A DNA stretch of 64,000 bases, from contig JAHDLB010000026.1 of assembly GCA_018432315.1 (NCBI GenBank), forward strand, positions 1 to 64,000, in the 5' to 3' direction. Below, piece by piece: positions 1-64,000 of the stretch. The position numbers and the translations under genes were made by a program. The DNA is from Anaerolineae bacterium (lineage in GTDB: Bacteria; Chloroflexota; Anaerolineae; Aggregatilineales; Aggregatilineaceae). How positions within the stretch are numbered: the stretch's first letter is position 1; each line of letters begins with the position of its first letter. The notes under the pieces were generated by a model that had not been told where the DNA came from, did not search any database, and saw only the letters and a list, made by a program, of their open reading frames with translations.

Positions 1-1
1 C

Positions 2-370
2 GAGCTGACGCTGGACTACGACGACGAGAACACGGGCGTGCGCATCGTGCGCCAGGCGCTGCAGATGCCCATGCGCGGCATCGTGGCGAACGCCGGGCTG
101 GATGGCGGCGTGGTCCAGCAGCAGATCCTGGCCGAGCAGAAAGCGCAGAAGAACCCGAACATCGGCTTCGACGTGATGTCGGGCGCGTACGTGGATATGA
201 TCAAGGTCGGCATCATCGACCCGGCCAAGGTGACCAAAGGCGCGCTGGAAAACGCCGCCTCCATCGCCGGCATGATCCTCACCACCGAAGCCCTCATCAC
301 CGACATCCCCGAGCCGGAACCGCCGATGCCCGCCGGTGGCGGCATGGGCGGCGGCATGGGCATGATGTAA
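2..370 (+). CDS. groEL: Chaperonin GroEL, C-terminal part (5' end outside window)
   Basis: This is the last ~122 residues of the 60-kDa chaperonin, an ATP-driven cytosolic protein-folding chamber that works with GroES. Visible family features are the segment around [13 protein letters not shown], the conserved C-terminal equatorial stretch with [19 protein letters not shown] and [10 protein letters not shown], and the Gly/Met-rich tail ending [10 protein letters not shown] that projects into the cavity. The frame is open to the left edge, so the start lies outside the window. A strong intrinsic terminator follows 15 bases after the stop, so this gene ends its operon (normally groES-groEL). 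Identification is secure; only the N-terminal part cannot be judged. Confidence 0.96.
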
Positions 371-384
371 GCCTGAGAACCGCG

Positions 385-418
385 ACCGGGTGCAGACACG
401 CTCTGCGCCCGGTTTTTT
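385..418 (+). terminator. Intrinsic terminator of groEL
   Basis: A 12-bp stem (ACCGGGTGCAGA at 385-396 with TCTGCGCCCGGT at 402-413, one G-U pair) with a 5-nt loop is followed directly by a run of six T. It ends the groEL transcript before the convergent glycosyltransferase gene. Confidence 0.93.
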
Positions 419-434
419 GTTGCCCCGCCCCCGC

Positions 435-1832
435 CTATGGCCCCGGCTCGGACCACGCGGGCGGCCCCAGGTGCGTCTGCAGCAGCGAGTCGATCACGGC
501 GCGCCGGTAGGGATGGTCGAGGTAGTACGACCACATGCTCTGTGGCGAGTCCGCAAAAACGCCCCGTGGATTCGTCCAACTGAACACGAAGAAGACGAAC
601 AGGAACACGATCGAATAGACGATCAGCCCGGCCAGCGCCACGCGCCCGATCACCGGCCAGATCGCCCGCCGCTCGCGGAGCGCGCGCCCGCGCGGCAGGC
701 GTCCCAACAGCGCCGCCGCCAGGATCACGTAGAACGGGTACAGCTCCGCCATGCGCCGCGCGCCGAACGAGTCGCCGCCGTACCAGTCGCGCGTCGAGCC
801 GTTGACCAGCACCTGCGCGCCAATCGCGGCGACGGCCAGCAGCGCCCAGCGGCGGTCGAGACGCCACAAAAACGGGATGCCGAGCAGGCTCAGCGCCAGC
901 ACCGGCGAATAGTGCACGGTGCGGAACAGCACGCGGTGGGCGTTGACCGGCAGCCGGAGAAACGAGTCGCCGGTGGTTTCGTCGTACGGCACGACGAACG
1001 GCTTGCCGAACATCTCGTTCCAGATCAGCGGCAGCGGCAGCAGGACGATCGCGGCGGCCAGCGTGGCGATCGCCAGCCCGCGCCAGCGGCGCTCCCAGGC
1101 CAGCAGGCCCCACGCGCAGGCGGCCACCAGCAGCAACTGCCAGCGCACCAGCACCATCAACCCGGCGGCAGCGCCCAGCGCGATCCACAGGCCAACCGCT
1201 CCCGCGCCGGTGGGCGGCTCGTCCGCCTGCCGGAAAGCCCCCGTCAGCACGACCAGCAGCGCGGCGATACAGGCCATCAGAAACGCCCCGGGGTTGTGCG
1301 AATTGAGCGGCGAGACGGTGCTGTAATACAGCAGCGGCGTGCCCACGAAGATCCCCCAGGCGACCAGCGCGGCGCTCCAATCGCCCGCCAGCCGGCGCGC
1401 CATCCACCAGCCCAGGCCAATCGCCGCCAGCGCCATCAGGTTGGCGCCGGCCATCAGCGCCAGGCTGTACGCCTGCCGGACGCCCTGCATCTGGAGGAAA
1501 TAATCGGGGTTGGCGTCCGGCCAGCCTGCCCCGGCCAGCACATCCCCCACCGCGTAAAACGGCGCCTGCAAAAACGCCACACCGAAGGGAAAGATATTGA
1601 CGTACCGCTGCCGCTCGTCGTCCCAGGCGATCTGGTACGTGTTCACCGGGCGAAACCGCTCGAACTGGTTGGCGAGATCGACGTCGCGATCGCGCACCAG
1701 CGTATCGACCCAGGCCAGGTACGCGGTCCCGTCGCCCCGGATCAACGGGCGATCCAGCCGGATCATGGTGATCGCCGAGACGATCAGCAGGACCGCCAGC
1801 GGCAGCAGGGGATGGTGCAGGTGTCGTTTCAT
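435..1832 (-). CDS. Multi-pass membrane glycosyltransferase-like protein (GT39/ArnT-like fold)
   Basis: A 465-residue integral membrane protein, probably a lipid-linked-sugar glycosyltransferase of the GT-C superfamily. The first membrane helix (residues ~8-25) is followed by a loop with RGDGTAYLAW, where GT-C enzymes carry their acidic catalytic motif. About ten further hydrophobic helices follow, separated by short loops such as WNEMFGKPF and the aromatic loop with STRDWYGGDSFG. The start is the ATG at 1832 with GGAG 6 nt upstream; the open frame continues further but only as the opposite-strand shadow of the next gene. It faces groEL convergently and is divergent to the secreted protein at 1926. 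A related protein lies at 22455-24065. The acceptor and donor are unknown; the family assignment rests on topology and the acidic first loop. Confidence 0.65.
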   Translation of the reverse strand: MKRHLHHPLLPLAVLLIVSAITMIRLDRPLIRGDGTAYLAWVDTLVRDRDVDLANQFERFRPVNTYQIAWDDERQRYVNIFPFGVAFLQAPFYAVGDVLAGAGWPDANPDYFLQMQGVRQAYSLALMAGANLMALAAIGLGWWMARRLAGDWSAALVAWGIFVGTPLLYYSTVSPLNSHNPGAFLMACIAALLVVLTGAFRQADEPPTGAGAVGLWIALGAAAGLMVLVRWQLLLVAACAWGLLAWERRWRGLAIATLAAAIVLLPLPLIWNEMFGKPFVVPYDETTGDSFLRLPVNAHRVLFRTVHYSPVLALSLLGIPFLWRLDRRWALLAVAAIGAQVLVNGSTRDWYGGDSFGARRMAELYPFYVILAAALLGRLPRGRALRERRAIWPVIGRVALAGLIVYSIVFLFVFFVFSWTNPRGVFADSPQSMWSYYLDHPYRRAVIDSLLQTHLGPPAWSEPGP

Positions 1833-1912
1833 GCGTTCTCCGGATGGTGGCAGCGCGAACAGCAGGACATGATAACGGTTCCTGGGCGGTTTCTCAACAG
1901 GCGCCGTTGTGC

Positions 1913-1918
1913 TACAAT
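1913..1918 (+). promoter_or_regulatory. -10 box TACAAT placed for a leaderless transcript
   Basis: TACAAT ends 7 nt before the ATG at 1926, so transcription would start at or next to the start codon. No Shine-Dalgarno is present. The -35 region is weak (tttctc, about 17 nt upstream). Confidence 0.5.
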
Positions 1919-1925
1919 CCCGACC

Positions 1926-3443
1926 ATGCGTGATACGAACCCACTCCAACCAATCGCCAGCGTCCTGATCGCGCTGATCCTGCTCGCCGCCCCGATCTCC
2001 ACGGCGGCCCAGGACGGCCCACCTTCCGCGCAGCCCACGCCGGGGCCGGATTCGACCGTGCGCGTCGTCAGCCTGCCGTTCAGCGACACGTTCGAGAGCA
2101 CCGACACGTGGCTGTCCCACGGCGCGTGGGCGTTCGACACCCAGACGGCCTACGAAGGCGGCGCGTGGCGGCTGGACGCGTCCTGGCGCCAGAAGGAGAG
2201 CATCCTCGAATACCGCGGCCTGATCGACCTGAACGGCACGCTGGGCGCCCAGTTGATGTTCCGCCAGTTGGGGATGCTGCCCACCAGCGACCTGATCACG
2301 GTCGACGTCAGCCTGGACGGCGGGCAGTCGTGGGTGCTGGTCGACCAGCAGATTGGCGTCGCGGCGAACGAGTGGGCGCTGCACACGGTCGATCTGGCGC
2401 GGTTTCGCGGCCAGGTGATCCGTCTGCGGCTGCGCGTCAGCACCGGGATCGCGATGGTCAACGAGCCGGGCGAGGTCCCCCTGCTGCCCGCCTACGCCAT
2501 CGACAACCTGACGATCCAGTACCGGCTGCCGGAAGAAGTCGAGCCGCCGGAAGGGCCGGGGCTGCCCGGCACGCTGGCCGGCCTGCACCTGACGCTCGGA
2601 GCCGATCCGGGCGGCGTGCTGGATTTGATCGAGAAGCTGCGCAAGTCCGGCGTGACGCTCGGTACGCTGAAGGGCACCACCGGCACCGAAGACCTGCTCA
2701 ACGAGGTGGCCGAAATCTCGCCGGAGACGGTGATCGTCTACCGGTCGCTGCTGACGCCATGGGGCGAGATCGACTGCCCCGATCACAGCAAATCGCCCAT
2801 CTCGGAGGCGCAGGTCTGGATGCACGGGCTGAGCTCGTTCTGGGACGAGGTCGACGCCGATTACTACGAGATCATGAACGAGTGCTTCGCGGCCATCGAG
2901 GGCAATCATGGCCGGTCGATCCCGATGGACTGGCTGGCGCAGTTCTCGATCGAGGCGATGCGCATCGCCAACGAACAGGGCCGCTGCCTGCTGCTGTTCT
3001 CGTTCGCCGGCGGCACGCCCGAAATTCACGAGTTCGCGCAGTTGACGCCCGTTTTCGAGTACGCGCTCAACAACCCCTGCCGGTCGGGGCGCTATCACGG
3101 GATCGCGCTGCACTCCTACAGCGGCGATCCGGGCGAGTTGGTGTCCGACTCGAACGACTGGCTGGGCTACCGCCACCGGCGATTCCTGGCCGAGATCGTG
3201 CGCCAGCTTCCCGCCGCCGTCGAGATCCCGGTCTACCTGACCGAGGCGGGGCCGGGCAACGGCTACGTGCAGTTCTCGTGCGAGGACATCGTGCGCGACA
3301 TCCTCCAGTACACCGACCGCCTGAAGCCGGACACGTACATCAAGGGCTTCCACCTGTGGACGCTGGGATGGTCCGCCCTCGACCTGACGCCCTGCCTGGG
3401 GCTGATCGGCGATGCGCTGGCGAGCTATTACGCCGGGCGCTGA
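1926..3443 (+). CDS. Secreted glycosidase-like protein with N-terminal beta-sandwich domain
   Basis: A 505-residue exported protein. Residues 1-29 form a signal peptide (hydrophobic ASVLIALILLAAPIS, cleavage near AQD). Residues ~45-205 look like a MAM/carbohydrate-binding beta-sandwich (FSDTFESTDTW at the start, ITVDVSLDGGQSW in the middle, AIDNLTIQY at the end). After a Pro/Glu linker, residues ~220-505 resemble a (beta/alpha)8 glycosidase: YYEIMNECFA fits an acid/base Glu after Asn (NE), ALHSYSG a central loop strand, and VYLTEAGPGN a nucleophile Glu near a strand end. These catalytic roles are inferred from position, not proven. There is no Shine-Dalgarno; the promoter arrangement suggests a leaderless message. 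It is likely to act on extracellular polysaccharide. Confidence 0.6.
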   Translation: MRDTNPLQPIASVLIALILLAAPISTAAQDGPPSAQPTPGPDSTVRVVSLPFSDTFESTDTWLSHGAWAFDTQTAYEGGAWRLDASWRQKESILEYRGLIDLNGTLGAQLMFRQLGMLPTSDLITVDVSLDGGQSWVLVDQQIGVAANEWALHTVDLARFRGQVIRLRLRVSTGIAMVNEPGEVPLLPAYAIDNLTIQYRLPEEVEPPEGPGLPGTLAGLHLTLGADPGGVLDLIEKLRKSGVTLGTLKGTTGTEDLLNEVAEISPETVIVYRSLLTPWGEIDCPDHSKSPISEAQVWMHGLSSFWDEVDADYYEIMNECFAAIEGNHGRSIPMDWLAQFSIEAMRIANEQGRCLLLFSFAGGTPEIHEFAQLTPVFEYALNNPCRSGRYHGIALHSYSGDPGELVSDSNDWLGYRHRRFLAEIVRQLPAAVEIPVYLTEAGPGNGYVQFSCEDIVRDILQYTDRLKPDTYIKGFHLWTLGWSALDLTPCLGLIGDALASYYAGR

Positions 3444-3513
3444 GGGGCAACTCCGGGCGGCGAGCGCGTATCACCTTCCAGAGCTTACCAGAGAAAGGTA
3501 GATAACATACGAG

Positions 3514-5019
3514 ATGAGCAAACTTCAAGAGCTTAAAACGCACCTGGCCGACGTGATTCACCTGCAACATGCCGCCGGGGTCCTGGGCTGGGACCAGCAG
3601 ACGTACATGCCGCCGGGCGGCGCGGAGGCGCGCGCCGAACAGCTCGCCACGCTCAGCCGGCTGGCGCACGAGATGTTCGTGGCCGAGACGACCGGGGCGC
3701 TGTTGCAGCAGGCCGCCGCCGAGGTGGACGGTGCCGGTTACGACAGCGACGAGGCGGCGCTGGTACGCGTCGTGCAGCACGACTACGACCTGGCGACGCG
3801 CGTCCCGACGAAGCTGGTCGAGGAGATCGCGCGGACGACGACGCTGGCCCACGAAGTATGGGCCAAAGCGCGCCAGGCGAACGACTTCGCCAGCTTCGCG
3901 CCCATGCTCGACAAGATCTACGACCTGATGCGCCAGCAGGCCGACGCCCTGGGCTACGAAGACCGCATGTACGACGCCCTGCTCGACCAGTACGAGCCGG
4001 GGATGAAAACCGCCCAGGTCGAGGCGCTGTTCGCCGAGCTGCGCGAGGAACTGGTGCCCTTCGTGGCGGCGATCTTCGAGCGGCTGGACGCCGTCGACGA
4101 CACGCCGGTCAAGCTCAACTACGACGTCGACAAGCAGGCCGAGTTCGGCCTGAAGGTGATCGAGCAACTGGGCTACGACATGACGCGCGGGCGCCAGGAC
4201 AAGGCCGTGCACCCCTTCACCACCGAGTTCTCGATCAACGACGTGCGCATCACCACCCGCTACCAGGAAGACTGGATGCCCGCCGCGCTGTTCGGCTCGA
4301 TCCACGAGGCGGGTCACGCCATGTACGAGCAGGGCAGCGACCCGCGCCTGGAGGGCACCATGCTGGCGGGCGGCACGTCGCTGGGCGTGCACGAGAGCCA
4401 GTCGCGCATGTGGGAGAACCTGGTGGGGCGCAGCCGGGGCTTCTGGCAGTACTTCTACCCGGATCTGCAAAAGCTCTTTCCCGAGCAGCTCGGCGCGGTG
4501 AACCTGGACGCCTTCTACAAGGCGATCAACGCCGTGTCGCGCTCGCTGATCCGCGTGGAAGCCGACGAAGTAACCTACAACCTGCACATCATGCTGCGCT
4601 TCGAGATGGAAAACGACCTGCTCGAAGGCAAGCTCGCCGTCAACGACGCGCCGGACTACTGGAACGCCAAGATGGATTCGTACCTGGGCATCACCCCGCC
4701 CGACAACGGCAAGCACGGCGTGCTGCAAGACGTGCACTGGTCGTCGGGGCTGGTGGGCTACTTCCCGACCTACTCGCTCGGCAACTTCCTCTCGGTGCAG
4801 TACTGGGACAAGGCGCTGGCGGATGTGCCGTCCATCCCGGACGACATAGCCAGCGGTAACTTCGCCACGCTGCTCGACTGGCTGCGGGCGAACATTCACG
4901 TGCACGGGCGGAAGTATTGGCCGACCGAGCTGACCGAGCGCGTCACCGGCGAGCCGATCCAGGTCCGCTCGTTCATGCGCTACCTCAAAGACAAGTACAC
5001 GCCGATCTACGACCTGTAG
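3514..5019 (+). CDS. Metallocarboxypeptidase, carboxypeptidase Taq family (M32)
   Basis: A 501-residue cytosolic zinc carboxypeptidase that removes C-terminal residues from peptides. The M32 signature is complete: the zinc site HEAGH at residues 264-268, HESQSR at 293-298, and the family hallmark IRVEADEVTYNLHI further on. The N-terminus starts with a helical region and WDQQTYMPPGGAEARAEQLATL, also typical of the family. Length agrees with the usual ~500 residues. The start ATG has only a weak Shine-Dalgarno (GAAAGGTAG about 12 nt upstream). It follows the secreted protein by 70 nt on the same strand and ends facing a lipoprotein gene, with hairpins at and just after the stop. Assignment is firm. 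Confidence 0.95.
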   Translation: MSKLQELKTHLADVIHLQHAAGVLGWDQQTYMPPGGAEARAEQLATLSRLAHEMFVAETTGALLQQAAAEVDGAGYDSDEAALVRVVQHDYDLATRVPTKLVEEIARTTTLAHEVWAKARQANDFASFAPMLDKIYDLMRQQADALGYEDRMYDALLDQYEPGMKTAQVEALFAELREELVPFVAAIFERLDAVDDTPVKLNYDVDKQAEFGLKVIEQLGYDMTRGRQDKAVHPFTTEFSINDVRITTRYQEDWMPAALFGSIHEAGHAMYEQGSDPRLEGTMLAGGTSLGVHESQSRMWENLVGRSRGFWQYFYPDLQKLFPEQLGAVNLDAFYKAINAVSRSLIRVEADEVTYNLHIMLRFEMENDLLEGKLAVNDAPDYWNAKMDSYLGITPPDNGKHGVLQDVHWSSGLVGYFPTYSLGNFLSVQYWDKALADVPSIPDDIASGNFATLLDWLRANIHVHGRKYWPTELTERVTGEPIQVRSFMRYLKDKYTPIYDL

Positions 5020-5056
5020 ATCGGTCTTCGGGGAGGGGTGCGACTGCCCCTCCCCG
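5002..5056. terminator. Two adjacent hairpins between convergent genes
   Basis: The first, CCGATCTAC-gacct-GTAGATCGG (5002-5024), is a perfect 9-bp stem that includes the carboxypeptidase stop codon. The second, CGGGGAGGGG / CCCCTCCCCG (5029-5038 with 5047-5056), is a perfect 10-bp stem with an 8-nt loop. No T run follows on either strand, so terminator function is likely but not certain. Confidence 0.55.
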
Positions 5057-5080
5057 CCTTCCCCCGGCTGCCCGCCGCGA

Positions 5081-7795
5081 TCAAAACGTGAGCGTCACCG
5101 TCCCCGCCGCGGGGATGCGCAGCACGCCGTCCTCGACCGCCGTCCCATCCGGCCCCTCGACCGCCGCCGGGAGGTACGGCAGCGCCCAGCGAAAGCCATC
5201 CGGCGGCGCGGCGCCTTCGAGCGTCAGGGTCAGCGCCCCGCGCCACGCGCCGTCCTGGTTTTGCAGATCGCCCGCCGCCCGCAGGCTCAGCGTCCCGAAA
5301 TGCGTCGGCGCGCCCGTCACGGCGACGACGCGCTCGCCCTCGAACCACCAGACCGGCGCCTGCCGGAACAGCTCCAGCGCCGCGCCGTCCTCGGAGAGGA
5401 GCATCTCGCGGATCAGGGTGAAGTAGCTGCCCGACGCCCAGGCGTGCGGCATGTCGCCGCCGGTGAACCCACCGTTCGCCGGGCTGACCTGCTCCGCCCA
5501 GGCGAAGGTGCCCGGCAGCGTCTGGTTGGAGAGTGTCCAGGCAAGGATCTGGTGCAGCACATCGCCGCGCCCCAGGCGCAGGTAAGCGTGCGCCAGCTCG
5601 ATGCCGCCATACGGCCAGTACTGCCCCTGGCGGTGCTGGTACGCGCCGTCGAAGGGCGCGATCCACTGCGCGTGATAGTGATCGAAGGAGCGGGCCAGCA
5701 GCGGCATGTCCGGCGCGAAGACGCGGTAGGGCCACAGCGCTGGGACCGTGCCGCGCGCCATAGCCGCGCTCTGCGTCTCCTCGACGGCGGCGGGGATGTA
5801 CGGCGCGTCCTCGCCCATCACGACGGCGACCGAGTCGAGGATCGCGGCGCGCAGAGCGTCCGCCTCGGCGACCATCCACCCGGCGTCGGCGTCCTCGCCC
5901 AGCGTCCGCGCGGCGAAGGCGGCCTCTTCCAGCCCGGCCACCGCCCAGAAATCGTCCCAGTAGTAATGCTGGCCGCGCGGGCCGAGGTCCTCGGCGCTGA
6001 GGCTGGGCGGCAGCAGCCCGCGGACCGCCGGGTCCGCGCCGACGGTCTGGGCGCGCAGCTCGACCAGGAACTCAGCCGCCCGCCGGATGTGCGGGTAGTA
6101 TGCCTGCAGCAGGTCACGGTCGCCGGTGTAGCGGTAATACGCCGCCGCCAGGAAAATCGCCTGCCCCTGCGAATCCCACTCGTCATCGTCCCAGGGAATC
6201 GACTCGCCCTGAATCGGCGGGACGCGGCCATCCGGCTCCTGGGCGTCGAAGATGGCCGGGATGTAGCCGCGCACGGTGTCGGCGTGCCCGGCCTGGAGCA
6301 GCGCCAGCCCGGTATAGGCGGCGTCGCGCACCCACACCGCGTCGTGTGCCAGCGAGCCGGGATGCGGGCCATCCGGGTCGTTCGCCAGCAGCAGGTAGCC
6401 GATCGAGGCCGGGACCGAGGCCATGATCCGGTCGTCGGGCAGCTCGAACCGGACGCGCCCGGTCTGCGCTTCCCACAGGTCGATCGCCGCGCTGAGCCGG
6501 TCTTGCACGTCCACGTTCGCGGGCGGGAAGTCCGCGCCCGGCGAGCCGGGGAAGGCGAAATGCAGCGTTGCCCCCTCGCCGCCATCCAGATCGTAGACCA
6601 GCGCCGCCGCGCCGTCGCCGTCCGGCGCGCAGTCGAGCGCGTTCGTCGCGGGCGCGGTCCCGCCCAGGGCCGCCGCCATCACGTCCGCCAGCGGGCCCGT
6701 CCCGGCGGAGTCGGGTGTCTGCGCGGCGACCATGAACGGCGCGCCGTCCAGCCACAGCCGCGCCGGGTCGAGCAGGCTGGCCGAATAGACCGCGTTGGCC
6801 GACTTGTTGGCGGCGAAGGGCCGCGCCGCGATCACCAACTTCAGGTCGCGCGCATCCTCGCCGGGCACAGCTTCCAGCCGCCAGCGCACCGCCTCGTCCG
6901 CCGCGTCGAAGAACAGCGTCCCGCGCACGGTGAACCCGCCGCCGCTCCACTCCCACACCGGCAGCGGCAGGTTGCCGTTGACCAGCGAGAAGACCGCCGA
7001 TCCCCCGCCGCTGAACACCTCGCCCGTCGCCGGGTCGACCAGCCACGCCTCGACGGTGGGCGCGCCGGCCCAGGGCGCGACCGCGCCATCCATCGAGGCC
7101 AGCGCCTCGTCAGCGCGATCCAGCCCGCCGGTCAGCGTCCAGGCCAGCGGGCGGCCCGCCGTCCAGCCGGGCACCGGCCAATCCGGGTGCTGGTCCGCCC
7201 ACCACGCGACGCGCTGCGCGGGCGTCATGCCGTCCAGCGGCGTCCGCGCCAGCCGCACGGGGTCCACCAACCCGCCGTACACGCCGCGATCGAGCACGCG
7301 GATCGCCAGCGTCACCGTCTCGCCGGGCGATGCGAGCGCGCGCAGGTCGGCGTGCGCCGTCCGCGAGTCGGGCAACTCCCACTCGCCGAGCGGCTCGCCG
7401 TTCGCCCAGGCCGCCCCCACATCGTCGATCCCGCTCAGCACCAGGTAGGCCGCGTCCCAGTCCGGCAAATCGATCGCGGCGCGGTACCAGCCCGCGCCGT
7501 CGTACCCGGCCAGGTCCGCGTAATCGCTGTTCTCCCAGGCCGCGCCCGGCTCCAGCGCGCGCCAGCCGGAGTCGTCGAAGGCGGGCAGGTGCCAGCCCTC
7601 GTCCAACCCGGCGTCGTCGGGATCGGTCTGGAAGCGCCAGCCGGTGACGATCTCGGCGCCGGGTGCGGGCTCGCACGCGGCGGCGCGGGGCGTGTCGTCG
7701 GTGGGCGGGGTGGGCTCGGGCTGGCTGTCGCCCGATCCGCACGCCGCCACGATCAACAGCAGGATCAGAGCCAGGGGGAGCGGGATGTGTTTCAC
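5081..7795 (-). CDS. Lipoprotein with (alpha/alpha)6-type glycosidase domain
   Basis: A 904-residue lipoprotein. The signal peptide ends in a lipobox (LIVAAC, Cys19) followed by an acidic/Pro spacer. Residues ~45-190 resemble a galactose-binding-like jelly roll, as in GH2/GH78 enzymes (DSGWRALEPG, YRAAIDLP, ANGEPLGEW). Residues ~230-440 form a beta-sandwich. Residues ~450-800 look like an (alpha/alpha)6 toroid: HDAVWVRDAAYTGLALL, VPPIQGESIPWDDDEWDSQG, HYYWDDFWAVAGLEEAA and WPYGGIELAHAYL are typical of glucoamylase- or rhamnosidase-like folds. A beta-domain closes the protein. The exact GH family and substrate cannot be read. The ATG at 7795 is supported by a TATAAT 35 nt upstream. It is divergent from the flavoprotein gene at 7902. 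Confidence 0.65.
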   Translation of the reverse strand: MKHIPLPLALILLLIVAACGSGDSQPEPTPPTDDTPRAAACEPAPGAEIVTGWRFQTDPDDAGLDEGWHLPAFDDSGWRALEPGAAWENSDYADLAGYDGAGWYRAAIDLPDWDAAYLVLSGIDDVGAAWANGEPLGEWELPDSRTAHADLRALASPGETVTLAIRVLDRGVYGGLVDPVRLARTPLDGMTPAQRVAWWADQHPDWPVPGWTAGRPLAWTLTGGLDRADEALASMDGAVAPWAGAPTVEAWLVDPATGEVFSGGGSAVFSLVNGNLPLPVWEWSGGGFTVRGTLFFDAADEAVRWRLEAVPGEDARDLKLVIAARPFAANKSANAVYSASLLDPARLWLDGAPFMVAAQTPDSAGTGPLADVMAAALGGTAPATNALDCAPDGDGAAALVYDLDGGEGATLHFAFPGSPGADFPPANVDVQDRLSAAIDLWEAQTGRVRFELPDDRIMASVPASIGYLLLANDPDGPHPGSLAHDAVWVRDAAYTGLALLQAGHADTVRGYIPAIFDAQEPDGRVPPIQGESIPWDDDEWDSQGQAIFLAAAYYRYTGDRDLLQAYYPHIRRAAEFLVELRAQTVGADPAVRGLLPPSLSAEDLGPRGQHYYWDDFWAVAGLEEAAFAARTLGEDADAGWMVAEADALRAAILDSVAVVMGEDAPYIPAAVEETQSAAMARGTVPALWPYRVFAPDMPLLARSFDHYHAQWIAPFDGAYQHRQGQYWPYGGIELAHAYLRLGRGDVLHQILAWTLSNQTLPGTFAWAEQVSPANGGFTGGDMPHAWASGSYFTLIREMLLSEDGAALELFRQAPVWWFEGERVVAVTGAPTHFGTLSLRAAGDLQNQDGAWRGALTLTLEGAAPPDGFRWALPYLPAAVEGPDGTAVEDGVLRIPAAGTVTLTF

Positions 7796-7830
7796 GAGTC
7801 GCCTTTCGGATACGGTCCAAACGGGCCGCT

Positions 7831-7836
7831 ATTATA
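7831..7836 (-). promoter_or_regulatory. -10 box TATAAT for the glycosidase lipoprotein
   Basis: Perfect TATAAT on the minus strand, 35 nt before the ATG at 7795. It sits inside the palindrome CGCTATTATAGCG, so TATTAT on the plus strand could also serve the divergent flavoprotein gene at 7902. Confidence 0.6.
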
Positions 7837-7901
7837 GCGACCTTTTGCCGGGCAGCGCATCAGAAGAAACAAGACATCCTCTGCTTTTAGGAGAGCATCT
7901 C

Positions 7902-9272
7902 ATGCGTAAACTGGTCATTATCGGCGGCGGGCCGGCGGGCATCGCCGCAGCGGCGGAAGCGGGACGCCTGGGCGCCCAAGTTACGATCATCGAGGGCGAG
8001 CACCTCGGCGGGCGCGCCGTGTGGCACAGCCTGCTGCCGAGCAAAGTCTGGCTGGCGGCGGCGGACCGGCTGGGCAGCTACGGGCACGATGCGCTGCTGG
8101 GGCTGCATCCCGCGGTCCAACGGATCGATTTCGGCGCGCTGACGGCGCGCATCGCCGCGTTGAGCGCAACCACGCGCGACCGCCACCGGGCCGAGCTCGA
8201 CGGGCTGGGCGTGCGCGTTCAACATGGCGCGGCCTCGCTGGTCGATACGCACCGCGTCCGGGTGAAGGACGGCGACGGCGAACGCGTGCTGGAGGCCGAT
8301 GCAGTCATCCTGGCGACGGGGTCCGGCCCGCGCCTGCTGCCCCAGGTCAAGCCGGACGGCAAGCGCATTCTCGCCCCGCGCCTGATGAGCCACCAGACAG
8401 CCGTCCCCGGCTCGACGATCGTGTTGGGGGCGGGGGTCACCGGGGCGGAATACGCGTACCTGTTCAGCCAGCTCGGCGCGGCGGTCACGTGGGTGACCGA
8501 TCTGCCGGAGATCCTGCCGGTGTCCGATTCCGACATCTCCGGGCACCTGGCGTCGACCCTGGCCGGGCGCGGCGTGACCATTCTGACGGACAGCCCGGTC
8601 GAGTCGGCCATCGCGGACGAGAGCGGCGTGACGGTGACGCTGCGCGACGGGCGGACGCTGCGGGCCGAAGGCGCGTTCATCGCGCTGGGGCGCATTCCGC
8701 ACACCGCCAGGCTGAACCTGGAAGCCGCCGGACTGGCGGTCGGACCGGCGGGGATCGCGGTCGACGGGTTCGGGCAGACAGCGGTGCCCGGCATCTACGC
8801 GGTGGGCGATGTGACCGGCCCGCCCATGACCGCCAACAAGGGCATGGCCCAGGGCCTGATCGCGGCCCGTCACGCCCTGGGGGCGCCGGTCGCGCCGTAC
8901 CGCGCCGAGGGGGTAGTCGAAGCCATCTACACCGAGCCGCAGATCGCGCAGGTGGGGCTGACCGAGAAAGCGGCAGCAGCAGCCGGGCAGACCGTGATCG
9001 CCGTGCGGCGTGACTATGCGGCTAACCTCAAAGCGCACCTGACCGGCGAAACCGGCGGGTTCGTCAAGCTGGTGATCGACCCGGCGACGGGGAACGTGCG
9101 CGGGGCGGCGGCGGTCGGGTCGCATGCCGCGGACGTGATCGCCGCCGTGGCCGCGCTGCTGCCCCGGAGCCTCACGCTGGACGATCTGAAACCGGTCTTC
9201 GCCGGGCACCCCACCCTGAGCGAGCTGGTGTTCGATCTGGCGCGGTGGGCGCGCCCGGAGGACACGTTATAA
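7902..9272 (+). CDS. FAD-dependent pyridine nucleotide oxidoreductase lacking the redox disulfide
   Basis: A 456-residue cytosolic flavoprotein of the lipoamide dehydrogenase/glutathione reductase family. The FAD-binding GGGPAG lies at residues 8-13, the NAD(P)-binding GAGVTGAEYA in the middle, the second FAD motif GIYAVGDVTG near 300, and the dimerisation domain ends with HPTLSELVFD, which keeps the His-Pro-Thr and Glu positions of the family base. The usual CxxxxC disulfide motif is absent: the segment reads GGRAVWHSLLPSK where active enzymes have GGTCLNxGCIPSK. It therefore cannot do normal dithiol chemistry. Mycobacterial LpdA-type quinone reductases of this family also lack a working disulfide, so NAD(P)H:quinone reduction is a reasonable guess. 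The ATG has AGGAG 8 nt upstream. Confidence 0.85.
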   Translation: MRKLVIIGGGPAGIAAAAEAGRLGAQVTIIEGEHLGGRAVWHSLLPSKVWLAAADRLGSYGHDALLGLHPAVQRIDFGALTARIAALSATTRDRHRAELDGLGVRVQHGAASLVDTHRVRVKDGDGERVLEADAVILATGSGPRLLPQVKPDGKRILAPRLMSHQTAVPGSTIVLGAGVTGAEYAYLFSQLGAAVTWVTDLPEILPVSDSDISGHLASTLAGRGVTILTDSPVESAIADESGVTVTLRDGRTLRAEGAFIALGRIPHTARLNLEAAGLAVGPAGIAVDGFGQTAVPGIYAVGDVTGPPMTANKGMAQGLIAARHALGAPVAPYRAEGVVEAIYTEPQIAQVGLTEKAAAAAGQTVIAVRRDYAANLKAHLTGETGGFVKLVIDPATGNVRGAAAVGSHAADVIAAVAALLPRSLTLDDLKPVFAGHPTLSELVFDLARWARPEDTL

Positions 9273-9273
9273 T
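9268..9273 (+). promoter_or_regulatory. -10 box TATAAT for the femAB-like pair
   Basis: TATAAT overlaps the TAA stop of the upstream flavoprotein gene and lies 36 nt before the ATG at 9310. No convincing -35 is seen. Confidence 0.5.
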
Positions 9274-9309
9274 CGGGCCGGACTTCGCACGCGAGGAAAA
9301 CCGGTACCG

Positions 9310-10338
9310 ATGACGACAGACGACATCACGCCCGGCACGTGGGACGACTTCGTAACGCGCCACCCGCGCGCCCACCTGCTGCAAACGCACGCCTGGGGTC
9401 AGCTCAAGGCCGCCTTCGGCTGGAAGCCGCTGCCGGTCGCCATCCGCGACGGCGAGGGGCGCATCACCGCCGGCGTCCAGTTACTGCTGCGGCGCCTGCC
9501 GCTGCGGCTGGGCTGGCTCGCTTACGCGCCCTACGGCCCGCTGGTCGACTGGAGCGATCCCGCCCAGGTGACGCGGCTCCAGGCGGCCATCGACCGCGCG
9601 GCGCGGGGAGCGGGCGCGGCCTTCCTGAAGATCGAGCCGGGCTTCGGGCTGGATGGCGTGGACTTCGCCCGGTTCGGCTACCGCCCCAGCCCACAGACGG
9701 TCCAGCCGCCGCGCACCATCGTGCTCGACATCACCGGGAGCGAGGACGACGTCCTGGCCCGCATGAACCAGGGCACGCGCCGCAACATCCGCAAGAGCGC
9801 CAAACACGAGGTCGCCATCCGCCACGGGACGCGCGCCGACGTGGACCGCTTCAACGCGCTGCTGGCCGAAACCGGCAGCCGCGCCGAGTTCGGCGTCCAC
9901 GCGCCCGAATATTACGAGCGGGCGTACGATCTCTTCGCCCCCCAGGGCCGCGCCGCGCTGATCCTGGGGAGCTATGGCGGGCAGGACCTGGCGGGCGTGA
10001 TGGTCTTCGCGCTGGGCGCGCAAGCGTGGTATTTCTACGGCGCGTCGTCGGACCGCGAGCGGCAGCGCATGGCGTCCTACGGCGTGCAGTGGGCGGGCAT
10101 CCAGTGGGCGCGGGCACAGGGCGCGGGGACCTACGACATGTACGGCGTGCCGGATGCCGACCCGGAGACGCTCGAAGCGCACTTCACCGAGCAGAGCGAC
10201 GGGCTGTGGGGCGTGTATCGCTTCAAGCGCGGCTGGGGCGGCGACGTGGTCCGCAGCGCGGGCGCGTGGGACCGCGCGTACAACCGGCTGGTGTATGCCG
10301 CGTACCGGCTGGCAGCCAGCAGATTGGAGCGCGAGTGA
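9310..10338 (+). CDS. FemAB-type aminoacyltransferase (peptidoglycan bridge family), copy 1
   Basis: A 342-residue cytosolic GNAT-fold enzyme of the FemX/FemA/FemB family, which adds amino acids from aminoacyl-tRNA to lipid II peptide stems. Family features are the N-terminal LLQTHAWGQLKAAFGW, the RMNQGTRRNIRKSAKHEV substrate-binding segment, WYFYGASSDRERQRMASYGVQWAGI, and the closing GLWGVYRFKRGWGGDVV. Both tandem GNAT domains are present; the coiled-coil arm of FemA is not. GAGGAAAA precedes the ATG. It overlaps the next gene by 3 nt (TGATG), so the two are translated together. The amino acid added cannot be read from sequence. Confidence 0.88.
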   Translation: MTTDDITPGTWDDFVTRHPRAHLLQTHAWGQLKAAFGWKPLPVAIRDGEGRITAGVQLLLRRLPLRLGWLAYAPYGPLVDWSDPAQVTRLQAAIDRAARGAGAAFLKIEPGFGLDGVDFARFGYRPSPQTVQPPRTIVLDITGSEDDVLARMNQGTRRNIRKSAKHEVAIRHGTRADVDRFNALLAETGSRAEFGVHAPEYYERAYDLFAPQGRAALILGSYGGQDLAGVMVFALGAQAWYFYGASSDRERQRMASYGVQWAGIQWARAQGAGTYDMYGVPDADPETLEAHFTEQSDGLWGVYRFKRGWGGDVVRSAGAWDRAYNRLVYAAYRLAASRLERE

Positions 10339-11447
10339 TGCCTCCGTTCCCGCTCAGCGCGGGCGCCATCACCGAGCGCGCCGCCTGGAACGAGGCGCTG
10401 CGCGCGCTGCCGGGCGCGCACATCCTGCAAACGTGGGAATGGGGCGCGTTCAAGCAGCGCGAAACCGGCTGGACGCCCGACCGGCTGGCGTGGCGCGATG
10501 GCGGCGGCGCGGTCGTGGCGGCGGCGTCCGTCCTGACGCGGCGCGCCGGGCCGCTGCGCGTGATGTACGTCCCCAAAGGCCCCGCGCTGGATCAGACCAA
10601 CCTGGACGCCCTCCGCGCCGTGTTGGACGCGCTCGAGGACATGGCCCGGCGGCGGCGCGCCGTCTGGCTGAAGATCGATCCGGACATCGTGGCGGGCACC
10701 GGGATTCCCGGCGGCGGCGATCCCGACCGGCCCCCGCAGGACGATCCCGCCGGGGGAGCCGTGCTGGACCTGCTGCGGGCGCGGGGATGGCGGTTCAGCG
10801 CGTCGCAGGTGCAGTTCCGCAACACGATCACGCTCGACCTGACGCAGCCCGAAGAGGCGATCCTGGCGGGCATGAGCCAGGGCACCCGCCGCAAGGTCCG
10901 GATGGGGCCGAAGAAGGGCGTGACGGTGCGCGTCGTGGCGAACGAAGACGACCTGCGCACGCTCTACGCGCTGTACACGGTCACCGGCGAGCGCCAGGGG
11001 TTCCTGGTGCGGCCCGCCGCCTACTACCGCGAGGCGTGGACGCGCTTCATCGAGGCCGGGCTGGCGACGGCCTTCCTCGCCGAGTGGGAAGGCCAGCCGC
11101 TGGCCGGGCTGGTGCTGTTCCATTTCGGCCCCAAAGCCTGGTACTTCTATGGCATGAGCAGCAACGACGAGCGCCAGCGGATGCCCACCTACCTGCTGCA
11201 ATGGGAGGCGATGCGCTGGGCCAAGGCGCACGGCTATCCAGCCTACGATTTCTGGGGCGCGCCGGACACCTTCACCGAGGGCGACCCGATGTGGGGCGTC
11301 TACCGCTTCAAGGACGGGTTCGGCGGGACGGTGGTCCGGCACATCGGCGCGTGGGACTACGTCCCCTCGCCCGCGCTGTACTGGGCCTACGAGCGGCTGA
11401 TGCCGCGCATCCTGGGCGCGATGCGGCGGCTGGCCCGGCGCGGCTAG
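10338..11447 (+). CDS. FemAB-type aminoacyltransferase, copy 2
   Basis: A 369-residue paralogue of the preceding gene with the same order of motifs: ILQTWEWGAFKQRETGW, GMSQGTRRKVRMGPKKGV, WYFYGMSSNDERQRMPTYLLQWEAM, and MWGVYRFKDGFGGTVV. It is clearly diverged, with an insert rich in Gly/Pro/Asp around residues 118-135. The start ATG overlaps the stop of copy 1 (TGATG), with GGAG 8 nt upstream inside copy 1. Two consecutive Fem enzymes usually add successive residues to an interpeptide bridge, so this pair may build a two-residue or branched bridge. That is inference from known Fem pairs. Confidence 0.88.
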   Translation: MPPFPLSAGAITERAAWNEALRALPGAHILQTWEWGAFKQRETGWTPDRLAWRDGGGAVVAAASVLTRRAGPLRVMYVPKGPALDQTNLDALRAVLDALEDMARRRRAVWLKIDPDIVAGTGIPGGGDPDRPPQDDPAGGAVLDLLRARGWRFSASQVQFRNTITLDLTQPEEAILAGMSQGTRRKVRMGPKKGVTVRVVANEDDLRTLYALYTVTGERQGFLVRPAAYYREAWTRFIEAGLATAFLAEWEGQPLAGLVLFHFGPKAWYFYGMSSNDERQRMPTYLLQWEAMRWAKAHGYPAYDFWGAPDTFTEGDPMWGVYRFKDGFGGTVVRHIGAWDYVPSPALYWAYERLMPRILGAMRRLARRG

Positions 11448-11513
11448 CGCGCGACTTTCCCCGCCGCGCTGCGTACAGATAATCAGAACCAACCACGTGA
11501 GGAGGGATACGAG

Positions 11514-11672
11514 ATGGGTTGTATGCGCGCGATTGTCTGCCTGATTCTGCCGCCGCTGGCCGTGCTCGATCGCGGCTGCGGGACCGTGATCATCGTCACC
11601 GCGCTCACGATCCTGGGCTACGTGCCCGGCGTGATCGCCGCGCTGGTGCTCAACTACATGGCCGAGAACTGA
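11514..11672 (+). CDS. Small membrane protein of the Pmp3/YqaE (UPF0057) family
   Basis: A 52-residue proteolipid-like peptide with two membrane helices. The first half contains CLILPPLAVLDRGCG and the second TALTILGYVPGVIAALVLNY, which match the Pmp3/YqaE pattern (LPPL...GCG...LTxLGYxPGxxxAL). Family members affect membrane potential and salt or cold tolerance in yeast and plants; the bacterial role is poorly known. GGAGG lies 7 nt before the ATG, and a terminator follows 20 nt after the stop, which supports it as a real gene. It may be read with the Fem pair or alone. Confidence 0.85.
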   Translation: MGCMRAIVCLILPPLAVLDRGCGTVIIVTALTILGYVPGVIAALVLNYMAEN

Positions 11673-11692
11673 CGCCCGATCACCCGGCAGCA

Positions 11693-11722
11693 CAACGGCC
11701 TCTCCGCGCGGAGAGGCCGTTG
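11693..11722. terminator. Bidirectional terminator hairpin
   Basis: A perfect 13-bp stem, CAACGGCCTCTCC / GGAGAGGCCGTTG, with a GCGC loop, lies between the convergent Pmp3 and alpha-2-macroglobulin genes. T-richness after the stem is modest (tcttgatt). Confidence 0.8.
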
Positions 11723-11743
11723 TCTTGATTCACGCGATCGCCG

Positions 11744-14700
11744 TTAGTCGGTGGCTGCCTCGGCGGGTTCCTCTGCCGGTTCCTCCGCCGGGATCATCGC
11801 GCCGGATTCCGTCCCGCCGGTGATGGTGAACAGCATCCCGTCGCTGCGCCCGTAGACCTCCGGGAAGTAGAACTCCTGGCCGGTGGTCGGGATCACGTTG
11901 TACTCGCCCGCCAGGCCGGGATAGATCACGTAGTTGAACTGGTACGTGCCGCGCGGCAGGTACGTCGCGTAGAGCACGACTTTCTCGTCGCGCATCTCGA
12001 TGTTCGAGAACCACCACCAGCCCCAACCCTGGCTCAGCGGGCGCTCGCGGTTGAGCCGCGGCTGCGTGCCGACCTGGCTGGTCGTCGTCAGGTTCGGGTT
12101 GACGGCCTCGGCGCCCGCCGGGATCGGGTCTTCGATCACGACGTAGTGCAGGTTGCTGGGCGCGATGATGGTCAGCGACACCTGCACCGGCTGGCCGACT
12201 TCGGCGCTGGTGATCGGCGCCCCGTCGGGATCGTCCAGCAGCGAGTACTGGCGGCTGAGGATGATCCCCCGGTTGAGCGCCTCGACCTCCGGCACCGGCA
12301 GGAAGGCGCGCAGGTGGGCGGTGTAGTACATGTTGCCGTCGCCCGCGCTGCGGCTGAAGACGAGCCGGTTGGCCTCGCCGGCCAGCAGCTCGCCCACCTC
12401 GACGATCAGCGTCTCGGTGGCCTTCACGTTGTCGGGCGTGGCGGTGTTGTCGTCCAGCGCCTGCCGCTCGCCGTTGAGGCTGACGTCGAACGTGTAGTCG
12501 GGATACAGCTCGTTGGTGACGACCATCCACTCGGTCAGCGCCATGACCGCCCAGGCCGTTTCCTGGGTGGTTTCCCAGGCGTCCGCCTGACGCGCCACCA
12601 TCAGCCAGCGCACGATGTTGGGGATCATCTCGTTCTGCGGATCGATCTGGATCATCGCCATCAGGCCCAGCGCGTTGGTGCGCGTGTTGGTGTTCCAGTT
12701 CCACCAGTCCTGGTACGTCTCTTCCCAGTGGGCGCCCGACGCGCTGACGACCAGCGCGTTGTTCATATCGTTGAGCAGCTCCTCGGCGCGCGAGTCGTCC
12801 GGGGCCAGCATGTGGAACGTCATGGCGAGATAGGCTTTGGCGTAGACGCTCATGCTCTCGCGCTCGTCGAACAGCCGCACCGCCCGCTGGAAGTCGCCGC
12901 GCTCGGCCCGCGCCAGCGCGTAGAGCAGGAACGCCTGGCGGTTGATCTGCCACGGGCTGTCCTGGGCGCGGATGGTGGCGAGCGAGTTCTGGACGAACAT
13001 AGTCGCCTTGTCGAGCACGTTCTGCTCGATGGTGAAACCGGCCCGCTGCGCTTCGACCAGCCCGATCAGCGCGTAGGCCGTGACGATCGGGTTGGACTCG
13101 TCCTGCGGGAACCAGCCCCACCCGCCATCGATCTTCTGCTGGGCGTAGAGCCGCTGCAGGGCGTAGCCCACCTGATCCTGGAGGTGAGCCTCCAGCATCG
13201 GGTCCTCGACGCCCAGATCGCGCAGCGCGCGCACCGTGATCGCGTTGGGCAGGAAGCGGCTGATGATCTGCTCGATGCAGTAGTGCGGGAAGTTGCGCAG
13301 CCACGTCAGGCCGTCCACGGTGGCCGCGGCCAGCGACCGGTCGACGCGGACCGTCAGCTCGCCCTGCGTCACGTCGAAGCGGCGCGGCAGCACGATCGCC
13401 TCGGTGCGGCTGCCCGCCTCCGGCCCGTAGAGCGTCCCGGCGGTGCCGACCGTCTCCGGCACTTCGTATTTGTAGACCGGCAGGGTGCGCTCGTCGCCCA
13501 GGCCCAGCGGCGGCTTGCTGGCGTCGGTGTACTGCCCGTCGCCCGCGTTGGCGAAGAACGTCACGTCCACGAACGGCACGTCGAGCACGTCCACCGTCCA
13601 GTTGACGCGGGCGCGGCCCTTAGCCGGGATGTTGACCATCTGGCTGAGCTCGGCGCCCTCGGCCAGCGTGAAGCCGGTCCCTTGCAGCGCGACCTCGGTC
13701 AGCAGGTCCTCGCTGGTGTTGTTGTTGACGACCGCGCCCAGCGTGGCCTTGTCGCCCGCCACGAAGAAGCGCGGCGTCGCGGGCCGGATCAGCACCGGCT
13801 TGGTGCTCAGCAGGTCGAACGTCGTCTGCCCGACCAGCATCGGCCCCTCGGCGCCGGTGGTGACGGCACGTGCGTCCAGCCGCCAGGTGGTCAGGTTGTC
13901 CGGCAGCGTGACGTCGACCGTCGCCTGCCCGTTCTCGTCGGTGACCAGCGACGGCGCCCACAGCGGCGTATCGACGAATTCCTGGCGCACCTCGAAGATG
14001 CCGCCCTCGCCATAACCACCGCCGCCGCCCTTGATCGTGTCGATGATCACCTGCGTGGCCTGGTCGACGCTGATCGTCAGCGGGTTGGACGTGCGCACGC
14101 TGATCCCGCGCTGCGAGTAGAAGAACGGCATCAACGCCGGGCTGTTGGGATCGGCGATGGTCAGCACGGCCAGGTCGGTCACGCCGACGCCGATCTCGGC
14201 GTTGGGCACCGGGGTGCCCTGCCAGTCGGTGGCGGTCAGCGTGTATTCGACCGTGTCGCCCGGCCCAGCGAACTCGCCCGCGTCCACGTCCACGCTCGAA
14301 GCCACGTCGAGATTCAGCACGAGCTGGCTGGTGTCCACGTTCAACTGGGCGACGCCCATCCGGAAGGCGGCGTTCGGGTTGTTCTCGTCCACACCCTTCG
14401 ACAACAGCACGCTCACGAAGATGTTGGGCGCGTGCCCCGGCTCGATCGGCAGCCGGTAGACGGTGCTGTTGGTGTCCAGGCGGATGACTTCCTGCGACAG
14501 TATATCGCCGCGCTCGACCGTGATCATGGCGTAGGCGGTGCCCTGCCACGGGCTGGGGATCAGGATTTCGGCGGTGTCGCCCACGCTGTAATCGGTCTTG
14601 TCGGTGATCAGTTGGATGCGGTTCGAGTTCTCCTGCCGCCAGTTCACGAAGTCCTCGCCGCTGACCCACATGAACGCGCTCGACATGACCGTGTTACCGC

Positions 14701-17700
14701 GCTCGTCGGTGGTGGCGGCATACGCTTTGTAGACGCCTCCCGCCGGCGGCGTGAACGCGATCTGCGCGACGCCGTCCTCGCCGGTGGTCACCGTGCCGCT
14801 GGCCCCCGGCACCAGTTCCTCTTTCACGTCCCAGGTCCAGGTCGTGCGGCCAAAGTCGTCCTCTTCCTGCACGCTGAACCAGCGGCGCTCGACGACCCGG
14901 TATTCGACCTCCTGCCCGGCGATAGGCTGGCTGTCCCAGTCCACGGCCAGCACGTTGACCCGGTTCTCGTCACCGGCGCGGCCCACGTATTCCTCCGGCT
15001 GCAGGCCCACGTACACCAGCCCCTGGTGCACGACCACCTGGGCCCGGCCCGCGACCAACTGGTCGCTTTCGTCGGTGACCGTCGCCTCGATGGTGTAGGT
15101 CTGGCTGCGGACCTTCTCGCCCAGGTCGGCCTCCAGCTCGATCAGGAAGCGGCCCTGGTCGTCGGTCCGGGCTTCGCCCTCGTCCACAACCTCGCCATAC
15201 GGCCCGTAGTATTCGGGCGCGTAAAAGTCATAGTTCTGGTCCACGAACGACCAGTAGCCGGGCTCGTCGCCGGTGTAGTTGAAGAAGTAGTCGCGGGCGA
15301 GCACGCTGTAGCGCACCGTCGCGTTGGACACCGCGCCGCCGAAGAAGTAGCGCGACTCGACCAGCACTTCGATCGTGTCGCCCTGGGCGACCTCGTCCAC
15401 CGCCGGCGTGACGTCGACCTGGAACTCCGGCGCGCGGTATTCGGCCACGCTGAAGGCCAGGCTGAACGAGTCGCGGTTGTTGCTGGCGATCTCGGCCACG
15501 ATGCGGTAGAAGCCGAGCGGCGCTTCGGGGTCGAGCGTCAGCTCGCCGTTGAACGATCCCTGCGGCGTGACGGGCAGCACTTCGTCGTAGATCACCTCGC
15601 CCCGGTCGTCGTAGATCTTGACCGGCACCTCGCCCACCGCCGGGACGGTGTAGGCCACGTCGTCACGGTCGCGGATGATGCCCTTGAAGTACACGGGCTG
15701 GTCGGGCCGGTAGATCGGGCGGTCGGTGTAGAGGTATACGGACAGGTTCTCCGGCTGGTAGTCGGCGGGGACCTCGAACTGCCACGGGTCCATGCCATCC
15801 GACCACTGGCTGACCGAGAAGCCGAAGTAAGGCCCGCTGTCGACCGTGGCGTAGATCGTGGTGTACAGGTCCGGCAGCGCGGGGATCGCGGCGGCGGCCA
15901 GCCCGTCGGCGTCCGTTTCGACGCGGGCCACCGGGTTGAAGTCCTGGTTGTAGAAGATCACCGGCACCCCGCTCACCGGCGCGCCGCTGTCCATATCGGT
16001 CACCCAGGCCAGCGCGGTGTGCTGGCTGAACTTGAGCGCGATGTTGGCCGACTGCACGATCATCACGTGCTGGCGCGGCTCTTCGTCGTAAGCGGTCGTC
16101 TCCGGCGACTCGATCCGCAGGTAGTAGATGCCCGGGTCGAGCGCTTCGGGCTGGTCCCCGGCGCCGCGCTGCGGCGCGTTGGGATCGGCGGGCTGAGTGC
16201 CCAGCGGCTCGAAGAAGTAGACCTCGCTGGAGCCTTCCGCCGCCCAGCCGGTGATGCCGTCGTCCAGGCGGATGTTCCACCACAGGTACCCGCCCTCGCA
16301 GAACGGGCCGTCGATGATCTGGAACGTGGCGCCGGGGTCGGCCTGGGTGATGACCTGCGCGCCCAGGTTCGGCTCCAGCCGGACGTTCAGCGGGCGCGGG
16401 TCCTCGAACGTCACGACCGCCACGTCCCCGATCCCGACGCGCGACTCCGGCGCGCCCAGGCATTGGACGTTGGAGATACCGCTCGTCCCGCGCTCGGAGA
16501 TGTAGAGCAGCTCGTAGCGGCGCTGGTCCTGCTGGCTGCTGACGCCGATCGTCCAGCGGCGGAGCAGGTCGCGCGTGGCCGGCGTGTAGGCCTGCCACTT
16601 GTCGTAGCTGTCCGGCCCGGTGAGATCGGCGAGTTGGCTGAGCGACATTCGCCACAGGCCGAGGTCCATCTGCGAGATGTTGCGGTGCGTGACGAAAACG
16701 CGCGTCGTCGGGTTGTAGCTGCTGTAGACGCCCACCCGGCCAGCCGCCTGAATGGTGACCTCGGGCGAATAGGGCGCGGTCGTGTAGGTGACGACCATCC
16801 CCTCGTCGATGGTGTTGCCGTAAACGTCTTCCATGCCGGGCAGGATCGTGATCGTGTATTCGGTGCTCGGCTCGGTGTCGAACGAGAGGGTGTAGCTGTT
16901 GCTGTAGTCGTAGAAATAGGTGTCGAACTCGCGCCACGGCTCGGGCTCGATGATCACCTTGTCTTCGAGCGAGCTGATCCGCATCGGGCTGGCGAAGTAG
17001 ATCGTGAAGCCGCCATACGGCGACGCGTCCGGCCCGCCATCGGCGGGCGAGGTGCGCAGGATGGACGGCGCGGGCACGGTGAAGAACACGCCACCCGCCG
17101 GCTCGCGCAGCGGCGCGCCGGTCGCGCTCAGCGTTTTCTCCGCGTCGATCACCAGCTCGTAGGCCGAGCCAAGCTCGAGCATCTCGTCCGGCGTGAACGT
17201 CATGACGCGGGCGTTGCGGCTCCACGTCATCTCGCCCGTCACGGGCACCGGCTCGCCGGTCGGTTCGGTTTCGCTGGGGAACGCCCCCAGGTAGCTCAGC
17301 GAGAAGCCTTCGGCCACCGCGTCGGGGTCCATCGCCTGGCTGAAGGTGACCCGGATCGTCGTGTCGAGCGGCACGTTGTTCTGTTCGATGCCCGGCGAGA
17401 TCTCCACCACGTCCGGCTGGATGGTGGTGAAGCTCCAGCTATAATCCGTTTGCAGGATGCCGCCGGTCACGTCTTCCAGCCCGGCGAGGACCGTCACCGT
17501 GTACTCGGTGCCGCCCTTCAGCTCATCCGCCGGGGTGAAGAGGTAGATCGACGTGTTGAGCCATTCGCCCGTCCCTTCGACCGGCGGATCGAAGGCCAGC
17601 GGCTGCGGCAGGTCGCCCATATCCTCGACCGTCACCAGCGGCACGACCGGGCGATTGAAGATCACCGTGATCACGCTGTCGGTGTCGACCGCGGTGGTGT

Positions 17701-18160
17701 CCGGCGCGGGCAGCACCTCGGACACGTCCAGGTAGCCGGTCGTTTGCAGGCTCAGCGCGAACGCCTCCTCCATCGCCGCGCCCTGGGCCGAAGCCGCGCC
17801 CGTGTCGATGGTGAACGTGTACTCGGTGGCGCGGGCGTAGGACTCGGACGGCGTGAAGACGAGCGTCCACGCGTCCGGCCACGCCAGGTCGCCGGGCACG
17901 TCCGGCTCCACGCTGAACGCCGCCTCGACCGCCGCCGGGTCCATCGGCTGGTCGAAGTAGAACGTCACCGCGCCGTCCAGGGTCAGTTCCTGCCCAGGCA
18001 GGGGCGCCGTTTCGACCACCTGGGGCGGCAGCGCGTCGCCGTTCTGGGCACCGGGCGCGCCCCAGGCCACCGCCGGCCCGCCGAGGGCGGCAGCGGCCAG
18101 CACGGCAGCCAGCATCACAAAACCCAGTCCGCCTATCCAGCGAAAGGTGTATCGGTTCAT
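11744..18160 (-). CDS. Secreted alpha-2-macroglobulin family protein with thioester and SH3 insert
   Basis: A 2138-residue exported protease-trap protein. Residues 1-35 are a signal peptide. The N-terminal ~470 residues hold about four Ig-like repeats of the Big_5 type (each with a FxxPMDP-like start and YTxTI end). Residues ~570-650 look like a bacterial SH3 domain (LNVRLEPNLGAQVITQADPG, WWNIRLDDGITGWA). Then follow MG domains, the MG2 motif YLYTDRPIYRPDQPVYFKG, the A2M motif TWRLDARAVTTGAEG, and a thioester domain whose CIEQ motif is at residues 1628-1631, followed by alpha-barrel repeats (GGWGWFPQDESNPIVTAYALIGL). The receptor-type domain closes the protein. Bacterial A2Ms inactivate incoming proteases and often pair with PbpC; no pbpC is near here. 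It is longer than typical proteobacterial A2Ms (~1650). GGAGAGAGAAG precedes the ATG. Confidence 0.93.
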   Translation of the reverse strand: MNRYTFRWIGGLGFVMLAAVLAAAALGGPAVAWGAPGAQNGDALPPQVVETAPLPGQELTLDGAVTFYFDQPMDPAAVEAAFSVEPDVPGDLAWPDAWTLVFTPSESYARATEYTFTIDTGAASAQGAAMEEAFALSLQTTGYLDVSEVLPAPDTTAVDTDSVITVIFNRPVVPLVTVEDMGDLPQPLAFDPPVEGTGEWLNTSIYLFTPADELKGGTEYTVTVLAGLEDVTGGILQTDYSWSFTTIQPDVVEISPGIEQNNVPLDTTIRVTFSQAMDPDAVAEGFSLSYLGAFPSETEPTGEPVPVTGEMTWSRNARVMTFTPDEMLELGSAYELVIDAEKTLSATGAPLREPAGGVFFTVPAPSILRTSPADGGPDASPYGGFTIYFASPMRISSLEDKVIIEPEPWREFDTYFYDYSNSYTLSFDTEPSTEYTITILPGMEDVYGNTIDEGMVVTYTTAPYSPEVTIQAAGRVGVYSSYNPTTRVFVTHRNISQMDLGLWRMSLSQLADLTGPDSYDKWQAYTPATRDLLRRWTIGVSSQQDQRRYELLYISERGTSGISNVQCLGAPESRVGIGDVAVVTFEDPRPLNVRLEPNLGAQVITQADPGATFQIIDGPFCEGGYLWWNIRLDDGITGWAAEGSSEVYFFEPLGTQPADPNAPQRGAGDQPEALDPGIYYLRIESPETTAYDEEPRQHVMIVQSANIALKFSQHTALAWVTDMDSGAPVSGVPVIFYNQDFNPVARVETDADGLAAAAIPALPDLYTTIYATVDSGPYFGFSVSQWSDGMDPWQFEVPADYQPENLSVYLYTDRPIYRPDQPVYFKGIIRDRDDVAYTVPAVGEVPVKIYDDRGEVIYDEVLPVTPQGSFNGELTLDPEAPLGFYRIVAEIASNNRDSFSLAFSVAEYRAPEFQVDVTPAVDEVAQGDTIEVLVESRYFFGGAVSNATVRYSVLARDYFFNYTGDEPGYWSFVDQNYDFYAPEYYGPYGEVVDEGEARTDDQGRFLIELEADLGEKVRSQTYTIEATVTDESDQLVAGRAQVVVHQGLVYVGLQPEEYVGRAGDENRVNVLAVDWDSQPIAGQEVEYRVVERRWFSVQEEDDFGRTTWTWDVKEELVPGASGTVTTGEDGVAQIAFTPPAGGVYKAYAATTDERGNTVMSSAFMWVSGEDFVNWRQENSNRIQLITDKTDYSVGDTAEILIPSPWQGTAYAMITVERGDILSQEVIRLDTNSTVYRLPIEPGHAPNIFVSVLLSKGVDENNPNAAFRMGVAQLNVDTSQLVLNLDVASSVDVDAGEFAGPGDTVEYTLTATDWQGTPVPNAEIGVGVTDLAVLTIADPNSPALMPFFYSQRGISVRTSNPLTISVDQATQVIIDTIKGGGGGYGEGGIFEVRQEFVDTPLWAPSLVTDENGQATVDVTLPDNLTTWRLDARAVTTGAEGPMLVGQTTFDLLSTKPVLIRPATPRFFVAGDKATLGAVVNNNTSEDLLTEVALQGTGFTLAEGAELSQMVNIPAKGRARVNWTVDVLDVPFVDVTFFANAGDGQYTDASKPPLGLGDERTLPVYKYEVPETVGTAGTLYGPEAGSRTEAIVLPRRFDVTQGELTVRVDRSLAAATVDGLTWLRNFPHYCIEQIISRFLPNAITVRALRDLGVEDPMLEAHLQDQVGYALQRLYAQQKIDGGWGWFPQDESNPIVTAYALIGLVEAQRAGFTIEQNVLDKATMFVQNSLATIRAQDSPWQINRQAFLLYALARAERGDFQRAVRLFDERESMSVYAKAYLAMTFHMLAPDDSRAEELLNDMNNALVVSASGAHWEETYQDWWNWNTNTRTNALGLMAMIQIDPQNEMIPNIVRWLMVARQADAWETTQETAWAVMALTEWMVVTNELYPDYTFDVSLNGERQALDDNTATPDNVKATETLIVEVGELLAGEANRLVFSRSAGDGNMYYTAHLRAFLPVPEVEALNRGIILSRQYSLLDDPDGAPITSAEVGQPVQVSLTIIAPSNLHYVVIEDPIPAGAEAVNPNLTTTSQVGTQPRLNRERPLSQGWGWWWFSNIEMRDEKVVLYATYLPRGTYQFNYVIYPGLAGEYNVIPTTGQEFYFPEVYGRSDGMLFTITGGTESGAMIPAEEPAEEPAEAATD

Positions 18161-18230
18161 AATCTTCTCTCTCCGCTCAACAAAAATCTGGCAGCCGTTG
18201 GAATCAGGTAGCAGCGGTCATGTGCTGGTC

Positions 18231-18236
18231 ATTATA
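18231..18236 (-). promoter_or_regulatory. -10 box TATAAT for the alpha-2-macroglobulin gene
   Basis: Perfect TATAAT on the minus strand, 70 nt before the ATG at 18160. The -35 is weak. The rest of 18161-18396 shows no gene. Confidence 0.5.
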
Positions 18237-18396
18237 CATGTCCGGTCAGCAGGCCGCTGAACGTCGCCGCGATCAGGGCCGGCGCGCCGCAGGATTCACC
18301 GCCGTGGCTCGAAACGGTGGGGCGGCGGCACAATGCCCTGTGATTCTATTGTAGGCGTTCGTGCAAGGGACACGCGACGGTTGGGCAACGGGCGCC

Positions 18397-18765
18397 CTAC
18401 GCCTGATCGCCGGTCAGCGCGTCGTGCACCAGGGCATCCAGGTCGCGCAGCGTCACCGGCTTGAGCAGGTAGGCCGACACGCCGAGGGTCATCGCCTGCC
18501 GCCGGTAGTAGTCGTTGGCCGAGATCACCAGGATCGGCATGTGCCGGAGCTGGGCGTTCTGGCGAACGAACTCGATCACGCGGGTGCCGGGTACGTCGGG
18601 CATGTTCATATCGAGGATGATCAGGTCGTATCCGCCGCGCGCCAGCATCAGGATCGCGTCGGCGGTGCTCTTGGCGGCGTCCAGCGTGTGACCGCGCCGC
18701 GCCAGCATCATGGAATAGAGGTATTGCAGATCGGAGTCGTCCTCAACGGACAGGATTTTCGCCAT
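18397..18765 (-). CDS. Single-domain response regulator (CheY-like receiver)
   Basis: A 122-residue stand-alone receiver with no output domain. The acidic pair is in SVEDDSD, the phosphoacceptor Asp in LIILDMNMPD, the Thr/Ser switch in ILVISAND, and the conserved Lys in YLLKPV. Such proteins act by binding partners or as phosphate shuttles. No kinase is adjacent; the nearest is at 55823-57427. AAGGACCGT precedes the ATG and TACACT lies ~50 nt upstream. It lies upstream of the A2M gene on the same strand with a 236-nt gap, so the two are probably separate units. Confidence 0.92.
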   Translation of the reverse strand: MAKILSVEDDSDLQYLYSMMLARRGHTLDAAKSTADAILMLARGGYDLIILDMNMPDVPGTRVIEFVRQNAQLRHMPILVISANDYYRRQAMTLGVSAYLLKPVTLRDLDALVHDALTGDQA

Positions 18766-18814
18766 ACGGTCCTTCGTGCCTGTCTTCTCCCCGCTCTATG
18801 CCGCTACATCCTCT

Positions 18815-18820
18815 AGTGTA
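18815..18820 (-). promoter_or_regulatory. -10 box TACACT for the receiver gene
   Basis: TACACT on the minus strand, about 50 nt upstream of the ATG at 18765. Only the -10 is recognisable. Confidence 0.4.
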
Positions 18821-18869
18821 CCGGAGAGCGCCCGCCCTGTCCGGCCCGGCGCGTGAATTCCGCATGAAA

Positions 18870-19526
18870 TCAAAACACTTCCAGGTTCGTGTGCGGCAGC
18901 CCCAGCAGGGTCTTGGCCGTCTGCCAGCCCGTGGCGAGCACCTCGCGGGCCAGCCCCCAGGCTTTTTCACCGGCGTCCAGCGGCGGGGTCGTGCGCTGGG
19001 CCGGGCTGGGCCACACCGGCACGCCGTGCTCGGTGAACAGCCACGTCGCTCGCCACAGGTGAAAATCGTCGGTGACCAGCACCGCGCTCGTCCAGCCGCG
19101 CGCCCGCATGATGGCCGCGGATTCAATGGCGTTCTCCTCGGTGCTGCGGCTGCGCTCCTCGACCACGATGGCCCCGGCGGGCACGCCCTCGCGTCGGGCG
19201 ACCCGCGCGCAGCGCCCGCCCTCGGAGATCGGCTCGTGGGCGGCATACGCGCCCGAACACAAGATGGCCGGGGCGTAGCCCTGGTGATACAGCGCCACGG
19301 CGTGCAGCGTGCGGCGGGTCGTGCCCGCCTCGCCGCCGCCCAACACGATGATCACGTCCGCGGCCCGCGCGCGGTCGGCAGTCCCGTAGCGGGCGATGAT
19401 GATCGCCAGCCCCAGCAGGCTCAGCACGCCCCCGGCCCCGATCGCGGCGGCGCCCCACAGCAGGCGGCGCGGCCAGCCCGTCGCCCGCGCCGGCGGCTCA
19501 GTAGGGGAATGCGTCGAGAAAGGCAT
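18870..19526 (-). CDS. DUF218 (YdcF/SanA/ElyC) family membrane protein
   Basis: A 218-residue protein with one N-terminal membrane helix (residues ~22-45) and an extracytoplasmic DUF218 domain. Family motifs are ADVIIVLGGGEAGTTRRTLHAV, AILCSGAYA, EERSRSTEENAIESA, and AVLVTDDFHLWRA. Members in E. coli (ElyC, SanA) affect envelope integrity and peptidoglycan precursor handling. The start overlaps the end of the upstream lipoprotein gene by 29 nt, which indicates an operon with coupled translation. Confidence 0.88.
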   Translation of the reverse strand: MPFSTHSPTEPPARATGWPRRLLWGAAAIGAGGVLSLLGLAIIIARYGTADRARAADVIIVLGGGEAGTTRRTLHAVALYHQGYAPAILCSGAYAAHEPISEGGRCARVARREGVPAGAIVVEERSRSTEENAIESAAIMRARGWTSAVLVTDDFHLWRATWLFTEHGVPVWPSPAQRTTPPLDAGEKAWGLAREVLATGWQTAKTLLGLPHTNLEVF

Positions 19527-20040
19527 TCAGCGCCTCCAGGTCGCCGGTGGTGCGGGCCATGAACGCCCACTCTTCGCGGCTCCACACGGCCAGGTAGCCC
19601 CCGTGCCGGTCCTGTGCCGCGCCGAACGCCGTCCGCGCCCCGACTTCGGGCGTGCCCAGCACGGTTCGCAGCGCGGCGGAATCGAGCGTATATGTCACCA
19701 GATGGGCTGCTTCGGCGGGCGTATCGTAGCGGTAGGCGGTCAGGACGATCTGCCGGTCGCCCTGGGTATAGGTCGCCTGCAGCCCGCCGGTCTGCACGGC
19801 GGTGGCGTGGCCGGTCATGCGGCGGCGCACGAACTCGCCCGCCGAGAACGGCGCCTCGAAACTGAACGGATCGCCGGACGGCAGCGGGCGCTCGCGCGGG
19901 GTGGGCAGCCGCTCGGTCACGGCTCCGGCCCCACCACCCGCGGGCGACTCCCCGGATGGCGTCCCGTCGCCATCCGAGCCGCACCCGGCCAGCGCGATCG
20001 CGATGATCGCCACGCCAAACAGCCACCCCAAACGCGCCAT
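19498..20040 (-). CDS. Lipoprotein of unknown function
   Basis: A 180-residue lipoprotein with signal peptide and lipobox (IALAGC) followed by a low-complexity Gly/Ser/Asp spacer. The folded part begins near residue 65 and includes TYTQGDRQIVLTAYRYDTPAEAAHL, which reads as a beta-rich domain; the exact family is not recognised. The start is set at ATG 20040, with GGAGG 5 nt upstream; the reading frame continues further upstream without a signal-like sequence. It overlaps the DUF218 gene by 29 nt, so the two probably work together at the envelope. Confidence 0.75.
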   Translation of the reverse strand: MARLGWLFGVAIIAIALAGCGSDGDGTPSGESPAGGGAGAVTERLPTPRERPLPSGDPFSFEAPFSAGEFVRRRMTGHATAVQTGGLQATYTQGDRQIVLTAYRYDTPAEAAHLVTYTLDSAALRTVLGTPEVGARTAFGAAQDRHGGYLAVWSREEWAFMARTTGDLEALNAFLDAFPY

Positions 20041-20162
20041 ACCGCCCTCCGCCATGGCCTGATGATCTGGAGACACTTTTAACACCACCCGGCCCCTGGC
20101 GCAAGAGGGCGATCCTACGGACTCCCACCGCCGCCCGGCGAACAACAGTCGGGAAAACGTCA

Positions 20163-20191
20163 TTGCCAGGCCCGCGCCAGGTCTTTATACT
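20163..20191 (+). promoter_or_regulatory. Promoter for the FHA protein gene
   Basis: TTGCCA (20163-20168), a 17-nt spacer, then TATACT (20186-20191): a near-consensus housekeeping promoter. It decides the start of the next gene, because candidate codons at or before the -10 cannot be translated from this transcript. Confidence 0.75.
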
Positions 20192-20225
20192 AGGGTATAT
20201 CGTCATTCCTGAGGAAATTCGACTC

Positions 20226-20951
20226 GTGGAAATCGTGATCTTACTCGTCGTGGCGCTGGGCGGCATGGCGGCATTCTTCGCCGGCGCCGTGTTGTTGTAT
20301 TTCTACCTGCGTTCGGGCCGTGGGGGCGACTATTACGACGACGAGCCGGTCGTCTATGGCAACCTGGTCCAATGCCCGCACTGTGGGTACATGAATCCGC
20401 TGGAGAGCGCGGCGTGCCTCAACTGCCGGCAGCCCTTACCGCGCCCGGCGGGCTACCCCGCTCCGGCCAATTACGCGCCGCCCGCGCCCCAGCCACAGCC
20501 CCAACCCCAGACGCGCATGATGCCCACGCCCGCGCCGGGCGTCAATCCCGCGCCGGTGCCCAGCCCGGCCTCGCTGGAGCGCACGATGCCCGGCCAGAAA
20601 TCCGAGCCGGCGCCCGTACCGCGCCCGGCTCCGGTCGCCAACCGGCCCGCGGGGATGCCCCACACCTGGCTCGAAGGCGCGCGCGGCGCGTTCCAGGGAC
20701 AGACGGCGGTCGTCTCGCAGTTGGATACGCTCGTCGGGCGCTCGACCGTGTGCGACGTGCAGATCTACGATCCGAAGGTGTCGCGCCGCCACTTCCAGAT
20801 CCGGTTCGCCAACGGCGCGTTCTTCCTGCAGGACCAGGGCAGCACGCGGGGAACCCGCATCAACGGCGAGCAGGTCAAGGCCCAGCGCCTGCACAGCGGC
20901 GACCGGATCACGCTGGGCGACTCCGAGCTGATCTTTCACGTCGAAACCTGA
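20226..20951 (+). CDS. Membrane-anchored zinc-ribbon and FHA-domain protein
   Basis: A 241-residue protein with one N-terminal helix (residues ~3-27), a double-Cys zinc ribbon (CPHCGYMNP...CLNC near 50-70), a long Pro/Gln/Ala linker (~75-150), and an FHA domain (~170-240). The FHA core is visible as LVGRSTVCDVQI, SRRHFQI, DQGSTRGTRINGE. FHA domains bind phosphothreonine, so a partner of a Ser/Thr kinase such as that at 44095-45729 is likely. The GTG at 20226 is chosen because GAGGAAAT precedes it and the promoter places transcription start near 20198. Upstream codons in the same frame fall in the promoter. Confidence 0.85.
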   Translation: MEIVILLVVALGGMAAFFAGAVLLYFYLRSGRGGDYYDDEPVVYGNLVQCPHCGYMNPLESAACLNCRQPLPRPAGYPAPANYAPPAPQPQPQPQTRMMPTPAPGVNPAPVPSPASLERTMPGQKSEPAPVPRPAPVANRPAGMPHTWLEGARGAFQGQTAVVSQLDTLVGRSTVCDVQIYDPKVSRRHFQIRFANGAFFLQDQGSTRGTRINGEQVKAQRLHSGDRITLGDSELIFHVET

Positions 20952-20993
20952 TCGCGGCTGGCCTATCCGCGCGCAAGCAGGCCAGCGCGCCCG

Positions 20994-21023
20994 TTGTCAC
21001 CCGGCGGGCCGATGGGTTAGCAT
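20994..21023 (+). promoter_or_regulatory. Promoter for the NarL-type regulator, leaderless spacing
   Basis: TTGTCA (20994-20999), 18-nt spacer, TAGCAT (21018-21023), then 7 nt to the ATG at 21031. No Shine-Dalgarno separates them, so transcription would begin at the start codon. Confidence 0.6.
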
Positions 21024-21030
21024 CTCGATC

Positions 21031-21648
21031 ATGAGCGATGTGCGCGTGTTGATCCTGGCGGACGATCCGCTGGCGCGGGCCGGGCTGGCCGCGCTGTTGG
21101 GCGACCAACCGGGGATCGCCATCACCGGGCAGGCCGCGCCCGGCGACGATCTACCCGGCGGGCTGGACGTCTATCGCCCGGACGCAGTCGTGTGGGACCT
21201 GGGCTGGGATTCCGGCCCCATCCCCGAGGCGCTGCTCGACTGGGCCGAGGATGGCCCGCCGGTGGTGGCGCTGGTCGCGGACGAAACGGGGGCCGCCGAA
21301 GCGTGGACGGCAGGGGCGCGCGCCGTGCTGCCGCGCAGCGTCCCAGCGGAGACGCTCGTCGCCGCGCTGGGGGCGGCGGCGCACGGTCTGGCCGTGCTCG
21401 ATCCCGCGCTGGCGGACGGGCTGCCGTTGGCGCGCCCAGCGGCGCCTCCCGCCGAGCTGACCGCGCGCGAGTTGGACGTGCTGCGCCTGCTGGCCGAGGG
21501 TCTGCCCAACAAGGCCATCGCCCAGCGGCTGGCGATCAGCGAGCACACGGTCAAATTCCACCTCAACGCCATCCTGGGTAAGCTGGGCGCCCAGAGCCGC
21601 ACCGAGGCCGTCGTCCTGGCGATTCGCCGGGGGCTGATCGGCGTGTGA
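21031..21648 (+). CDS. NarL/FixJ-type response regulator with atypical receiver
   Basis: A 205-residue regulator. The N-terminal receiver keeps the acidic pair (LADDP) and a possible phosphoacceptor Asp in VVWDLGW, but the conserved Lys position reads LPRSVPAE (Arg), so phosphorylation may be altered. The C-terminal LuxR-type HTH is canonical: LTARELDVLRLLAEGLPNKA, then RLAISEHTVKFHLNAILGKL. It binds DNA as a dimer. No histidine kinase is adjacent. The start has no Shine-Dalgarno and fits a leaderless transcript. The gene lies between the FHA protein and the SLOG protein on the same strand. Confidence 0.88.
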   Translation: MSDVRVLILADDPLARAGLAALLGDQPGIAITGQAAPGDDLPGGLDVYRPDAVVWDLGWDSGPIPEALLDWAEDGPPVVALVADETGAAEAWTAGARAVLPRSVPAETLVAALGAAAHGLAVLDPALADGLPLARPAAPPAELTARELDVLRLLAEGLPNKAIAQRLAISEHTVKFHLNAILGKLGAQSRTEAVVLAIRRGLIGV

Positions 21649-21738
21649 GGCCCGCTCCCCCCCACATTTGCGGGCGTGCGCGAACCGGCAAACCGGCCCA
21701 TAATAGAGGCACCGAATCCCGCTGCAAGGACACGTACC

Positions 21739-22482
21739 ATGCGACCCACGCGCCAGCCGTTCCACATCCCGTTTCGCGCCGGGGCCATCGCCCAGGCCGT
21801 TCGTGTGCCACCGAACGTCGACCCGGCGCGGGCCCTGGATGCGCTGCGCCTGCCGCCCTTTCGCGGCGTGATCGTCATGCACGGCGGCGCGGGCGGCATG
21901 TCGCCCGAGGACGTGGGCACGGTGCGTCGGGCGCTGATCGCCGGGCTGGCGCCGGTCGCCCAGCAGAGCCGGCTGTTGATCATCGACGGCGGCACGCGGG
22001 CGGGCGCGATGCAGGCCATGGGCGACGCGCGCGCCGCCGTGGGCGGGACGTACCCGCTGCTGGGCGTGTGCCCGGCGGGCGCGGTGAGCTATCCCGGCGG
22101 CCCGGCTCCGTCCGAGGAGCGCGCCCCGCTCGACGCGGGCCACACACATTTTCTGCTGGTCGAGGGCGATCAATTCGGCGTGGAATCGGCGCTGTTGGTC
22201 GGGCTGCTGCGGGCCAGCGGCAAACCCGCCGCGGCGCTGATCGTCAACGGCGGCGAGATCGTGGAACGCGAGCTGGCGGCTCACCTGGAAGGCGGCAGCC
22301 CGGTGGTGGTGCTCGGCGGGTCGGGCCGGCTGGCCGACCAACTGGCCGATCCCGCCAGCGAAACGCGGGCCGCGTTGCCCGCCGCGGCCCACCTCGACAC
22401 CATCGACGTAAACGACCCGGCAGCCCTGCGCGCGCGGCTGGCGCGCCTGTTCGATCAGCCGCCCGGATCGGGCACTTCGTAA
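21739..22482 (+). CDS. SLOG superfamily protein, prokaryotic LSDAT-like
   Basis: A 247-residue Rossmann-like protein. The features GVIVMHGGAGGM, LLIIDGGTRAGAMQAMG, TYPLLGVCPAGAVSYPGG, LDAGHTHFLLVEGDQFGVES, and VVVLGGSGRLADQLAD match the LSDAT domain related to the ligand-sensing part of TRPM channels. Such domains bind nucleotides or nucleotide derivatives. No enzymatic partner domain is fused. The ATG has AAGGA 8 nt upstream, and CATAAT about 35 nt upstream is a possible -10. The 3' end overlaps the convergent glycosyltransferase gene by 28 nt. Confidence 0.75.
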   Translation: MRPTRQPFHIPFRAGAIAQAVRVPPNVDPARALDALRLPPFRGVIVMHGGAGGMSPEDVGTVRRALIAGLAPVAQQSRLLIIDGGTRAGAMQAMGDARAAVGGTYPLLGVCPAGAVSYPGGPAPSEERAPLDAGHTHFLLVEGDQFGVESALLVGLLRASGKPAAALIVNGGEIVERELAAHLEGGSPVVVLGGSGRLADQLADPASETRAALPAAAHLDTIDVNDPAALRARLARLFDQPPGSGTS

Positions 22483-24065
22483 GTAAATTCCCCGTTCACG
22501 AAGAACAGTTTTTCACGGTCCCGCCACTGGGCCAGCAGCGTGTCCAGGTTGCTCTGATCCGGGTCGCGCGCCAGCACGACGTCGCTGTCCAGGTACGGAT
22601 CGGTGACGGCCATCAGCGCGGCGACGTCGCGCCAGTGATGCACGCCCCACATGATCACGACCAGCGGCCTGTCCGGCTCGCGGCGCAGGCGGTTGACCTC
22701 GTCGAGATTCGCCTGGGAAATGCGCCCGAACCCGCGCAGCGGCTCCAGGCGGGCCGGGGCGAAGACGATCAGCGAGTAGGCGACCAGCGCCCCCAGCGCG
22801 CCATAGACGGCCCAGGCAGGCCGGAAGCCGGTCACGGCGCGGCGCGCCAGCCGGTCCGCCAGCCGGGCCAGCCCGGTCACGCCCACCGCGCAGACCAGGA
22901 TCACCGCGGTCAGGGCTTCGTAATAGTAGCGCGCGCTGTACAGGCTCCCGCCGATCCAGTAGGCGACGTAGGCCACAACCAGGCTCGCCGGCAGCGCGGC
23001 CAGCAGCCACGTCCAGCGCCGCCGCCCGCCCATCAGCAGGCCCAGCGGGACGAGCAGCCAGCTATAGCCCCGCCCACTGGACCCGCAGGCGTTCGCCGCC
23101 AGATCGACCTCGTCCGGCGCGGGCGCGGCCCAGCCGAACAGGTCGCGCGCGGCGCAGCGCAGATCGGTCTTCGTGTGGCGCCAGCCCTTTTCGAGCGTGT
23201 GGCCGTAGCGCCCGTGATCGTCGCCGAAGCCGACCTTGTCATAGTCCCACACGCGCAGGTACAGGTTGGTGTCGTCGTCGCCGCGCACGAAGCGCCCCAG
23301 GTACGCCGGGAACGACTCGCCCGGCGGCCCGCTGACACGGTAGTTGAACCACGGCCAGATCAGCCCGACCAGCAGCGCCGCCCCGGCCACGGCTGCCAGC
23401 GGCCGCAGCAGGCGCTCCCGCCACGCCCGCCGGACTCCGCGCCACAGCACGCGCCCGGCGAAATAGGCGACGAATGGCGCAGCGATTCCGGCGGCGGTGA
23501 ACGGGCGCGTGATCAGCACCACGCCGAGCGCGGCTCCCGCCACCGCGCCCCACAGCAGAGCGCGCCGCCCGCGCTCCACGCGCCACAGGCCGAACACGAA
23601 CAGCGTGGTGAAGAACAGCGCCGCGGTGTGGCCCATCAGCGTGCCGTTGATCAGCAGCGCCGCCGGACTGATCGCCGTCAGCAGGGCGGCGACGGCTCCC
23701 GTGGCCGGGTCGTAGATCTCGCGCCCCAGCCGGTAGACGAGCGCGACGACCAGCATCGCCAGCCACGCGTTGACGATCCACGGCTGGCCCAGCCGGGCGC
23801 CGGGCGCCAGCAGCAGCGGCCAGCCGGGCGTGTACTTCCCAAAGCGGCGGTTGCCATCGTTGACCAGGAAGGGCTGCCAGTAGGCGCGGATCGGCTTCGG
23901 CGTTTCGATATGCGTCTCGCCGCGCGCGAAGATGCGCGCCTGGTAGAGATACGCGAATTCGTCTTCGAGATGGGGCAGGCGGTCGAAGATCGCGCGGCTG
24001 ACCACCGCCGACGCGCCAAATGCGAACCAGGCACAGAGCAAGGTGAGGAGGGCTGCACGTTTCAT
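22455..24065 (-). CDS. Multi-pass membrane glycosyltransferase-like protein (GT39-like)
   Basis: A 536-residue GT-C-type membrane protein. The first helix is followed by a loop with LPHLEDEFAYLYQARIF, which carries the acidic motif (EDE) typical of catalytic loops in protein-mannosyltransferase-like enzymes. About ten more helices follow, and the C-terminal ~110 residues form a soluble domain (VVIMWGVHHWRDVAALM, REKLFFVNGEFTYEV). It shares topology with 435-1832, but I see little sequence identity by eye. There is no Shine-Dalgarno; TATAAT lies 8 nt before the ATG, so a leaderless message is likely. Substrates are unknown. Confidence 0.7.
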   Translation of the reverse strand: MKRAALLTLLCAWFAFGASAVVSRAIFDRLPHLEDEFAYLYQARIFARGETHIETPKPIRAYWQPFLVNDGNRRFGKYTPGWPLLLAPGARLGQPWIVNAWLAMLVVALVYRLGREIYDPATGAVAALLTAISPAALLINGTLMGHTAALFFTTLFVFGLWRVERGRRALLWGAVAGAALGVVLITRPFTAAGIAAPFVAYFAGRVLWRGVRRAWRERLLRPLAAVAGAALLVGLIWPWFNYRVSGPPGESFPAYLGRFVRGDDDTNLYLRVWDYDKVGFGDDHGRYGHTLEKGWRHTKTDLRCAARDLFGWAAPAPDEVDLAANACGSSGRGYSWLLVPLGLLMGGRRRWTWLLAALPASLVVAYVAYWIGGSLYSARYYYEALTAVILVCAVGVTGLARLADRLARRAVTGFRPAWAVYGALGALVAYSLIVFAPARLEPLRGFGRISQANLDEVNRLRREPDRPLVVIMWGVHHWRDVAALMAVTDPYLDSDVVLARDPDQSNLDTLLAQWRDREKLFFVNGEFTYEVPDPGG

Positions 24066-24073
24066 GGGGGGCG

Positions 24074-24079
24074 ATTATA
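24074..24079 (-). promoter_or_regulatory. -10 box TATAAT with leaderless spacing
   Basis: Perfect TATAAT on the minus strand ends 8 nt (cgcccccc) before the ATG at 24065. A T-rich tract 16-18 nt upstream is a weak -35. Confidence 0.55.
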
Positions 24080-24132
24080 CGGCAAACCACGCGTGTTAAA
24101 AAGATTTAGCCGCCGCCGCGCGCCATTTGCGC

Positions 24133-24138
24133 TACACT
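24133..24138 (+). promoter_or_regulatory. -10 box TACACT for the inositol-phosphatase-like gene
   Basis: TACACT lies 46 nt before the GTG at 24185. It is only 4 nt before the in-frame ATG at 24143, which argues against that ATG being the start. Confidence 0.5.
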
Positions 24139-24184
24139 CTGGATGTATTCGTACATTCGACAGCTATCAGGAGAAAACAACCGC

Positions 24185-24988
24185 GTGAGCGTTGCACTGG
24201 ACAGCAAACTCGACATCGACGCCATCCGCGACTGGATCGGCGAGGCGGGCGACGTCGCCCGGCACTATTTCGGCCACGTGCGGGCCGAGTGGAAAGGCAT
24301 TGGCGATCCCGTCACCGCCGCCGACCGCGAGATCGAGCAGCTCCTCACGGCGCGCATTCAGGACGCGCACCCCGATCACGGCATCATCGGCGAGGAATAC
24401 GGCAGCCACACCCCGGACCGCGAGTACCTGTGGACCATCGACCCGATCGACGGCACGCGCGTCTTCGTGGAAGGACTGCCCACCTGGAGCATCACGATCG
24501 CGCTGCTGCACCGGCGAACCCCGGTCTTCGGGCTGATCTACCTGCCGATGATCGACGACTGGACGTATACCGACGGCGACGATGTGATCCACAACGGCGA
24601 GTCGATCCGCGACCGGCTGGCTTCGTCATGGGAGCCCGCCTCGTTCGTGATGGCGCGCAGCGACGCCAACGCGACCACCGATATCCGGTTCGGGCGCATC
24701 ATGACGATGGGCAGCACGGCCAGCCACATGGCCTACACCGCGCGCGGCGCGGCGGTCGCCACCATCACCCACGACTCCTACCTGTGGGACGTGGCGGCAG
24801 GGCTGGCGATCACCGCCAGGCAGGGCGGCGAGACGCGCTTCCTCAACGGCGACCTGCTCGACTTCCGGACGCGCGACCTCACCGCGCTGGTCGGCGGGAC
24901 GTACGTCACCGGGCATCCGGACATCGTGCGGCGGCTGATCCCCCTGGTGACGCCGCGCGCCACGCCGATCCAACACCCGGCGTGGTGA
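24185..24988 (+). CDS. Inositol monophosphatase family phosphatase
   Basis: A 267-residue Mg-dependent phosphatase of the IMPase/FBPase/CysQ superfamily. The metal-binding motifs are complete: GIIGEEYG, WTIDPIDGTRVFVEG (DPIDGT), and the C-terminal YLWDVAAGLAI. The substrate may be inositol phosphate, histidinol phosphate or PAP; the sequence alone does not separate these. The GTG at 24185 is preferred because AGGAG stands 10 nt upstream; the ATG at 24143 sits almost on the -10 box. Downstream is a convergent secreted cytochrome gene only 6 nt away. Confidence 0.88.
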   Translation: MSVALDSKLDIDAIRDWIGEAGDVARHYFGHVRAEWKGIGDPVTAADREIEQLLTARIQDAHPDHGIIGEEYGSHTPDREYLWTIDPIDGTRVFVEGLPTWSITIALLHRRTPVFGLIYLPMIDDWTYTDGDDVIHNGESIRDRLASSWEPASFVMARSDANATTDIRFGRIMTMGSTASHMAYTARGAAVATITHDSYLWDVAAGLAITARQGGETRFLNGDLLDFRTRDLTALVGGTYVTGHPDIVRRLIPLVTPRATPIQHPAW

Positions 24989-24994
24989 GCCGCG

Positions 24995-26299
24995 CTAGCG
25001 GAACGTCTGGATATACGCGACCAGGTCGGCGACCTCCTGCCCGGTCAGGTCGAATTCCGGCATCAGCGTCGGGAAGCCGTTCACGATGGTCGTGTGCGGC
25101 TGGGTGATCGATAGCACGAGGTATTCCTGGGCCGTCAGCCCCGGCACGCGGGCCCCCGCTTCGCGCGCCATGACCTCGAGCATCGGCCCCACGCCGGGAG
25201 CATCCGGCTCGCTGGCGTGACACTCCCCGCAGCCAACCTCGACGAACAGCGCCGCGCCCGCTGCCGGGTCCCCGGCCAGCGCGTCGCCATCCTCCGGCGG
25301 AACAAGCCACAGCCGGATCGCGCGATCGGCGCCGCTGGTGGCGATCAGATCGCCGCCCGCGCTGGCATCCAGGCCGGTCACCGCGCCGTCATGCCCGTGC
25401 AGCAGGACGATCAGCTCGCCGGACTCGACGTCCCACACCGTCAGGCTGCCATCGCCGGTCCCGGCGGCCAATAATGCCCCACCAGGGACGAACGCCACGC
25501 GTGTGAAACCGCCCTCCTCCGGCGGCTGGAGCGCCGCGCGGACGTCGCCGCTCGCCACGTCCCACAGCCGCAGCGTGCCATCGTCCAATGCCGCCGCCAG
25601 GATCGCGCCGTCCGGGCTGGCCGCGAGGTGCAGGACCGCCGTCGCACCGTCGCCAAGCTGGCGCGCCTCGCCGCCGGGCACGTCCCACAGCCGGAGCGCG
25701 CCCCCGGCATCCCCAACGGCCAGGGTGTCGCCACCGGGCAGGAACGCCAGCCCGGTCACCGCCCCGGCGCTCCCGTTCAGAGTCGCGATTGAGTCGCCCG
25801 CCGCCAGGTCCCACACCAGGACGCGGCCATCCTCCAGCCCGGCGGCCAGGTGCGCCCCATCCGCATCGAACGCCAGGCGTGTCACGGCGCCCGCGCCCGC
25901 CGCGAGATCGGTGACCGCCTCGCCGGTCGGCAGGTCCCACAGGCGGATCGCGCCCCCGGCATCCCCGGCGGCCACCACGACGCCGCCCGGATGGACCGCC
26001 AGACTCGTCACGTCGAGCAGGGCATCACCGCCGGAGTCGGGCAGCGTGGCGAAGCGCTCGCCGGTAACCGTATCCCAGACCAACACGACCCCGCCGCGCC
26101 CACCGGAGGCCAGGAGCGATCCATCGGGGCCGAACGCCACGCCGGGCGCGGTCTCCGCGGCGCCGGGCAGCGCCGCCGACGTTTCCAAACGCGCGGCAGT
26201 CTCCGGCGTGACCGGTTGCCGCCCGCCGTCGTCTTGTGCGATAACCGGAGATGCGATCAGCGCAGCCAGCGCAAGTAAAGGGAAGATGTGACGTCGCAT
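24995..26299 (-). CDS. Secreted WD40 beta-propeller fused to cytochrome c
   Basis: A 434-residue exported protein. Residues 1-21 are a signal peptide ending VIAQ. Residues ~45-335 are seven WD40-like repeats, each with a G(D/G)xxLAxG and (L/V)WD pattern (for example LAAGLEDGRVLVWDLAAG). A linker leads to a c-type haem domain: CGECH at 357-361 and a probable distal Met in FPTLMPEF. Haem attachment takes place outside the membrane, consistent with the signal peptide. WD40 fused to a mono-haem cytochrome is unusual; it may sense or bind a ligand and transfer an electron. The C-terminal module is shared with the protein at 28343-29653. No Shine-Dalgarno is clear before the ATG. Confidence 0.88.
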   Translation of the reverse strand: MRRHIFPLLALAALIASPVIAQDDGGRQPVTPETAARLETSAALPGAAETAPGVAFGPDGSLLASGGRGGVVLVWDTVTGERFATLPDSGGDALLDVTSLAVHPGGVVVAAGDAGGAIRLWDLPTGEAVTDLAAGAGAVTRLAFDADGAHLAAGLEDGRVLVWDLAAGDSIATLNGSAGAVTGLAFLPGGDTLAVGDAGGALRLWDVPGGEARQLGDGATAVLHLAASPDGAILAAALDDGTLRLWDVASGDVRAALQPPEEGGFTRVAFVPGGALLAAGTGDGSLTVWDVESGELIVLLHGHDGAVTGLDASAGGDLIATSGADRAIRLWLVPPEDGDALAGDPAAGAALFVEVGCGECHASEPDAPGVGPMLEVMAREAGARVPGLTAQEYLVLSITQPHTTIVNGFPTLMPEFDLTGQEVADLVAYIQTFR

Positions 26300-26338
26300 G
26301 TCTTGTGTGCAGCCTCATCGACTCGGGGACTATACTTC

Positions 26339-26344
26339 ATTGTA
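26339..26344 (-). promoter_or_regulatory. -10 box TACAAT for the WD40-cytochrome gene
   Basis: TACAAT on the minus strand, 39 nt before the ATG at 26299. TATACT at 26331-26336 on the plus strand could serve the divergent DUF362 gene, but no suitable -35 is seen. Confidence 0.4.
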
Positions 26345-26401
26345 TCATCAGAATTTCCGCGGTATGGTAAGCACGCTCCCAGTGAGTAGACAAGGATTGG
26401 C

Positions 26402-27532
26402 ATGACAACACATCATCACAGCCTCTCGCGCCGCCGCTTTCTCCAGACGGCGAGCCTCGCCGCCGGGGGATGGCTCGCCTCGCGCGTGATCCCGGTGGGA
26501 GCCGCCGAGCGCCCGAAAGTGGCGCTGGCCGCCGCCCGCAGCTATGACCGGCGGCTGATCCGGCGCGCGGTGCAGGACATGCTCGACGACCTGGGCGGCC
26601 TGGGCGACGTGATCCGCCCCGGCGACCGCGTCGCGATCAAAACCAACCTGACCGGCGGCGTGCACTGGGAGCAGCAGCTTTCCGTCCCCGCCACCGAGAG
26701 CTACGTCACCCACCCCGAGGTGATCCGCGCGCTGGGCGAGGCCGTGCTCGACGCGGGCGCGCGCGAGCTGGTGATCGTCGAGGCGGCGTACGACCGCGAA
26801 TCGTTCTTTCGCTGGGGGCACATGGCCGCCGCCAGCCACCTGGGCGCGATGCTGGTCAACCTCAACGACCCGTGGCCGTACAAGGGGTTCATCCAGCGCC
26901 CGGTCGGCGAGGACTGGCTGGTGTACGAGAGCTTCCTGTTTCACCCGATCCTGGTCGACGTCGACGCGTTCATCTCGGTCGCCAAGATGAAATGCCACCA
27001 GAACGCCGGGATCACGCTCTCGATGAAGAACCTGTTCGGGCTGGTGCCGCTCCAGTATTACATGCTCAAGCAGGGCGACGGCCACCGCTCCGAGATGCAC
27101 GGGCCGGACAACCATTACAAGACCCGCGTGCCGCGCGTGGTGGTGGACCTCGTGCGCGCCCGCCCGATCGACTTCGCGCTGATCGACGGCGTCAAAACGT
27201 CGGAAGGCGGCGAGGGTCCGTGGGGGGTGCAGTGGAACCCGGTCGAGCCGGGCGTGCTGGTGGCCGGTAAAAACCCCGTGTCGACCGATGCTGTGGCTGC
27301 CGCCGCGATGGGCTTCGAGCCGACCGCGCTGTCCTTCCGCGAGGAACCCTTCCGCTATTCGATCAATCACCTGTTCCTGGCGAACTGGTCCGGCCTGGGC
27401 ACGCACCGCCTGGACGAGATCGAGACGGTGGGGGCCAGCCTGGAGTCGGTGCGCTATCCCTTTCACGCGTACGTCCTGCCCGGCGACCAGGCCCACGCCC
27501 GCCACCATCCCGGCCCGTACAATTTCGCCTAA
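26402..27532 (+). CDS. Tat-exported DUF362 protein
   Basis: A 376-residue protein with a Tat signal (SRRRFLQTASLAAGGWLAS, twin Arg at residues 10-12). The mature part matches DUF362: RVAIKTNLTGG, TYVTHPEVIRALGEAVLDAGA-like region, FISVAKMKCHQNAGITLSMKNLFGLVP, IDGVKTSEGGEGPW, and VSTDAVAAAAMGFEP. Tat export suggests a cofactor is bound before translocation, though no Cys-rich Fe-S motif is present. Function in this family is not established. It ends 4 nt into the convergent metallo-beta-lactamase gene and diverges from the WD40-cytochrome. Confidence 0.85.
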   Translation: MTTHHHSLSRRRFLQTASLAAGGWLASRVIPVGAAERPKVALAAARSYDRRLIRRAVQDMLDDLGGLGDVIRPGDRVAIKTNLTGGVHWEQQLSVPATESYVTHPEVIRALGEAVLDAGARELVIVEAAYDRESFFRWGHMAAASHLGAMLVNLNDPWPYKGFIQRPVGEDWLVYESFLFHPILVDVDAFISVAKMKCHQNAGITLSMKNLFGLVPLQYYMLKQGDGHRSEMHGPDNHYKTRVPRVVVDLVRARPIDFALIDGVKTSEGGEGPWGVQWNPVEPGVLVAGKNPVSTDAVAAAAMGFEPTALSFREEPFRYSINHLFLANWSGLGTHRLDEIETVGASLESVRYPFHAYVLPGDQAHARHHPGPYNFA

Positions 27533-28224
27533 AGGCTGCGCTCCGCCTCGGCAATCGCCCGGTCCATCGCCGGGCCCGGCGCCTCGATCACCGCGCCGTG
27601 ACCCACCGCCAGCCGCGACGGGTCGAGCTGGCGCAGGCGGCGCGCGCTCTCCAGCGCGGTCGGTTTGTGCCACGTCGCCATGGCCGGCAGCGGAAACATC
27701 CAGCGCACCATGCCCGACACGGCGATCCCGCCCTGAGTCTGGAAGGCGTCACCGGCGATCAGCGTGCCGTCGCGCGTGTCGAGAAACGAGGCGTGCCCGG
27801 GCGTGTGCCCCGGCGACGCGATGACCTCCAGCGAGCCGACGCGGTCGCCGGGCTGCAGCAGGCGGGTGGGCGTCGTCTGGCAGACGGGATACCCGCCGCG
27901 CAGCTTGACCTGCGGCTCGCCGGGGTCCAGGCTCTTGTCCCCGTGCAGAAACCGCGCATCCCGCGCCGTGATCAGCACGTCCGCTTCGGGCAGTTGGGCG
28001 TGCAGGGCATCCAGCGACCCGACGTGATCGCTGTGCGCGTGCGTCAGCAGGATGCGCACGATCGGCGCGCCTTCGGCACGCGCCGCCGCCAGGATGCCGT
28101 CCGCGCTGCCGCCCATGCCCGTATCGACCAGCGTCAGCCCATCGTCCTCGCGCACCAGGTAGCAGTTCATGACCCATATGCGCGTCAGTTTGACCAGGTT
28201 CGACCCGTGGCGGGTGACTTTCAT
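27529..28224 (-). CDS. Metallo-beta-lactamase fold hydrolase
   Basis: A 231-residue cytosolic MBL-fold protein with the metal motif THAHSDHVGS, the downstream metal His in SPGHTPGHASF, the Asp in LIAGDAF, and the C-terminal His in LAVGHG. No signal peptide. The closest groups are glyoxalase II-like and quinolone-signal-type hydrolases; the substrate cannot be fixed. AAGGAGGATACGAGC precedes the ATG, a strong Shine-Dalgarno. The stop overlaps the DUF362 stop by 4 nt on the opposite strand. Confidence 0.9.
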   Translation of the reverse strand: MKVTRHGSNLVKLTRIWVMNCYLVREDDGLTLVDTGMGGSADGILAAARAEGAPIVRILLTHAHSDHVGSLDALHAQLPEADVLITARDARFLHGDKSLDPGEPQVKLRGGYPVCQTTPTRLLQPGDRVGSLEVIASPGHTPGHASFLDTRDGTLIAGDAFQTQGGIAVSGMVRWMFPLPAMATWHKPTALESARRLRQLDPSRLAVGHGAVIEAPGPAMDRAIAEAERSL

Positions 28225-28287
28225 GCTCGTATCCTCCTTAGTTGAAATCCCCCCAGGTTATAAACCCATCGCCGCCAGACAGCACAA

Positions 28288-28316
28288 CGGGCAGGAAGAT
28301 TCGCCCTTCCTGCCCG
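28288..28316 (-). terminator. Terminator of the secreted cytochrome gene
   Basis: CGGGCAGGAAG and CTTCCTGCCCG pair as a perfect 11-bp stem with a 7-nt loop, 27 nt after the stop at 28343 on the minus strand. The T run that follows is weak (TTGTG). Confidence 0.65.
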
Positions 28317-28342
28317 CCGGGTCGCCGTGGAAAAAGCAGCGG

Positions 28343-29653
28343 CTACTGCGCCAGCAGATAGGCGACCAGATCGGCCAGTTCGGCCTCGCTGTACTGGTCG
28401 CCGTAGGTCGGCGGCATGATGTCCTGGTAGCCCTCGACGAGGTACGCGCCCGGATCGACGATCGACTCGTGCAGGTACTCCGCCGCGGTCATGCCCTCGA
28501 CGCGGGTCGCCGCGCGCTCGCCCATGCCGGGCAGCGCCGGCCCCGCGCCGGGCTCAGCGCCGTGGCAGCCCGCGCACGCTTCGGCGAACAGCGCCTCGCC
28601 CGCCGCCGGATCGCCCGCCGCCGGATCGCCCGCCTCGACCGGCACCAGCCCCAGCAGCGTCTGCGGGTACTTGTCCGTCACCACCAGGAAGCCGCGCTCG
28701 TCCAGCCGCGCGATGCCCTCCCAGTTGCGCGCGTCTTCGCCCGGCAGCTCGAGCTGGATCGGCGCCTGGTCGAGCAGCGCGATCCCCTCGTCCGTGATCT
28801 GCAGTTCCACCAGGCGCTCGACGTGCGGCTGTTCGGCGTGGGTCGCGCCCTCGCCATACACCTCGGCCAGCGGATCGGATTCGGGCAGCAGGAAGTCCTC
28901 GCCGGGGAAGAAGTAGTTGATGGCCCAGAAGCGGCCCTCGGCGTCCGGCGCCGTCGCGTCGGTCAGGCGATATTCGAGCGCGTCCAGCGGTAGCGATCCC
29001 ACCGGGGCGAGGTCGAACGAGAAGAGAAGCCCCTCGCGCACGGGGTTGACGTCCGCGCCGTTGATCTCGTAGAGCGCCACCAGCGACTCGCCGTAGACGA
29101 GCAGGCTCTCGTAGGACATGTTGCCGTAGTCGGTCTGGGCGTCGAGCTCGACACCGCCCTCCAGATCGAGCGCGATCCCGGCGAGGTCCGGCTCGACGGC
29201 GCCCTTCACCAGGACGCCGCGCATCGTGCCGTCGTCGTTCGCGGCCTCGATCAGCAGGTAGGCCGCCTCGTCGACGAACGCGATCGCCTCGAACCCGTCG
29301 AAGCCAGGGACCGTCTCCACGATGTCCGGCCCCAGGATCGGGACGGCGCGCGGCTCCAGCGGCTCCGGCGCATCGGCGTCGAGATAGGCCAGGATGTCGG
29401 CCTTGTCCAGCGCGAAGATCGCCCCGGCGCGCTCCTCACCGGCGTACAGGTTCGGGTTTTCGGCCAGCAGCACGAGCGTATCACCGTACCACGCCAGGCC
29501 GGAGAGCTCGGCATCCGGCTCGGCTGCCGGACCGCTCAGCTCGATGAGCGTGACCGGCGTTTCGGTGGGGGTGTCCTGCGCCGTGGTGACCGGTACGACC
29601 AGCCCCGCCACGGCGATCAGTGCCAGCGCGATCACAAGACTCCGTTTGAACAT
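28343..29653 (-). CDS. Secreted beta-propeller-like protein fused to cytochrome c
   Basis: A 436-residue exported protein. Residues 1-26 form a signal peptide. Residues ~35-335 resemble an SdiA-regulated/esterase-like six-bladed beta-propeller (ELSGLAWYGDTLVLLAEN, GFEAIAFVDEAAYLLIEA, WEGIARLDERGFLVVTDK). A linker (DPAAGDPAAGE, from a 15-bp DNA repeat at 28596-28635) leads to a c-type haem domain with CAGCH at 360-364 and the probable Met ligand in DIMPPTYG. The haem domain resembles that of 24995-26299, including the segment (A)xRVxGxTAxEYL. The start ATG at 29653 has a perfect AAGGAGG. An electron-transfer or sensing role at the cell surface is inferred. Confidence 0.82.
   Translation of the reverse strand: MFKRSLVIALALIAVAGLVVPVTTAQDTPTETPVTLIELSGPAAEPDAELSGLAWYGDTLVLLAENPNLYAGEERAGAIFALDKADILAYLDADAPEPLEPRAVPILGPDIVETVPGFDGFEAIAFVDEAAYLLIEAANDDGTMRGVLVKGAVEPDLAGIALDLEGGVELDAQTDYGNMSYESLLVYGESLVALYEINGADVNPVREGLLFSFDLAPVGSLPLDALEYRLTDATAPDAEGRFWAINYFFPGEDFLLPESDPLAEVYGEGATHAEQPHVERLVELQITDEGIALLDQAPIQLELPGEDARNWEGIARLDERGFLVVTDKYPQTLLGLVPVEAGDPAAGDPAAGEALFAEACAGCHGAEPGAGPALPGMGERAATRVEGMTAAEYLHESIVDPGAYLVEGYQDIMPPTYGDQYSEAELADLVAYLLAQ
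28596..28635. repeat. 15-bp tandem repeat encoding the linker
   Basis: TCGCCCGCCGCCGGA occurs twice in a row plus a partial third copy, encoding GDPAA repeats between the propeller and the cytochrome domain. Confidence 0.8.
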
Positions 29654-29703
29654 GGTGCTTCCTCCTTGAAATACTATCGAATGCCTTACATTGTACCAGG
29701 ACC

Positions 29704-29734
29704 AAAAAAGCCGGGACGAGTCCCCCCTCCCGGC
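29704..29734 (-). terminator. Terminator of the lipoprotein gene
   Basis: On the minus strand a GCCGGGA/TCCCGGC stem with an 11-nt loop is followed by TTTTTT, 24 nt after the stop of the lipoprotein gene at 29758. Confidence 0.85.
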
Positions 29735-29757
29735 CAAAAAGCGAAGCCGCGCCCGGC

Positions 29758-30477
29758 TCACGACCCGGCTTCGGCCACGGTCAGCGTTTGCAGCATGCCG
29801 TCGTACACGCGCGTGAACAGGTCCCAGCCGTATTTCCCGGTCGTGTCGAGCTGGAGCACAATCGCGCGCCCGTCCGGCAGCTCGAACGCGCCGATCGTCG
29901 TGTTGCGCTGCGGCTCCTGCCCGGCGTCCAGCGTCACGCCGATGGTGCCTTCCAGCGCGCCGGCGTTCCATTCCGCCGTGTCGGGATCGACCAGATCGGC
30001 CAGCGCGGCATCCACCGATTCGGCGAAATACACCCGGAAGAACGCCTGTTCTTCGAAGCGGTAATTCTCGGACGGCGTGATCGCGATCAGCGCGTCCCCA
30101 CCCGCCTCATCCCCCACCGCCGCGACGAAATAGCGGCTGGGGTAGTTGATGCTCACGCCCTCGAAGCTCGCCTCGCCATCGAGGGGCATGTCCAGCGGCG
30201 CCGGGCATTCCTCGCTGTCCGGATCGCTGCACCCCGGAAGCTGGCGCTCGTCGCCCGCGCCGCCGCCGGGGCCGGTCGCCAGGTCCGGCCCGCCGCCCAG
30301 GTCCGGCGCCGTGTTGAGGCTCAGGCCGCCGGTCGATCCGGCGGCTTCGGCGGTCGCCTCTGCGGTTGGGACGGCGCCCTCACCGCTGCCGTTGCCGTTA
30401 TCGTCATCGCCGCCGCACGCCGCCAGAGCCAGCGCCAGCGCCGCGAAAATCACCAGGAGCGTTCGTTTCTTCATCAT
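29758..30477 (-). CDS. Lipoprotein of unknown function
   Basis: A 239-residue lipoprotein with signal MMKKRTLLVIFAALALALAAC-type lipobox (Cys near 20), then an acidic/Gly-rich spacer with GDDDNGNG. The folded part (~100-239) has FEGVSINYPSRYFVAAVGD, a start like PsbP/DUF1795-type domains that bind at the cell surface, and ends WDLFTRVYDGMLQTLTV. GGAG precedes the first ATG (30477); the second ATG (30474) is also possible. No known family is certain. It has its own terminator and diverges from the Sec-peroxiredoxin gene. Confidence 0.72.
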   Translation of the reverse strand: MMKKRTLLVIFAALALALAACGGDDDNGNGSGEGAVPTAEATAEAAGSTGGLSLNTAPDLGGGPDLATGPGGGAGDERQLPGCSDPDSEECPAPLDMPLDGEASFEGVSINYPSRYFVAAVGDEAGGDALIAITPSENYRFEEQAFFRVYFAESVDAALADLVDPDTAEWNAGALEGTIGVTLDAGQEPQRNTTIGAFELPDGRAIVLQLDTTGKYGWDLFTRVYDGMLQTLTVAEAGS

Positions 30478-30552
30478 CCAGACTCCACTTCCAGACCCGA
30501 TACAGCCACGCATTGAGTCTACCCAAACCCCGCGCGGAGCGGCAACCCCGCT

Positions 30553-30582
30553 TTGTGGATTGTTTCACAGATGACTTATACT
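30553..30582 (+). promoter_or_regulatory. Promoter for the peroxiredoxin gene
   Basis: TTGTGG (30553-30558), 18-nt spacer, TATACT (30577-30582). It gives a leader of ~180 nt before the ATG at 30768. A second Shine-Dalgarno (GAGGAGGGA) stands before ATGs at 30660 and 30663 in the same frame. Confidence 0.6.
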
Positions 30583-30767
30583 AGAGGTACGGGTGGGGCG
30601 GTGCTGCCCCGCTGTCTACCGCACGTGTTGCTGGCCTCCGCATATTCAGCGAGGAGGGAATGATGCCAGAGGACACCGTATCTTGCACGCAGCCCACGCG
30701 AGGACCGCTCACCCAGGCGGCCCCGGCAGATGCTGCGCCCGAACCATCACCGAAGGAGGATGTTCGC

Positions 30768-31379
30768 ATGATCGCACGAGTGGGCAAAGAGGCCCCCGAT
30801 TTCGAAGCTATGGCGTTTGTCGGCGGCGGGTTCAAGCCGGTCAAACTGTCCGACTTCAAGGGCCAGTGGGTTCTATTGTGTTTCTATCCGGGTGATTTCA
30901 CTTTCGTTTGACCGACCGAGCTAGCGGCAGTTGCCGCCAAATACTCCGAACTCCAGGCGCTGGGCGTGCAGGTCCTCTCCGCCAGCACCGACAGCCATTT
31001 CACCCATAAAATCTGGCAAGAAGAAGAACTTTCGAAGATGGTCCCCGGCGGCGTGCCCTGGCCCATGCTCTCCGATTCTGGCGGGCGGATTGGGTCGGTG
31101 TACGGCGTCTACGACGAAGCGGGCGGCGTGGACATCCGCGGGCGCTTCCTGATCGACCCGGACGGCGTGATCCAGGCGATGGAAGTCATGACGCCACCGG
31201 TCGGGCGCAACATCGGCGAGCTGATCCGGCAGGTGAAAGCCTTCCAGCACGTGCGCGCCACCGGCGAGGTGACCCCGGCGGGCTGGCAGCCCGGCAAGCC
31301 GACTCTCAAGCCCGGCCCCGACCTGGTCGGCAAGGTGTGGCAGGTGTGGAAGCCTGACTTGGCGTCCGAAACGAGCTAA
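30768..31379 (+). CDS. AhpC-type peroxiredoxin, probable selenoprotein (UGA at catalytic position)
   Basis: A 203-residue peroxiredoxin that reduces peroxides. The frame is interrupted only by TGA at 30909-30911 (residue 48), exactly where AhpC has its peroxidatic Cys: PGDFTFV-TGA-PTE against PxDFTFVCPTE. Both sides match AhpC without a frame change ([39 protein letters not shown]). A 5-bp GC hairpin with AGTT loop starts 12 nt after the TGA, as expected for a bacterial SECIS. The resolving Cys site is Thr (GEVTPAGW, residue 169; AhpC has GEVCPAxW), so the enzyme is 1-Sec type. GGAGG precedes the ATG 30768; in-frame ATGs at 30660/30663 also have a Shine-Dalgarno and would add ~35 residues. 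If Sec is not inserted, the product stops after 47 residues. Confidence 0.82.
30909..30937 (+). promoter_or_regulatory. UGA codon and SECIS-like hairpin
   Basis: The UGA is at 30909-30911. GCGGC (30924-30928) pairs with GCCGC (30933-30937) around the loop AGTT. The loop starts 17 nt after the UGA and has G in its second position, within the published spacing and loop rules for bacterial SECIS elements. The hairpin is translated as part of the peroxiredoxin. Confidence 0.65.
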
Positions 31380-31414
31380 TTTACAATGGGGTCGGACCCC
31401 ACCAGGCCGTGATG

Positions 31415-31446
31415 ACGGGCTGATCTGCACGGTCAGCCCGTTTTTT
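31415..31446 (+). terminator. Terminator of the peroxiredoxin gene
   Basis: ACGGGCTGA (31415-31423) pairs with TCAGCCCGT (31433-31441) in a 9-bp stem, followed by TTTTT. It separates the peroxiredoxin from the antiporter gene. Confidence 0.92.
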
Positions 31447-31483
31447 GTTGGGTCGTGCCCGGCACTCGAAAGGACACGCACAC

Positions 31484-32746
31484 ATGCAATTCGGCGAAAT
31501 GGACGCTCTGGCGCTGGTTGGGATCATCATCCTGTGGGCGTTCTTCCTGGGCCAGATCTTCCGGTTGATCGGCATCCCCCAGGTCGTCGGGTACATCGTG
31601 GCTGGGGCCCTGCTTGGTCCTTCGTTCTTGAAAATCGTGCCCGAACAGATCAGCGACAGCATGGACTTTATCACCGAGCTGGCGCTGGGACTGATCGGGT
31701 TCGACATGGGCGAGCACCTGCGCTTTGCCGAGCTGCGCAAGCTGGGCAAGAGCATCATCACGATCGTGGTGCTGCAGGCGGCGGGCGCGTTCGCGCTGGT
31801 CGCGGCGGGCACCCTGCTGGTGACCGGATCGACGCCGACCGCGCTCATTTTCGGCGCGCTGGCGATGGCGACCGCGCCCGCCGCCACCGTCGACGTGCTG
31901 GCCGAGTACGGCGCGGAGGGGCCGCTCACCACGACGCTGCTGGCTGTCGTCGGGATCGACGACGCGCTGACTCTGCTGGCCTACAGCGTGGCCGCGTCGC
32001 TGGTCGAATCCATGTTGATCGGCGAGCACGTGTCGATGGTGGAGATGTTCGAGCTGCCACTCGTGGAGATCGGCGGATCTCTGTTGGTGGGGGTGGCGTT
32101 CGGCCTGTTCCTGAACGTGTTCATGAGCCACATCCTGCACCACCACGACCCGCAGCATCGCCAGCACGACGCGATGGCGGTGTCGATTGGGCTGGTGCTG
32201 GTTTGCGCCGGGCTGTCGCACATGCTCGAACTGTCGCTCATCCTCACGACGATGACGATGGGGATCGTGATCGTGAACACCAATCCCCACAACGGCCACT
32301 ACATCCGCTTCACGATCGAGCACGCCGGGCCGGTGATCTACGTGCTGTTCTTCGCGCTGGTGGGCGCGGGGCTGCACGTGGATACGCTGCCCGAAATGGG
32401 GCTGTTGGGGCTGTCCTACATCGTCCTGCGCGTGATCGGCAAATACGGCGGCGCGTGGCTGGGCGGCTTGCTCTCCGGATCGCTGCCGCAGGTGCGCAAC
32501 TACCTGGGGCTGGCGCTGCTATCGCAGGCCGGGGTGGCGATCGGGCTGGCCCTGAACGCCAGCCATCGATTCGCCGGCCTGGGGCCGGCGGGCGCCGACC
32601 TGGCGCGGCTGGTGATCAATGTGGTCACCGCGACGACGTTCGTCGTCCAACTGGCCGGGCCGGTGCTGGTCAAGGTCGCGATCGGCAGAGCGGGCGAGAT
32701 CGGCAAGGCGGTCGACGAGACGCTGCTGCCCGATTTCGACGCGTGA
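31484..32746 (+). CDS. Kef-type (CPA2) cation/proton antiporter
   Basis: A 420-residue membrane protein of the CPA2 monovalent cation:proton antiporter family, exchanging Na+ or K+ for H+. It has about 12 helices, with family motifs GQIFRLIGIPQVVGYIVAGALLGP, LGLIGFDMGEHLRF, and the ion-binding helix LAVVGIDDALTLLAYS, where CPA2 members keep adjacent acidic residues. There is no C-terminal TrkA/RCK domain. AAAGGA lies 10 nt before the ATG at 31484; an upstream in-frame TTG or similar is less likely because it falls beside the terminator stem. Its ion specificity is not visible. Confidence 0.88.
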   Translation: MQFGEMDALALVGIIILWAFFLGQIFRLIGIPQVVGYIVAGALLGPSFLKIVPEQISDSMDFITELALGLIGFDMGEHLRFAELRKLGKSIITIVVLQAAGAFALVAAGTLLVTGSTPTALIFGALAMATAPAATVDVLAEYGAEGPLTTTLLAVVGIDDALTLLAYSVAASLVESMLIGEHVSMVEMFELPLVEIGGSLLVGVAFGLFLNVFMSHILHHHDPQHRQHDAMAVSIGLVLVCAGLSHMLELSLILTTMTMGIVIVNTNPHNGHYIRFTIEHAGPVIYVLFFALVGAGLHVDTLPEMGLLGLSYIVLRVIGKYGGAWLGGLLSGSLPQVRNYLGLALLSQAGVAIGLALNASHRFAGLGPAGADLARLVINVVTATTFVVQLAGPVLVKVAIGRAGEIGKAVDETLLPDFDA

Positions 32747-32787
32747 CCGCCCGCTCACCCGGCGGGAGGGGTGAGATGTGGTATGCT

Positions 32788-32793
32788 TATACT
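32788..32793 (+). promoter_or_regulatory. -10 box TATACT
   Basis: TATACT, 80 nt before the ATG at 32874. No -35 matches well. A CTCACCC/GGGTGAG hairpin just upstream may end the antiporter transcript. Confidence 0.4.
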
Positions 32794-32873
32794 GAGGTCA
32801 GGTCCGATCTCCACGCTTCCCCACGCTTCCCGTTCGTTTCAATCACACACACTTTGAGCTAAGGAGAACACGT

Positions 32874-33263
32874 ATGTTGAGGTTCCTGGCCGGTATCTTC
32901 GTGATACTGCACGGCCTGGTTCACCTATGGTATGTCACGCTGAGCGCCCGCCTCGTCGAGTACAAGCCTGATATGGGCTGGACCGGCGAGTCGTGGCTGC
33001 TGACCGGCCCGATCGGCGATTCGGCGACGCGCGCGCTGGCGAGCGGCCTGTACGTCCTGGCGACCGTCGGGTTCGTCGCCGGGGGGATCGGCCTGCTCGC
33101 CCGGCAGGACTGGCGGGGCGCGGTCCTGGCCGGGTCGGCGGTGTTTTCTACCGTGATCATCGTCCTGTTCTGGGACGGTAACACGAGCATGCTGGTCCAG
33201 AAGGGGCTGATCGGCCTGCTCATCAACCTGGGGTTTCTGGTGGCGCTGTTCGCGCTCAAATGA
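32874..33263 (+). CDS. Small four-helix membrane protein, function unknown
   Basis: A 129-residue protein with four predicted membrane helices: FLAGIFVILHGLVHLWYV, ALASGLYVLATVGFVAGGIGLL, AVLAGSAVFSTVIIVLF, and GLIGLLINLGFLVALFAL. His-rich HGLVHL in the first helix could bind a haem or metal, but no known family is certain. AAGGAG stands 7 nt before the ATG. The next gene encodes a haem-binding domain protein on the same strand, with its own promoter. Confidence 0.75.
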   Translation: MLRFLAGIFVILHGLVHLWYVTLSARLVEYKPDMGWTGESWLLTGPIGDSATRALASGLYVLATVGFVAGGIGLLARQDWRGAVLAGSAVFSTVIIVLFWDGNTSMLVQKGLIGLLINLGFLVALFALK

Positions 33264-33308
33264 CCGGCCCCGGCGGCGGAAATGTGTGGGCATGAAGCCG
33301 CGCGTGCG

Positions 33309-33314
33309 TATAAT
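33309..33314 (+). promoter_or_regulatory. -10 box TATAAT for the haem-binding protein
   Basis: Perfect TATAAT 17 nt before the ATG at 33332, with AGGAG between. The leader is only about 11 nt. Confidence 0.55.
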
Positions 33315-33331
33315 CTCCCCAGGAGCGCGCC

Positions 33332-33871
33332 ATGCACACCTTTTTTTCGCTGCCACCTGCCCACCGCTTCACCCGCCGCTGGTGGGTCCGCACGCTGTCG
33401 ATCAACGCGGCCATCGTCGTCGCCGCGTTTGGGTTGATCCAGCTCGTCCCGGTCGGGCGCGACAACCCGCCCACCCTGCGCGAGCCGGCGTGGGACGCGC
33501 CGCAAACGCGCGAGCTGGCGGTGGGCGCGTGCTTCGACTGTCACAGCAACGAAACCGCGTGGCCATGGTACGCGCGCGTCGCGCCCGTCTCGTGGGTGAT
33601 CGGGTACGACGTGGTCGAGGGCCGCGAGGCGCTCAACTTCTCCGAGTGGGACCGGCACGCCCGCTCCGAGACGGTCGATCCGGACGATCCCTTCCCGCCC
33701 AAAACGCTCAGCGAGCGCATCGAAGACGAGATTCGCAACGGGACCATGCCGCCCGGCACGTACCAGTTGATGCACCCGGAAGCGCGGCTGAGCGAGGCCG
33801 AAAAGGAAGCGCTGATCGCCGGGCTGATCGCCACCGTCCGGCAGAGCCAGGACGCCCCGCCCGCCGAGTAA
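33332..33871 (+). CDS. Membrane-anchored haem-binding domain protein (Haem_bd type)
   Basis: A 179-residue protein with one N-terminal helix (~22-42) and an extracytoplasmic c-type haem domain. The motif CFDCHSNETAWPWYARVAPVSW with VVEGREALNFSEWDR is characteristic of the Haem_bd family, with CxxCH as attachment site and MPPGTY offering a possible Met ligand. An adjacent electron donor is not recognised; the two secreted cytochromes at 24995 and 28343 lie ~4-8 kb away. AGGAG stands 6 nt before the ATG. Confidence 0.88.
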   Translation: MHTFFSLPPAHRFTRRWWVRTLSINAAIVVAAFGLIQLVPVGRDNPPTLREPAWDAPQTRELAVGACFDCHSNETAWPWYARVAPVSWVIGYDVVEGREALNFSEWDRHARSETVDPDDPFPPKTLSERIEDEIRNGTMPPGTYQLMHPEARLSEAEKEALIAGLIATVRQSQDAPPAE

Positions 33872-33900
33872 TTCAATGAGCACAATTTGACGAGGCACTC

Positions 33901-34470
33901 ATGACCTATCACGACCTGCTCGCCGCCGCGCAGCAGAACCCCGCGGAAGCCGATTTCCACACGCTGCGTATGGCCTACGCGCGCTCGGAGGCATACGCCC
34001 CGTACAGCCACGACGTCGAGGCGGTCGAGGCGCTGCGCGAGGCGCTGCCCGCCGCCGACTTCGAGGCCGCGCTGGCGGCTATCGCCCGCCTGTTGGAGGC
34101 GAGCTACCTCGACATCGAGGCGCACATCGCGGCGGACTACGTCTACACGCGGCTGGACCGGCCCGACCGCTCGGTCTACCATCGCGGATTCGCCCAGGGG
34201 CTGCTGGGCGCCATTTACGACACCGGGGATGGGCGCGCATTCGATACGGCGTTCATCGTCCTCGCCATCCCGGAGGAATATACCGTGCTGCGCATGATGG
34301 GGCTGCGACCCAGCGGGCAGGCGCTGGTCGAGCACGAGGGGCACTGGTTCGACGTGATCGACGCCACCCACGCGCAAACCGGCGTCCCGGCGAAGGTCCA
34401 CTTCAACATCGACATCCCGCACGCGTGGCTGCAGCACCACGGGCCGGGGCACGATCACGGCGCGGAATAG
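33901..34470 (+). CDS. Hypothetical protein with DUF4919-like features
   Basis: A 189-residue cytosolic protein without signal peptide or helices. The N-terminal ADFHTLRMAYARSEAYAPY and the pattern HIAADYVYTRL agree with the DUF4919 family, often found as single-domain proteins of unknown role. The C-terminus ends in a His-rich tail (HHGPGHDHG). It starts 29 nt after the haem-binding protein gene and may share its transcript. GACGAGG lies before the ATG. Confidence 0.72.
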   Translation: MTYHDLLAAAQQNPAEADFHTLRMAYARSEAYAPYSHDVEAVEALREALPAADFEAALAAIARLLEASYLDIEAHIAADYVYTRLDRPDRSVYHRGFAQGLLGAIYDTGDGRAFDTAFIVLAIPEEYTVLRMMGLRPSGQALVEHEGHWFDVIDATHAQTGVPAKVHFNIDIPHAWLQHHGPGHDHGAE

Positions 34471-34493
34471 GGCACGCCCGCCGGACCACTTGC

Positions 34494-34522
34494 TTGAATC
34501 GCCCCGTAAACGGACGTACTAT
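34494..34522 (+). promoter_or_regulatory. Promoter for the SH3-domain secreted protein
   Basis: TTGAAT (34494-34499), 17-nt spacer, TACTAT (34517-34522), 44 nt before the ATG at 34566. Confidence 0.6.
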
Positions 34523-34565
34523 TCAAGAAAGGCGGCCATCGCCCTGCAGATTAACAGGAGGGGCT

Positions 34566-35480
34566 ATGAACAGGCGCATGTTGGTCGTGTTCGTGGGGAT
34601 TGTCCTCGTGCTTCACGGGTCACTGCTGGCCGGCCCGCCCGTCTCCCAGGCGCAGCCGGATTCCACTCCCTTCCGCATCGATTTCCTGACCGGGACGGAC
34701 GGCACCGACAACACGCTGGTCATCGAGCTGTTCGGCCCGGACGCCCCAGAGCCGTTCTGGCGCGTGACCGCCGCCGAAGGCCCCGGCGATCTCCAGCCCG
34801 GCCAGCTCAACAGCTACACCTTCCCGATTCCGGTGACGTTTTGCGACGTGGTCCAGGTGCACGTGCTCAAACCGGCGAACGTGCTGGCCGGTGACGATGC
34901 CTGGGACATCCGCGAGTTTTACGTGTACGTGGACGATACCCAGGTCGCGTTCGACCGGGTTGCCTACGAGGTCTTTTCGCCGTTCACCACCACGCACTGG
35001 CCGATCAACGTCAACTGGCAGGGCACCGAGGCGTACCAATCGCGCTGCGGCGTGGCGGCGCTGCCCTCCATCGCCGGCGACCTGATCCCGGTGGGGCCGG
35101 GGGCGTTCTCGGTGATCAACACGCCGGCGTTCATCCTGCCGCCGCTGGACCTCAACGCCATGCCGGTCGCCGCGCCGACGGCGGTCCCCAGCCCGCCCGC
35201 TCCGGCCCAGGCGATCACGTGCCCCGGCTTTCTGCCGTCGCGCCTGCAGATCAATCACCAGGGGCGCGTGCTCCCCGGCGCGGCCAACAACCTGCGCAGC
35301 GCGCCCACGACCAACAGCCAACTGCTCGGCCAGCTTCCGGGCGGGAGCGTGTTCAGCGTGCTGGAAGGGCCAAGCTGCGACCAGGCCGGGATCGCGTGGT
35401 GGCGCGTCTCGTTCCAGAGCCTGACCGGGTGGACAGGCGAGGGCCAGGGCGACACCTACTGGGTGGAACCGGTGCCCTAG
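34566..35480 (+). CDS. Secreted protein with C-terminal bacterial SH3 domain
   Basis: A 304-residue exported protein. Residues 1-30 are a signal peptide ending VSQAQP. Residues ~35-165 form a beta-rich domain of unknown family (VIELFGPDAPEPFWRVTAAEG, FYVYVDDTQVAFDRVAYEVFSP). A Pro/Ala linker follows (~205-220). Residues ~225-304 look like an SH3_3 domain: NLRSAPTTNSQLLGQLPGGSVFSVLEGP, then WWRVSFQSLTGWTGEGQG. Such domains bind peptidoglycan or pack against partner proteins. CAGGAGGGGCT precedes the ATG. The stop codon is part of a 9-bp stem with the stop of the convergent gene. Confidence 0.8.
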   Translation: MNRRMLVVFVGIVLVLHGSLLAGPPVSQAQPDSTPFRIDFLTGTDGTDNTLVIELFGPDAPEPFWRVTAAEGPGDLQPGQLNSYTFPIPVTFCDVVQVHVLKPANVLAGDDAWDIREFYVYVDDTQVAFDRVAYEVFSPFTTTHWPINVNWQGTEAYQSRCGVAALPSIAGDLIPVGPGAFSVINTPAFILPPLDLNAMPVAAPTAVPSPPAPAQAITCPGFLPSRLQINHQGRVLPGAANNLRSAPTTNSQLLGQLPGGSVFSVLEGPSCDQAGIAWWRVSFQSLTGWTGEGQGDTYWVEPVP

Positions 35481-35529
35481 ATCGCCTGGTGGCCGGGCAC
35501 AGGGGCGCGGCGACCTGCCCGGCGATCTA
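35478..35529. terminator. Inverted repeat overlapping two convergent stop codons
   Basis: TAGATCGCC (35478-35486) begins with the plus-strand stop and pairs with GGCGATCTA (35521-35529), which contains the minus-strand stop. A second pairing, GCCGGGCA with TGCCCGGC, lies inside. No T run; terminator role is inferred. Confidence 0.5.
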
Positions 35530-36360
35530 CGGCCCGTGGCGGCGAATGGCCTCGGACACGTCGGCGTTGAAGACGAAGTCGTCGACGGTGAAGACGGCCC
35601 AGGGCGTGCCCTCGTCTTCCCAGGTCACGGACATCACGCGGGGGAGCGTCAGGCCGTGGAAGCTGCCCCATTCGCTCGCCTCGCAGATCCAGCGGATTTT
35701 CTCGCCGTCCTTGTCCTTGTAGCGCATGGCCTCCATGGTGGTCAGCAGGCCGGTGTCCGGGTCGAAGTGGACGGTGAACGAGTCTTCGCCGTCCTCGAAC
35801 GGCACGACGAGGCGGGCGGTCGTGTCGTCGATCGCTTCCCAGCGGACGCGCGGATCGGTGAGGAAGATCGACGGCAGGGCCATCGACTCGCCCCACAGGC
35901 CCAGGTTGGCGGCCTGGTTGACTTTCGGCTCGTTCTCGACCGTGCCGAAGGGCAACTCCAGCCGGCTGTTGCCGTCCAGGTAAAACTCGTTGACCTTCAT
36001 CAGCGTCTGGCCGAAGAGGGTCAGCTCGATGTAGTGGCGGTAATTCTGCCCGGCCTCGTGAATGAACCGGTAGCGCGCCGGGAACGTGATCCCGCCGAAG
36101 CGCATCTTGGCCGGGCCGGTGAGCACCGCCGACTCGATCACCGGGATCGACTCCCCGGCGACGGCCCGGTAGAAGCGCGCGACCGGCGCGGGCAGGTCGT
36201 CCGGCAGCGGGACAGTCTGGTCCAGCGTGGTGTCGGCGGGATAGGTGGGCAGCGGGTCCGGCGTCACCTGGAGGCCGATCCAGCCCACGAGCGCTATGAC
36301 GAGCACCAGCGCGATCAGCACGAGGGCGAGGAGTGCGATCATTTTGCCGATCCTTTTCAT
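35527..36360 (-). CDS. DUF6544-like membrane-anchored protein
   Basis: A 277-residue protein with an N-terminal helix (residues ~7-30: IALLALVLIALVLVIALVGW). The rest is a beta-rich extracytoplasmic domain with FRFGGITFPARYRFIHEAGQNYRHYIELTLFGQTLMKVNEFYLDG-like order, WEAIDDTTARLVVPFEDGEDSFTVHFDPDTGLL, and SEWGSFHGLTLPRVMSVTWED; this agrees with the DUF6544 family. The start at 36360 has GAGGAAAG 5 nt upstream. Function is unknown. It lies downstream of the ABC permease, separated by the cloverleaf element. Confidence 0.65.
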   Translation of the reverse strand: MKRIGKMIALLALVLIALVLVIALVGWIGLQVTPDPLPTYPADTTLDQTVPLPDDLPAPVARFYRAVAGESIPVIESAVLTGPAKMRFGGITFPARYRFIHEAGQNYRHYIELTLFGQTLMKVNEFYLDGNSRLELPFGTVENEPKVNQAANLGLWGESMALPSIFLTDPRVRWEAIDDTTARLVVPFEDGEDSFTVHFDPDTGLLTTMEAMRYKDKDGEKIRWICEASEWGSFHGLTLPRVMSVTWEDEGTPWAVFTVDDFVFNADVSEAIRRHGP

Positions 36361-36405
36361 CTTGGCTTTCCTCGATTCTACAGCACGAACGTGGCGCACG
36401 AACTG

Positions 36406-36481
36406 CCTCCCCCCTGCCGGCTGAAAGCCGGAGCCCCTCGCCGGGGCGAGGGGCCGCAACCGACGGTTGCCAGGGGGGAGG
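36406..36481. repeat. Cloverleaf inverted-repeat element 1
   Basis: An 11-bp outer stem (CCTCCCCCCTG at 36406-36416 with CAGGGGGGAGG at 36471-36481) encloses three hairpins in a row: CCGGCT-gaa-AGCCGG, GCCCCTCGCC/GGCGAGGGGC (36433-36454), and GCAACC-gac-GGTTGC. Almost every base is paired. It lies 6 nt after the permease stop and has no T run. A second element with the same layout but other sequence is at 62221-62298. Confidence 0.88.
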
Positions 36482-36487
36482 CGCCGG

Positions 36488-37639
36488 TCAGATCGTCGCC
36501 CGGCCCGCCGTGCGCGAGGAGAGCATAATCACCAACGCCGCAAAGAGCAAGATCGCCCCCAACGGTCCCGCCACGTCGAGCAGCGACTCGCCCTTGATCA
36601 TCACGTCGCGCAGCGCCTGGTTGGCGTAGGTCAACGGCATCAGCTTCGACAGCGGCTGAAGCCAGCGCGGCATGTCCTCGATCTGCCAGATCACCCCGCC
36701 GAGCAGCCCTTGCGACACGACGACCAGCGGCACGAACTGGAGCACCTGGAACTCGTTCTGCGCGAACGTGCTCAGGAAGATGCCCAGGTTCACCGACACG
36801 GCGACCAGCAGCACCTCCACGACGAAGATGTTGAGCAGGTTGCCTGCGTAGTGGATGTCCAGCACGAACACCGTGAACAGCAGCGTGATCGCGCCCTGGA
36901 TGAGGCCGAACAGCAAAAAGCCGCCCATGTAGCCCAGGATGATCTCGTGCGCGCGGATGGGCGTCGCCTGGAGCCGTTCGAGCGTCCCCGCCAGGCGCTC
37001 GCGCAGAAACGAGACGCACGTCAGCAGGAAGACGAAGAAGAACACGAGGAAACCGATCAGCGCCGGGGCCATGTAGTCGAGCGTGTCGTATTCCGGCCCG
37101 CTGTGGATGTAGCGCGCGTCGATCGTCGCCGTCAGTTCGGGGAGATCGCTGGCCGTCGGGCTCGACGCCACCAGCACGAAGTTGTTGGCCGCCTGGAGCG
37201 CCACGCGCTCGAAGATCGTGCGCAGCCGGTCCGAGATCATCGGGTTGGAGCCTTCGAAGGTCACGCGCAGCGCCAGGTGCCGCGTCTGCGTGACCTGCGT
37301 CGTGAAGTCCGGCCCGACCATGATCACCGCGTCCGCGCTGCCATCCTGCAGGCGGCGATCGGCCTCGCTGGCCGTCATCACCTCGGCCTCGAATTCCTCG
37401 AAGCCGCCCAACACCTCGGCCAGCCGGTCGCCCAGGTTGACGGCGCGGCCCACCAGCGTCACGCCCTGGTCGTCGTTGACGATCCCGACGACGAGCTTCC
37501 CCGGCTCGGCCCGGATCAGAATCCCCAGGAAGCTGAGCAGAATCACCGGCACGACGACGATCAGCGCCAGCGTCCGGCGGTCGGCCATCATCTGCTGGAC
37601 CACGCGCCGGGCCAGGATCAGGGTGCGGTTAGTGCTCAT
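36488..37639 (-). CDS. ABC-2 type transporter permease
   Basis: A 383-residue membrane protein of the ABC-2 exporter class. One N-terminal helix (~25-43) is followed by a large extracytoplasmic domain (~45-210, with NDDQGVTLVGRAVNLGDRL and ARYIHSGPEYDTLDYMAP) and five C-terminal helices ending LGAILLFAALVIML. The helices contain RERLAGTLERLQATPIRAHEIILGY, the coupling-helix signature of this family. It overlaps the ATPase gene by 11 nt and forms the last gene of the TetR-ATPase-permease operon. Cargo is unknown; a drug or lipid role is common for such operons. Confidence 0.9.
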   Translation of the reverse strand: MSTNRTLILARRVVQQMMADRRTLALIVVVPVILLSFLGILIRAEPGKLVVGIVNDDQGVTLVGRAVNLGDRLAEVLGGFEEFEAEVMTASEADRRLQDGSADAVIMVGPDFTTQVTQTRHLALRVTFEGSNPMISDRLRTIFERVALQAANNFVLVASSPTASDLPELTATIDARYIHSGPEYDTLDYMAPALIGFLVFFFVFLLTCVSFLRERLAGTLERLQATPIRAHEIILGYMGGFLLFGLIQGAITLLFTVFVLDIHYAGNLLNIFVVEVLLVAVSVNLGIFLSTFAQNEFQVLQFVPLVVVSQGLLGGVIWQIEDMPRWLQPLSKLMPLTYANQALRDVMIKGESLLDVAGPLGAILLFAALVIMLSSRTAGRATI

Positions 37640-38363
37640 TGTTGCTGACTCCTCTCTGCTCGGCGAAAACCAGGAACGCCTCTTCGACGGTGTCGCAGCC
37701 CGCCTGCTCGCGCAGCGCCGCAGCGGTGCCCTCGGCGATGAGCTGCCCGCTCCGCACGAACCCCAGCCGGTCGCAGCGCTCGGCCTCGTCCATCACGTGG
37801 CTGGAGACGATCAGCGTGATCCCTCGCTCGGTCATGGCGCGAAAGTGCGCCCAGAACTGGACGCGAAGCTGCGGGTCGACGCCGACGGTCGGCTCGTCGA
37901 GCAGGATCACGTCCGGCTGGTGGGCCATCACGCTTGCCAGCGAGACGCGCTGGCGCATCCCGCCGGACAGCGTCGCTACCCGGCTGTCGCGCCGCTGCGC
38001 CAGATCCACGAACGCGATCGCGGCGTCGATGGCGTCCCGGTCGCGGCAGCCCATCAACCCGGCGAAAAAAGCCACGTTCTGGAACACCGTCAGCTCGTCG
38101 TACAGCGCCGACGCCTGGGTCATGTAGCCCACGCGCGCCAGGATGTTTTTGTCCGGCATCGCGTGGCCCAGCACGGTCACGCTGCCCGAGTCGGGCGCCA
38201 GCAGGCCGACGATCGTCCGGATCAGCGTGCTCTTCCCGGCGCCGTTCGGACCCAGCAACCCGTAGATCTCGCCCCGGTGGGCTTTGAGAGTCAGCCCCTC
38301 GAGCGCGTGGACGGTCCCGAACCGCTTGTGAACCTCGTTGACTTCGACAGCGTAGCCGGTCAT
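37629..38363 (-). CDS. ABC transporter ATP-binding protein
   Basis: A 244-residue ATPase of the ABC-2 exporter class. The motifs are complete: Walker A GPNGAGKST, Q-loop GYMTQASALYDELT, signature LSGGMRQR, Walker B VILLDEPTVGVD, switch His in SSHVMDEAERC. The ATG (38363) overlaps the TetR stop codon (ATGA), with AAAGGA nearby, so the three genes are co-translated. The frame continues upstream only within the TetR gene. It powers the permease at 36488. Confidence 0.94.
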   Translation of the reverse strand: MTGYAVEVNEVHKRFGTVHALEGLTLKAHRGEIYGLLGPNGAGKSTLIRTIVGLLAPDSGSVTVLGHAMPDKNILARVGYMTQASALYDELTVFQNVAFFAGLMGCRDRDAIDAAIAFVDLAQRRDSRVATLSGGMRQRVSLASVMAHQPDVILLDEPTVGVDPQLRVQFWAHFRAMTERGITLIVSSHVMDEAERCDRLGFVRSGQLIAEGTAAALREQAGCDTVEEAFLVFAEQRGVSNNEH

Positions 38364-39001
38364 GACTCGGTCCTTTCTGACGCGGAATCGCCGCCCGGCG
38401 CCGCCAGCCCGTCCAGCAGCGCATCGACCAGCAGCGCGCTCCACTCCGCGCGGGAATAGGCGCCGAAGATGCTGCGCGGCGCGAGCTGCTCGGTGACGAG
38501 GAACCCGAGCACGAGGCTCGCCATCAGGCGCAGGAGCACGAGCGGGTCGGTGGGCTTGAGGCCGGGCAGGGTCTGCACCCGGTTGAGCACCGCAAACATC
38601 CGGGGAAACAATTCGTCTGTCAGCAGCTCCTGCACGTTCCGCCCCTCGAACTCACGCATGTCGATCTGCACCAGCTGGATGAAATCGTAGTGGCGCGGCA
38701 TGACCTCAAACACGGCCCCCAGCGCGGCCCGCATGAAGTCCGGCGCCGTCTCGGCGCGGCTGAACGCCTCGTCGAAGATGGCGAACAACTCGCCGTAAGG
38801 GTTCTGTTCCTCGATCAGCGCCTTGAAGATCGCCTCTTTGGTCGGGAAGTGGTTGTACAACCCGGCCACGGCGCGGCCACCGGCCTCCTGCGCGATGGCG
38901 CGCATGCTGGTGCCATTGAAGCCCTGGCTGATGAACAGCCGCCGGGCCGCGCTCAGGATCTCGGCGCGGGTGTGGTCGCCCCTGGTGGGGAATTCGGTCA
39001 T
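38360..39001 (-). CDS. TetR-family transcriptional regulator
   Basis: A 213-residue repressor. The N-terminal HTH reads TRAEILSAARRLFISQGFNGTSMRAIAQEAGG, VAGLYNHFPTKEAIFKALIEEQ. The C-terminal half is an all-helical ligand-binding domain. The ATG at 39001 has GGAGGAAAGG 5 nt upstream; the in-frame ATG at 39022 has none. Two palindromes upstream (39021-39036 and 39055-39072) fit TetR operators, so it probably represses its own operon with the ABC exporter until a ligand binds. The stop overlaps the ATPase start. Confidence 0.93.
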   Translation of the reverse strand: MTEFPTRGDHTRAEILSAARRLFISQGFNGTSMRAIAQEAGGRAVAGLYNHFPTKEAIFKALIEEQNPYGELFAIFDEAFSRAETAPDFMRAALGAVFEVMPRHYDFIQLVQIDMREFEGRNVQELLTDELFPRMFAVLNRVQTLPGLKPTDPLVLLRLMASLVLGFLVTEQLAPRSIFGAYSRAEWSALLVDALLDGLAAPGGDSASERTES

Positions 39002-39020
39002 CCTTTCCTCCGTGAGTGAC

Positions 39021-39036
39021 ATGAACGATTGTTCAT
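39021..39036. promoter_or_regulatory. Palindromic operator candidate 1 for TetR
   Basis: ATGAACgattGTTCAT, a 6-bp half-site palindrome, 20 nt before the TetR ATG. It shares TGAAC with operator 2. Confidence 0.6.
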
Positions 39037-39054
39037 ATTCCGGCACATTAAAAA

Positions 39055-39072
39055 TGAACGAGCGCTCGTTCA
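39055..39072. promoter_or_regulatory. Palindromic operator candidate 2 for TetR
   Basis: TGAACGAGCGCTCGTTCA is a perfect 18-bp palindrome of the classic TetR-family type. It lies 54 nt before the TetR ATG. Confidence 0.8.
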
Positions 39073-39115
39073 CATCCAGTATACACCCTGCCCGGCAGAT
39101 GTCAAGCGGTTAGTC

Positions 39116-39145
39116 TTGCCTCACCTGCGAGGCATCCCCTATACT
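39116..39145 (+). promoter_or_regulatory. Promoter for the small acidic membrane protein
   Basis: TTGCCT (39116-39121), 18-nt spacer, TATACT (39140-39145), 41 nt before the ATG at 39186. Confidence 0.55.
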
Positions 39146-39185
39146 GAAGGCAGGCTATCGCAACGCGCGGCACGGGAGGGCGCAC

Positions 39186-39428
39186 ATGGGAATGCTGATC
39201 ATGCTGGCGGTGATCACCGGCGGGATAGCGCTCGTGGGGTGGCTGTTGGCGCAGGATCGCCCCAAACAAAAACGCCGCCCGGCGCAGCGGCGCGAGTACG
39301 CCGTCTACGAGGACGACACCGGCATCGAGACGCCGTTGGGCCTGGTGGACGATCCCGAAGACGAGTGGATCGAGTGGGCCATCATGGACGACATGCTCAA
39401 CGACGGCGACGGGGATGGCTGGTGGTGA
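39186..39428 (+). CDS. Small single-helix membrane protein with acidic tail
   Basis: An 80-residue protein with one membrane helix (residues ~3-22: MLIMLAVITGGIALVGWLLA), a basic patch (RPKQKRRPAQRR), then a very acidic, Trp-rich tail (EDDTGIETPLGLVDDPEDEWIEWAIMDDML) ending DGDGDGWW. No family is recognised. GGAGGG stands 8 nt before the ATG and a promoter lies upstream, which supports expression. Its acidic tail could bind Ca2+ or a basic partner. Confidence 0.72.
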   Translation: MGMLIMLAVITGGIALVGWLLAQDRPKQKRRPAQRREYAVYEDDTGIETPLGLVDDPEDEWIEWAIMDDMLNDGDGDGWW

Positions 39429-39443
39429 ACGGCAGCCCGCGGC

Positions 39444-40508
39444 TCACACCGCGCGGATCATCACGACCCGCCCCGCCGGGTCCAGCCCGGCGCGGGTTTC
39501 GTGCGCGACGATGGCCCGCAGGCCGGGCGTCCACGCAGATGGCGACAGGACCTCGAACCCGAGCCGCCGGTAGAACGGCGCGTTCCAGGGGATGTCGCGC
39601 TCGGTGGTGAGCGTGACTGCGGGCAGGCCCGCGGCAGCGGCCCACGCGCACACCCGCTCGACCAGTGCCCGGCCCAGGCCGCGCCGCCCGTGGTCGGGAT
39701 GCACGTCGATCTCGTCCAGGTGGGCGCGCCCGTCCACGATCGACGACACCGCGAACCCCACCGGGCGATCATCGGCGTCCGCTGCCACCCACAGCCGCCC
39801 CGCAGCCAGCGCCGCGCGCAGCGTCTCCGGCGGCGTCGCGCCGGCGAGCAGGTCTTCGTCCCACCCCCAGGCGGCGAACAACTGGCTGGCGGCGCGCTCG
39901 ATGCCGGGCAGCGCGGCGATGTCGTCCGCGCGCGCCGGGCGAACGGTGTAACCGGCTTCCATGTGATCGCCTCCTTGCCGTTGCTCGTCCAGCGCCCGGC
40001 GCATCACGATGACGGCGTGTTCGCGCGCGCCGAAGCGTCTCGGTTCTGTGACGCGGACGGCGGCAAACCCCACGCGCTCCCAAAACCGCCGGGCGCCCGC
40101 GTTGGCCTCGACCACGCCCAGGCCCAGCGCCGTCGCGCCCTGCTGGCCTGCATACGCCTCGAACGCGCGATAGAGCCGCGCGCCCAGGCCGCGGCCTCGC
40201 CACGCGGGATCGAGCAGCATCAGCCCGATCCACCACACGCCGGGATCCGGGTAGTCGCGCATTCCTTCCAGCACCGCGATCAGCGCGCCCGATGGATCGA
40301 GCAGGCCGATCACGAATTTAGCCTCCGGCGGGTGGCCCGGCGGCCCGTCGGCGAACAACTCGCGGGCGGCGTCCGGCCCAGGATCCTGGCCGTCAACCAG
40401 CCGCGCATAGTCCGCGCCCCGTTCGAGCAGCGCCTGGAGCGCCGCGCGATGGATTGCGCCATCCAGAGCAATGGCTTTCAGCGCGCCCACCCGGAATAAT
40501 TCCACCAT
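39444..40508 (-). CDS. Tandem GNAT acetyltransferase
   Basis: A 354-residue protein with two GNAT domains. The first (residues ~1-170) has the acetyl-CoA loop RGRGLGARLYRAFEAYAG and ANAGARRFWERVGF. The second (~183-354) has HGRRGLGRALVERVCAWAAA and NAPFYRRLGFEVL. A Shine-Dalgarno (AAGGAGG) and an ATG occur in frame at 39962, between the domains, so the second domain may also be made separately. Substrates (small amines or proteins) are not visible. It ends near a small membrane protein gene on the other strand. Confidence 0.85.
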   Translation of the reverse strand: MVELFRVGALKAIALDGAIHRAALQALLERGADYARLVDGQDPGPDAARELFADGPPGHPPEAKFVIGLLDPSGALIAVLEGMRDYPDPGVWWIGLMLLDPAWRGRGLGARLYRAFEAYAGQQGATALGLGVVEANAGARRFWERVGFAAVRVTEPRRFGAREHAVIVMRRALDEQRQGGDHMEAGYTVRPARADDIAALPGIERAASQLFAAWGWDEDLLAGATPPETLRAALAAGRLWVAADADDRPVGFAVSSIVDGRAHLDEIDVHPDHGRRGLGRALVERVCAWAAAAGLPAVTLTTERDIPWNAPFYRRLGFEVLSPSAWTPGLRAIVAHETRAGLDPAGRVVMIRAV

Positions 40509-40688
40509 GCACCGCCTCGTTGAATGATCAAATAGGGTGTGATTCCCAGCACTGTGATTCTGTTTGTATCGTCAAGCAAGCGACTCACTTTTTTTGAGCC
40601 GTACTGGATGATGCTCAAATACGCTTGTGTCGGCATTATACTCTGCATATAGTTAAGAGTACCTGCCAAAATTGATGTAGGAAACCAC

Positions 40689-41543
40689 ATGAAAAGAGAA
40701 AATATCCCTACTTTTGACGCACTTATGAACCCCTTGATTCAAGCCCTAAAAAGCCTGGGGGGATCCGGAACAATCGAAGAAATTGATGCTAAAGTTGCTG
40801 AGATCGCCGGGCTAACTGACGAACAGCTTCAAGTACTCCACGACCCGGAAAAAAGTGGGCAGACTGAGGTGGAATATAGGCTTGCATGGACTCGAACCTA
40901 CTTGAAGAAATACGGAGTTCTCGAAAACTCAAGTCGAGGAGTCTGGGCATTGACCTCAAAGGGATCTCAGCTTGAGAAAGTTAATCCGCAGACTGTCAAA
41001 CGATTTGTCCGAGAGCAAGATAGACTCAAGCGCGATGTTCCTGGAGAAGGTGAAGATCTAGAAGATGATGTTGAACCCAGTTGGCGGAATGAACTACTGG
41101 CCGCTCTTCAAGCAATGCCCCCAGACGCATTTGAACGGCTAACACAGCGCATCCTGCGCGAGTCCGGTTTTATACAGGTTGAAGTCACGGGTCGGAGCGG
41201 GGATGGTGGCATAGACGGCAAAGGCATCATGCGCCTGGGCGGCCTGTTGAGCTTTCACGTTATCTTCCAGTGTAAACGATATAAGGACACCGTTTCGTCC
41301 AGTCAAGTACGCGATTTTCGCGGTGCGATGGTGGGAAGGGCCGACAAAGGGTTGCTGATCACAACGGGAAATTTCACAAGGGACGCGTTGCAGGAAGCAA
41401 CTCGGGATGGAGCTCCGGCAATTGATCTCATCGATGGCGACAAACTGATCGATCTGTTACGCGATCTTGGGTTAGGTGTAAGTGTCAAAAAAGTTGAAGT
41501 AGAGCAGATCACGATTGACCATGATTGGTTTTTAGGCGTGTAA
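40689..41543 (+). CDS. Mrr-like restriction endonuclease
   Basis: A 284-residue type IV restriction enzyme. The N-terminal winged helix (Mrr_N; residues ~8-95) is seen in NPLIQALKSLGGSGTIEEI and TEVEYRLAWTRTYLKKYGVL. The C-terminal PD-(D/E)XK domain has DAFERLTQRILRESGF, the catalytic GDGGIDGKG (Asp176) and QCK (194-196), then VRDFRGAMVGRADKGLLITTGNF. It cleaves DNA with foreign methylation. The gene and its upstream region are clearly AT-richer than their neighbours, which points to horizontal gain. No methyltransferase lies near. TAGGAAACC precedes the ATG. Confidence 0.92.
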   Translation: MKRENIPTFDALMNPLIQALKSLGGSGTIEEIDAKVAEIAGLTDEQLQVLHDPEKSGQTEVEYRLAWTRTYLKKYGVLENSSRGVWALTSKGSQLEKVNPQTVKRFVREQDRLKRDVPGEGEDLEDDVEPSWRNELLAALQAMPPDAFERLTQRILRESGFIQVEVTGRSGDGGIDGKGIMRLGGLLSFHVIFQCKRYKDTVSSSQVRDFRGAMVGRADKGLLITTGNFTRDALQEATRDGAPAIDLIDGDKLIDLLRDLGLGVSVKKVEVEQITIDHDWFLGV

Positions 41544-41576
41544 ATTCCGGGTCTTCTTGGCATAGGAAAAAACCGC

Positions 41577-42272
41577 GTGCCCCTCACCATTCACGACCTG
41601 CACCCCTGGGACCTATCCCCCGCCGACGCGATCCGGCTGCAGAGCGAGCTGGCGGCCCAGGTCGTCACCGACCAGCCGCTGCCCCTGGACGCGATCCGGC
41701 TGGTGGGCGGCGTGGATGTGAGCGTCAAAGACGGCACCAGCCGGGCGGCGGTCGTGATCTTGCGCTATCCCCAGCTCGACGTGATCGAAGCCGCGACCGC
41801 CGAGCGCCCGACCGCCTTCCCCTACATCCCCGGCCTGCTGTCGTTCCGCGAGGGCGCCGTGATCCTGGACGCCATGCGCCGCCTGTCCACCGCGCCGGAC
41901 GTGTTCATCTTCGACGGGCAGGGCATCGCCCACCCGCGCCGGATCGGAATCGCCAGCCACATCGGGCTGTTCCTCGACGTACCGACGGTGGGCTGCGCCA
42001 AAAAACGGCTGAGCGGCGCCCACACCGTCCCGCCCGCCGGCAAAGGGAGCTGGCTGCCGCTGGTCGACCGGGGCGACACGATCGGCGTCGTGCTGCGCAC
42101 GCGGACGAACGTCAAGCCGGTGTACGTCTCGGTCGGGCACCGGGCCACGCTGGACACGGCGCGCGAGCTGGTCCTGCGCTGCACGACGCGCTACCGCCTG
42201 CCAGAGCCAACCCGCACCGCGCACAACACGGCGGGGACGCCCCCCGACGCGTCGCAACTGCCGCTGCTCTAG
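41577..42272 (+). CDS. nfi: Endonuclease V (DNA repair, deoxyinosine-specific)
   Basis: A 231-residue repair enzyme that nicks DNA 3' to deoxyinosine. Family motifs are clear: GVDVSV (Asp47), TAFPYIPGLLSFREG (the PYIP wedge), FDGQGIAHPRRIGIASHIGL, PTVGCAKKRL, and YVSVGHRATLDTARELVL. The start is GTG at 41577 with AGGAAAA 8 nt upstream. It begins 33 nt after the Mrr gene and may share its transcript. It overlaps the convergent FG-GAP gene by 4 nt. Confidence 0.95.
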   Translation: MPLTIHDLHPWDLSPADAIRLQSELAAQVVTDQPLPLDAIRLVGGVDVSVKDGTSRAAVVILRYPQLDVIEAATAERPTAFPYIPGLLSFREGAVILDAMRRLSTAPDVFIFDGQGIAHPRRIGIASHIGLFLDVPTVGCAKKRLSGAHTVPPAGKGSWLPLVDRGDTIGVVLRTRTNVKPVYVSVGHRATLDTARELVLRCTTRYRLPEPTRTAHNTAGTPPDASQLPLL

Positions 42273-43897
42273 TACGCCGTGCAGATCACAACGCCCTGCT
42301 CCGCCGGACGGCAGCCGGGCGGTTCGCGGTAGGGCGCGGCGGTCACGGCGTGCGCGACGGCGTTGTTGGCCGGGTCGAGGTCCGGCTCCTGCGCGGTGAC
42401 GCTCGCCGCCACCGTGAAGGCCGCCCCGGTCGTGCCCGGCCCCAGTACCGCCCTGATCGTCGCCGTGGCCTGGGCGCCGGGGTCCAGCGCGCCGAGGTCG
42501 CAGGCCACGCCCCCGCCCGACAGCGTGCAGCCGCTCCCCTGGCTGGCCGACGCGGACTCGAACGACAGCGCGGCGGGCAGCGTCACATCCAGATCGATCC
42601 CGGCGGCGTGGTCCGGCCCGGCATTCGTCACCGTGAAGACCAGATCGAGCCGCTGCCCCTCGACCGGCAGCGCGGGCACGTGCGCCGCCGCCAGCGCGAG
42701 ATCGACGCCCGGCGTGACCCGGTAGGCGTACACGGCTCCCACGTCCGGCGCGCCGACCAACAGCCGCCCGTCCGCGAGCGCCACCGCCGCTTCAAACGCC
42801 GCCGATTCACCCGGCCCGGCCAGCCGGGCGCCGCTCGACCAGGCGCCCCCGCTGCGCGTGTAGAGGTAAGCCGTGCCCGCCGCGGTCCCGACCAACAGGC
42901 TGTCGCCATCGAGGGCCACGGCCCGCCCGAAGCGCCGCCCAAGCGCGTCCTGCCAGTCGCTGACTTCCGGCTGGAGCCGGGCCTGCTGCGCCCACGCCGC
43001 GCCATCCCACACGAACACATAAGCCGCGCCGGCGTCGGCACGCTCCGCCCCATCGACGAACTGCGAGTCGCCGGGCGAACCGGCCACGAGGGTATCGCCG
43101 TCCAGGGCCAGCGCCGCGCCGAAATTCAGCGCCCCGGCGTAACCGGGAACGACCGGTGACCGGAGGCTCCAGGCCGCCCCGCCGCCGGTGAACGCGGTGA
43201 CGGCGCTGCCCGCCCAGTCTTCGCTAACGGCCAGCCGGTCCCCCGCCAGCGCTAGCGAGGAACCGAATTTGTCGCCCGTCGCCGGCGCGGGATTAGCAAC
43301 GACCGCCGCTTCGGTCCACGCCGCGCCCGCACGCACGAAGATCGTGACCGCGCCGCAGTTGTCGTAGACGGAGCAATCTCGCCCCGGCGCGGCAACCGCT
43401 GCCGTATCGCCGTCCAGGGCAACGGCCCGCCCAAACGCGTCGAAAGCGTTGGGATCGCCGGCGGTCAGCGTGGCTTGCAGGCTCCAGGCCGCCCCGGCGC
43501 GCACGAACACGTAGGCCGCCCCGGCGTCGTTTTCCGCCACGTGATCGACCCCCGGCGCGCCCACCAGGATCGTATCGCCGCTGATCGCGACGGCGCGCCC
43601 AAACGCGTCGCCATCCGCCGGCGAAGGGGCCACGATCTTGGCCTGTTCGATCCAGGCGCTGCCGTCCCACACCAGGACGTACGCCGCCCCGCCGGAAACG
43701 CCCGGCGCGCCGACGACTACGGTGTCGCCGTCGATTGCAATGGCCGCCCCAAACCCGGCAAGCGCTCCCGCGTCCGAGACGGTCACCAGGACGGGCGCCG
43801 TCACCAGCGGCGGCGCGGGCGGGCCGTCCTGAGCGAACGCCCCGCCGGCCATCCCCAACCCAACCAGTATCCCCAACAACAGACTGATCCGGCGCAC
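42269..43897 (-). CDS. Secreted FG-GAP repeat protein with DUF11-like domain
   Basis: A 542-residue exported protein. The signal peptide is VRRISLLLGILVGLGMAGGAFAQ-type (residues 1-23). About seven FG-GAP-like repeats (~30-430), each with a pattern FGxAxAxxGDTxxVGAPG, form a beta-propeller as in integrin alpha heads. The C-terminal ~100 residues resemble a DUF11 Ig-like domain (DLVFTVTNAGPDHAAGIDLDVTLPAALSF). It probably acts in adhesion or surface binding. The GTG at 43897 is preferred because AAGGGGG lies 4 nt before; upstream in-frame ATGs give a poor signal peptide. It overlaps endonuclease V by 4 nt at the 3' end. Confidence 0.8.
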   Translation of the reverse strand: MRRISLLLGILVGLGMAGGAFAQDGPPAPPLVTAPVLVTVSDAGALAGFGAAIAIDGDTVVVGAPGVSGGAAYVLVWDGSAWIEQAKIVAPSPADGDAFGRAVAISGDTILVGAPGVDHVAENDAGAAYVFVRAGAAWSLQATLTAGDPNAFDAFGRAVALDGDTAAVAAPGRDCSVYDNCGAVTIFVRAGAAWTEAAVVANPAPATGDKFGSSLALAGDRLAVSEDWAGSAVTAFTGGGAAWSLRSPVVPGYAGALNFGAALALDGDTLVAGSPGDSQFVDGAERADAGAAYVFVWDGAAWAQQARLQPEVSDWQDALGRRFGRAVALDGDSLLVGTAAGTAYLYTRSGGAWSSGARLAGPGESAAFEAAVALADGRLLVGAPDVGAVYAYRVTPGVDLALAAAHVPALPVEGQRLDLVFTVTNAGPDHAAGIDLDVTLPAALSFESASASQGSGCTLSGGGVACDLGALDPGAQATATIRAVLGPGTTGAAFTVAASVTAQEPDLDPANNAVAHAVTAAPYREPPGCRPAEQGVVICTAY

Positions 43898-44051
43898 GTG
43901 TCCCCCTTTCGCGGCTGAACCTGTTTCCAGCATACTTGAAACCGGCGGCGAGGCGCAGCGCGTAGTTGTGAAATTTTCCCGAAAAACCGGCGCGTGGCGC
44001 GGGCCGGATCGCCCGCCGCGCCGCTTCTGCGCCTTGCGCCGGGATGTGCGG

Positions 44052-44057
44052 TACAAT
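44052..44057 (+). promoter_or_regulatory. -10 box TACAAT for the Ser/Thr kinase
   Basis: TACAAT 37 nt before the ATG at 44095. It makes an in-frame upstream start at 44044 impossible from this transcript. No clear -35. Confidence 0.5.
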
Positions 44058-44094
44058 AGCCGCCATCGACCGGAAACCGGTGAGTGACACCCTT

Positions 44095-45729
44095 ATGAAC
44101 GATCTGTCCGGCTCGGCTCTGGGCCCGTACCAACTCAAAACGATCATCGGCAAAGGCGGCATGGCGACCGTCTACCGCGCGTACCAGCCCAGCATGGATC
44201 GCGACGTCGCGATCAAGATTCTGGCGCCCGATCTCACCCACGATCCGGAGTTCATCGCGCGGTTCGAGCGCGAGGCGCAGATCATCGCCGGGCTGCAGCA
44301 CCCGAACATCCTGACCGTGTACGACTTCGGGCGCGCGAACGGGCTGATGTACCTCGTCATGCGGCTGATGGAAGGCGGCAACCTGGCCCGCGAGCTGAAG
44401 CGCGGCGCGATGGGGCCGGAGCGGGCGCTCCGGCTGGCGCGGCAGATCGCCGCGGCGCTCGACCACGCCCACCGGCGGGGAATCGTCCACCGCGACCTGA
44501 AGCCGACCAACGTGCTGCTCGACGACCAGGACAACGCCTACCTGACCGACTTCGGCATCGCCAAGATGATCACCGGCACGCCCGCCGCCGGGCTGACCAT
44601 GACCGGCACCGTGATGGGCACGCCGACCTACATGGCGCCCGAACAGTGGCGCTCGGAGCCGGTCGACGGGCGCACCGACGTCTACGCGCTGGGCATCATC
44701 CTGTACCAGATGCTGGTCGGCCAGGTGCCGTTTCACGCCGAAACGCCGCACGGCCTGATGTACCAGCACCTGGACGCCAAACCGCCCGCGCCGCGCTCCG
44801 TCCGGCCCGACCTGCCGCCGTCGCTGGAGCCGGTGCTGGGCAAAGCCCTGGCGAAACACCGGGACAACCGCTACGCGTCCGCGTCCGACGTCGTGCGCGA
44901 CCTGGAGCACGTCTTCCAGTCGCCGCAGCGCCTGCCCGAAGAGAGCCGCATCGACCTGCCGCCTGCCCGCCCGCCCCGCACGCTCGACGACGATCTGCAC
45001 GACGAGATGGTCGAGGAAGAACTGCTGGCGATGGCCGGCGAAGACGAGGGCGCCGACCTGGAAGCCACGTTGCCGCCCACCGCGCCCCAACCGAGCTACG
45101 ATCCGCCCCAGCCGACCATCCAATCGCCGGTGCGCGTCGCGCCGCCGCCCCCCTACCAGCCGCCGATCCAGGGGCCGCAGCCCGGCTCGACCCCGCCGCC
45201 GCAGTGGCCGGGCGGCGTCTACACCGGGCCCGTGTCGGAGTCGATCGAGCCGTACCGCGAACCGGCGCGGGGCGAGAACCCCGTCGGCGGCATCTGGATG
45301 GTCGCCGCCGTGGTGCTCAGCCTGATCGCCATCATCGCGATTGCCGTGCTGGGGATGGTGCTGCTCTCCGGCGACGAGACGCCCGCCGAGCCGACCGCCC
45401 CGCCCACCCAGACCGACGTGCCCACGCCGACGACCGATCCGGCGCTGCGGCCCAACGTGTTCATCACCGCGCCCTACGACAACGCCGCCGTCGAGCTAGG
45501 CGGCGCGGTGCAGATCGAGTTCAGCGCCAGCGCCCAAGGGGGCGTGACGCGCGTCGAGCTGCGGCGCTTCGGGCAGGTGCTGGACGTCATCGAAGCGGGC
45601 AGCGTGCCGACGTTCCAGGGCTGGTTCACGTATTATCCCGACAGCACCGGCCCGCACACGTTGGAGATCGTCGCGCGCAGCGGCGACGTGGAGAGCCTGC
45701 CGGCGCACCTGACGATTCAGGTTCGCTGA
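44095..45729 (+). CDS. Transmembrane Ser/Thr protein kinase with extracellular Ig-like domain
   Basis: A 544-residue Hanks-type kinase (PknB class). Kinase domain residues ~10-270: GKGGMATVYRAY (glycine loop), VAIKIL (Lys), HRDLKPTN (catalytic loop), DFGIAKM, MAPEQW. A juxtamembrane Pro-rich segment follows, then one membrane helix (~405-425, MVAAVVLSLIAIIAIAVLG) and a C-terminal Ig-like beta domain (~460-540, ITAPYDNAAVELGGAVQIEFSA). PASTA repeats, usual in PknB, are missing, so the sensed ligand differs. The FHA protein at 20226-20951 is a possible substrate. The stop is 1 nt from that of the convergent transporter. Confidence 0.93.
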   Translation: MNDLSGSALGPYQLKTIIGKGGMATVYRAYQPSMDRDVAIKILAPDLTHDPEFIARFEREAQIIAGLQHPNILTVYDFGRANGLMYLVMRLMEGGNLARELKRGAMGPERALRLARQIAAALDHAHRRGIVHRDLKPTNVLLDDQDNAYLTDFGIAKMITGTPAAGLTMTGTVMGTPTYMAPEQWRSEPVDGRTDVYALGIILYQMLVGQVPFHAETPHGLMYQHLDAKPPAPRSVRPDLPPSLEPVLGKALAKHRDNRYASASDVVRDLEHVFQSPQRLPEESRIDLPPARPPRTLDDDLHDEMVEEELLAMAGEDEGADLEATLPPTAPQPSYDPPQPTIQSPVRVAPPPPYQPPIQGPQPGSTPPPQWPGGVYTGPVSESIEPYREPARGENPVGGIWMVAAVVLSLIAIIAIAVLGMVLLSGDETPAEPTAPPTQTDVPTPTTDPALRPNVFITAPYDNAAVELGGAVQIEFSASAQGGVTRVELRRFGQVLDVIEAGSVPTFQGWFTYYPDSTGPHTLEIVARSGDVESLPAHLTIQVR

Positions 45730-45730
45730 G

Positions 45731-46870
45731 TCAGGAGAGGCCCAGCGCCGAGAGGGCGAGGATGCCGGCCACGCTGAGCGCGCCAACGGCTAGCGAGGCC
45801 GCGAGACCGGCATAGAACGGCTTGAGGCCCAGGCCGCGAAGCTGCTGGAAGCTGGTCCCCAGCCCGACGCCCGCCATCGCCATCGCCAGGAAGTTCTCGG
45901 CCCAGGTCTGGACCGCGCCCGTCAGCGACTCCCAGCTCGCGGCGTCGAGCGCGCCGAATGCCGCCCCGGCGTCGAGCGTGGCGTCGCCCACGCTGCGCAC
46001 CACCGCCAGCAGGATGAAGCCCAGGATGAACGTGGGAAACAGGCTGAGGAAGCGCAGCTTGCGGCGCGACTCGGCGTCGCGCGCGGCCTGCGTTCGCCGC
46101 TGGTACACATACGCCATCAGCGGGATGACCAGCGCCATCAACACGTTACGGACCAGTTTGGTCACGGTCGCTACGTCGAGCGCCTTGTCCGCGTCGTACA
46201 TCTCGGCATAGATCAGGCCGCCGCCCGCGACCTGGGCCGTTTCGTGAATCGACGTGCCCAGGAACAACCCGGCGTGAGTGAGGTTGTCCGCAAACAGGCC
46301 GTGACTCACCAGCGGGTAGACCAGCATCGCCAGGATGCCGAACACGGTGATGTTCGCCACGGCATAGGTCAGCTCTTCCTCTCTGGCCTCGATGGCCGGG
46401 CCGGTGGCGACGATGGCCGTCGCGCCGCAAATGCTCGTCCCGACGGCGATGAGTGTGCTCAGCCGGTCCGAGAGCCGCAGCCGCCGCCCCAGCCAGCCCG
46501 TCACGAGCATGGCCCCGGCGATGCACAGCACGATCAGCGGCACGCCCAACGCCCCCAGCCGCAGCACATCCCCCAGGCTCAAGCGGATCCCCAGCAGGAT
46601 GATCCCCAGGCGCAGCACCGCTTTCAGGCTGAGCGCGATGCCCGACTGGAACCACTCCGGCAGCGTCACGCTGTTCCGGATCGCCAGCCCGATCACGATC
46701 GCCATCATGATCCCGGAGATCGGGCTTTTGTCGAAACCGAGCAGGTCGCGGCCAATCCACGCGCTGGACGACAGGCCCAGCCAGGCCACACACGCGGTGA
46801 GGGCCAGGCCCGGCGCAGCGCGGAGGATGGCGCGGCGGGGCAAGGAGGGGCGCGGAATAGCGGCGCGCAT
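45731..46870 (-). CDS. YeiH/UPF0324 family putative sulfate exporter
   Basis: A 379-residue membrane protein with ~10 helices. The family motif GTSICGATAIVATGPAIEA is present, with YAVANITVFG, LFLGTSIHETAQVAGGG, and AENFLAMAMAGVGLGTSF. Members are named YeiH or sulfate exporter, but transport has rarely been shown. AAAGGATT precedes the ATG. An AT-rich inverted repeat at 46893-46919 overlaps the probable transcription start and may bind a LysR-type regulator; none is adjacent. The stop is 1 nt away from the kinase stop. Confidence 0.9.
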   Translation of the reverse strand: MRAAIPRPSLPRRAILRAAPGLALTACVAWLGLSSSAWIGRDLLGFDKSPISGIMMAIVIGLAIRNSVTLPEWFQSGIALSLKAVLRLGIILLGIRLSLGDVLRLGALGVPLIVLCIAGAMLVTGWLGRRLRLSDRLSTLIAVGTSICGATAIVATGPAIEAREEELTYAVANITVFGILAMLVYPLVSHGLFADNLTHAGLFLGTSIHETAQVAGGGLIYAEMYDADKALDVATVTKLVRNVLMALVIPLMAYVYQRRTQAARDAESRRKLRFLSLFPTFILGFILLAVVRSVGDATLDAGAAFGALDAASWESLTGAVQTWAENFLAMAMAGVGLGTSFQQLRGLGLKPFYAGLAASLAVGALSVAGILALSALGLS

Positions 46871-46892
46871 GGGGCGAATCCTTTCGACACCG

Positions 46893-46923
46893 ATTAATTT
46901 TTCAAGTTAACGAATTAATTGTA
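46893..46923 (-). promoter_or_regulatory. Promoter -10 and AT-rich inverted repeat of the YeiH gene
   Basis: TACAAT on the minus strand (46918-46923) is followed by ATTAATT...AATTAAT (46893-46899 and 46913-46919), centred close to the expected start site. Operator function is inferred. Confidence 0.45.
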
Positions 46924-47024
46924 TATCAGGATCGCCCACCCTATCAACCATTTGATGCGCCCGCCGCAAATTTCGTGTATCCTACCCGCGCACAAGGCGG
47001 CCTTTTATTGCTGGAGCACACACC

Positions 47025-47603
47025 ATGACCGATCCCATCGACCCGATCCTGCTCGATTTCCCCGACCAGTTCGAAACGGAGCGGCTGGTCCTCCGCCCGC
47101 CGCGCCCCGGCGACGGCCCGCCGATGAACGAGGCGATCCGCGAATCGCTCGCCGAGCTGCGGCCCTGGATGCCCTGGGCCCAGGTGGCTCCCCGCGTCGA
47201 GGAATCGGAGGCGCTCGCCCGGCGCAAGGCGGCCCAGTGGCTGCTGCGCGAGGACCTGATGCTGGCGTTGTGGCGCCAAGCGGACGGGGTGTTCGTCGGG
47301 GGGAGCGGGCTGCACCGCATCGACTGGGGCGCGCGCTGCTTCGAGATCGGCTACTGGGTGCGCACCAGCCTGAGCGGCCAGGGTTACGTGACGGAAGCCG
47401 TGCGCGGGATCACGCAGTTTGCCTTCACGCACCTGGCCGCGCAGCGGATCGAGGTCCGGTGTGACGCGCTCAATATCCGCAGCGCCGCCGTGGCCGAGCG
47501 CGCCGGATTCGCGCTGGAGGCGCGCCTGCAGCGCCAGGCCCGCAGCACGAGCGGCGAATTGCGCGATACGCTGCTTTACGTGCGATTCAGTGAGACGCCG
47601 TGA
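47025..47603 (+). CDS. RimJ/RimL-type GNAT acetyltransferase
   Basis: A 192-residue enzyme of the RimJ/L group. It has ETERLVLRPPRPGDGPPMNEAI at the N-terminus, EIGYWVRTSLSGQGYVTEAV (acetyl-CoA loop), and EVRCDALNIRSAAVAERAGF. Members acetylate the N-terminus of ribosomal proteins or other amines. The start ATG has only a weak Shine-Dalgarno (TGGAGCAC). It overlaps the convergent hypothetical gene by 17 nt. Confidence 0.88.
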   Translation: MTDPIDPILLDFPDQFETERLVLRPPRPGDGPPMNEAIRESLAELRPWMPWAQVAPRVEESEALARRKAAQWLLREDLMLALWRQADGVFVGGSGLHRIDWGARCFEIGYWVRTSLSGQGYVTEAVRGITQFAFTHLAAQRIEVRCDALNIRSAAVAERAGFALEARLQRQARSTSGELRDTLLYVRFSETP

Positions 47604-47994
47604 CCGGCGGGGCGGAGTTCAGCCGGGGATGGTTCTGGATGACGGCCAGCGCCTCGTCGAGCGTGTCGCGGAAGACGAACTCGCGGGTGTCGTTGGTCAG
47701 TCCCAGGCTGATCGCCAGCGCGCGAAGGTACGAATTGGCCCCGATCACCACCACGACACAGAAGCGGGAATCGGTCATCAGCCGCATGTGCTGAAGCCGG
47801 GGAAACAGCGGCGCCCCGATCGTTTCCAGCGCGTCGAAATCGGCCACCACACCCAGGCAGCGGTCGCCGGGCAGGTCCGCGCAGATCGTGTCTTCGCTGG
47901 CGTGCAGGGTGTCGAAATCTTCAGGCGTGACGTGTCCGGCGAAGCGGTAGTACAGACAGGTTTCGGACTTCAGGGATTCAACGGCAATCGGCAC
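47587..47994 (-). CDS. STAS-like small protein of unknown function
   Basis: A 135-residue cytosolic protein with alternating strands and helices: YYRFAGHVTPEDFDTLHASEDT, CLGVVADFDALETIGAPLFPRLQHM, FCVVVVIGANSYLRALAISLG. This pattern resembles STAS/SpoIIAA-like domains, but no Ser phosphorylation motif is clear. The GTG at 47994 is chosen because AGGAGG lies 11 nt upstream and the TATAAT at 48068-48073 overlaps the in-frame ATG at 48069, which therefore cannot be translated from this promoter. If another promoter is used, the start could be 48069. Confidence 0.6.
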   Translation of the reverse strand: MPIAVESLKSETCLYYRFAGHVTPEDFDTLHASEDTICADLPGDRCLGVVADFDALETIGAPLFPRLQHMRLMTDSRFCVVVVIGANSYLRALAISLGLTNDTREFVFRDTLDEALAVIQNHPRLNSAPPVTASH

Positions 47995-48067
47995 AGCGTT
48001 CGAGACCTCCTGCTTCAACAATACTTCGCCCGGCAGGTGCGCGCGCCGGGTTGCGTCGTGTAACTTC

Positions 48068-48073
48068 ATTATA
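48068..48073 (-). promoter_or_regulatory. -10 box TATAAT overlapping an in-frame ATG
   Basis: Perfect TATAAT on the minus strand includes the first bases of an ATG (TATAATG). It moves the probable start of the STAS-like gene downstream to 47994. Confidence 0.5.
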
Positions 48074-48153
48074 GGGGAAACATACCGCGTGTAACGGGCT
48101 CGTGACAACAATTCATGGGAAATTCAGAGGGCAACCGCCGGGTAGCGCGCGCC

Positions 48154-49752
48154 TCACGGCTGGACGGGCGACAGCGTGAAGCACACGTCCGGCCAGGTGA
48201 CCACGTCGGCGCGCACCCAGCTTCCACCGGCCAACTGCCACCAGGTGAAGCCCTCGGCGTCCTGGGCCCAGCCGGTCGCCTCGACCGTTTCGTCCAGCGC
48301 CAGACTGCCCGCCACGTCGTAGCCCGTGCCGGGGCCGGCCCGCAGGTTGATCTCGTCGAACCGCGCGGTGACCAGGCATCCCGCCGGGTCCGGCGTGCTG
48401 GTGGGAACGGCGGCGGCATTCGCCGCGGGCAGTGTGGCAGCATTCGCCGCGGGCAGCGTGGCGGCGAGCGCGTCGTCGGGACCGTCCAGCAGGGGCAGCG
48501 TCGCGGTGGGGGCCGGATCGCCCGCCATCTCCGCCTGGCGCACGCCCCACAGCGCCAGATACGACGCGCCGCCCACCGCCAGCCGCGTGCCGTCCGGGCT
48601 GAAGGCCACGTCGTTGACCGGCGCGTTGGGATCGGGATACAACACGCGGAGCGATGCGCCGGTGGCCGGATTCCACACGCGCACCGTGTTGTCCTGAATC
48701 CCGCTGCCCGCCGACACCAGCAGGCCGCCGTCCGGGCTGAACGCGGCGCTGCTCACGCTCTCGGTGTGGCCTTCCAGCACGGCGAGCGTCGCCTGCGTCG
48801 CCACATCCCACACCCGCACGGTCGGGTCGCTGCCCGTCGCCGTGGAGGCCAGCCGCGATCCGTCCGGGCTGAACGTCACGCTGGTGACGTTGCCCGCGTG
48901 GCCTTGCAGCACGCCCAGGTCCGCGCCGGTGGGCACCTTCCACAGCCGGATGGTGTCGTCCTCGCCGCCCGCCGCCACGACCGTCCCGTCCGGGTTGAAT
49001 GCCACGCTCGTCACGTAGGACGTGTGACCGTCGAGCGCGACCAGCACCGTATCCGCCGACACTGCCAGGTCCCAGACGTACACGCGCCCGTCGTCGCTGC
49101 CGGCGGCCAGCAGTTTGCCGCGCGGGCTGAAGGCCAGGCTCTTGACCGGCGCGGTCGGGCCGGACAGCGGCGCCAGCGCGACCCCGGTCGTCAGGTCCCA
49201 CAGCCGCACGAGGTTATCCTGCCCCCCGGCGGCGAGCACCGTCCCATCGGCGCTGATCGCCACACTCTCGACCCATTCGCTCTGGCTGCTCAGCGCGGTC
49301 AATTCCGCCCCGGTCGCCACGTCCCACACGCGAATGCTGCCGCCCCGGTCGCCGGAGGCCAGCCGCGATCCGTCCGGGCTGAACGCCAGGCTGCTCACCG
49401 CGTCGCTGTGGCCCATCAGCCGGTCCTGAAGCTCCAACCGCCCGATCGTGTCCGCCGTGATCGCCACCAGGACCGCCGGGGGCTGTGTCGGCGCCAGCGG
49501 CGGCGGATCGGTCGGCGCGGGGAGATCCGGCGTCAGCGTGGGCGGCGGCGTCAGCGTCGGCTCGTCGCCCTGCCCGTAAGGCACGATCCGGTATTCGGGA
49601 TCGCTGCCGAACACCAGCGGCCCCACCAGGAAGTAGATCAGCCCGCAGGCGCCCGCCACCACCGCCAACACGACGACCAACAGCGGGACGTTCAGGCTGC
49701 TCTCTTCGGCTTCGCCGCGCCGGTTCTTGATCTTGCGTTTGATGAACCTCAT
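48154..49752 (-). CDS. Membrane-anchored WD40 protein with SH3-like C-terminus
   Basis: A 532-residue protein. A basic N-terminus (MRFIKRKIKNRRG) precedes one membrane helix (~23-45), then a Thr/Pro stalk (PTLTPPPTLTPDLPAPT). Residues ~105-405 form seven WD40 repeats (for example SVAFNPDGTVVAAGGEDDTIRLWK). After a linker with a 24-bp DNA repeat (48416-48463, ATLPAANA twice), residues ~450-532 form a bacterial SH3 domain (NLRAGPGTGYDVAGSLALDETVEATGW, WWQLAGGSWVRADVV). It is likely exposed outside the cell. The ATG has a weak Shine-Dalgarno; the gene follows uvrC by 58 nt on the same strand. Confidence 0.87.
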   Translation of the reverse strand: MRFIKRKIKNRRGEAEESSLNVPLLVVVLAVVAGACGLIYFLVGPLVFGSDPEYRIVPYGQGDEPTLTPPPTLTPDLPAPTDPPPLAPTQPPAVLVAITADTIGRLELQDRLMGHSDAVSSLAFSPDGSRLASGDRGGSIRVWDVATGAELTALSSQSEWVESVAISADGTVLAAGGQDNLVRLWDLTTGVALAPLSGPTAPVKSLAFSPRGKLLAAGSDDGRVYVWDLAVSADTVLVALDGHTSYVTSVAFNPDGTVVAAGGEDDTIRLWKVPTGADLGVLQGHAGNVTSVTFSPDGSRLASTATGSDPTVRVWDVATQATLAVLEGHTESVSSAAFSPDGGLLVSAGSGIQDNTVRVWNPATGASLRVLYPDPNAPVNDVAFSPDGTRLAVGGASYLALWGVRQAEMAGDPAPTATLPLLDGPDDALAATLPAANAATLPAANAAAVPTSTPDPAGCLVTARFDEINLRAGPGTGYDVAGSLALDETVEATGWAQDAEGFTWWQLAGGSWVRADVVTWPDVCFTLSPVQP

Positions 49753-49810
49753 GACCCTGCTTCTGGGTATCCCGTCCTCTGTCCTCGTGACGTGGCGCCC
49801 GGCTGCGCGC

Positions 49811-51706
<1,896 letters not shown>

Positions 51707-51924
51707 CGTGCCTTACTGCTTTTTTACGGTATTTTTAACGCAATGCCAGGAATTCAGCCAGTGTCCCGATTGTAGCACATTTGTGCGAATAAAGTATCCC
51801 GAAATGGGCCCGACACCGCCGCGCGCTGGACCGGATCGCCGTCCGGTGGTACAGTTCCGGATGGCTGCCGCGCCACCCTGCCCGGCAGCCGGATGAGCCA
51901 ATACCAGACTGGAGCGTGCCACCC

Positions 51925-53028
51925 ATGACCGGATCGCGTCTGCAAACCCTGTACGACATCATCGCGCGGGCCAACCTGGACGCCGTCGCGCTGATCCCCG
52001 GCCCCAACCTGCACTACCTGACTCACACCGATTTTCACCTGATGGAGCGCCCGCTGGTGACGTTCTTCGTGCCGGGGCGCGATCCCGTCGCCGTGGCCCC
52101 CGCCCTGGAAGCGGACCGGCTGGCCGAGAGCGGCATCCCGTTCAAGCTGTTCGCGTGGTCGGACTCGGAGGGCTATACCGGGGCGTTCGCCGCCGCCGCC
52201 AGCGAGCTCAAGCTGGACGGCAAGCGCGTCGCCGTGGAGGAACTGCGGATGCGCGTGCTCGAAGCGGACATCATCCAGGAGCTGATGCCGGGCGTCCGGC
52301 TGGTGCACGGCGGCGACCCGCTGGCGGAACTGCGGCTGCGCAAAGACGCGGACGCCATCGCCAGCCTGCGCGCCGCGATCAAAATCAGCGAGGACGCGCT
52401 GCACGCCTGCCTGGCGGACGTCCGCCCCGGCATGACCGAGCGCGAGATCGCCGGGCGGCTGGTCGTCGCGCAGCTTGAGCGCGGCGGGGGCAAGCATCCC
52501 TTCGAGCCGATCGTGCTCGCCGGGCCGCGCAGCGCGCTGCCGCATGGCGAGCCGGGCGACCGTCGCGCCGCCGAGGGCGAGCCGCTGCTGTTCGACTTCG
52601 GCACCACGGTGGATGGTTACGCGTCGGACATCACGCGCACCGTCAGCGTGGGCGCGCCGTCCGCACGGCTGGCGGAGGTCTACGCCGTGGTGCAGGCGGC
52701 CAACGCCGCCGGGCGCGCCGCCGCCGGGCCGGGCGTCCCCGCGCAGGAGGTCGACCGCATCACGCGCAAGGTGATCGAGGACGCCGGTTTTGGCGCCTAT
52801 TTCACGCACCGCACCGGGCACGGGCTGGGCCTGGAAGCCCACGAAAGCCCGAACATCGTCGAGGGCAACACGCGCGCCCTGGAGCCGGGCATGGTCTTCA
52901 CCATCGAGCCGGGCATTTACATCCCCGGCGAGGTCGGCGTGCGCATCGAGGACAACGTGGTGATCACCGCCGGTGGCGCGGAGAGCCTGACGACCTTCCC
53001 GCGCGACCTGCTGCGCGCCGGAGGGTAA
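51925..53028 (+). CDS. M24 family metallopeptidase (Xaa-Pro dipeptidase/aminopeptidase-like)
   Basis: A 367-residue cytosolic dinuclear-metal peptidase. The N-terminal creatinase-like domain (~1-125) precedes the pita-bread domain. Metal ligands are seen in FDFGTTVDGYASDITRTVS (two Asp), HRTGHGLGLEAHESP (His), FTIEPGIYIPG (Glu) and VRIEDNVVI (Glu). It probably hydrolyses peptides with Pro in the second position. The ATG at 51925 is preferred with GGAG 10 nt upstream; the in-frame GTG at 51916 is too near that site. It diverges from uvrC. Confidence 0.94.
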   Translation: MTGSRLQTLYDIIARANLDAVALIPGPNLHYLTHTDFHLMERPLVTFFVPGRDPVAVAPALEADRLAESGIPFKLFAWSDSEGYTGAFAAAASELKLDGKRVAVEELRMRVLEADIIQELMPGVRLVHGGDPLAELRLRKDADAIASLRAAIKISEDALHACLADVRPGMTEREIAGRLVVAQLERGGGKHPFEPIVLAGPRSALPHGEPGDRRAAEGEPLLFDFGTTVDGYASDITRTVSVGAPSARLAEVYAVVQAANAAGRAAAGPGVPAQEVDRITRKVIEDAGFGAYFTHRTGHGLGLEAHESPNIVEGNTRALEPGMVFTIEPGIYIPGEVGVRIEDNVVITAGGAESLTTFPRDLLRAGG

Positions 53029-53146
53029 GCGTCGCTGGCGCTGCCCGTCAGAAAAGGGGATACTCGGCGTATGGTCACGCCGGGCGACGCAGCCCGGCAG
53101 CGATTACGTGCGCGTGGGGTCGCACGTTTGCCCTTTGAGGAGAAAC

Positions 53147-54595
53147 ATGATGTATAAGGTCCGAATCACCCGTCTGGCCGCGCTGCTGGTGGCGCTGCTG
53201 CTGGCGGCCACACCGCTCACCGCCCTGGCCCAAGGCCCGCTCGACGAGACATTCGTCTCGCCGGATGGTGGGTTGAGCTTCTCGTATCCCGCCGGGTGGG
53301 CGGTCGAAGGCGAAGTCGGCATGGTCCGGCTGACGAGCGACGCGGCAGCCATGGAGTCCGACACGATTCCCCCCGGCGAGATCGGCGTGATCATCGTGGA
53401 TCCGTCGGGCGTCGGGATGCTGGTGTACGACATGCCCGATCCCAGCCTGGAGAGTATCACGACGACGCTCGCCGAAGAACTCACCTACGGCATGGTCGAA
53501 GAGGATACGCTCGTGCCGGAGCCGCTCACGCTCGCCGGTCGTGATGCCATGCGCATCGCCACCACCCTGGAAGCAGAAGGCGACATCCTGCTGTTCACCA
53601 TCGACTTCGAAGGTGGGAACATCATGGTCGTCATCGGCATCGCGGCGCCGGGCAATATGTCCGAGTTCGAGCCGACGCTCCGCGCCATTGCTGACACCCT
53701 CGACTACACGCCGGGCTGGAACGCCGTGCTTCGCGGACACACCGACTGGATCGACGGCGTGGCCTTCAGCCCGGACGGCGCGCTGATCGCCTCGGCCAGC
53801 GACGATGGAACGGTGCGCGTGTGGGACGTCGCGAGCGGCACGGAACTGCTCGCGCTGGAGCACCCCGACTACGTGAAGGGTGTCGCCTTCAGCCCGGATG
53901 GCGCCTCGATCGCGTCGACGGGCGACGACAGCACGCTGCGCGTGTGGGACGCCGCCACGGGCGAGCAGCAGTTGGAAGTCACCGGTCACAGTGGCCGGGT
54001 GCGCGGCGTCGCGTTCAGCCCGGACGGCGCGCTGATCGCCACCGCAGGTGACGACAACATGGTGAAGGTGTGGGATGCCGCCACCGGCGATTCCGTCCTG
54101 ACCCTGGAAGGCCACACGGACTACGCCAACGCGGTCGCCTTCAGCCCGGACGGCACGCTGATCGCCACCGCCAGCGATGACGGCACCGCGCGCCTGTGGG
54201 ACGCAGCGACCGGCGCCGAAGTGCGCGCGCTGGAACACCCCGACTATCTCAATACCGTCGCCTTCAGCCCGGACGGCGCCACTCTGGCAACCGGCAGCGA
54301 TAACGGTATCGTGTATCTGTGGGACGTTGCCAGCGGCGAGTCGATCGCGGAGCTGGAAGGGCACACCGACTACGTGAACAGCGTCGCGTTCAGCCCGGAC
54401 GGCGCGCTGATCGCCTCCGGCAGCGACGACAGTACCGTGCGCCTGTGGACCGTGGCCGATGGGGCCGGCGGCGAGCCCGTGGTCCTGGCCGGACACAGCG
54501 ACTGGGTGAATGCGGTCGCCTTCAGCCCGGACGGCGCGCTGATCGCCTCCGGCAGCGACGACAGCACCGTGCGCCTGTGGGACGTCCCCCGCTAA
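53147..54595 (+). CDS. Secreted WD40 repeat protein
   Basis: A 482-residue exported protein. Residues 1-29 are a signal peptide ending ALAQ. Residues ~35-190 form a beta-rich domain that resembles PsbP/DUF1795-type domains (DGGLSFSYPAGWAVEGEVGMV). Residues ~200-482 are seven WD40 repeats with nearly invariant VAFSPDGALIASGSDDSTVRLW. The repeats are almost identical in DNA, so they may change in number by recombination. TTTGAGGAG lies 4 nt before the first ATG. A hairpin follows the stop. A surface-binding role is inferred. Confidence 0.88.
   Translation: MMYKVRITRLAALLVALLLAATPLTALAQGPLDETFVSPDGGLSFSYPAGWAVEGEVGMVRLTSDAAAMESDTIPPGEIGVIIVDPSGVGMLVYDMPDPSLESITTTLAEELTYGMVEEDTLVPEPLTLAGRDAMRIATTLEAEGDILLFTIDFEGGNIMVVIGIAAPGNMSEFEPTLRAIADTLDYTPGWNAVLRGHTDWIDGVAFSPDGALIASASDDGTVRVWDVASGTELLALEHPDYVKGVAFSPDGASIASTGDDSTLRVWDAATGEQQLEVTGHSGRVRGVAFSPDGALIATAGDDNMVKVWDAATGDSVLTLEGHTDYANAVAFSPDGTLIATASDDGTARLWDAATGAEVRALEHPDYLNTVAFSPDGATLATGSDNGIVYLWDVASGESIAELEGHTDYVNSVAFSPDGALIASGSDDSTVRLWTVADGAGGEPVVLAGHSDWVNAVAFSPDGALIASGSDDSTVRLWDVPR
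53740..54590. repeat. Near-identical tandem DNA repeats encoding WD40 blades
   Basis: Seven units of about 120-130 bp contain the block ttcagcccggacggcgcgct or close copies of it. Two of the last units agree over more than 40 bases. Confidence 0.85.
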
Positions 54596-54618
54596 ACGCC
54601 GGTTGACAACGCACCATC

Positions 54619-54668
54619 CCCCATCCCCGGCCTGCCACATTTCACGACGGATGGGCTCGGGGATGGGG
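54619..54668. terminator. Inverted repeat between convergent genes
   Basis: CCCCATCCCC (54619-54628) pairs with GGGGATGGGG (54659-54668), enclosing 30 nt. It lies between the convergent WD40 and lipoprotein genes. No T run, so its role is unsure. The rest of 54596-54747 shows no gene. Confidence 0.5.
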
Positions 54669-54747
54669 AAACCGCGCTTCCGGTTCCCTCACTTGATTTC
54701 TGGTCGAAGTCACTCAAGCCGCGCCCGGCGGCCTAGCGGCGGGCGTT

Positions 54748-55221
54748 TCACCCGCTGCCCGGCTTGGGCGTTGGCTGTTTGGGCAGGTAGGCCAGCCGGA
54801 CCTGATTCAGGCTGTTGTAGGCGGGCAGCAGCCGGGACTCGAGGAAATTCGCCGTCCCGCCCGATCCGCGCGCGCTCTGGCAGTAGAGGTTCCATTCGTC
54901 GTGGGCCTGGCCGATGAGCGTGGCTGCATAGGCCAGGTGGTCGGCCAAGCTGGCGTCGCGCGGGCTGGCCTCGCGCTGGCGCTCGCTGAGCGTAACGGGC
55001 CGGTGCTCGAACGTGCGCGGCGCGCAGATGTCGCCCTCGATCGCGGTGTGCGCCCGGGCGTAGTTCATGTTGTTCCACAGCCAGTCCGCTTGCTGGCGCA
55101 GGGAGCTTTCGTAGTTCAGGAACTGGCGCTCGCGGCTGCTGCCCAGCAGGCCGCCCTGGCAGCCCGCCAGCAGGATCAGAACCAGCAGCCACACCGGCCA
55201 CGCCCGCCCGCGCATTCGCAT
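54748..55221 (-). CDS. Lipoprotein, twin family, copy B
   Basis: A 157-residue lipoprotein with lipobox LILLAGC. The mature part is helical and contains ADWLWNNMNYARAHTAIEGDICAP, LADHLAYAATLIGQAHDEWNLYC, NFLESRLLPAYNSLNQVRLA. The adjacent gene encodes a clear paralogue with the same three blocks. No known family. Conserved Cys residues in both copies could form a disulfide. The ATG at 55221 is chosen; GTG 55224 and ATG 55215 are also possible. Confidence 0.75.
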   Translation of the reverse strand: MRMRGRAWPVWLLVLILLAGCQGGLLGSSRERQFLNYESSLRQQADWLWNNMNYARAHTAIEGDICAPRTFEHRPVTLSERQREASPRDASLADHLAYAATLIGQAHDEWNLYCQSARGSGGTANFLESRLLPAYNSLNQVRLAYLPKQPTPKPGSG

Positions 55222-55234
55222 CACCCGCCGGACG

Positions 55235-55732
55235 TCAGCGGGTGGCCGCGCGCCGGTCCAGCGCGTCGCGCACGATGTTGAGGCTCCGATAGGCCGGGGT
55301 CAGCCGGGATTCGAGGAACATCACCACGTTCATCGCGGAAAGCTCGTCCCGGCAGTGCCGCGCCCATTCGTCGCGCGCCTGGCCGATGAGCGTGGCCGCG
55401 TAATCCAGGTGATCGACCATCCGGGAGGCGGTGGGGTCCAGACGGCGCGCCTCAGCGTCCATGACCACGGGCTGGTGACCCCAGTCGCGCTCGGCGCAGC
55501 GGTCCGCGTCTGGCCGGGGATTGGTGCGGGCGAGGTTCATGTTGTCCCACAGCCATTTGGCTTCCTCGCGCAGCGACTGGTCGAGCCGCCCCATGCGCAC
55601 GTCCAGCGATTCGTTCATCCGGGGGGCGGACGTGGGCGTGGCGTCGGCCTCGTTTCCATCGCCGCTGCACGCCCCCAAAACGGCAACCAGCACCACGACC
55701 AGCAACACCCTCGCGGGGATCGTCCGGCGCAT
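55235..55732 (-). CDS. Lipoprotein, twin family, copy A
   Basis: A 165-residue lipoprotein with lipobox VLGAC and an acidic spacer. The conserved blocks are AKWLWDNMNLARTNPRPDADRCAE, MVDHLDYAATLIGQARDEWARHC, MFLESRLTPAYRSLNIVRD. It lies 13 nt upstream of copy B, with a strong Shine-Dalgarno (GAGGAGACTGAC). The pair arose by duplication. No function is known. Confidence 0.77.
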   Translation of the reverse strand: MRRTIPARVLLVVVLVAVLGACSGDGNEADATPTSAPRMNESLDVRMGRLDQSLREEAKWLWDNMNLARTNPRPDADRCAERDWGHQPVVMDAEARRLDPTASRMVDHLDYAATLIGQARDEWARHCRDELSAMNVVMFLESRLTPAYRSLNIVRDALDRRAATR

Positions 55733-55822
55733 GTCAGTCTCCTCGTGGCCTTCGTCTCAGGGTCGAGTCAATCCGTACCATACACCGAATCAACCGGGAA
55801 GGCCACACACGATGGTCCTATT

Positions 55823-57427
55823 TCAGACGGATTTCACGCGCCCGGCACTGTGGGGATCCGCGGCGGGCAGCCGCACGGTGAACGTGGTGCCCTGGCCGAG
55901 CGCGCTCGCCGCCTCGATCGTGCCGCCGTGCGCCTCGACGATCTGGCGGGCAATCGCCAGCCCCAGGCCGGTGCCGCTGCGGCGGCCCTGGCGGCTCTTG
56001 TCGACCTGGTAGAAGCGCTCGAAGATGCGCGCCAGGTCCCCGGCGGGGATGCCCTCGCCCGTGTCGCGCACCGTGGCGACGATCTCGCCGCCGGAGTCGG
56101 GCGCGGCGGAGAGCGTCACCGAGCCGCCGGACGGCGTGTGCCGGAAGGCGTTGTCGAGCAGGTTGGTGAACACCTGCGCCAGCCGGTCGCCATCGCCGGC
56201 AATGCGCGGCAGGTCGGGCGGCACGTCCACCGCCAGCCCCACGCCCTTATCGCGCGCCTTCACCGACAGGCTCTCGCCCACCACGCGCAGGATGTCGCCC
56301 AGCTGCACGGTCTGGCGCAGCATGTCGGGCTGCCCGGCCTCGATCCGCGCCATGTCGAGCAGGCTCTCGACCATGCGATGCAGGCGGCCCGCCTCGTCGT
56401 GGATCACCAGGGCGGCGCGCTGGGCGGCCTGGGGATCGGAGGCGACGCCCTCGGCGATGGCCTGCGAAAAGCCCTGGATGCTGGTCAGCGGCGTGCGCAG
56501 ATCGTGCGAGACGTTCGCCAGAAAATCGCGCTGGGCCTGCTGCGTGGCCGAGACGCGCGCGGCCATCTCGTTGAACGATGCCGCCAGCGCGCGCACTTCC
56601 TGCGGGCCGCGGACCGGCACCCGCTGGTCGAAGTGGCCCTCGGCGATGCCTTGCGCCGCGCGGCTCATGTGCTGGAGCGGGCGGGCGACCGACCGGGCGA
56701 TCACGAAGGCCAGCCCCAGCGCGATGAGCAGCCCCAGCCCCCCGGCCCGCGCCAGCGGGCGGAAGAAGTCGTCGCCGAACAGGCGGAACACTTCGCGCAG
56801 CGAGGGATGCGGCACCGGCTCGGCGACCAGCAGCAGCATCTGCTCGTCCGGTGACTGGTCGGACATCATCCCCGATCGGTGGCCCATCTGGATGGCCGAC
56901 CGCATGAACCCCAGCAAGGGCTGGAAGGTCTGCGCCACGTAGATCCACTCGGCGCCGTCCGGGTTGGCGAACGTGCCCTGGAACACCTGGCTGAGCATGG
57001 GCCGGGCAGTCCGCGCCGAGATCAGCGGCTGCTGGTCGAGCCTGGGGACCGGGTCGTTTGCGGCGAACGTCCCGGCGGAATCGAACTGGACGCGCCCCTC
57101 GCCGTCGATCACCAGCGTGCGCACGTCGCGCGCCTCGGATTGGTCCGCGAGGTACGTGGTGACGCGCAGTTGGATCGCGCCGAGGGCGGAGTCGGCGGTG
57201 GAGTCAGTGAGCGAGCCCCAGTCCAGGTCCAGGGCGCTGGGGTCGAGCTGCCAGTCCTCCGTCACGCGCACGTCGAGCAGCGTGGCCGTCAGGTCGCGAA
57301 CGATCTCGTCGGTGGGCAGCGGGCGCGATCGCAGAAAGACCAGCAGCGTGCTGCCGATCAGGGCCAGCATGACCAGCAGCAGCGCGCCGTAGGAAGCCAG
57401 CAGCCGGTTGCGCAGTGTGTTGAACAT
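55823..57427 (-). CDS. Sensor histidine kinase
   Basis: A 534-residue membrane kinase. Two helices (~10-32 and ~225-250) flank an extracellular domain of ~190 residues with no recognised family. A HAMP domain (~250-305), then the phosphorylation site in FLANVSHDLRTPLTSIQGFS, and an ATPase domain with N box LDNAFRHTPSGGSV, G1 DTGEGIPAGDL, F box FERFYQVDKSR, G2 GTGLGLAIARQI. The start ATG at 57427 has GAGGAA 7 nt upstream. It is the last gene of the RidA-MBL-regulator-kinase cluster and pairs with the regulator at 57516. Confidence 0.94.
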   Translation of the reverse strand: MFNTLRNRLLASYGALLLVMLALIGSTLLVFLRSRPLPTDEIVRDLTATLLDVRVTEDWQLDPSALDLDWGSLTDSTADSALGAIQLRVTTYLADQSEARDVRTLVIDGEGRVQFDSAGTFAANDPVPRLDQQPLISARTARPMLSQVFQGTFANPDGAEWIYVAQTFQPLLGFMRSAIQMGHRSGMMSDQSPDEQMLLLVAEPVPHPSLREVFRLFGDDFFRPLARAGGLGLLIALGLAFVIARSVARPLQHMSRAAQGIAEGHFDQRVPVRGPQEVRALAASFNEMAARVSATQQAQRDFLANVSHDLRTPLTSIQGFSQAIAEGVASDPQAAQRAALVIHDEAGRLHRMVESLLDMARIEAGQPDMLRQTVQLGDILRVVGESLSVKARDKGVGLAVDVPPDLPRIAGDGDRLAQVFTNLLDNAFRHTPSGGSVTLSAAPDSGGEIVATVRDTGEGIPAGDLARIFERFYQVDKSRQGRRSGTGLGLAIARQIVEAHGGTIEAASALGQGTTFTVRLPAADPHSAGRVKSV

Positions 57428-57515
57428 CGCGACGTTCCTCATCCGTCCAGGATACCGGCAAAATGTAAACTTTTTGCTGCCCGATCGTTAACGTTTCCGC
57501 CAGATACCGTGACGA

Positions 57516-58202
<687 letters not shown>

Positions 58203-58208
58203 GGCGCG

Positions 58209-59063
58209 TCACACCTCAACCAGCAGCGTGTCGTAGGCGAACGTGATGTTGAAGCCATCGCCCTTGAGCATCACCTCCAGCCGGATCAGGTCGTCGTAGC
58301 CCAGCCGGCTCGGCTCCTCGATGTGCGTCATGATCACGCGCCCGGCGTCCAGCTTGCGCACGATGTCCAGCGTCTGGCGGAAGGTCGCCTCGGATTCGAG
58401 CACGGGGTGATCGGCGGGGATGAAGCGCTCGCCGGTGAAGGGATCGAACTCCGGCAGGCCCATCGGGATCACGGCGAGGTCCACGCCGCGCACGTCAGCG
58501 GGCGGGTCCCAGCCGAACAGCTCATCGGGCGCGATCAGGACGCGCGTCCCGCCGTCCTCGAAGACAAAGGCGTAGACGTAGTCCTCGGCCACGCGGAAGG
58601 GGCGAATCCGCACGCCGTTCAGGTCCACGGTGTCGCCGTCGGCCAGCTCCACCACGCGCACGACGCCGAACCGCTGCAGATACATGAACTGCTCCCACGC
58701 GCCGAGCCGGTGCCGGAAGTCCTGCGCGACCTGCTGCGGCAGGTAGATGTCGGTGCGGCGATGGTGGGCGGGCCAGTTCAGCCAGTCGGCGTTCATCGTC
58801 TCCCAGACGCGCATCCCGGCGACGTGATCGGGATGCCAGTGGGAATACAGCGCCGCGTCGATCTGCGTCACGCGCGAGCGCAGCAGCCCGGCTTTGATCT
58901 CCTCCGGCGTGTCGATCAGCACGTTCGGGCCGTGGACGAAGACGCTCGGCCCGCCCCGGCTGTAGGGGATGCCCTTGGCCCGCGCTTCGACGCACAGGCG
59001 GCAGTCGCAGCCGGGCCGGGGCGTGGTGATGGCGCCGCCGGAGCCCAGGAATTCGATCTGCAT
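58209..59063 (-). CDS. MBL-fold hydrolase, PhnP-like
   Basis: A 284-residue metal-dependent hydrolase. Its N-terminus carries CDCRLCVEARAKGIPYSRGGPS (a Cys-rich metal site seen in PhnP-like proteins), and the metal motif SHWHPDHVAGM. It also has FRVAEDYVYAFVFEDGG and IMTHIEEPSRLGYDDL. PhnP cleaves cyclic phosphates; this protein may hydrolyse a phosphodiester. It lies between RidA and the response regulator in one cluster. Only weak ribosome-site support before the ATG. Confidence 0.85.
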   Translation of the reverse strand: MQIEFLGSGGAITTPRPGCDCRLCVEARAKGIPYSRGGPSVFVHGPNVLIDTPEEIKAGLLRSRVTQIDAALYSHWHPDHVAGMRVWETMNADWLNWPAHHRRTDIYLPQQVAQDFRHRLGAWEQFMYLQRFGVVRVVELADGDTVDLNGVRIRPFRVAEDYVYAFVFEDGGTRVLIAPDELFGWDPPADVRGVDLAVIPMGLPEFDPFTGERFIPADHPVLESEATFRQTLDIVRKLDAGRVIMTHIEEPSRLGYDDLIRLEVMLKGDGFNITFAYDTLLVEV

Positions 59064-59076
59064 GGCGGGACTCTCG

Positions 59077-59463
59077 CTAACCGGGCAGGGCCGCGATCGC
59101 TTCGATCTCCACCAGGCCGTTCAGCGGCAGACCGCTGACGCCAAACGCGGCGCGGGCCGGTGGTTCCTCCGGGAAAAACGTGCTGTAGACGGAATTCATC
59201 TCGGCGAAGGTGTTGATGTCGGCCAGCAGCACGGTCACCTTCACGACGTGGCGCATGCTGGTGCCTGCCGCCTGCAGAATGGCGGCGATGTTCTTCAGCG
59301 CCTGCTCGGTCTGCTCGGCGACGGTGCCGCCGGCGAACTGCTTGGTGCCGGGCACAAGGCCCAACTGGCCGGACACGAACACGAAGCCGTTGGACTTGAT
59401 CGCCTGCGAATAGGCGCCGACAGCCGCCGGCGCATCGGGGGACGAAACAACCTCACGGTACAT
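59077..59463 (-). CDS. ridA: RidA family enamine/imine deaminase
   Basis: A 128-residue trimeric enzyme that hydrolyses reactive enamines and imines from PLP enzymes. Typical features are PAAVGAYSQAIKSNGFVFVSGQLGLVPGT, EQTEQALKNIAAIL, VKVTVLLADINTFAEMNSVYSTFF, PPARAAFGVSGLPLNGLVEIEAIA (the family Arg is in PARAAFGV). AAGGAGAAGG precedes the ATG at 59463. A TACAAT ~40 nt upstream suggests it heads the MBL/two-component cluster. Confidence 0.95.
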   Translation of the reverse strand: MYREVVSSPDAPAAVGAYSQAIKSNGFVFVSGQLGLVPGTKQFAGGTVAEQTEQALKNIAAILQAAGTSMRHVVKVTVLLADINTFAEMNSVYSTFFPEEPPARAAFGVSGLPLNGLVEIEAIAALPG

Positions 59464-59501
59464 GGTAACCTTCTCCTTAACGGGGCCAGGATTCTGCCCC
59501 C

Positions 59502-59507
59502 ATTGTA
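59502..59507 (-). promoter_or_regulatory. -10 box TACAAT for the RidA gene cluster
   Basis: TACAAT on the minus strand, 38 nt before the ATG at 59463. Weak -35. Confidence 0.45.
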
Positions 59508-59550
59508 CGGTGAGGCCGCTGAAAAACCGAATCGGCGGGCGCGGGCGGGG

Positions 59551-59584
59551 TAAAACAAACAGGGCGGGCACGCGGCCCACCCTG
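59551..59584 (-). terminator. Terminator of the TQGYWKTH-motif gene
   Basis: On the minus strand CAGGGTGGGC pairs with GCCCGCCCTG (one G-U pair), followed by TTTGTTTT. It is 24 nt after the stop at 59609. Confidence 0.85.
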
Positions 59585-59608
59585 TCGGATGTTCAACGCT
59601 GTGGCGTC

Positions 59609-60127
59609 TTACGAGCAGTGCGGATAGCCGGGCACGTTCCCGTTGTTGAAGTTGTCCAGAATGCCGGCCAGCTCCAGGAACTGCTTGCGCAGCGAATCGT
59701 TACCCTTGAGCGCGCCAATTGCATCGGGAGAGTAGGTCGCGAGCAGGGTTTCAGCGTCTTCCCAGGCCTGATACACCCCACCGGGCAGGAACTGAACCCG
59801 ACCGGAGCTCCAGGTCAACTGGGTTGCGATGTGCTGCGCCGCCAGGATAAACCAGGCGTTGCCGCCCTGCGGGGGCGAGTTCAGAACCTGGTAGAACGTA
59901 TAGCCGCTGCCGCGATAATCCCAGTCGGCCATATCTTCGCCATAGGTGGAAGAAATCCATCCCGCGTCATACGGAGCCGGGCCATACTTGGAATGCGTCT
60001 TCCAGTAACCCTGGGTCAGGGTACACCCGCACTCTTCCTCACCACACGCCAGCGCCGGTGTAGCCGAAACGGGCACCAGGCTGAGGACGAGCACCACCAA
60101 CATAGACAATGCGATCCATTTCTTCAT
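59609..60127 (-). CDS. Secreted protein with CGCTLTQGYWKTHS motif
   Basis: A 172-residue exported protein. The signal peptide (1-27) ends ATPALAC. The mature N-terminus has CGEEECGCTLTQGYWKTHSKYG, a Cys-rich TQGYWKTH motif seen at the start of some secreted proteins. The rest is Trp/Tyr-rich and acidic, ending with a final Cys (GYPHCS). Its role is unknown. A long AT-rich leader (60128-60525, shared with the divergent gene) lies upstream; GGAGG is 12 nt before the ATG, longer than usual. Confidence 0.75.
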   Translation of the reverse strand: MKKWIALSMLVVLVLSLVPVSATPALACGEEECGCTLTQGYWKTHSKYGPAPYDAGWISSTYGEDMADWDYRGSGYTFYQVLNSPPQGGNAWFILAAQHIATQLTWSSGRVQFLPGGVYQAWEDAETLLATYSPDAIGALKGNDSLRKQFLELAGILDNFNNGNVPGYPHCS

Positions 60128-60525
60128 TTGTGCTTCGATGCCTCCACAATGAGTTGTCGCCAAGGCGACTTGAGCAAAATACCGCCAGTTACGGTTAACG
60201 ATACGACATACACGTGCGATAGCACATTTCGATGATTGAGGTTTCCCCCTTTCCCCCAACCGCAACGGCGTCACGGTTGTCCCACGATGAAAGCTGAGGA
60301 GAGAGCCTACTAACTGGCATCCGAAAAACTGCTTGAGGGACGCCAATGTCGCACGAAATTTGTGATTCTCTAATGTAATTTATTAAAACTTAATCATGCG
60401 ACGCGTTCTCAGGCGTTTTTGGGAGCGTAGACCCTGCGTTTAGTCTACATGAGGTTTCTAATTTTTCCGATGCATTTCTCGTAAATTCTCGCAAAAAACT
60501 GATAAAACCTGGCAGGAGATAGACT
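60128..60525. other. Divergent AT-rich intergenic region, 398 nt
   Basis: No gene was seen. It contains an inverted repeat (CAACCG...CGGTTG near 60260-60281) read in the leader of the minus-strand gene. AT-rich tracts (for example around 60370-60400) are likely to hold promoters for both genes. No known riboswitch was recognised. Confidence 0.5.
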
Positions 60526-62205
<1,680 letters not shown>

Positions 62206-62220
62206 GCCGCGCGGGAGTCC

Positions 62221-62298
62221 GCGCCTGGCGCACGCGCGACGCGCGTCAGGGCGACCGGCGGTCGCCCTGGGCAGGGCTTGCCCTGCCGCGCCAGGCGC
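62221..62298. repeat. Cloverleaf inverted-repeat element 2
   Basis: GCGCCTGGCGC (62221-62231) pairs with GCGCCAGGCGC (62288-62298) as an 11-bp outer stem. It encloses three abutting hairpins: ACGCGC-gac-GCGCGT (62232-62246), CAGGGCGACC-ggc-GGTCGCCCTG (62247-62269) and GGCAGGGC-tt-GCCCTGCC (62270-62287). All bases except the loops are paired. It has the same layout as element 1 but no shared sequence. No T run. Confidence 0.9.
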
Positions 62299-62350
62299 TC
62301 GCGGCGCGACTCGTTCGCATCCGGCCCACCCTCGCGCCGGGGCAGGATGG

Positions 62351-62356
62351 TATAAT
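62351..62356 (+). promoter_or_regulatory. -10 box TATAAT for the TPR protein
   Basis: Perfect TATAAT, 39 nt before the ATG at 62395, after the cloverleaf. No clear -35. Confidence 0.5.
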
Positions 62357-62394
62357 CGCAGGATAGCGTCCCATTTCTCAGGAGAGCCAACCCG

Positions 62395-63336
62395 ATGCCC
62401 GTCCACCCCACCGCCCCCTCGCCCGATGACCGGCTGGCCCAGTGGTGGGACAAGCTGGTCATCTCGCTCGAAGTGGCCGACCTGACCGATCCGGAGACGC
62501 GCGCCCGCCTCGATTCGACGGCGGCCAAAGCCAACAACCAGGGCATTCAGGCCGCGGGCGCGTGGAACTACGGCGCCGCGCTGCCGCTGCTGACCGCCGC
62601 GATCGAGGTCTGGTCACGGCTGGATCACGGTCCCGCCCAGGTGACCGCCCGCAACACGCGCGGCGGTGTCTACCGCAAGCTGGGCGACGTCCCAGCGGCG
62701 CTCGACGATCACCGGGCGGCCCTGGCGCTGGCCCGCGATCTCGGCTTCGCGGCGGGAGCGATAGCCGCGCTGGTGGGCCTGGGCGCGGCGTACGTGGAGG
62801 GAGGATCGTTCGACGAGGCGGAGCGCACTTTGCAGGAAGCGCTGGCGCTCAGCACGGGCGCGGATGACCCCGGCGGCGCGGCGCGCGCGCAGGACGTCCT
62901 GGGGCACCTGGCCGAGGCACGCAAGCAGTGGGATGCGGCGCTGGCCGCTTACGGCGCGGCGTTCGAGGGCTGGGACGCATTGGGCGCGCTCGCCGAATCG
63001 ATCGAGGCCCTGGCCGGGCTGGCCCGCGTGGCGCTGGCCCAGGGCTACCTGGCCGATGCGCGCAGCCTGATCGACCGCGTGCTGGCGCACCTGGGCGAAT
63101 ACGGCCCGGCGCGGCTGGACGATCCGCTGCGCGTCTACTGGTCGGTCTACCAGGTCCTGCACGTCGCCCGCGAGGAAGACGACGCCCGCGAGATTCTCCG
63201 TGCGGCGCACCTGATGCTGGAGCGCCAGGCCGCCGGGCTGAGCGACGACCAGCGGGCGCAGCTCACCACCGCCGTCGCCACGAATCGGGCCATCCGCGAG
63301 GCGTGGGCCCAGGCGAACACCCCCGATCACGAATGA
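62395..63336 (+). CDS. Tetratricopeptide repeat protein
   Basis: A 313-residue helical cytosolic protein. At least five TPR-like units are present, including AAGAWNYGAALPLLTAAIEVWSRL, YRKLGDVPAALDDHRAALALARDL, YVEGGSFDEAERTLQEALAL, LAEARKQWDAALAAYGAAFEGW and ALAQGYLADARSLIDRVLAHL. No output domain is present, so it is likely a scaffold. TCAGGAGAGCC precedes the ATG. It overlaps the convergent hydrolase by 10 nt. Confidence 0.86.
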   Translation: MPVHPTAPSPDDRLAQWWDKLVISLEVADLTDPETRARLDSTAAKANNQGIQAAGAWNYGAALPLLTAAIEVWSRLDHGPAQVTARNTRGGVYRKLGDVPAALDDHRAALALARDLGFAAGAIAALVGLGAAYVEGGSFDEAERTLQEALALSTGADDPGGAARAQDVLGHLAEARKQWDAALAAYGAAFEGWDALGALAESIEALAGLARVALAQGYLADARSLIDRVLAHLGEYGPARLDDPLRVYWSVYQVLHVAREEDDAREILRAAHLMLERQAAGLSDDQRAQLTTAVATNRAIREAWAQANTPDHE

Positions 63337-64000
63337 GGCGGCTCGCCATCCTCGCAGCCGGGACACGCGCGCACGCCGGGCTCGTCCTGGCCCTGCGGCT
63401 GGTTCGCGGCTAAGCCCGGCTCGATCACCTCGCGCCGCAGCAGGTCGAGCATTTGCAGCGTCAGCAGGTTGCGCAGCGCGTGGCCGGATTGCGTTTCCTC
63501 ACCGGTGAAGGCGACGGTGGCCGGGTGGCCGCCGGACTGGCTCGCGGTCAGGTGTGTGTAGTCGGTCACCAGGCCCAGATTCGGCAGATCGCGCGCGGCA
63601 CGCCAGAAGTTGATCAGGGGGATGTCGTATTCCTCGGCCAGGTCGACGAGGATCACGTTGTAGCGCAGCGCCCGTTCCCACATCTGATCCTCGTGCCAGG
63701 TGAAGGTCGTCAGTACGGGAATCACGCCCCGCTCGATGGACAGCTCGATCACGTCGCGCACCGCCCCGGCAAACTGCGCGTCGTCCAGGTTGAGCATATC
63801 GTTGGGGCCGAACATCATCACCGCGACGCTGGCCCGCGTGCGTGCATACTCGCAAGCCAACGGACCTTCGCCCGCCTCTGCCGCGCACAGCGACGGATCG
63901 ACCCACAGCGACTCGAGCATGGTCAGCGCGTTGAAGCCCACCTGCCCGGCGAGGCTTTCGTGCCCGAACCACCCGGCGAAAAACTCCACCGTCGGCTGGA
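63327..64000 (-). CDS. SGNH/GDSL-type hydrolase, C-terminal part (5' end outside window)
   Basis: The last ~224 residues of an esterase-like enzyme. Block III is seen as VAVMMFGPNDM (Asn), and block V as LVTDYTHLT (Asp and His). The nucleophile block I is outside the window. The frame is open to the right edge; the internal GTG at 63989 is not needed as a start. The C-terminus ends with a short Cys-containing tail (RACPGCEDGEPP). Substrates may be acetylated sugars or lipids. Confidence 0.78.
   Translation of the reverse strand, partial: QPTVEFFAGWFGHESLAGQVGFNALTMLESLWVDPSLCAAEAGEGPLACEYARTRASVAVMMFGPNDMLNLDDAQFAGAVRDVIELSIERGVIPVLTTFTWHEDQMWERALRYNVILVDLAEEYDIPLINFWRAARDLPNLGLVTDYTHLTASQSGGHPATVAFTGEETQSGHALRNLLTLQMLDLLRREVIEPGLAANQPQGQDEPGVRACPGCEDGEPPHS

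What the first reader, a model, noticed from the sequence alone, without database searches (positions are those of the whole stretch)
36406..36481. Cloverleaf DNA element after the ABC permease
A perfect 11-bp outer stem encloses three back-to-back hairpins in 76 nt. This is a four-way junction when single-stranded or extruded. It has no T run and no tRNA or riboswitch signatures, so it is not a simple terminator.
Basis: seen in the sequence. Interest (0 to 1): 0.7.

Follow-up and report, generated by a model that had tools for sequence, protein, structure and literature searches.

The report
Perfect four-way cloverleaf palindromic DNA repeat
The 76-base cloverleaf is real and belongs to a rare architecture found once more in the same window and, as a dispersed and apparently mobile repeat, in several related Chloroflexota genomes, where the letters change but the pairing stays almost perfect, suggesting that the DNA itself folds.

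Summary
It lies 5 nt after the stop codon of an ABC-2 permease. It is not chance: this architecture occurs twice in 2.06 Mb of this genome and never in 41 Mb of shuffled sequence. The second copy, 62221-62298, is also in the window, 15 nt after a methylmalonyl-CoA mutase gene. The second copy opens a family of at least 15 further copies in five genomes of the same family: 515 Watson-Crick, 4 G-U and 5 mismatched pairs, with 74 compensatory changes. One genome has nine dispersed copies; one of them fills ftsY-prfB, where relatives have a very short spacer. The 79-nt core sits in either orientation within its flanks. I read this as a non-autonomous, MITE/REP-like palindromic repeat whose pairing is maintained at the DNA level. 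Site 1 shares the architecture but no sequence with the others, and it is single-copy, so its membership is likely, not shown. It is no tRNA, no Rfam family and no simple terminator. No mobilising enzyme was found. Function in the host is untested.

The parts
36405..36416 (.). element 1, 5' arm of the outer stem (GCCTCCCCCCTG, 12 bp)
36417..36431 (.). element 1, hairpin 1 (6 bp, loop 3)
36433..36454 (.). element 1, hairpin 2 (9 bp, loop 4)
36456..36470 (.). element 1, hairpin 3 (6 bp, loop 3)
36471..36482 (.). element 1, 3' arm of the outer stem
36488..37639 (-). ABC-2 type transporter permease; its stop codon is 5 nt from element 1
35527..36361 (-). next gene of the same strand (277 aa, no Pfam family); proposed ATG at 36361, about 43 nt from element 1
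62221..62298 (.). element 2: second cloverleaf (outer stem 11 bp; hairpins of 6, 10 and 7 bp; no unpaired junction base)
62213..62220 (+). flank motif GGGAGTCC touching element 2; touches the core on one side only in 10 copies
60526..62205 (+). methylmalonyl-CoA mutase gene, ends 15 nt before element 2; the same site is occupied in four related species

Best explanation
The feature is a short palindromic DNA repeat whose single strand, from either strand of the duplex, folds into a complete four-way junction: an outer stem of 9-13 bp and three hairpins, in 71-82 nt. Shown: element 2 of the same window belongs to a sequence family restricted, as far as searched, to the window's own taxonomic family; its copies are dispersed, lie mostly just after stop codons, keep near-perfect Watson-Crick pairing while the letters change on both sides, have appeared as an insertion in one lineage, and occur in both orientations within their flanks. 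Inferred: these are non-autonomous mobile (MITE/REP-like) repeats that spread through single-stranded or cruciform intermediates; pairing is kept at the DNA level, by template-switch repair of the arms during replication and/or because a mobilising enzyme needs the folded form; inversion of the core is a by-product of that DNA metabolism. In transcripts it would also form a very stable 3'-end structure, an accessory effect. Element 1 is inferred to be a sequence-diverged or independently arisen member of this architecture.
For: Architecture: 2 in 2.06 Mb, 0 in 41.1 Mb shuffled; one in 1.18 Mb of 80 other genomic loci, and that one is the relative G004. Family: CM R1 finds 16 copies in six genomes, nine of them in G011. 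Pairing: 515 WC, 4 GU, 5 mismatches; 20 of 33 pairs with more than one WC type; 74 cells changed on both sides; on the seven-sequence MAFFT alignment 0 of 500 shuffles reach the covariation score. tRNA stems of this genome: 29 GU of 448, p = 9e-7. Mobility: ftsY-prfB holds the element in G011 only; most of the 15 relatives compared have a very short spacer there. Inversion: GGGAGTCC touches the core on the left in five copies and on the right in five, never on both sides; at the mutase 3' end the core of G015 is inverted relative to that of G013 and G004 (orientation of G015 77 against 55 bits). Element 1: 26.9 bits to R1 with filters off.
Against: Element 1 has no sequence relative in 61 genomes, and permease orthologues have no cloverleaf after the gene, so its membership rests on architecture and position alone; its CM score, scaled to the whole genome, is not significant (about E = 1, my scaling). 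No cloverleaf was seen within about 1.5 kb of any Y1 transposase match apart from the degenerate one in G010:C70, and this genome has only a weak Y1 domain inside a long protein. No clean target-site duplication was defined. The mutase site is occupied in five species of three genera, which also fits retention for a host function.
Confidence: 0.55

Rival explanations
1. RNA 3'-end structure: the element works in the transcript, as a barrier to exonucleases or as a transcription boundary after a gene, like REP sequences within operons, and is kept by selection on the RNA.
For: Position 1-25 nt after stop codons at element 1, element 2 and several other copies; several copies lie between convergent genes. 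Extreme stability. Occupied at the mutase 3' end in five species.
Against: G-U pairs are nearly absent (4 of 524) although they are normal in RNA helices. Perfect on both strands. No T run after the stem; in G011 the T run precedes and the A run follows the core. Permease orthologues lack the cloverleaf.
Confidence: 0.25
2. Element 1 is an unrelated local palindrome that resembles element 2 by convergence, for example a one-off array of hairpins in a G+C-rich spacer.
For: No sequence similarity to any family copy and single-copy; unpaired junction bases at 36432 and 36455, unlike most of the family; lacks the GGGAGTCC flank.
Against: Similar length, arm lengths and loop sizes to element 2, in the same genome and at the same kind of site; 0 in 41 Mb of shuffled sequence.
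Confidence: 0.3
3. Structured non-coding RNA or riboswitch controlling the downstream gene.
For: A multi-branch fold upstream of a gene start (about 43 nt) on the - strand.
Against: No Rfam match in the window; no conserved unpaired sequence, mostly 3-4 nt loops that vary freely; copies lie after many different genes.
Confidence: 0.04

Closest known systems
REP/REPIN repeats (GTAG and CGTC superfamilies; PMC3733652, PMC3116915)
   Same: Small dispersed palindromic repeats, mostly between convergent or same-direction genes, thought to be mobilised as non-autonomous elements.
   Different: Here three hairpins sit inside an outer stem instead of one tagged hairpin or a pair; no GTAG/CGTC tag at the foot; almost no G-T pairs, whereas PMC3733652 cites frequent GT pairing of REP stems as support for an RNA role. 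True GTAG dimers (a three-way junction) occur beside it in G010.
MITEs of bacteria (review PMC10969869)
   Same: Short, non-coding, inverted-repeat, dispersed; a lineage-specific insertion.
   Different: No parent insertion sequence and no target-site duplication were identified; the whole core is paired, not only the ends.
Double-hairpin and repetitive hairpin-forming elements of mitochondria (for example PMC2800124, PMC4478555)
   Same: From general knowledge and abstracts: compact, mobile, hairpin-forming units.
   Different: Mitochondrial; no enclosing outer stem with three hairpins, as far as I know; not tested here.
tRNA cloverleaf
   Same: Four-arm outline of similar length.
   Different: ARAGORN finds none; no conserved loops, no unpaired junction in most copies.

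Membership tests
REP/REPIN (RAYT-associated) | dispersed short palindromic repeat, extragenic | tested here: met
   Element 2 family: nine copies in G011, three in G010, at or beyond gene ends. Not met for element 1 by sequence.
REP/REPIN (RAYT-associated) | GTAG or CGTC tag at the foot of a single hairpin | tested here: not met
   No such tag at the feet of the 17 copies.
REP/REPIN (RAYT-associated) | RAYT (Y1) transposase in the genome, often flanked by the repeat | tested here: not met
   Own genome: one weak Y1 match inside a long frame; no perfect cloverleaf near any Y1 match in ten genomes; the weak Y1 match beside the degenerate copy in G010:C70 is not a transposase by its context.
MITE | presence/absence at orthologous sites | tested here: met
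   Element 2 family: ftsY-prfB has the element in G011 only. Not shown for element 1.
MITE | terminal inverted repeats shared with an autonomous element, and a target-site duplication | tested here: inconclusive
   G011 copies have T-run and A-run ends in inverted arrangement; no autonomous partner was sought beyond Y1; no duplication delimited.
tRNA / Rfam families | match to the model | tested here: not met
intrinsic terminator | stem followed by a T run | tested here: not met

The most novel reading that the evidence does not exclude
A new class of mobile DNA that encodes nothing and is recognised purely by a four-way-junction shape: its letters are free to change so long as the junction is perfect, the core can invert in place, and sequence-unrelated members (elements 1 and 2) coexist in one genome because only the shape is copied or kept.
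Probability: 0.2. Interest if true: 0.85.

Novelty: new variant of a known kind. Interest (0 to 1): 0.58.

Why it matters
Most repeated palindromes described in bacteria are single hairpins or pairs, and the pairing of REP stems tolerates G-T. A repeat whose complete four-way junction stays Watson-Crick-perfect while its sequence turns over, and whose core inverts, would be a natural record of DNA (not RNA) secondary structure forming in cells, and would make shape-based mobilisation or template-switch repair of palindromes testable in a natural element. No description of such a family was found in the papers searched, within the limits of that library.

Tried and rejected
(1) Sequence search for element 1 in its own genome, 61 relatives, plasmids and phages: nothing beyond short chance matches. 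(2) Orthologous permease 3' ends: single hairpins or none. (3) G010:C70, a Y1_Tnp match beside a cloverleaf, first looked like a linked transposase; the open frame there is the 249-aa end of a protein cut by the contig edge, and Y1 matches in several other genomes, this one included, lie in frames of about 1000 aa or more, so the link was rejected. (4) Weak CM hits in G010 mostly proved to be GTAG REP dimers, a different architecture; weak hits in G000, G004, G013, G015 and G017 are not cloverleaves. (6) The query was in the wrong frame; it still located the mutase genes by their high-G+C shadow frame, and the true frame was then read. (7) An exact flank-plus-arm pattern is absent from viral contigs. 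(8) A first shuffle script failed on a bug and was rerun; one copy was entered in the wrong orientation in alignment A4, which is used only for the look of the flanks.

Full report
OBSERVATION. The sequence at 36406-36481 is as described. Both strands fold to the full cloverleaf, -61 and -62.6 kcal/mol, with no shuffle reaching that; DNA parameters agree. The outer stem is one pair longer than reported, 36405-36416 with 36471-36482, and one unpaired base separates neighbouring hairpins. There is no tRNA, no Rfam family and no T run after the stem. The element sits 5 nt after the stop of an ABC-2 permease (36488-37639, -) and about 43 nt before the proposed start of the next gene on the same strand.

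NOT CHANCE, AND NOT ALONE. A scanner that ignores letters and asks for the architecture found a second cloverleaf in the window, 62221-62298: outer stem 11 bp, hairpins of 6, 10 and 7 bp, no unpaired junction base, -68.7 kcal/mol. With a strict definition, 2.06 Mb of this genome (about 36%) holds these two and no other; 41.1 Mb of shuffled copies hold none. In 1.18 Mb around mutase genes of 80 other genomes, mostly Chloroflexota with some archaea and others, a similar filter found one, in the relative G004.

ELEMENT 2 OPENS A FAMILY. DNA search of relatives gave dispersed homologues. A covariance model built from seven of them found, in 154 genomes of the order, copies only in the window's own family: one here, nine in G011, three in G010 and one each in G013, G015 and G004. 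Of 396 genomes drawn from the class, only two members of the same family matched; that search scored few candidates per genome, so absence elsewhere is provisional. The organisms are Chloroflexota, class Anaerolineae, judged from the named relative CHL4, whose contig length equals that of G004:C24.

THE PAIRING IS KEPT AND THE LETTERS ARE NOT. Over 16 copies and 33 pairs there are 515 Watson-Crick cells, 4 G-U and 5 mismatches; 20 pairs show more than one Watson-Crick type and 74 cells are changed on both sides. That alignment was fitted to the model and so leans towards it; the first MAFFT alignment of seven sequences, not fitted to a structure, gives the same picture, with 0 of 500 shuffles reaching the covariation score. 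tRNA stems of this genome have 29 G-U in 448 pairs (Fisher p = 9e-7; copies are related, so the p-value overstates independence). Near-absence of G-U argues that the pairing is maintained in DNA. Template switching in replication is known to turn imperfect inverted repeats into more perfect ones (PMC7202029); that it acts here is inference. For REPs, frequent G-T pairing was cited in support of an RNA role (PMC3733652).

MOBILITY. G011 has nine copies in different places. One lies between ftsY and prfB; most of the 15 other family genomes compared have a very short spacer there, and G003 has a different, hairpin-like insert. So this copy most likely arrived by insertion in the G011 lineage. 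G011 copies share ends: a T run and often the motif GGGAGTCC on one side, an A run on the other.

INVERSION. GGGAGTCC touches the core on the left in five copies (C581a with one mismatch) and on the right in five (two of them imperfect), never on both sides, although core orientation is unambiguous for the G011 copies (about 82-96 bits against 53-64). At the mutase 3' end, the site of element 2, a cloverleaf is also present in G013, G004, G015 and G011; in G015 it is inverted relative to the mutase gene compared with G013 and G004. Inversion of the core in place is the simplest reading; reinsertion is not excluded. At the same site G001, G002, G005 and G007 have other structures, and none was noted in G006.

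POSITION. Copies lie mostly downstream of a gene, between convergent or same-direction genes; gene calls here are heuristic. In one case, G010_C125, the element is also close to a gene start. This resembles REP placement and leaves an RNA 3'-end effect possible.

ELEMENT 1. It shares length, arm lengths, loop sizes and position with element 2 but no sequence with any copy. No homologue was found in its own genome, 61 relatives, plasmids or phages, and permease orthologues lack it. The model scores it 26.9 bits with filters off, about E = 1 for a whole genome by my scaling. I infer that it is a diverged or independently arisen member; it could be convergent.

WHO MOVES IT is open. This genome has no clear Y1/RAYT transposase; G011 and some relatives do, but no perfect cloverleaf lies in the about 1.5 kb held on either side of any Y1 match; the one near miss, G010:C70, was rejected as a transposase.

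Noticed in passing
L194-L204, L207 (G010); L159, L163-L165 (G005); L157 (G009): Head-to-head GTAG-type REP dimers (TGTAG - hairpin - hairpin - CTACA) that fold as three-way junctions, at least ten in G010 alone; a related GTAGGGGC hairpin also lies at the mutase 3' end of G005 (L222).
   Followed up: partly
L221 (G001, after the mutase gene): An imperfect hairpin of roughly 140 nt built of CAGCTAA/CAGCCAA-like units, at the site where relatives carry the cloverleaf.
   Followed up: no
L365 (G003, between ftsY and prfB): A different hairpin-like insert of about 90 nt (TTATGGGTTATGGGTTTTGAG...) at the site where G011 has the cloverleaf.
   Followed up: no
G000:C24:91571-91855 and matches in several relatives: A weak Y1_Tnp (HUH transposase) domain match inside open frames of about 1000 aa or more; may be a domesticated domain.
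   Followed up: no
L365-L379 (prfB starts): prfB carries the classic CTTTGA programmed frameshift site in the relatives read.
   Followed up: no
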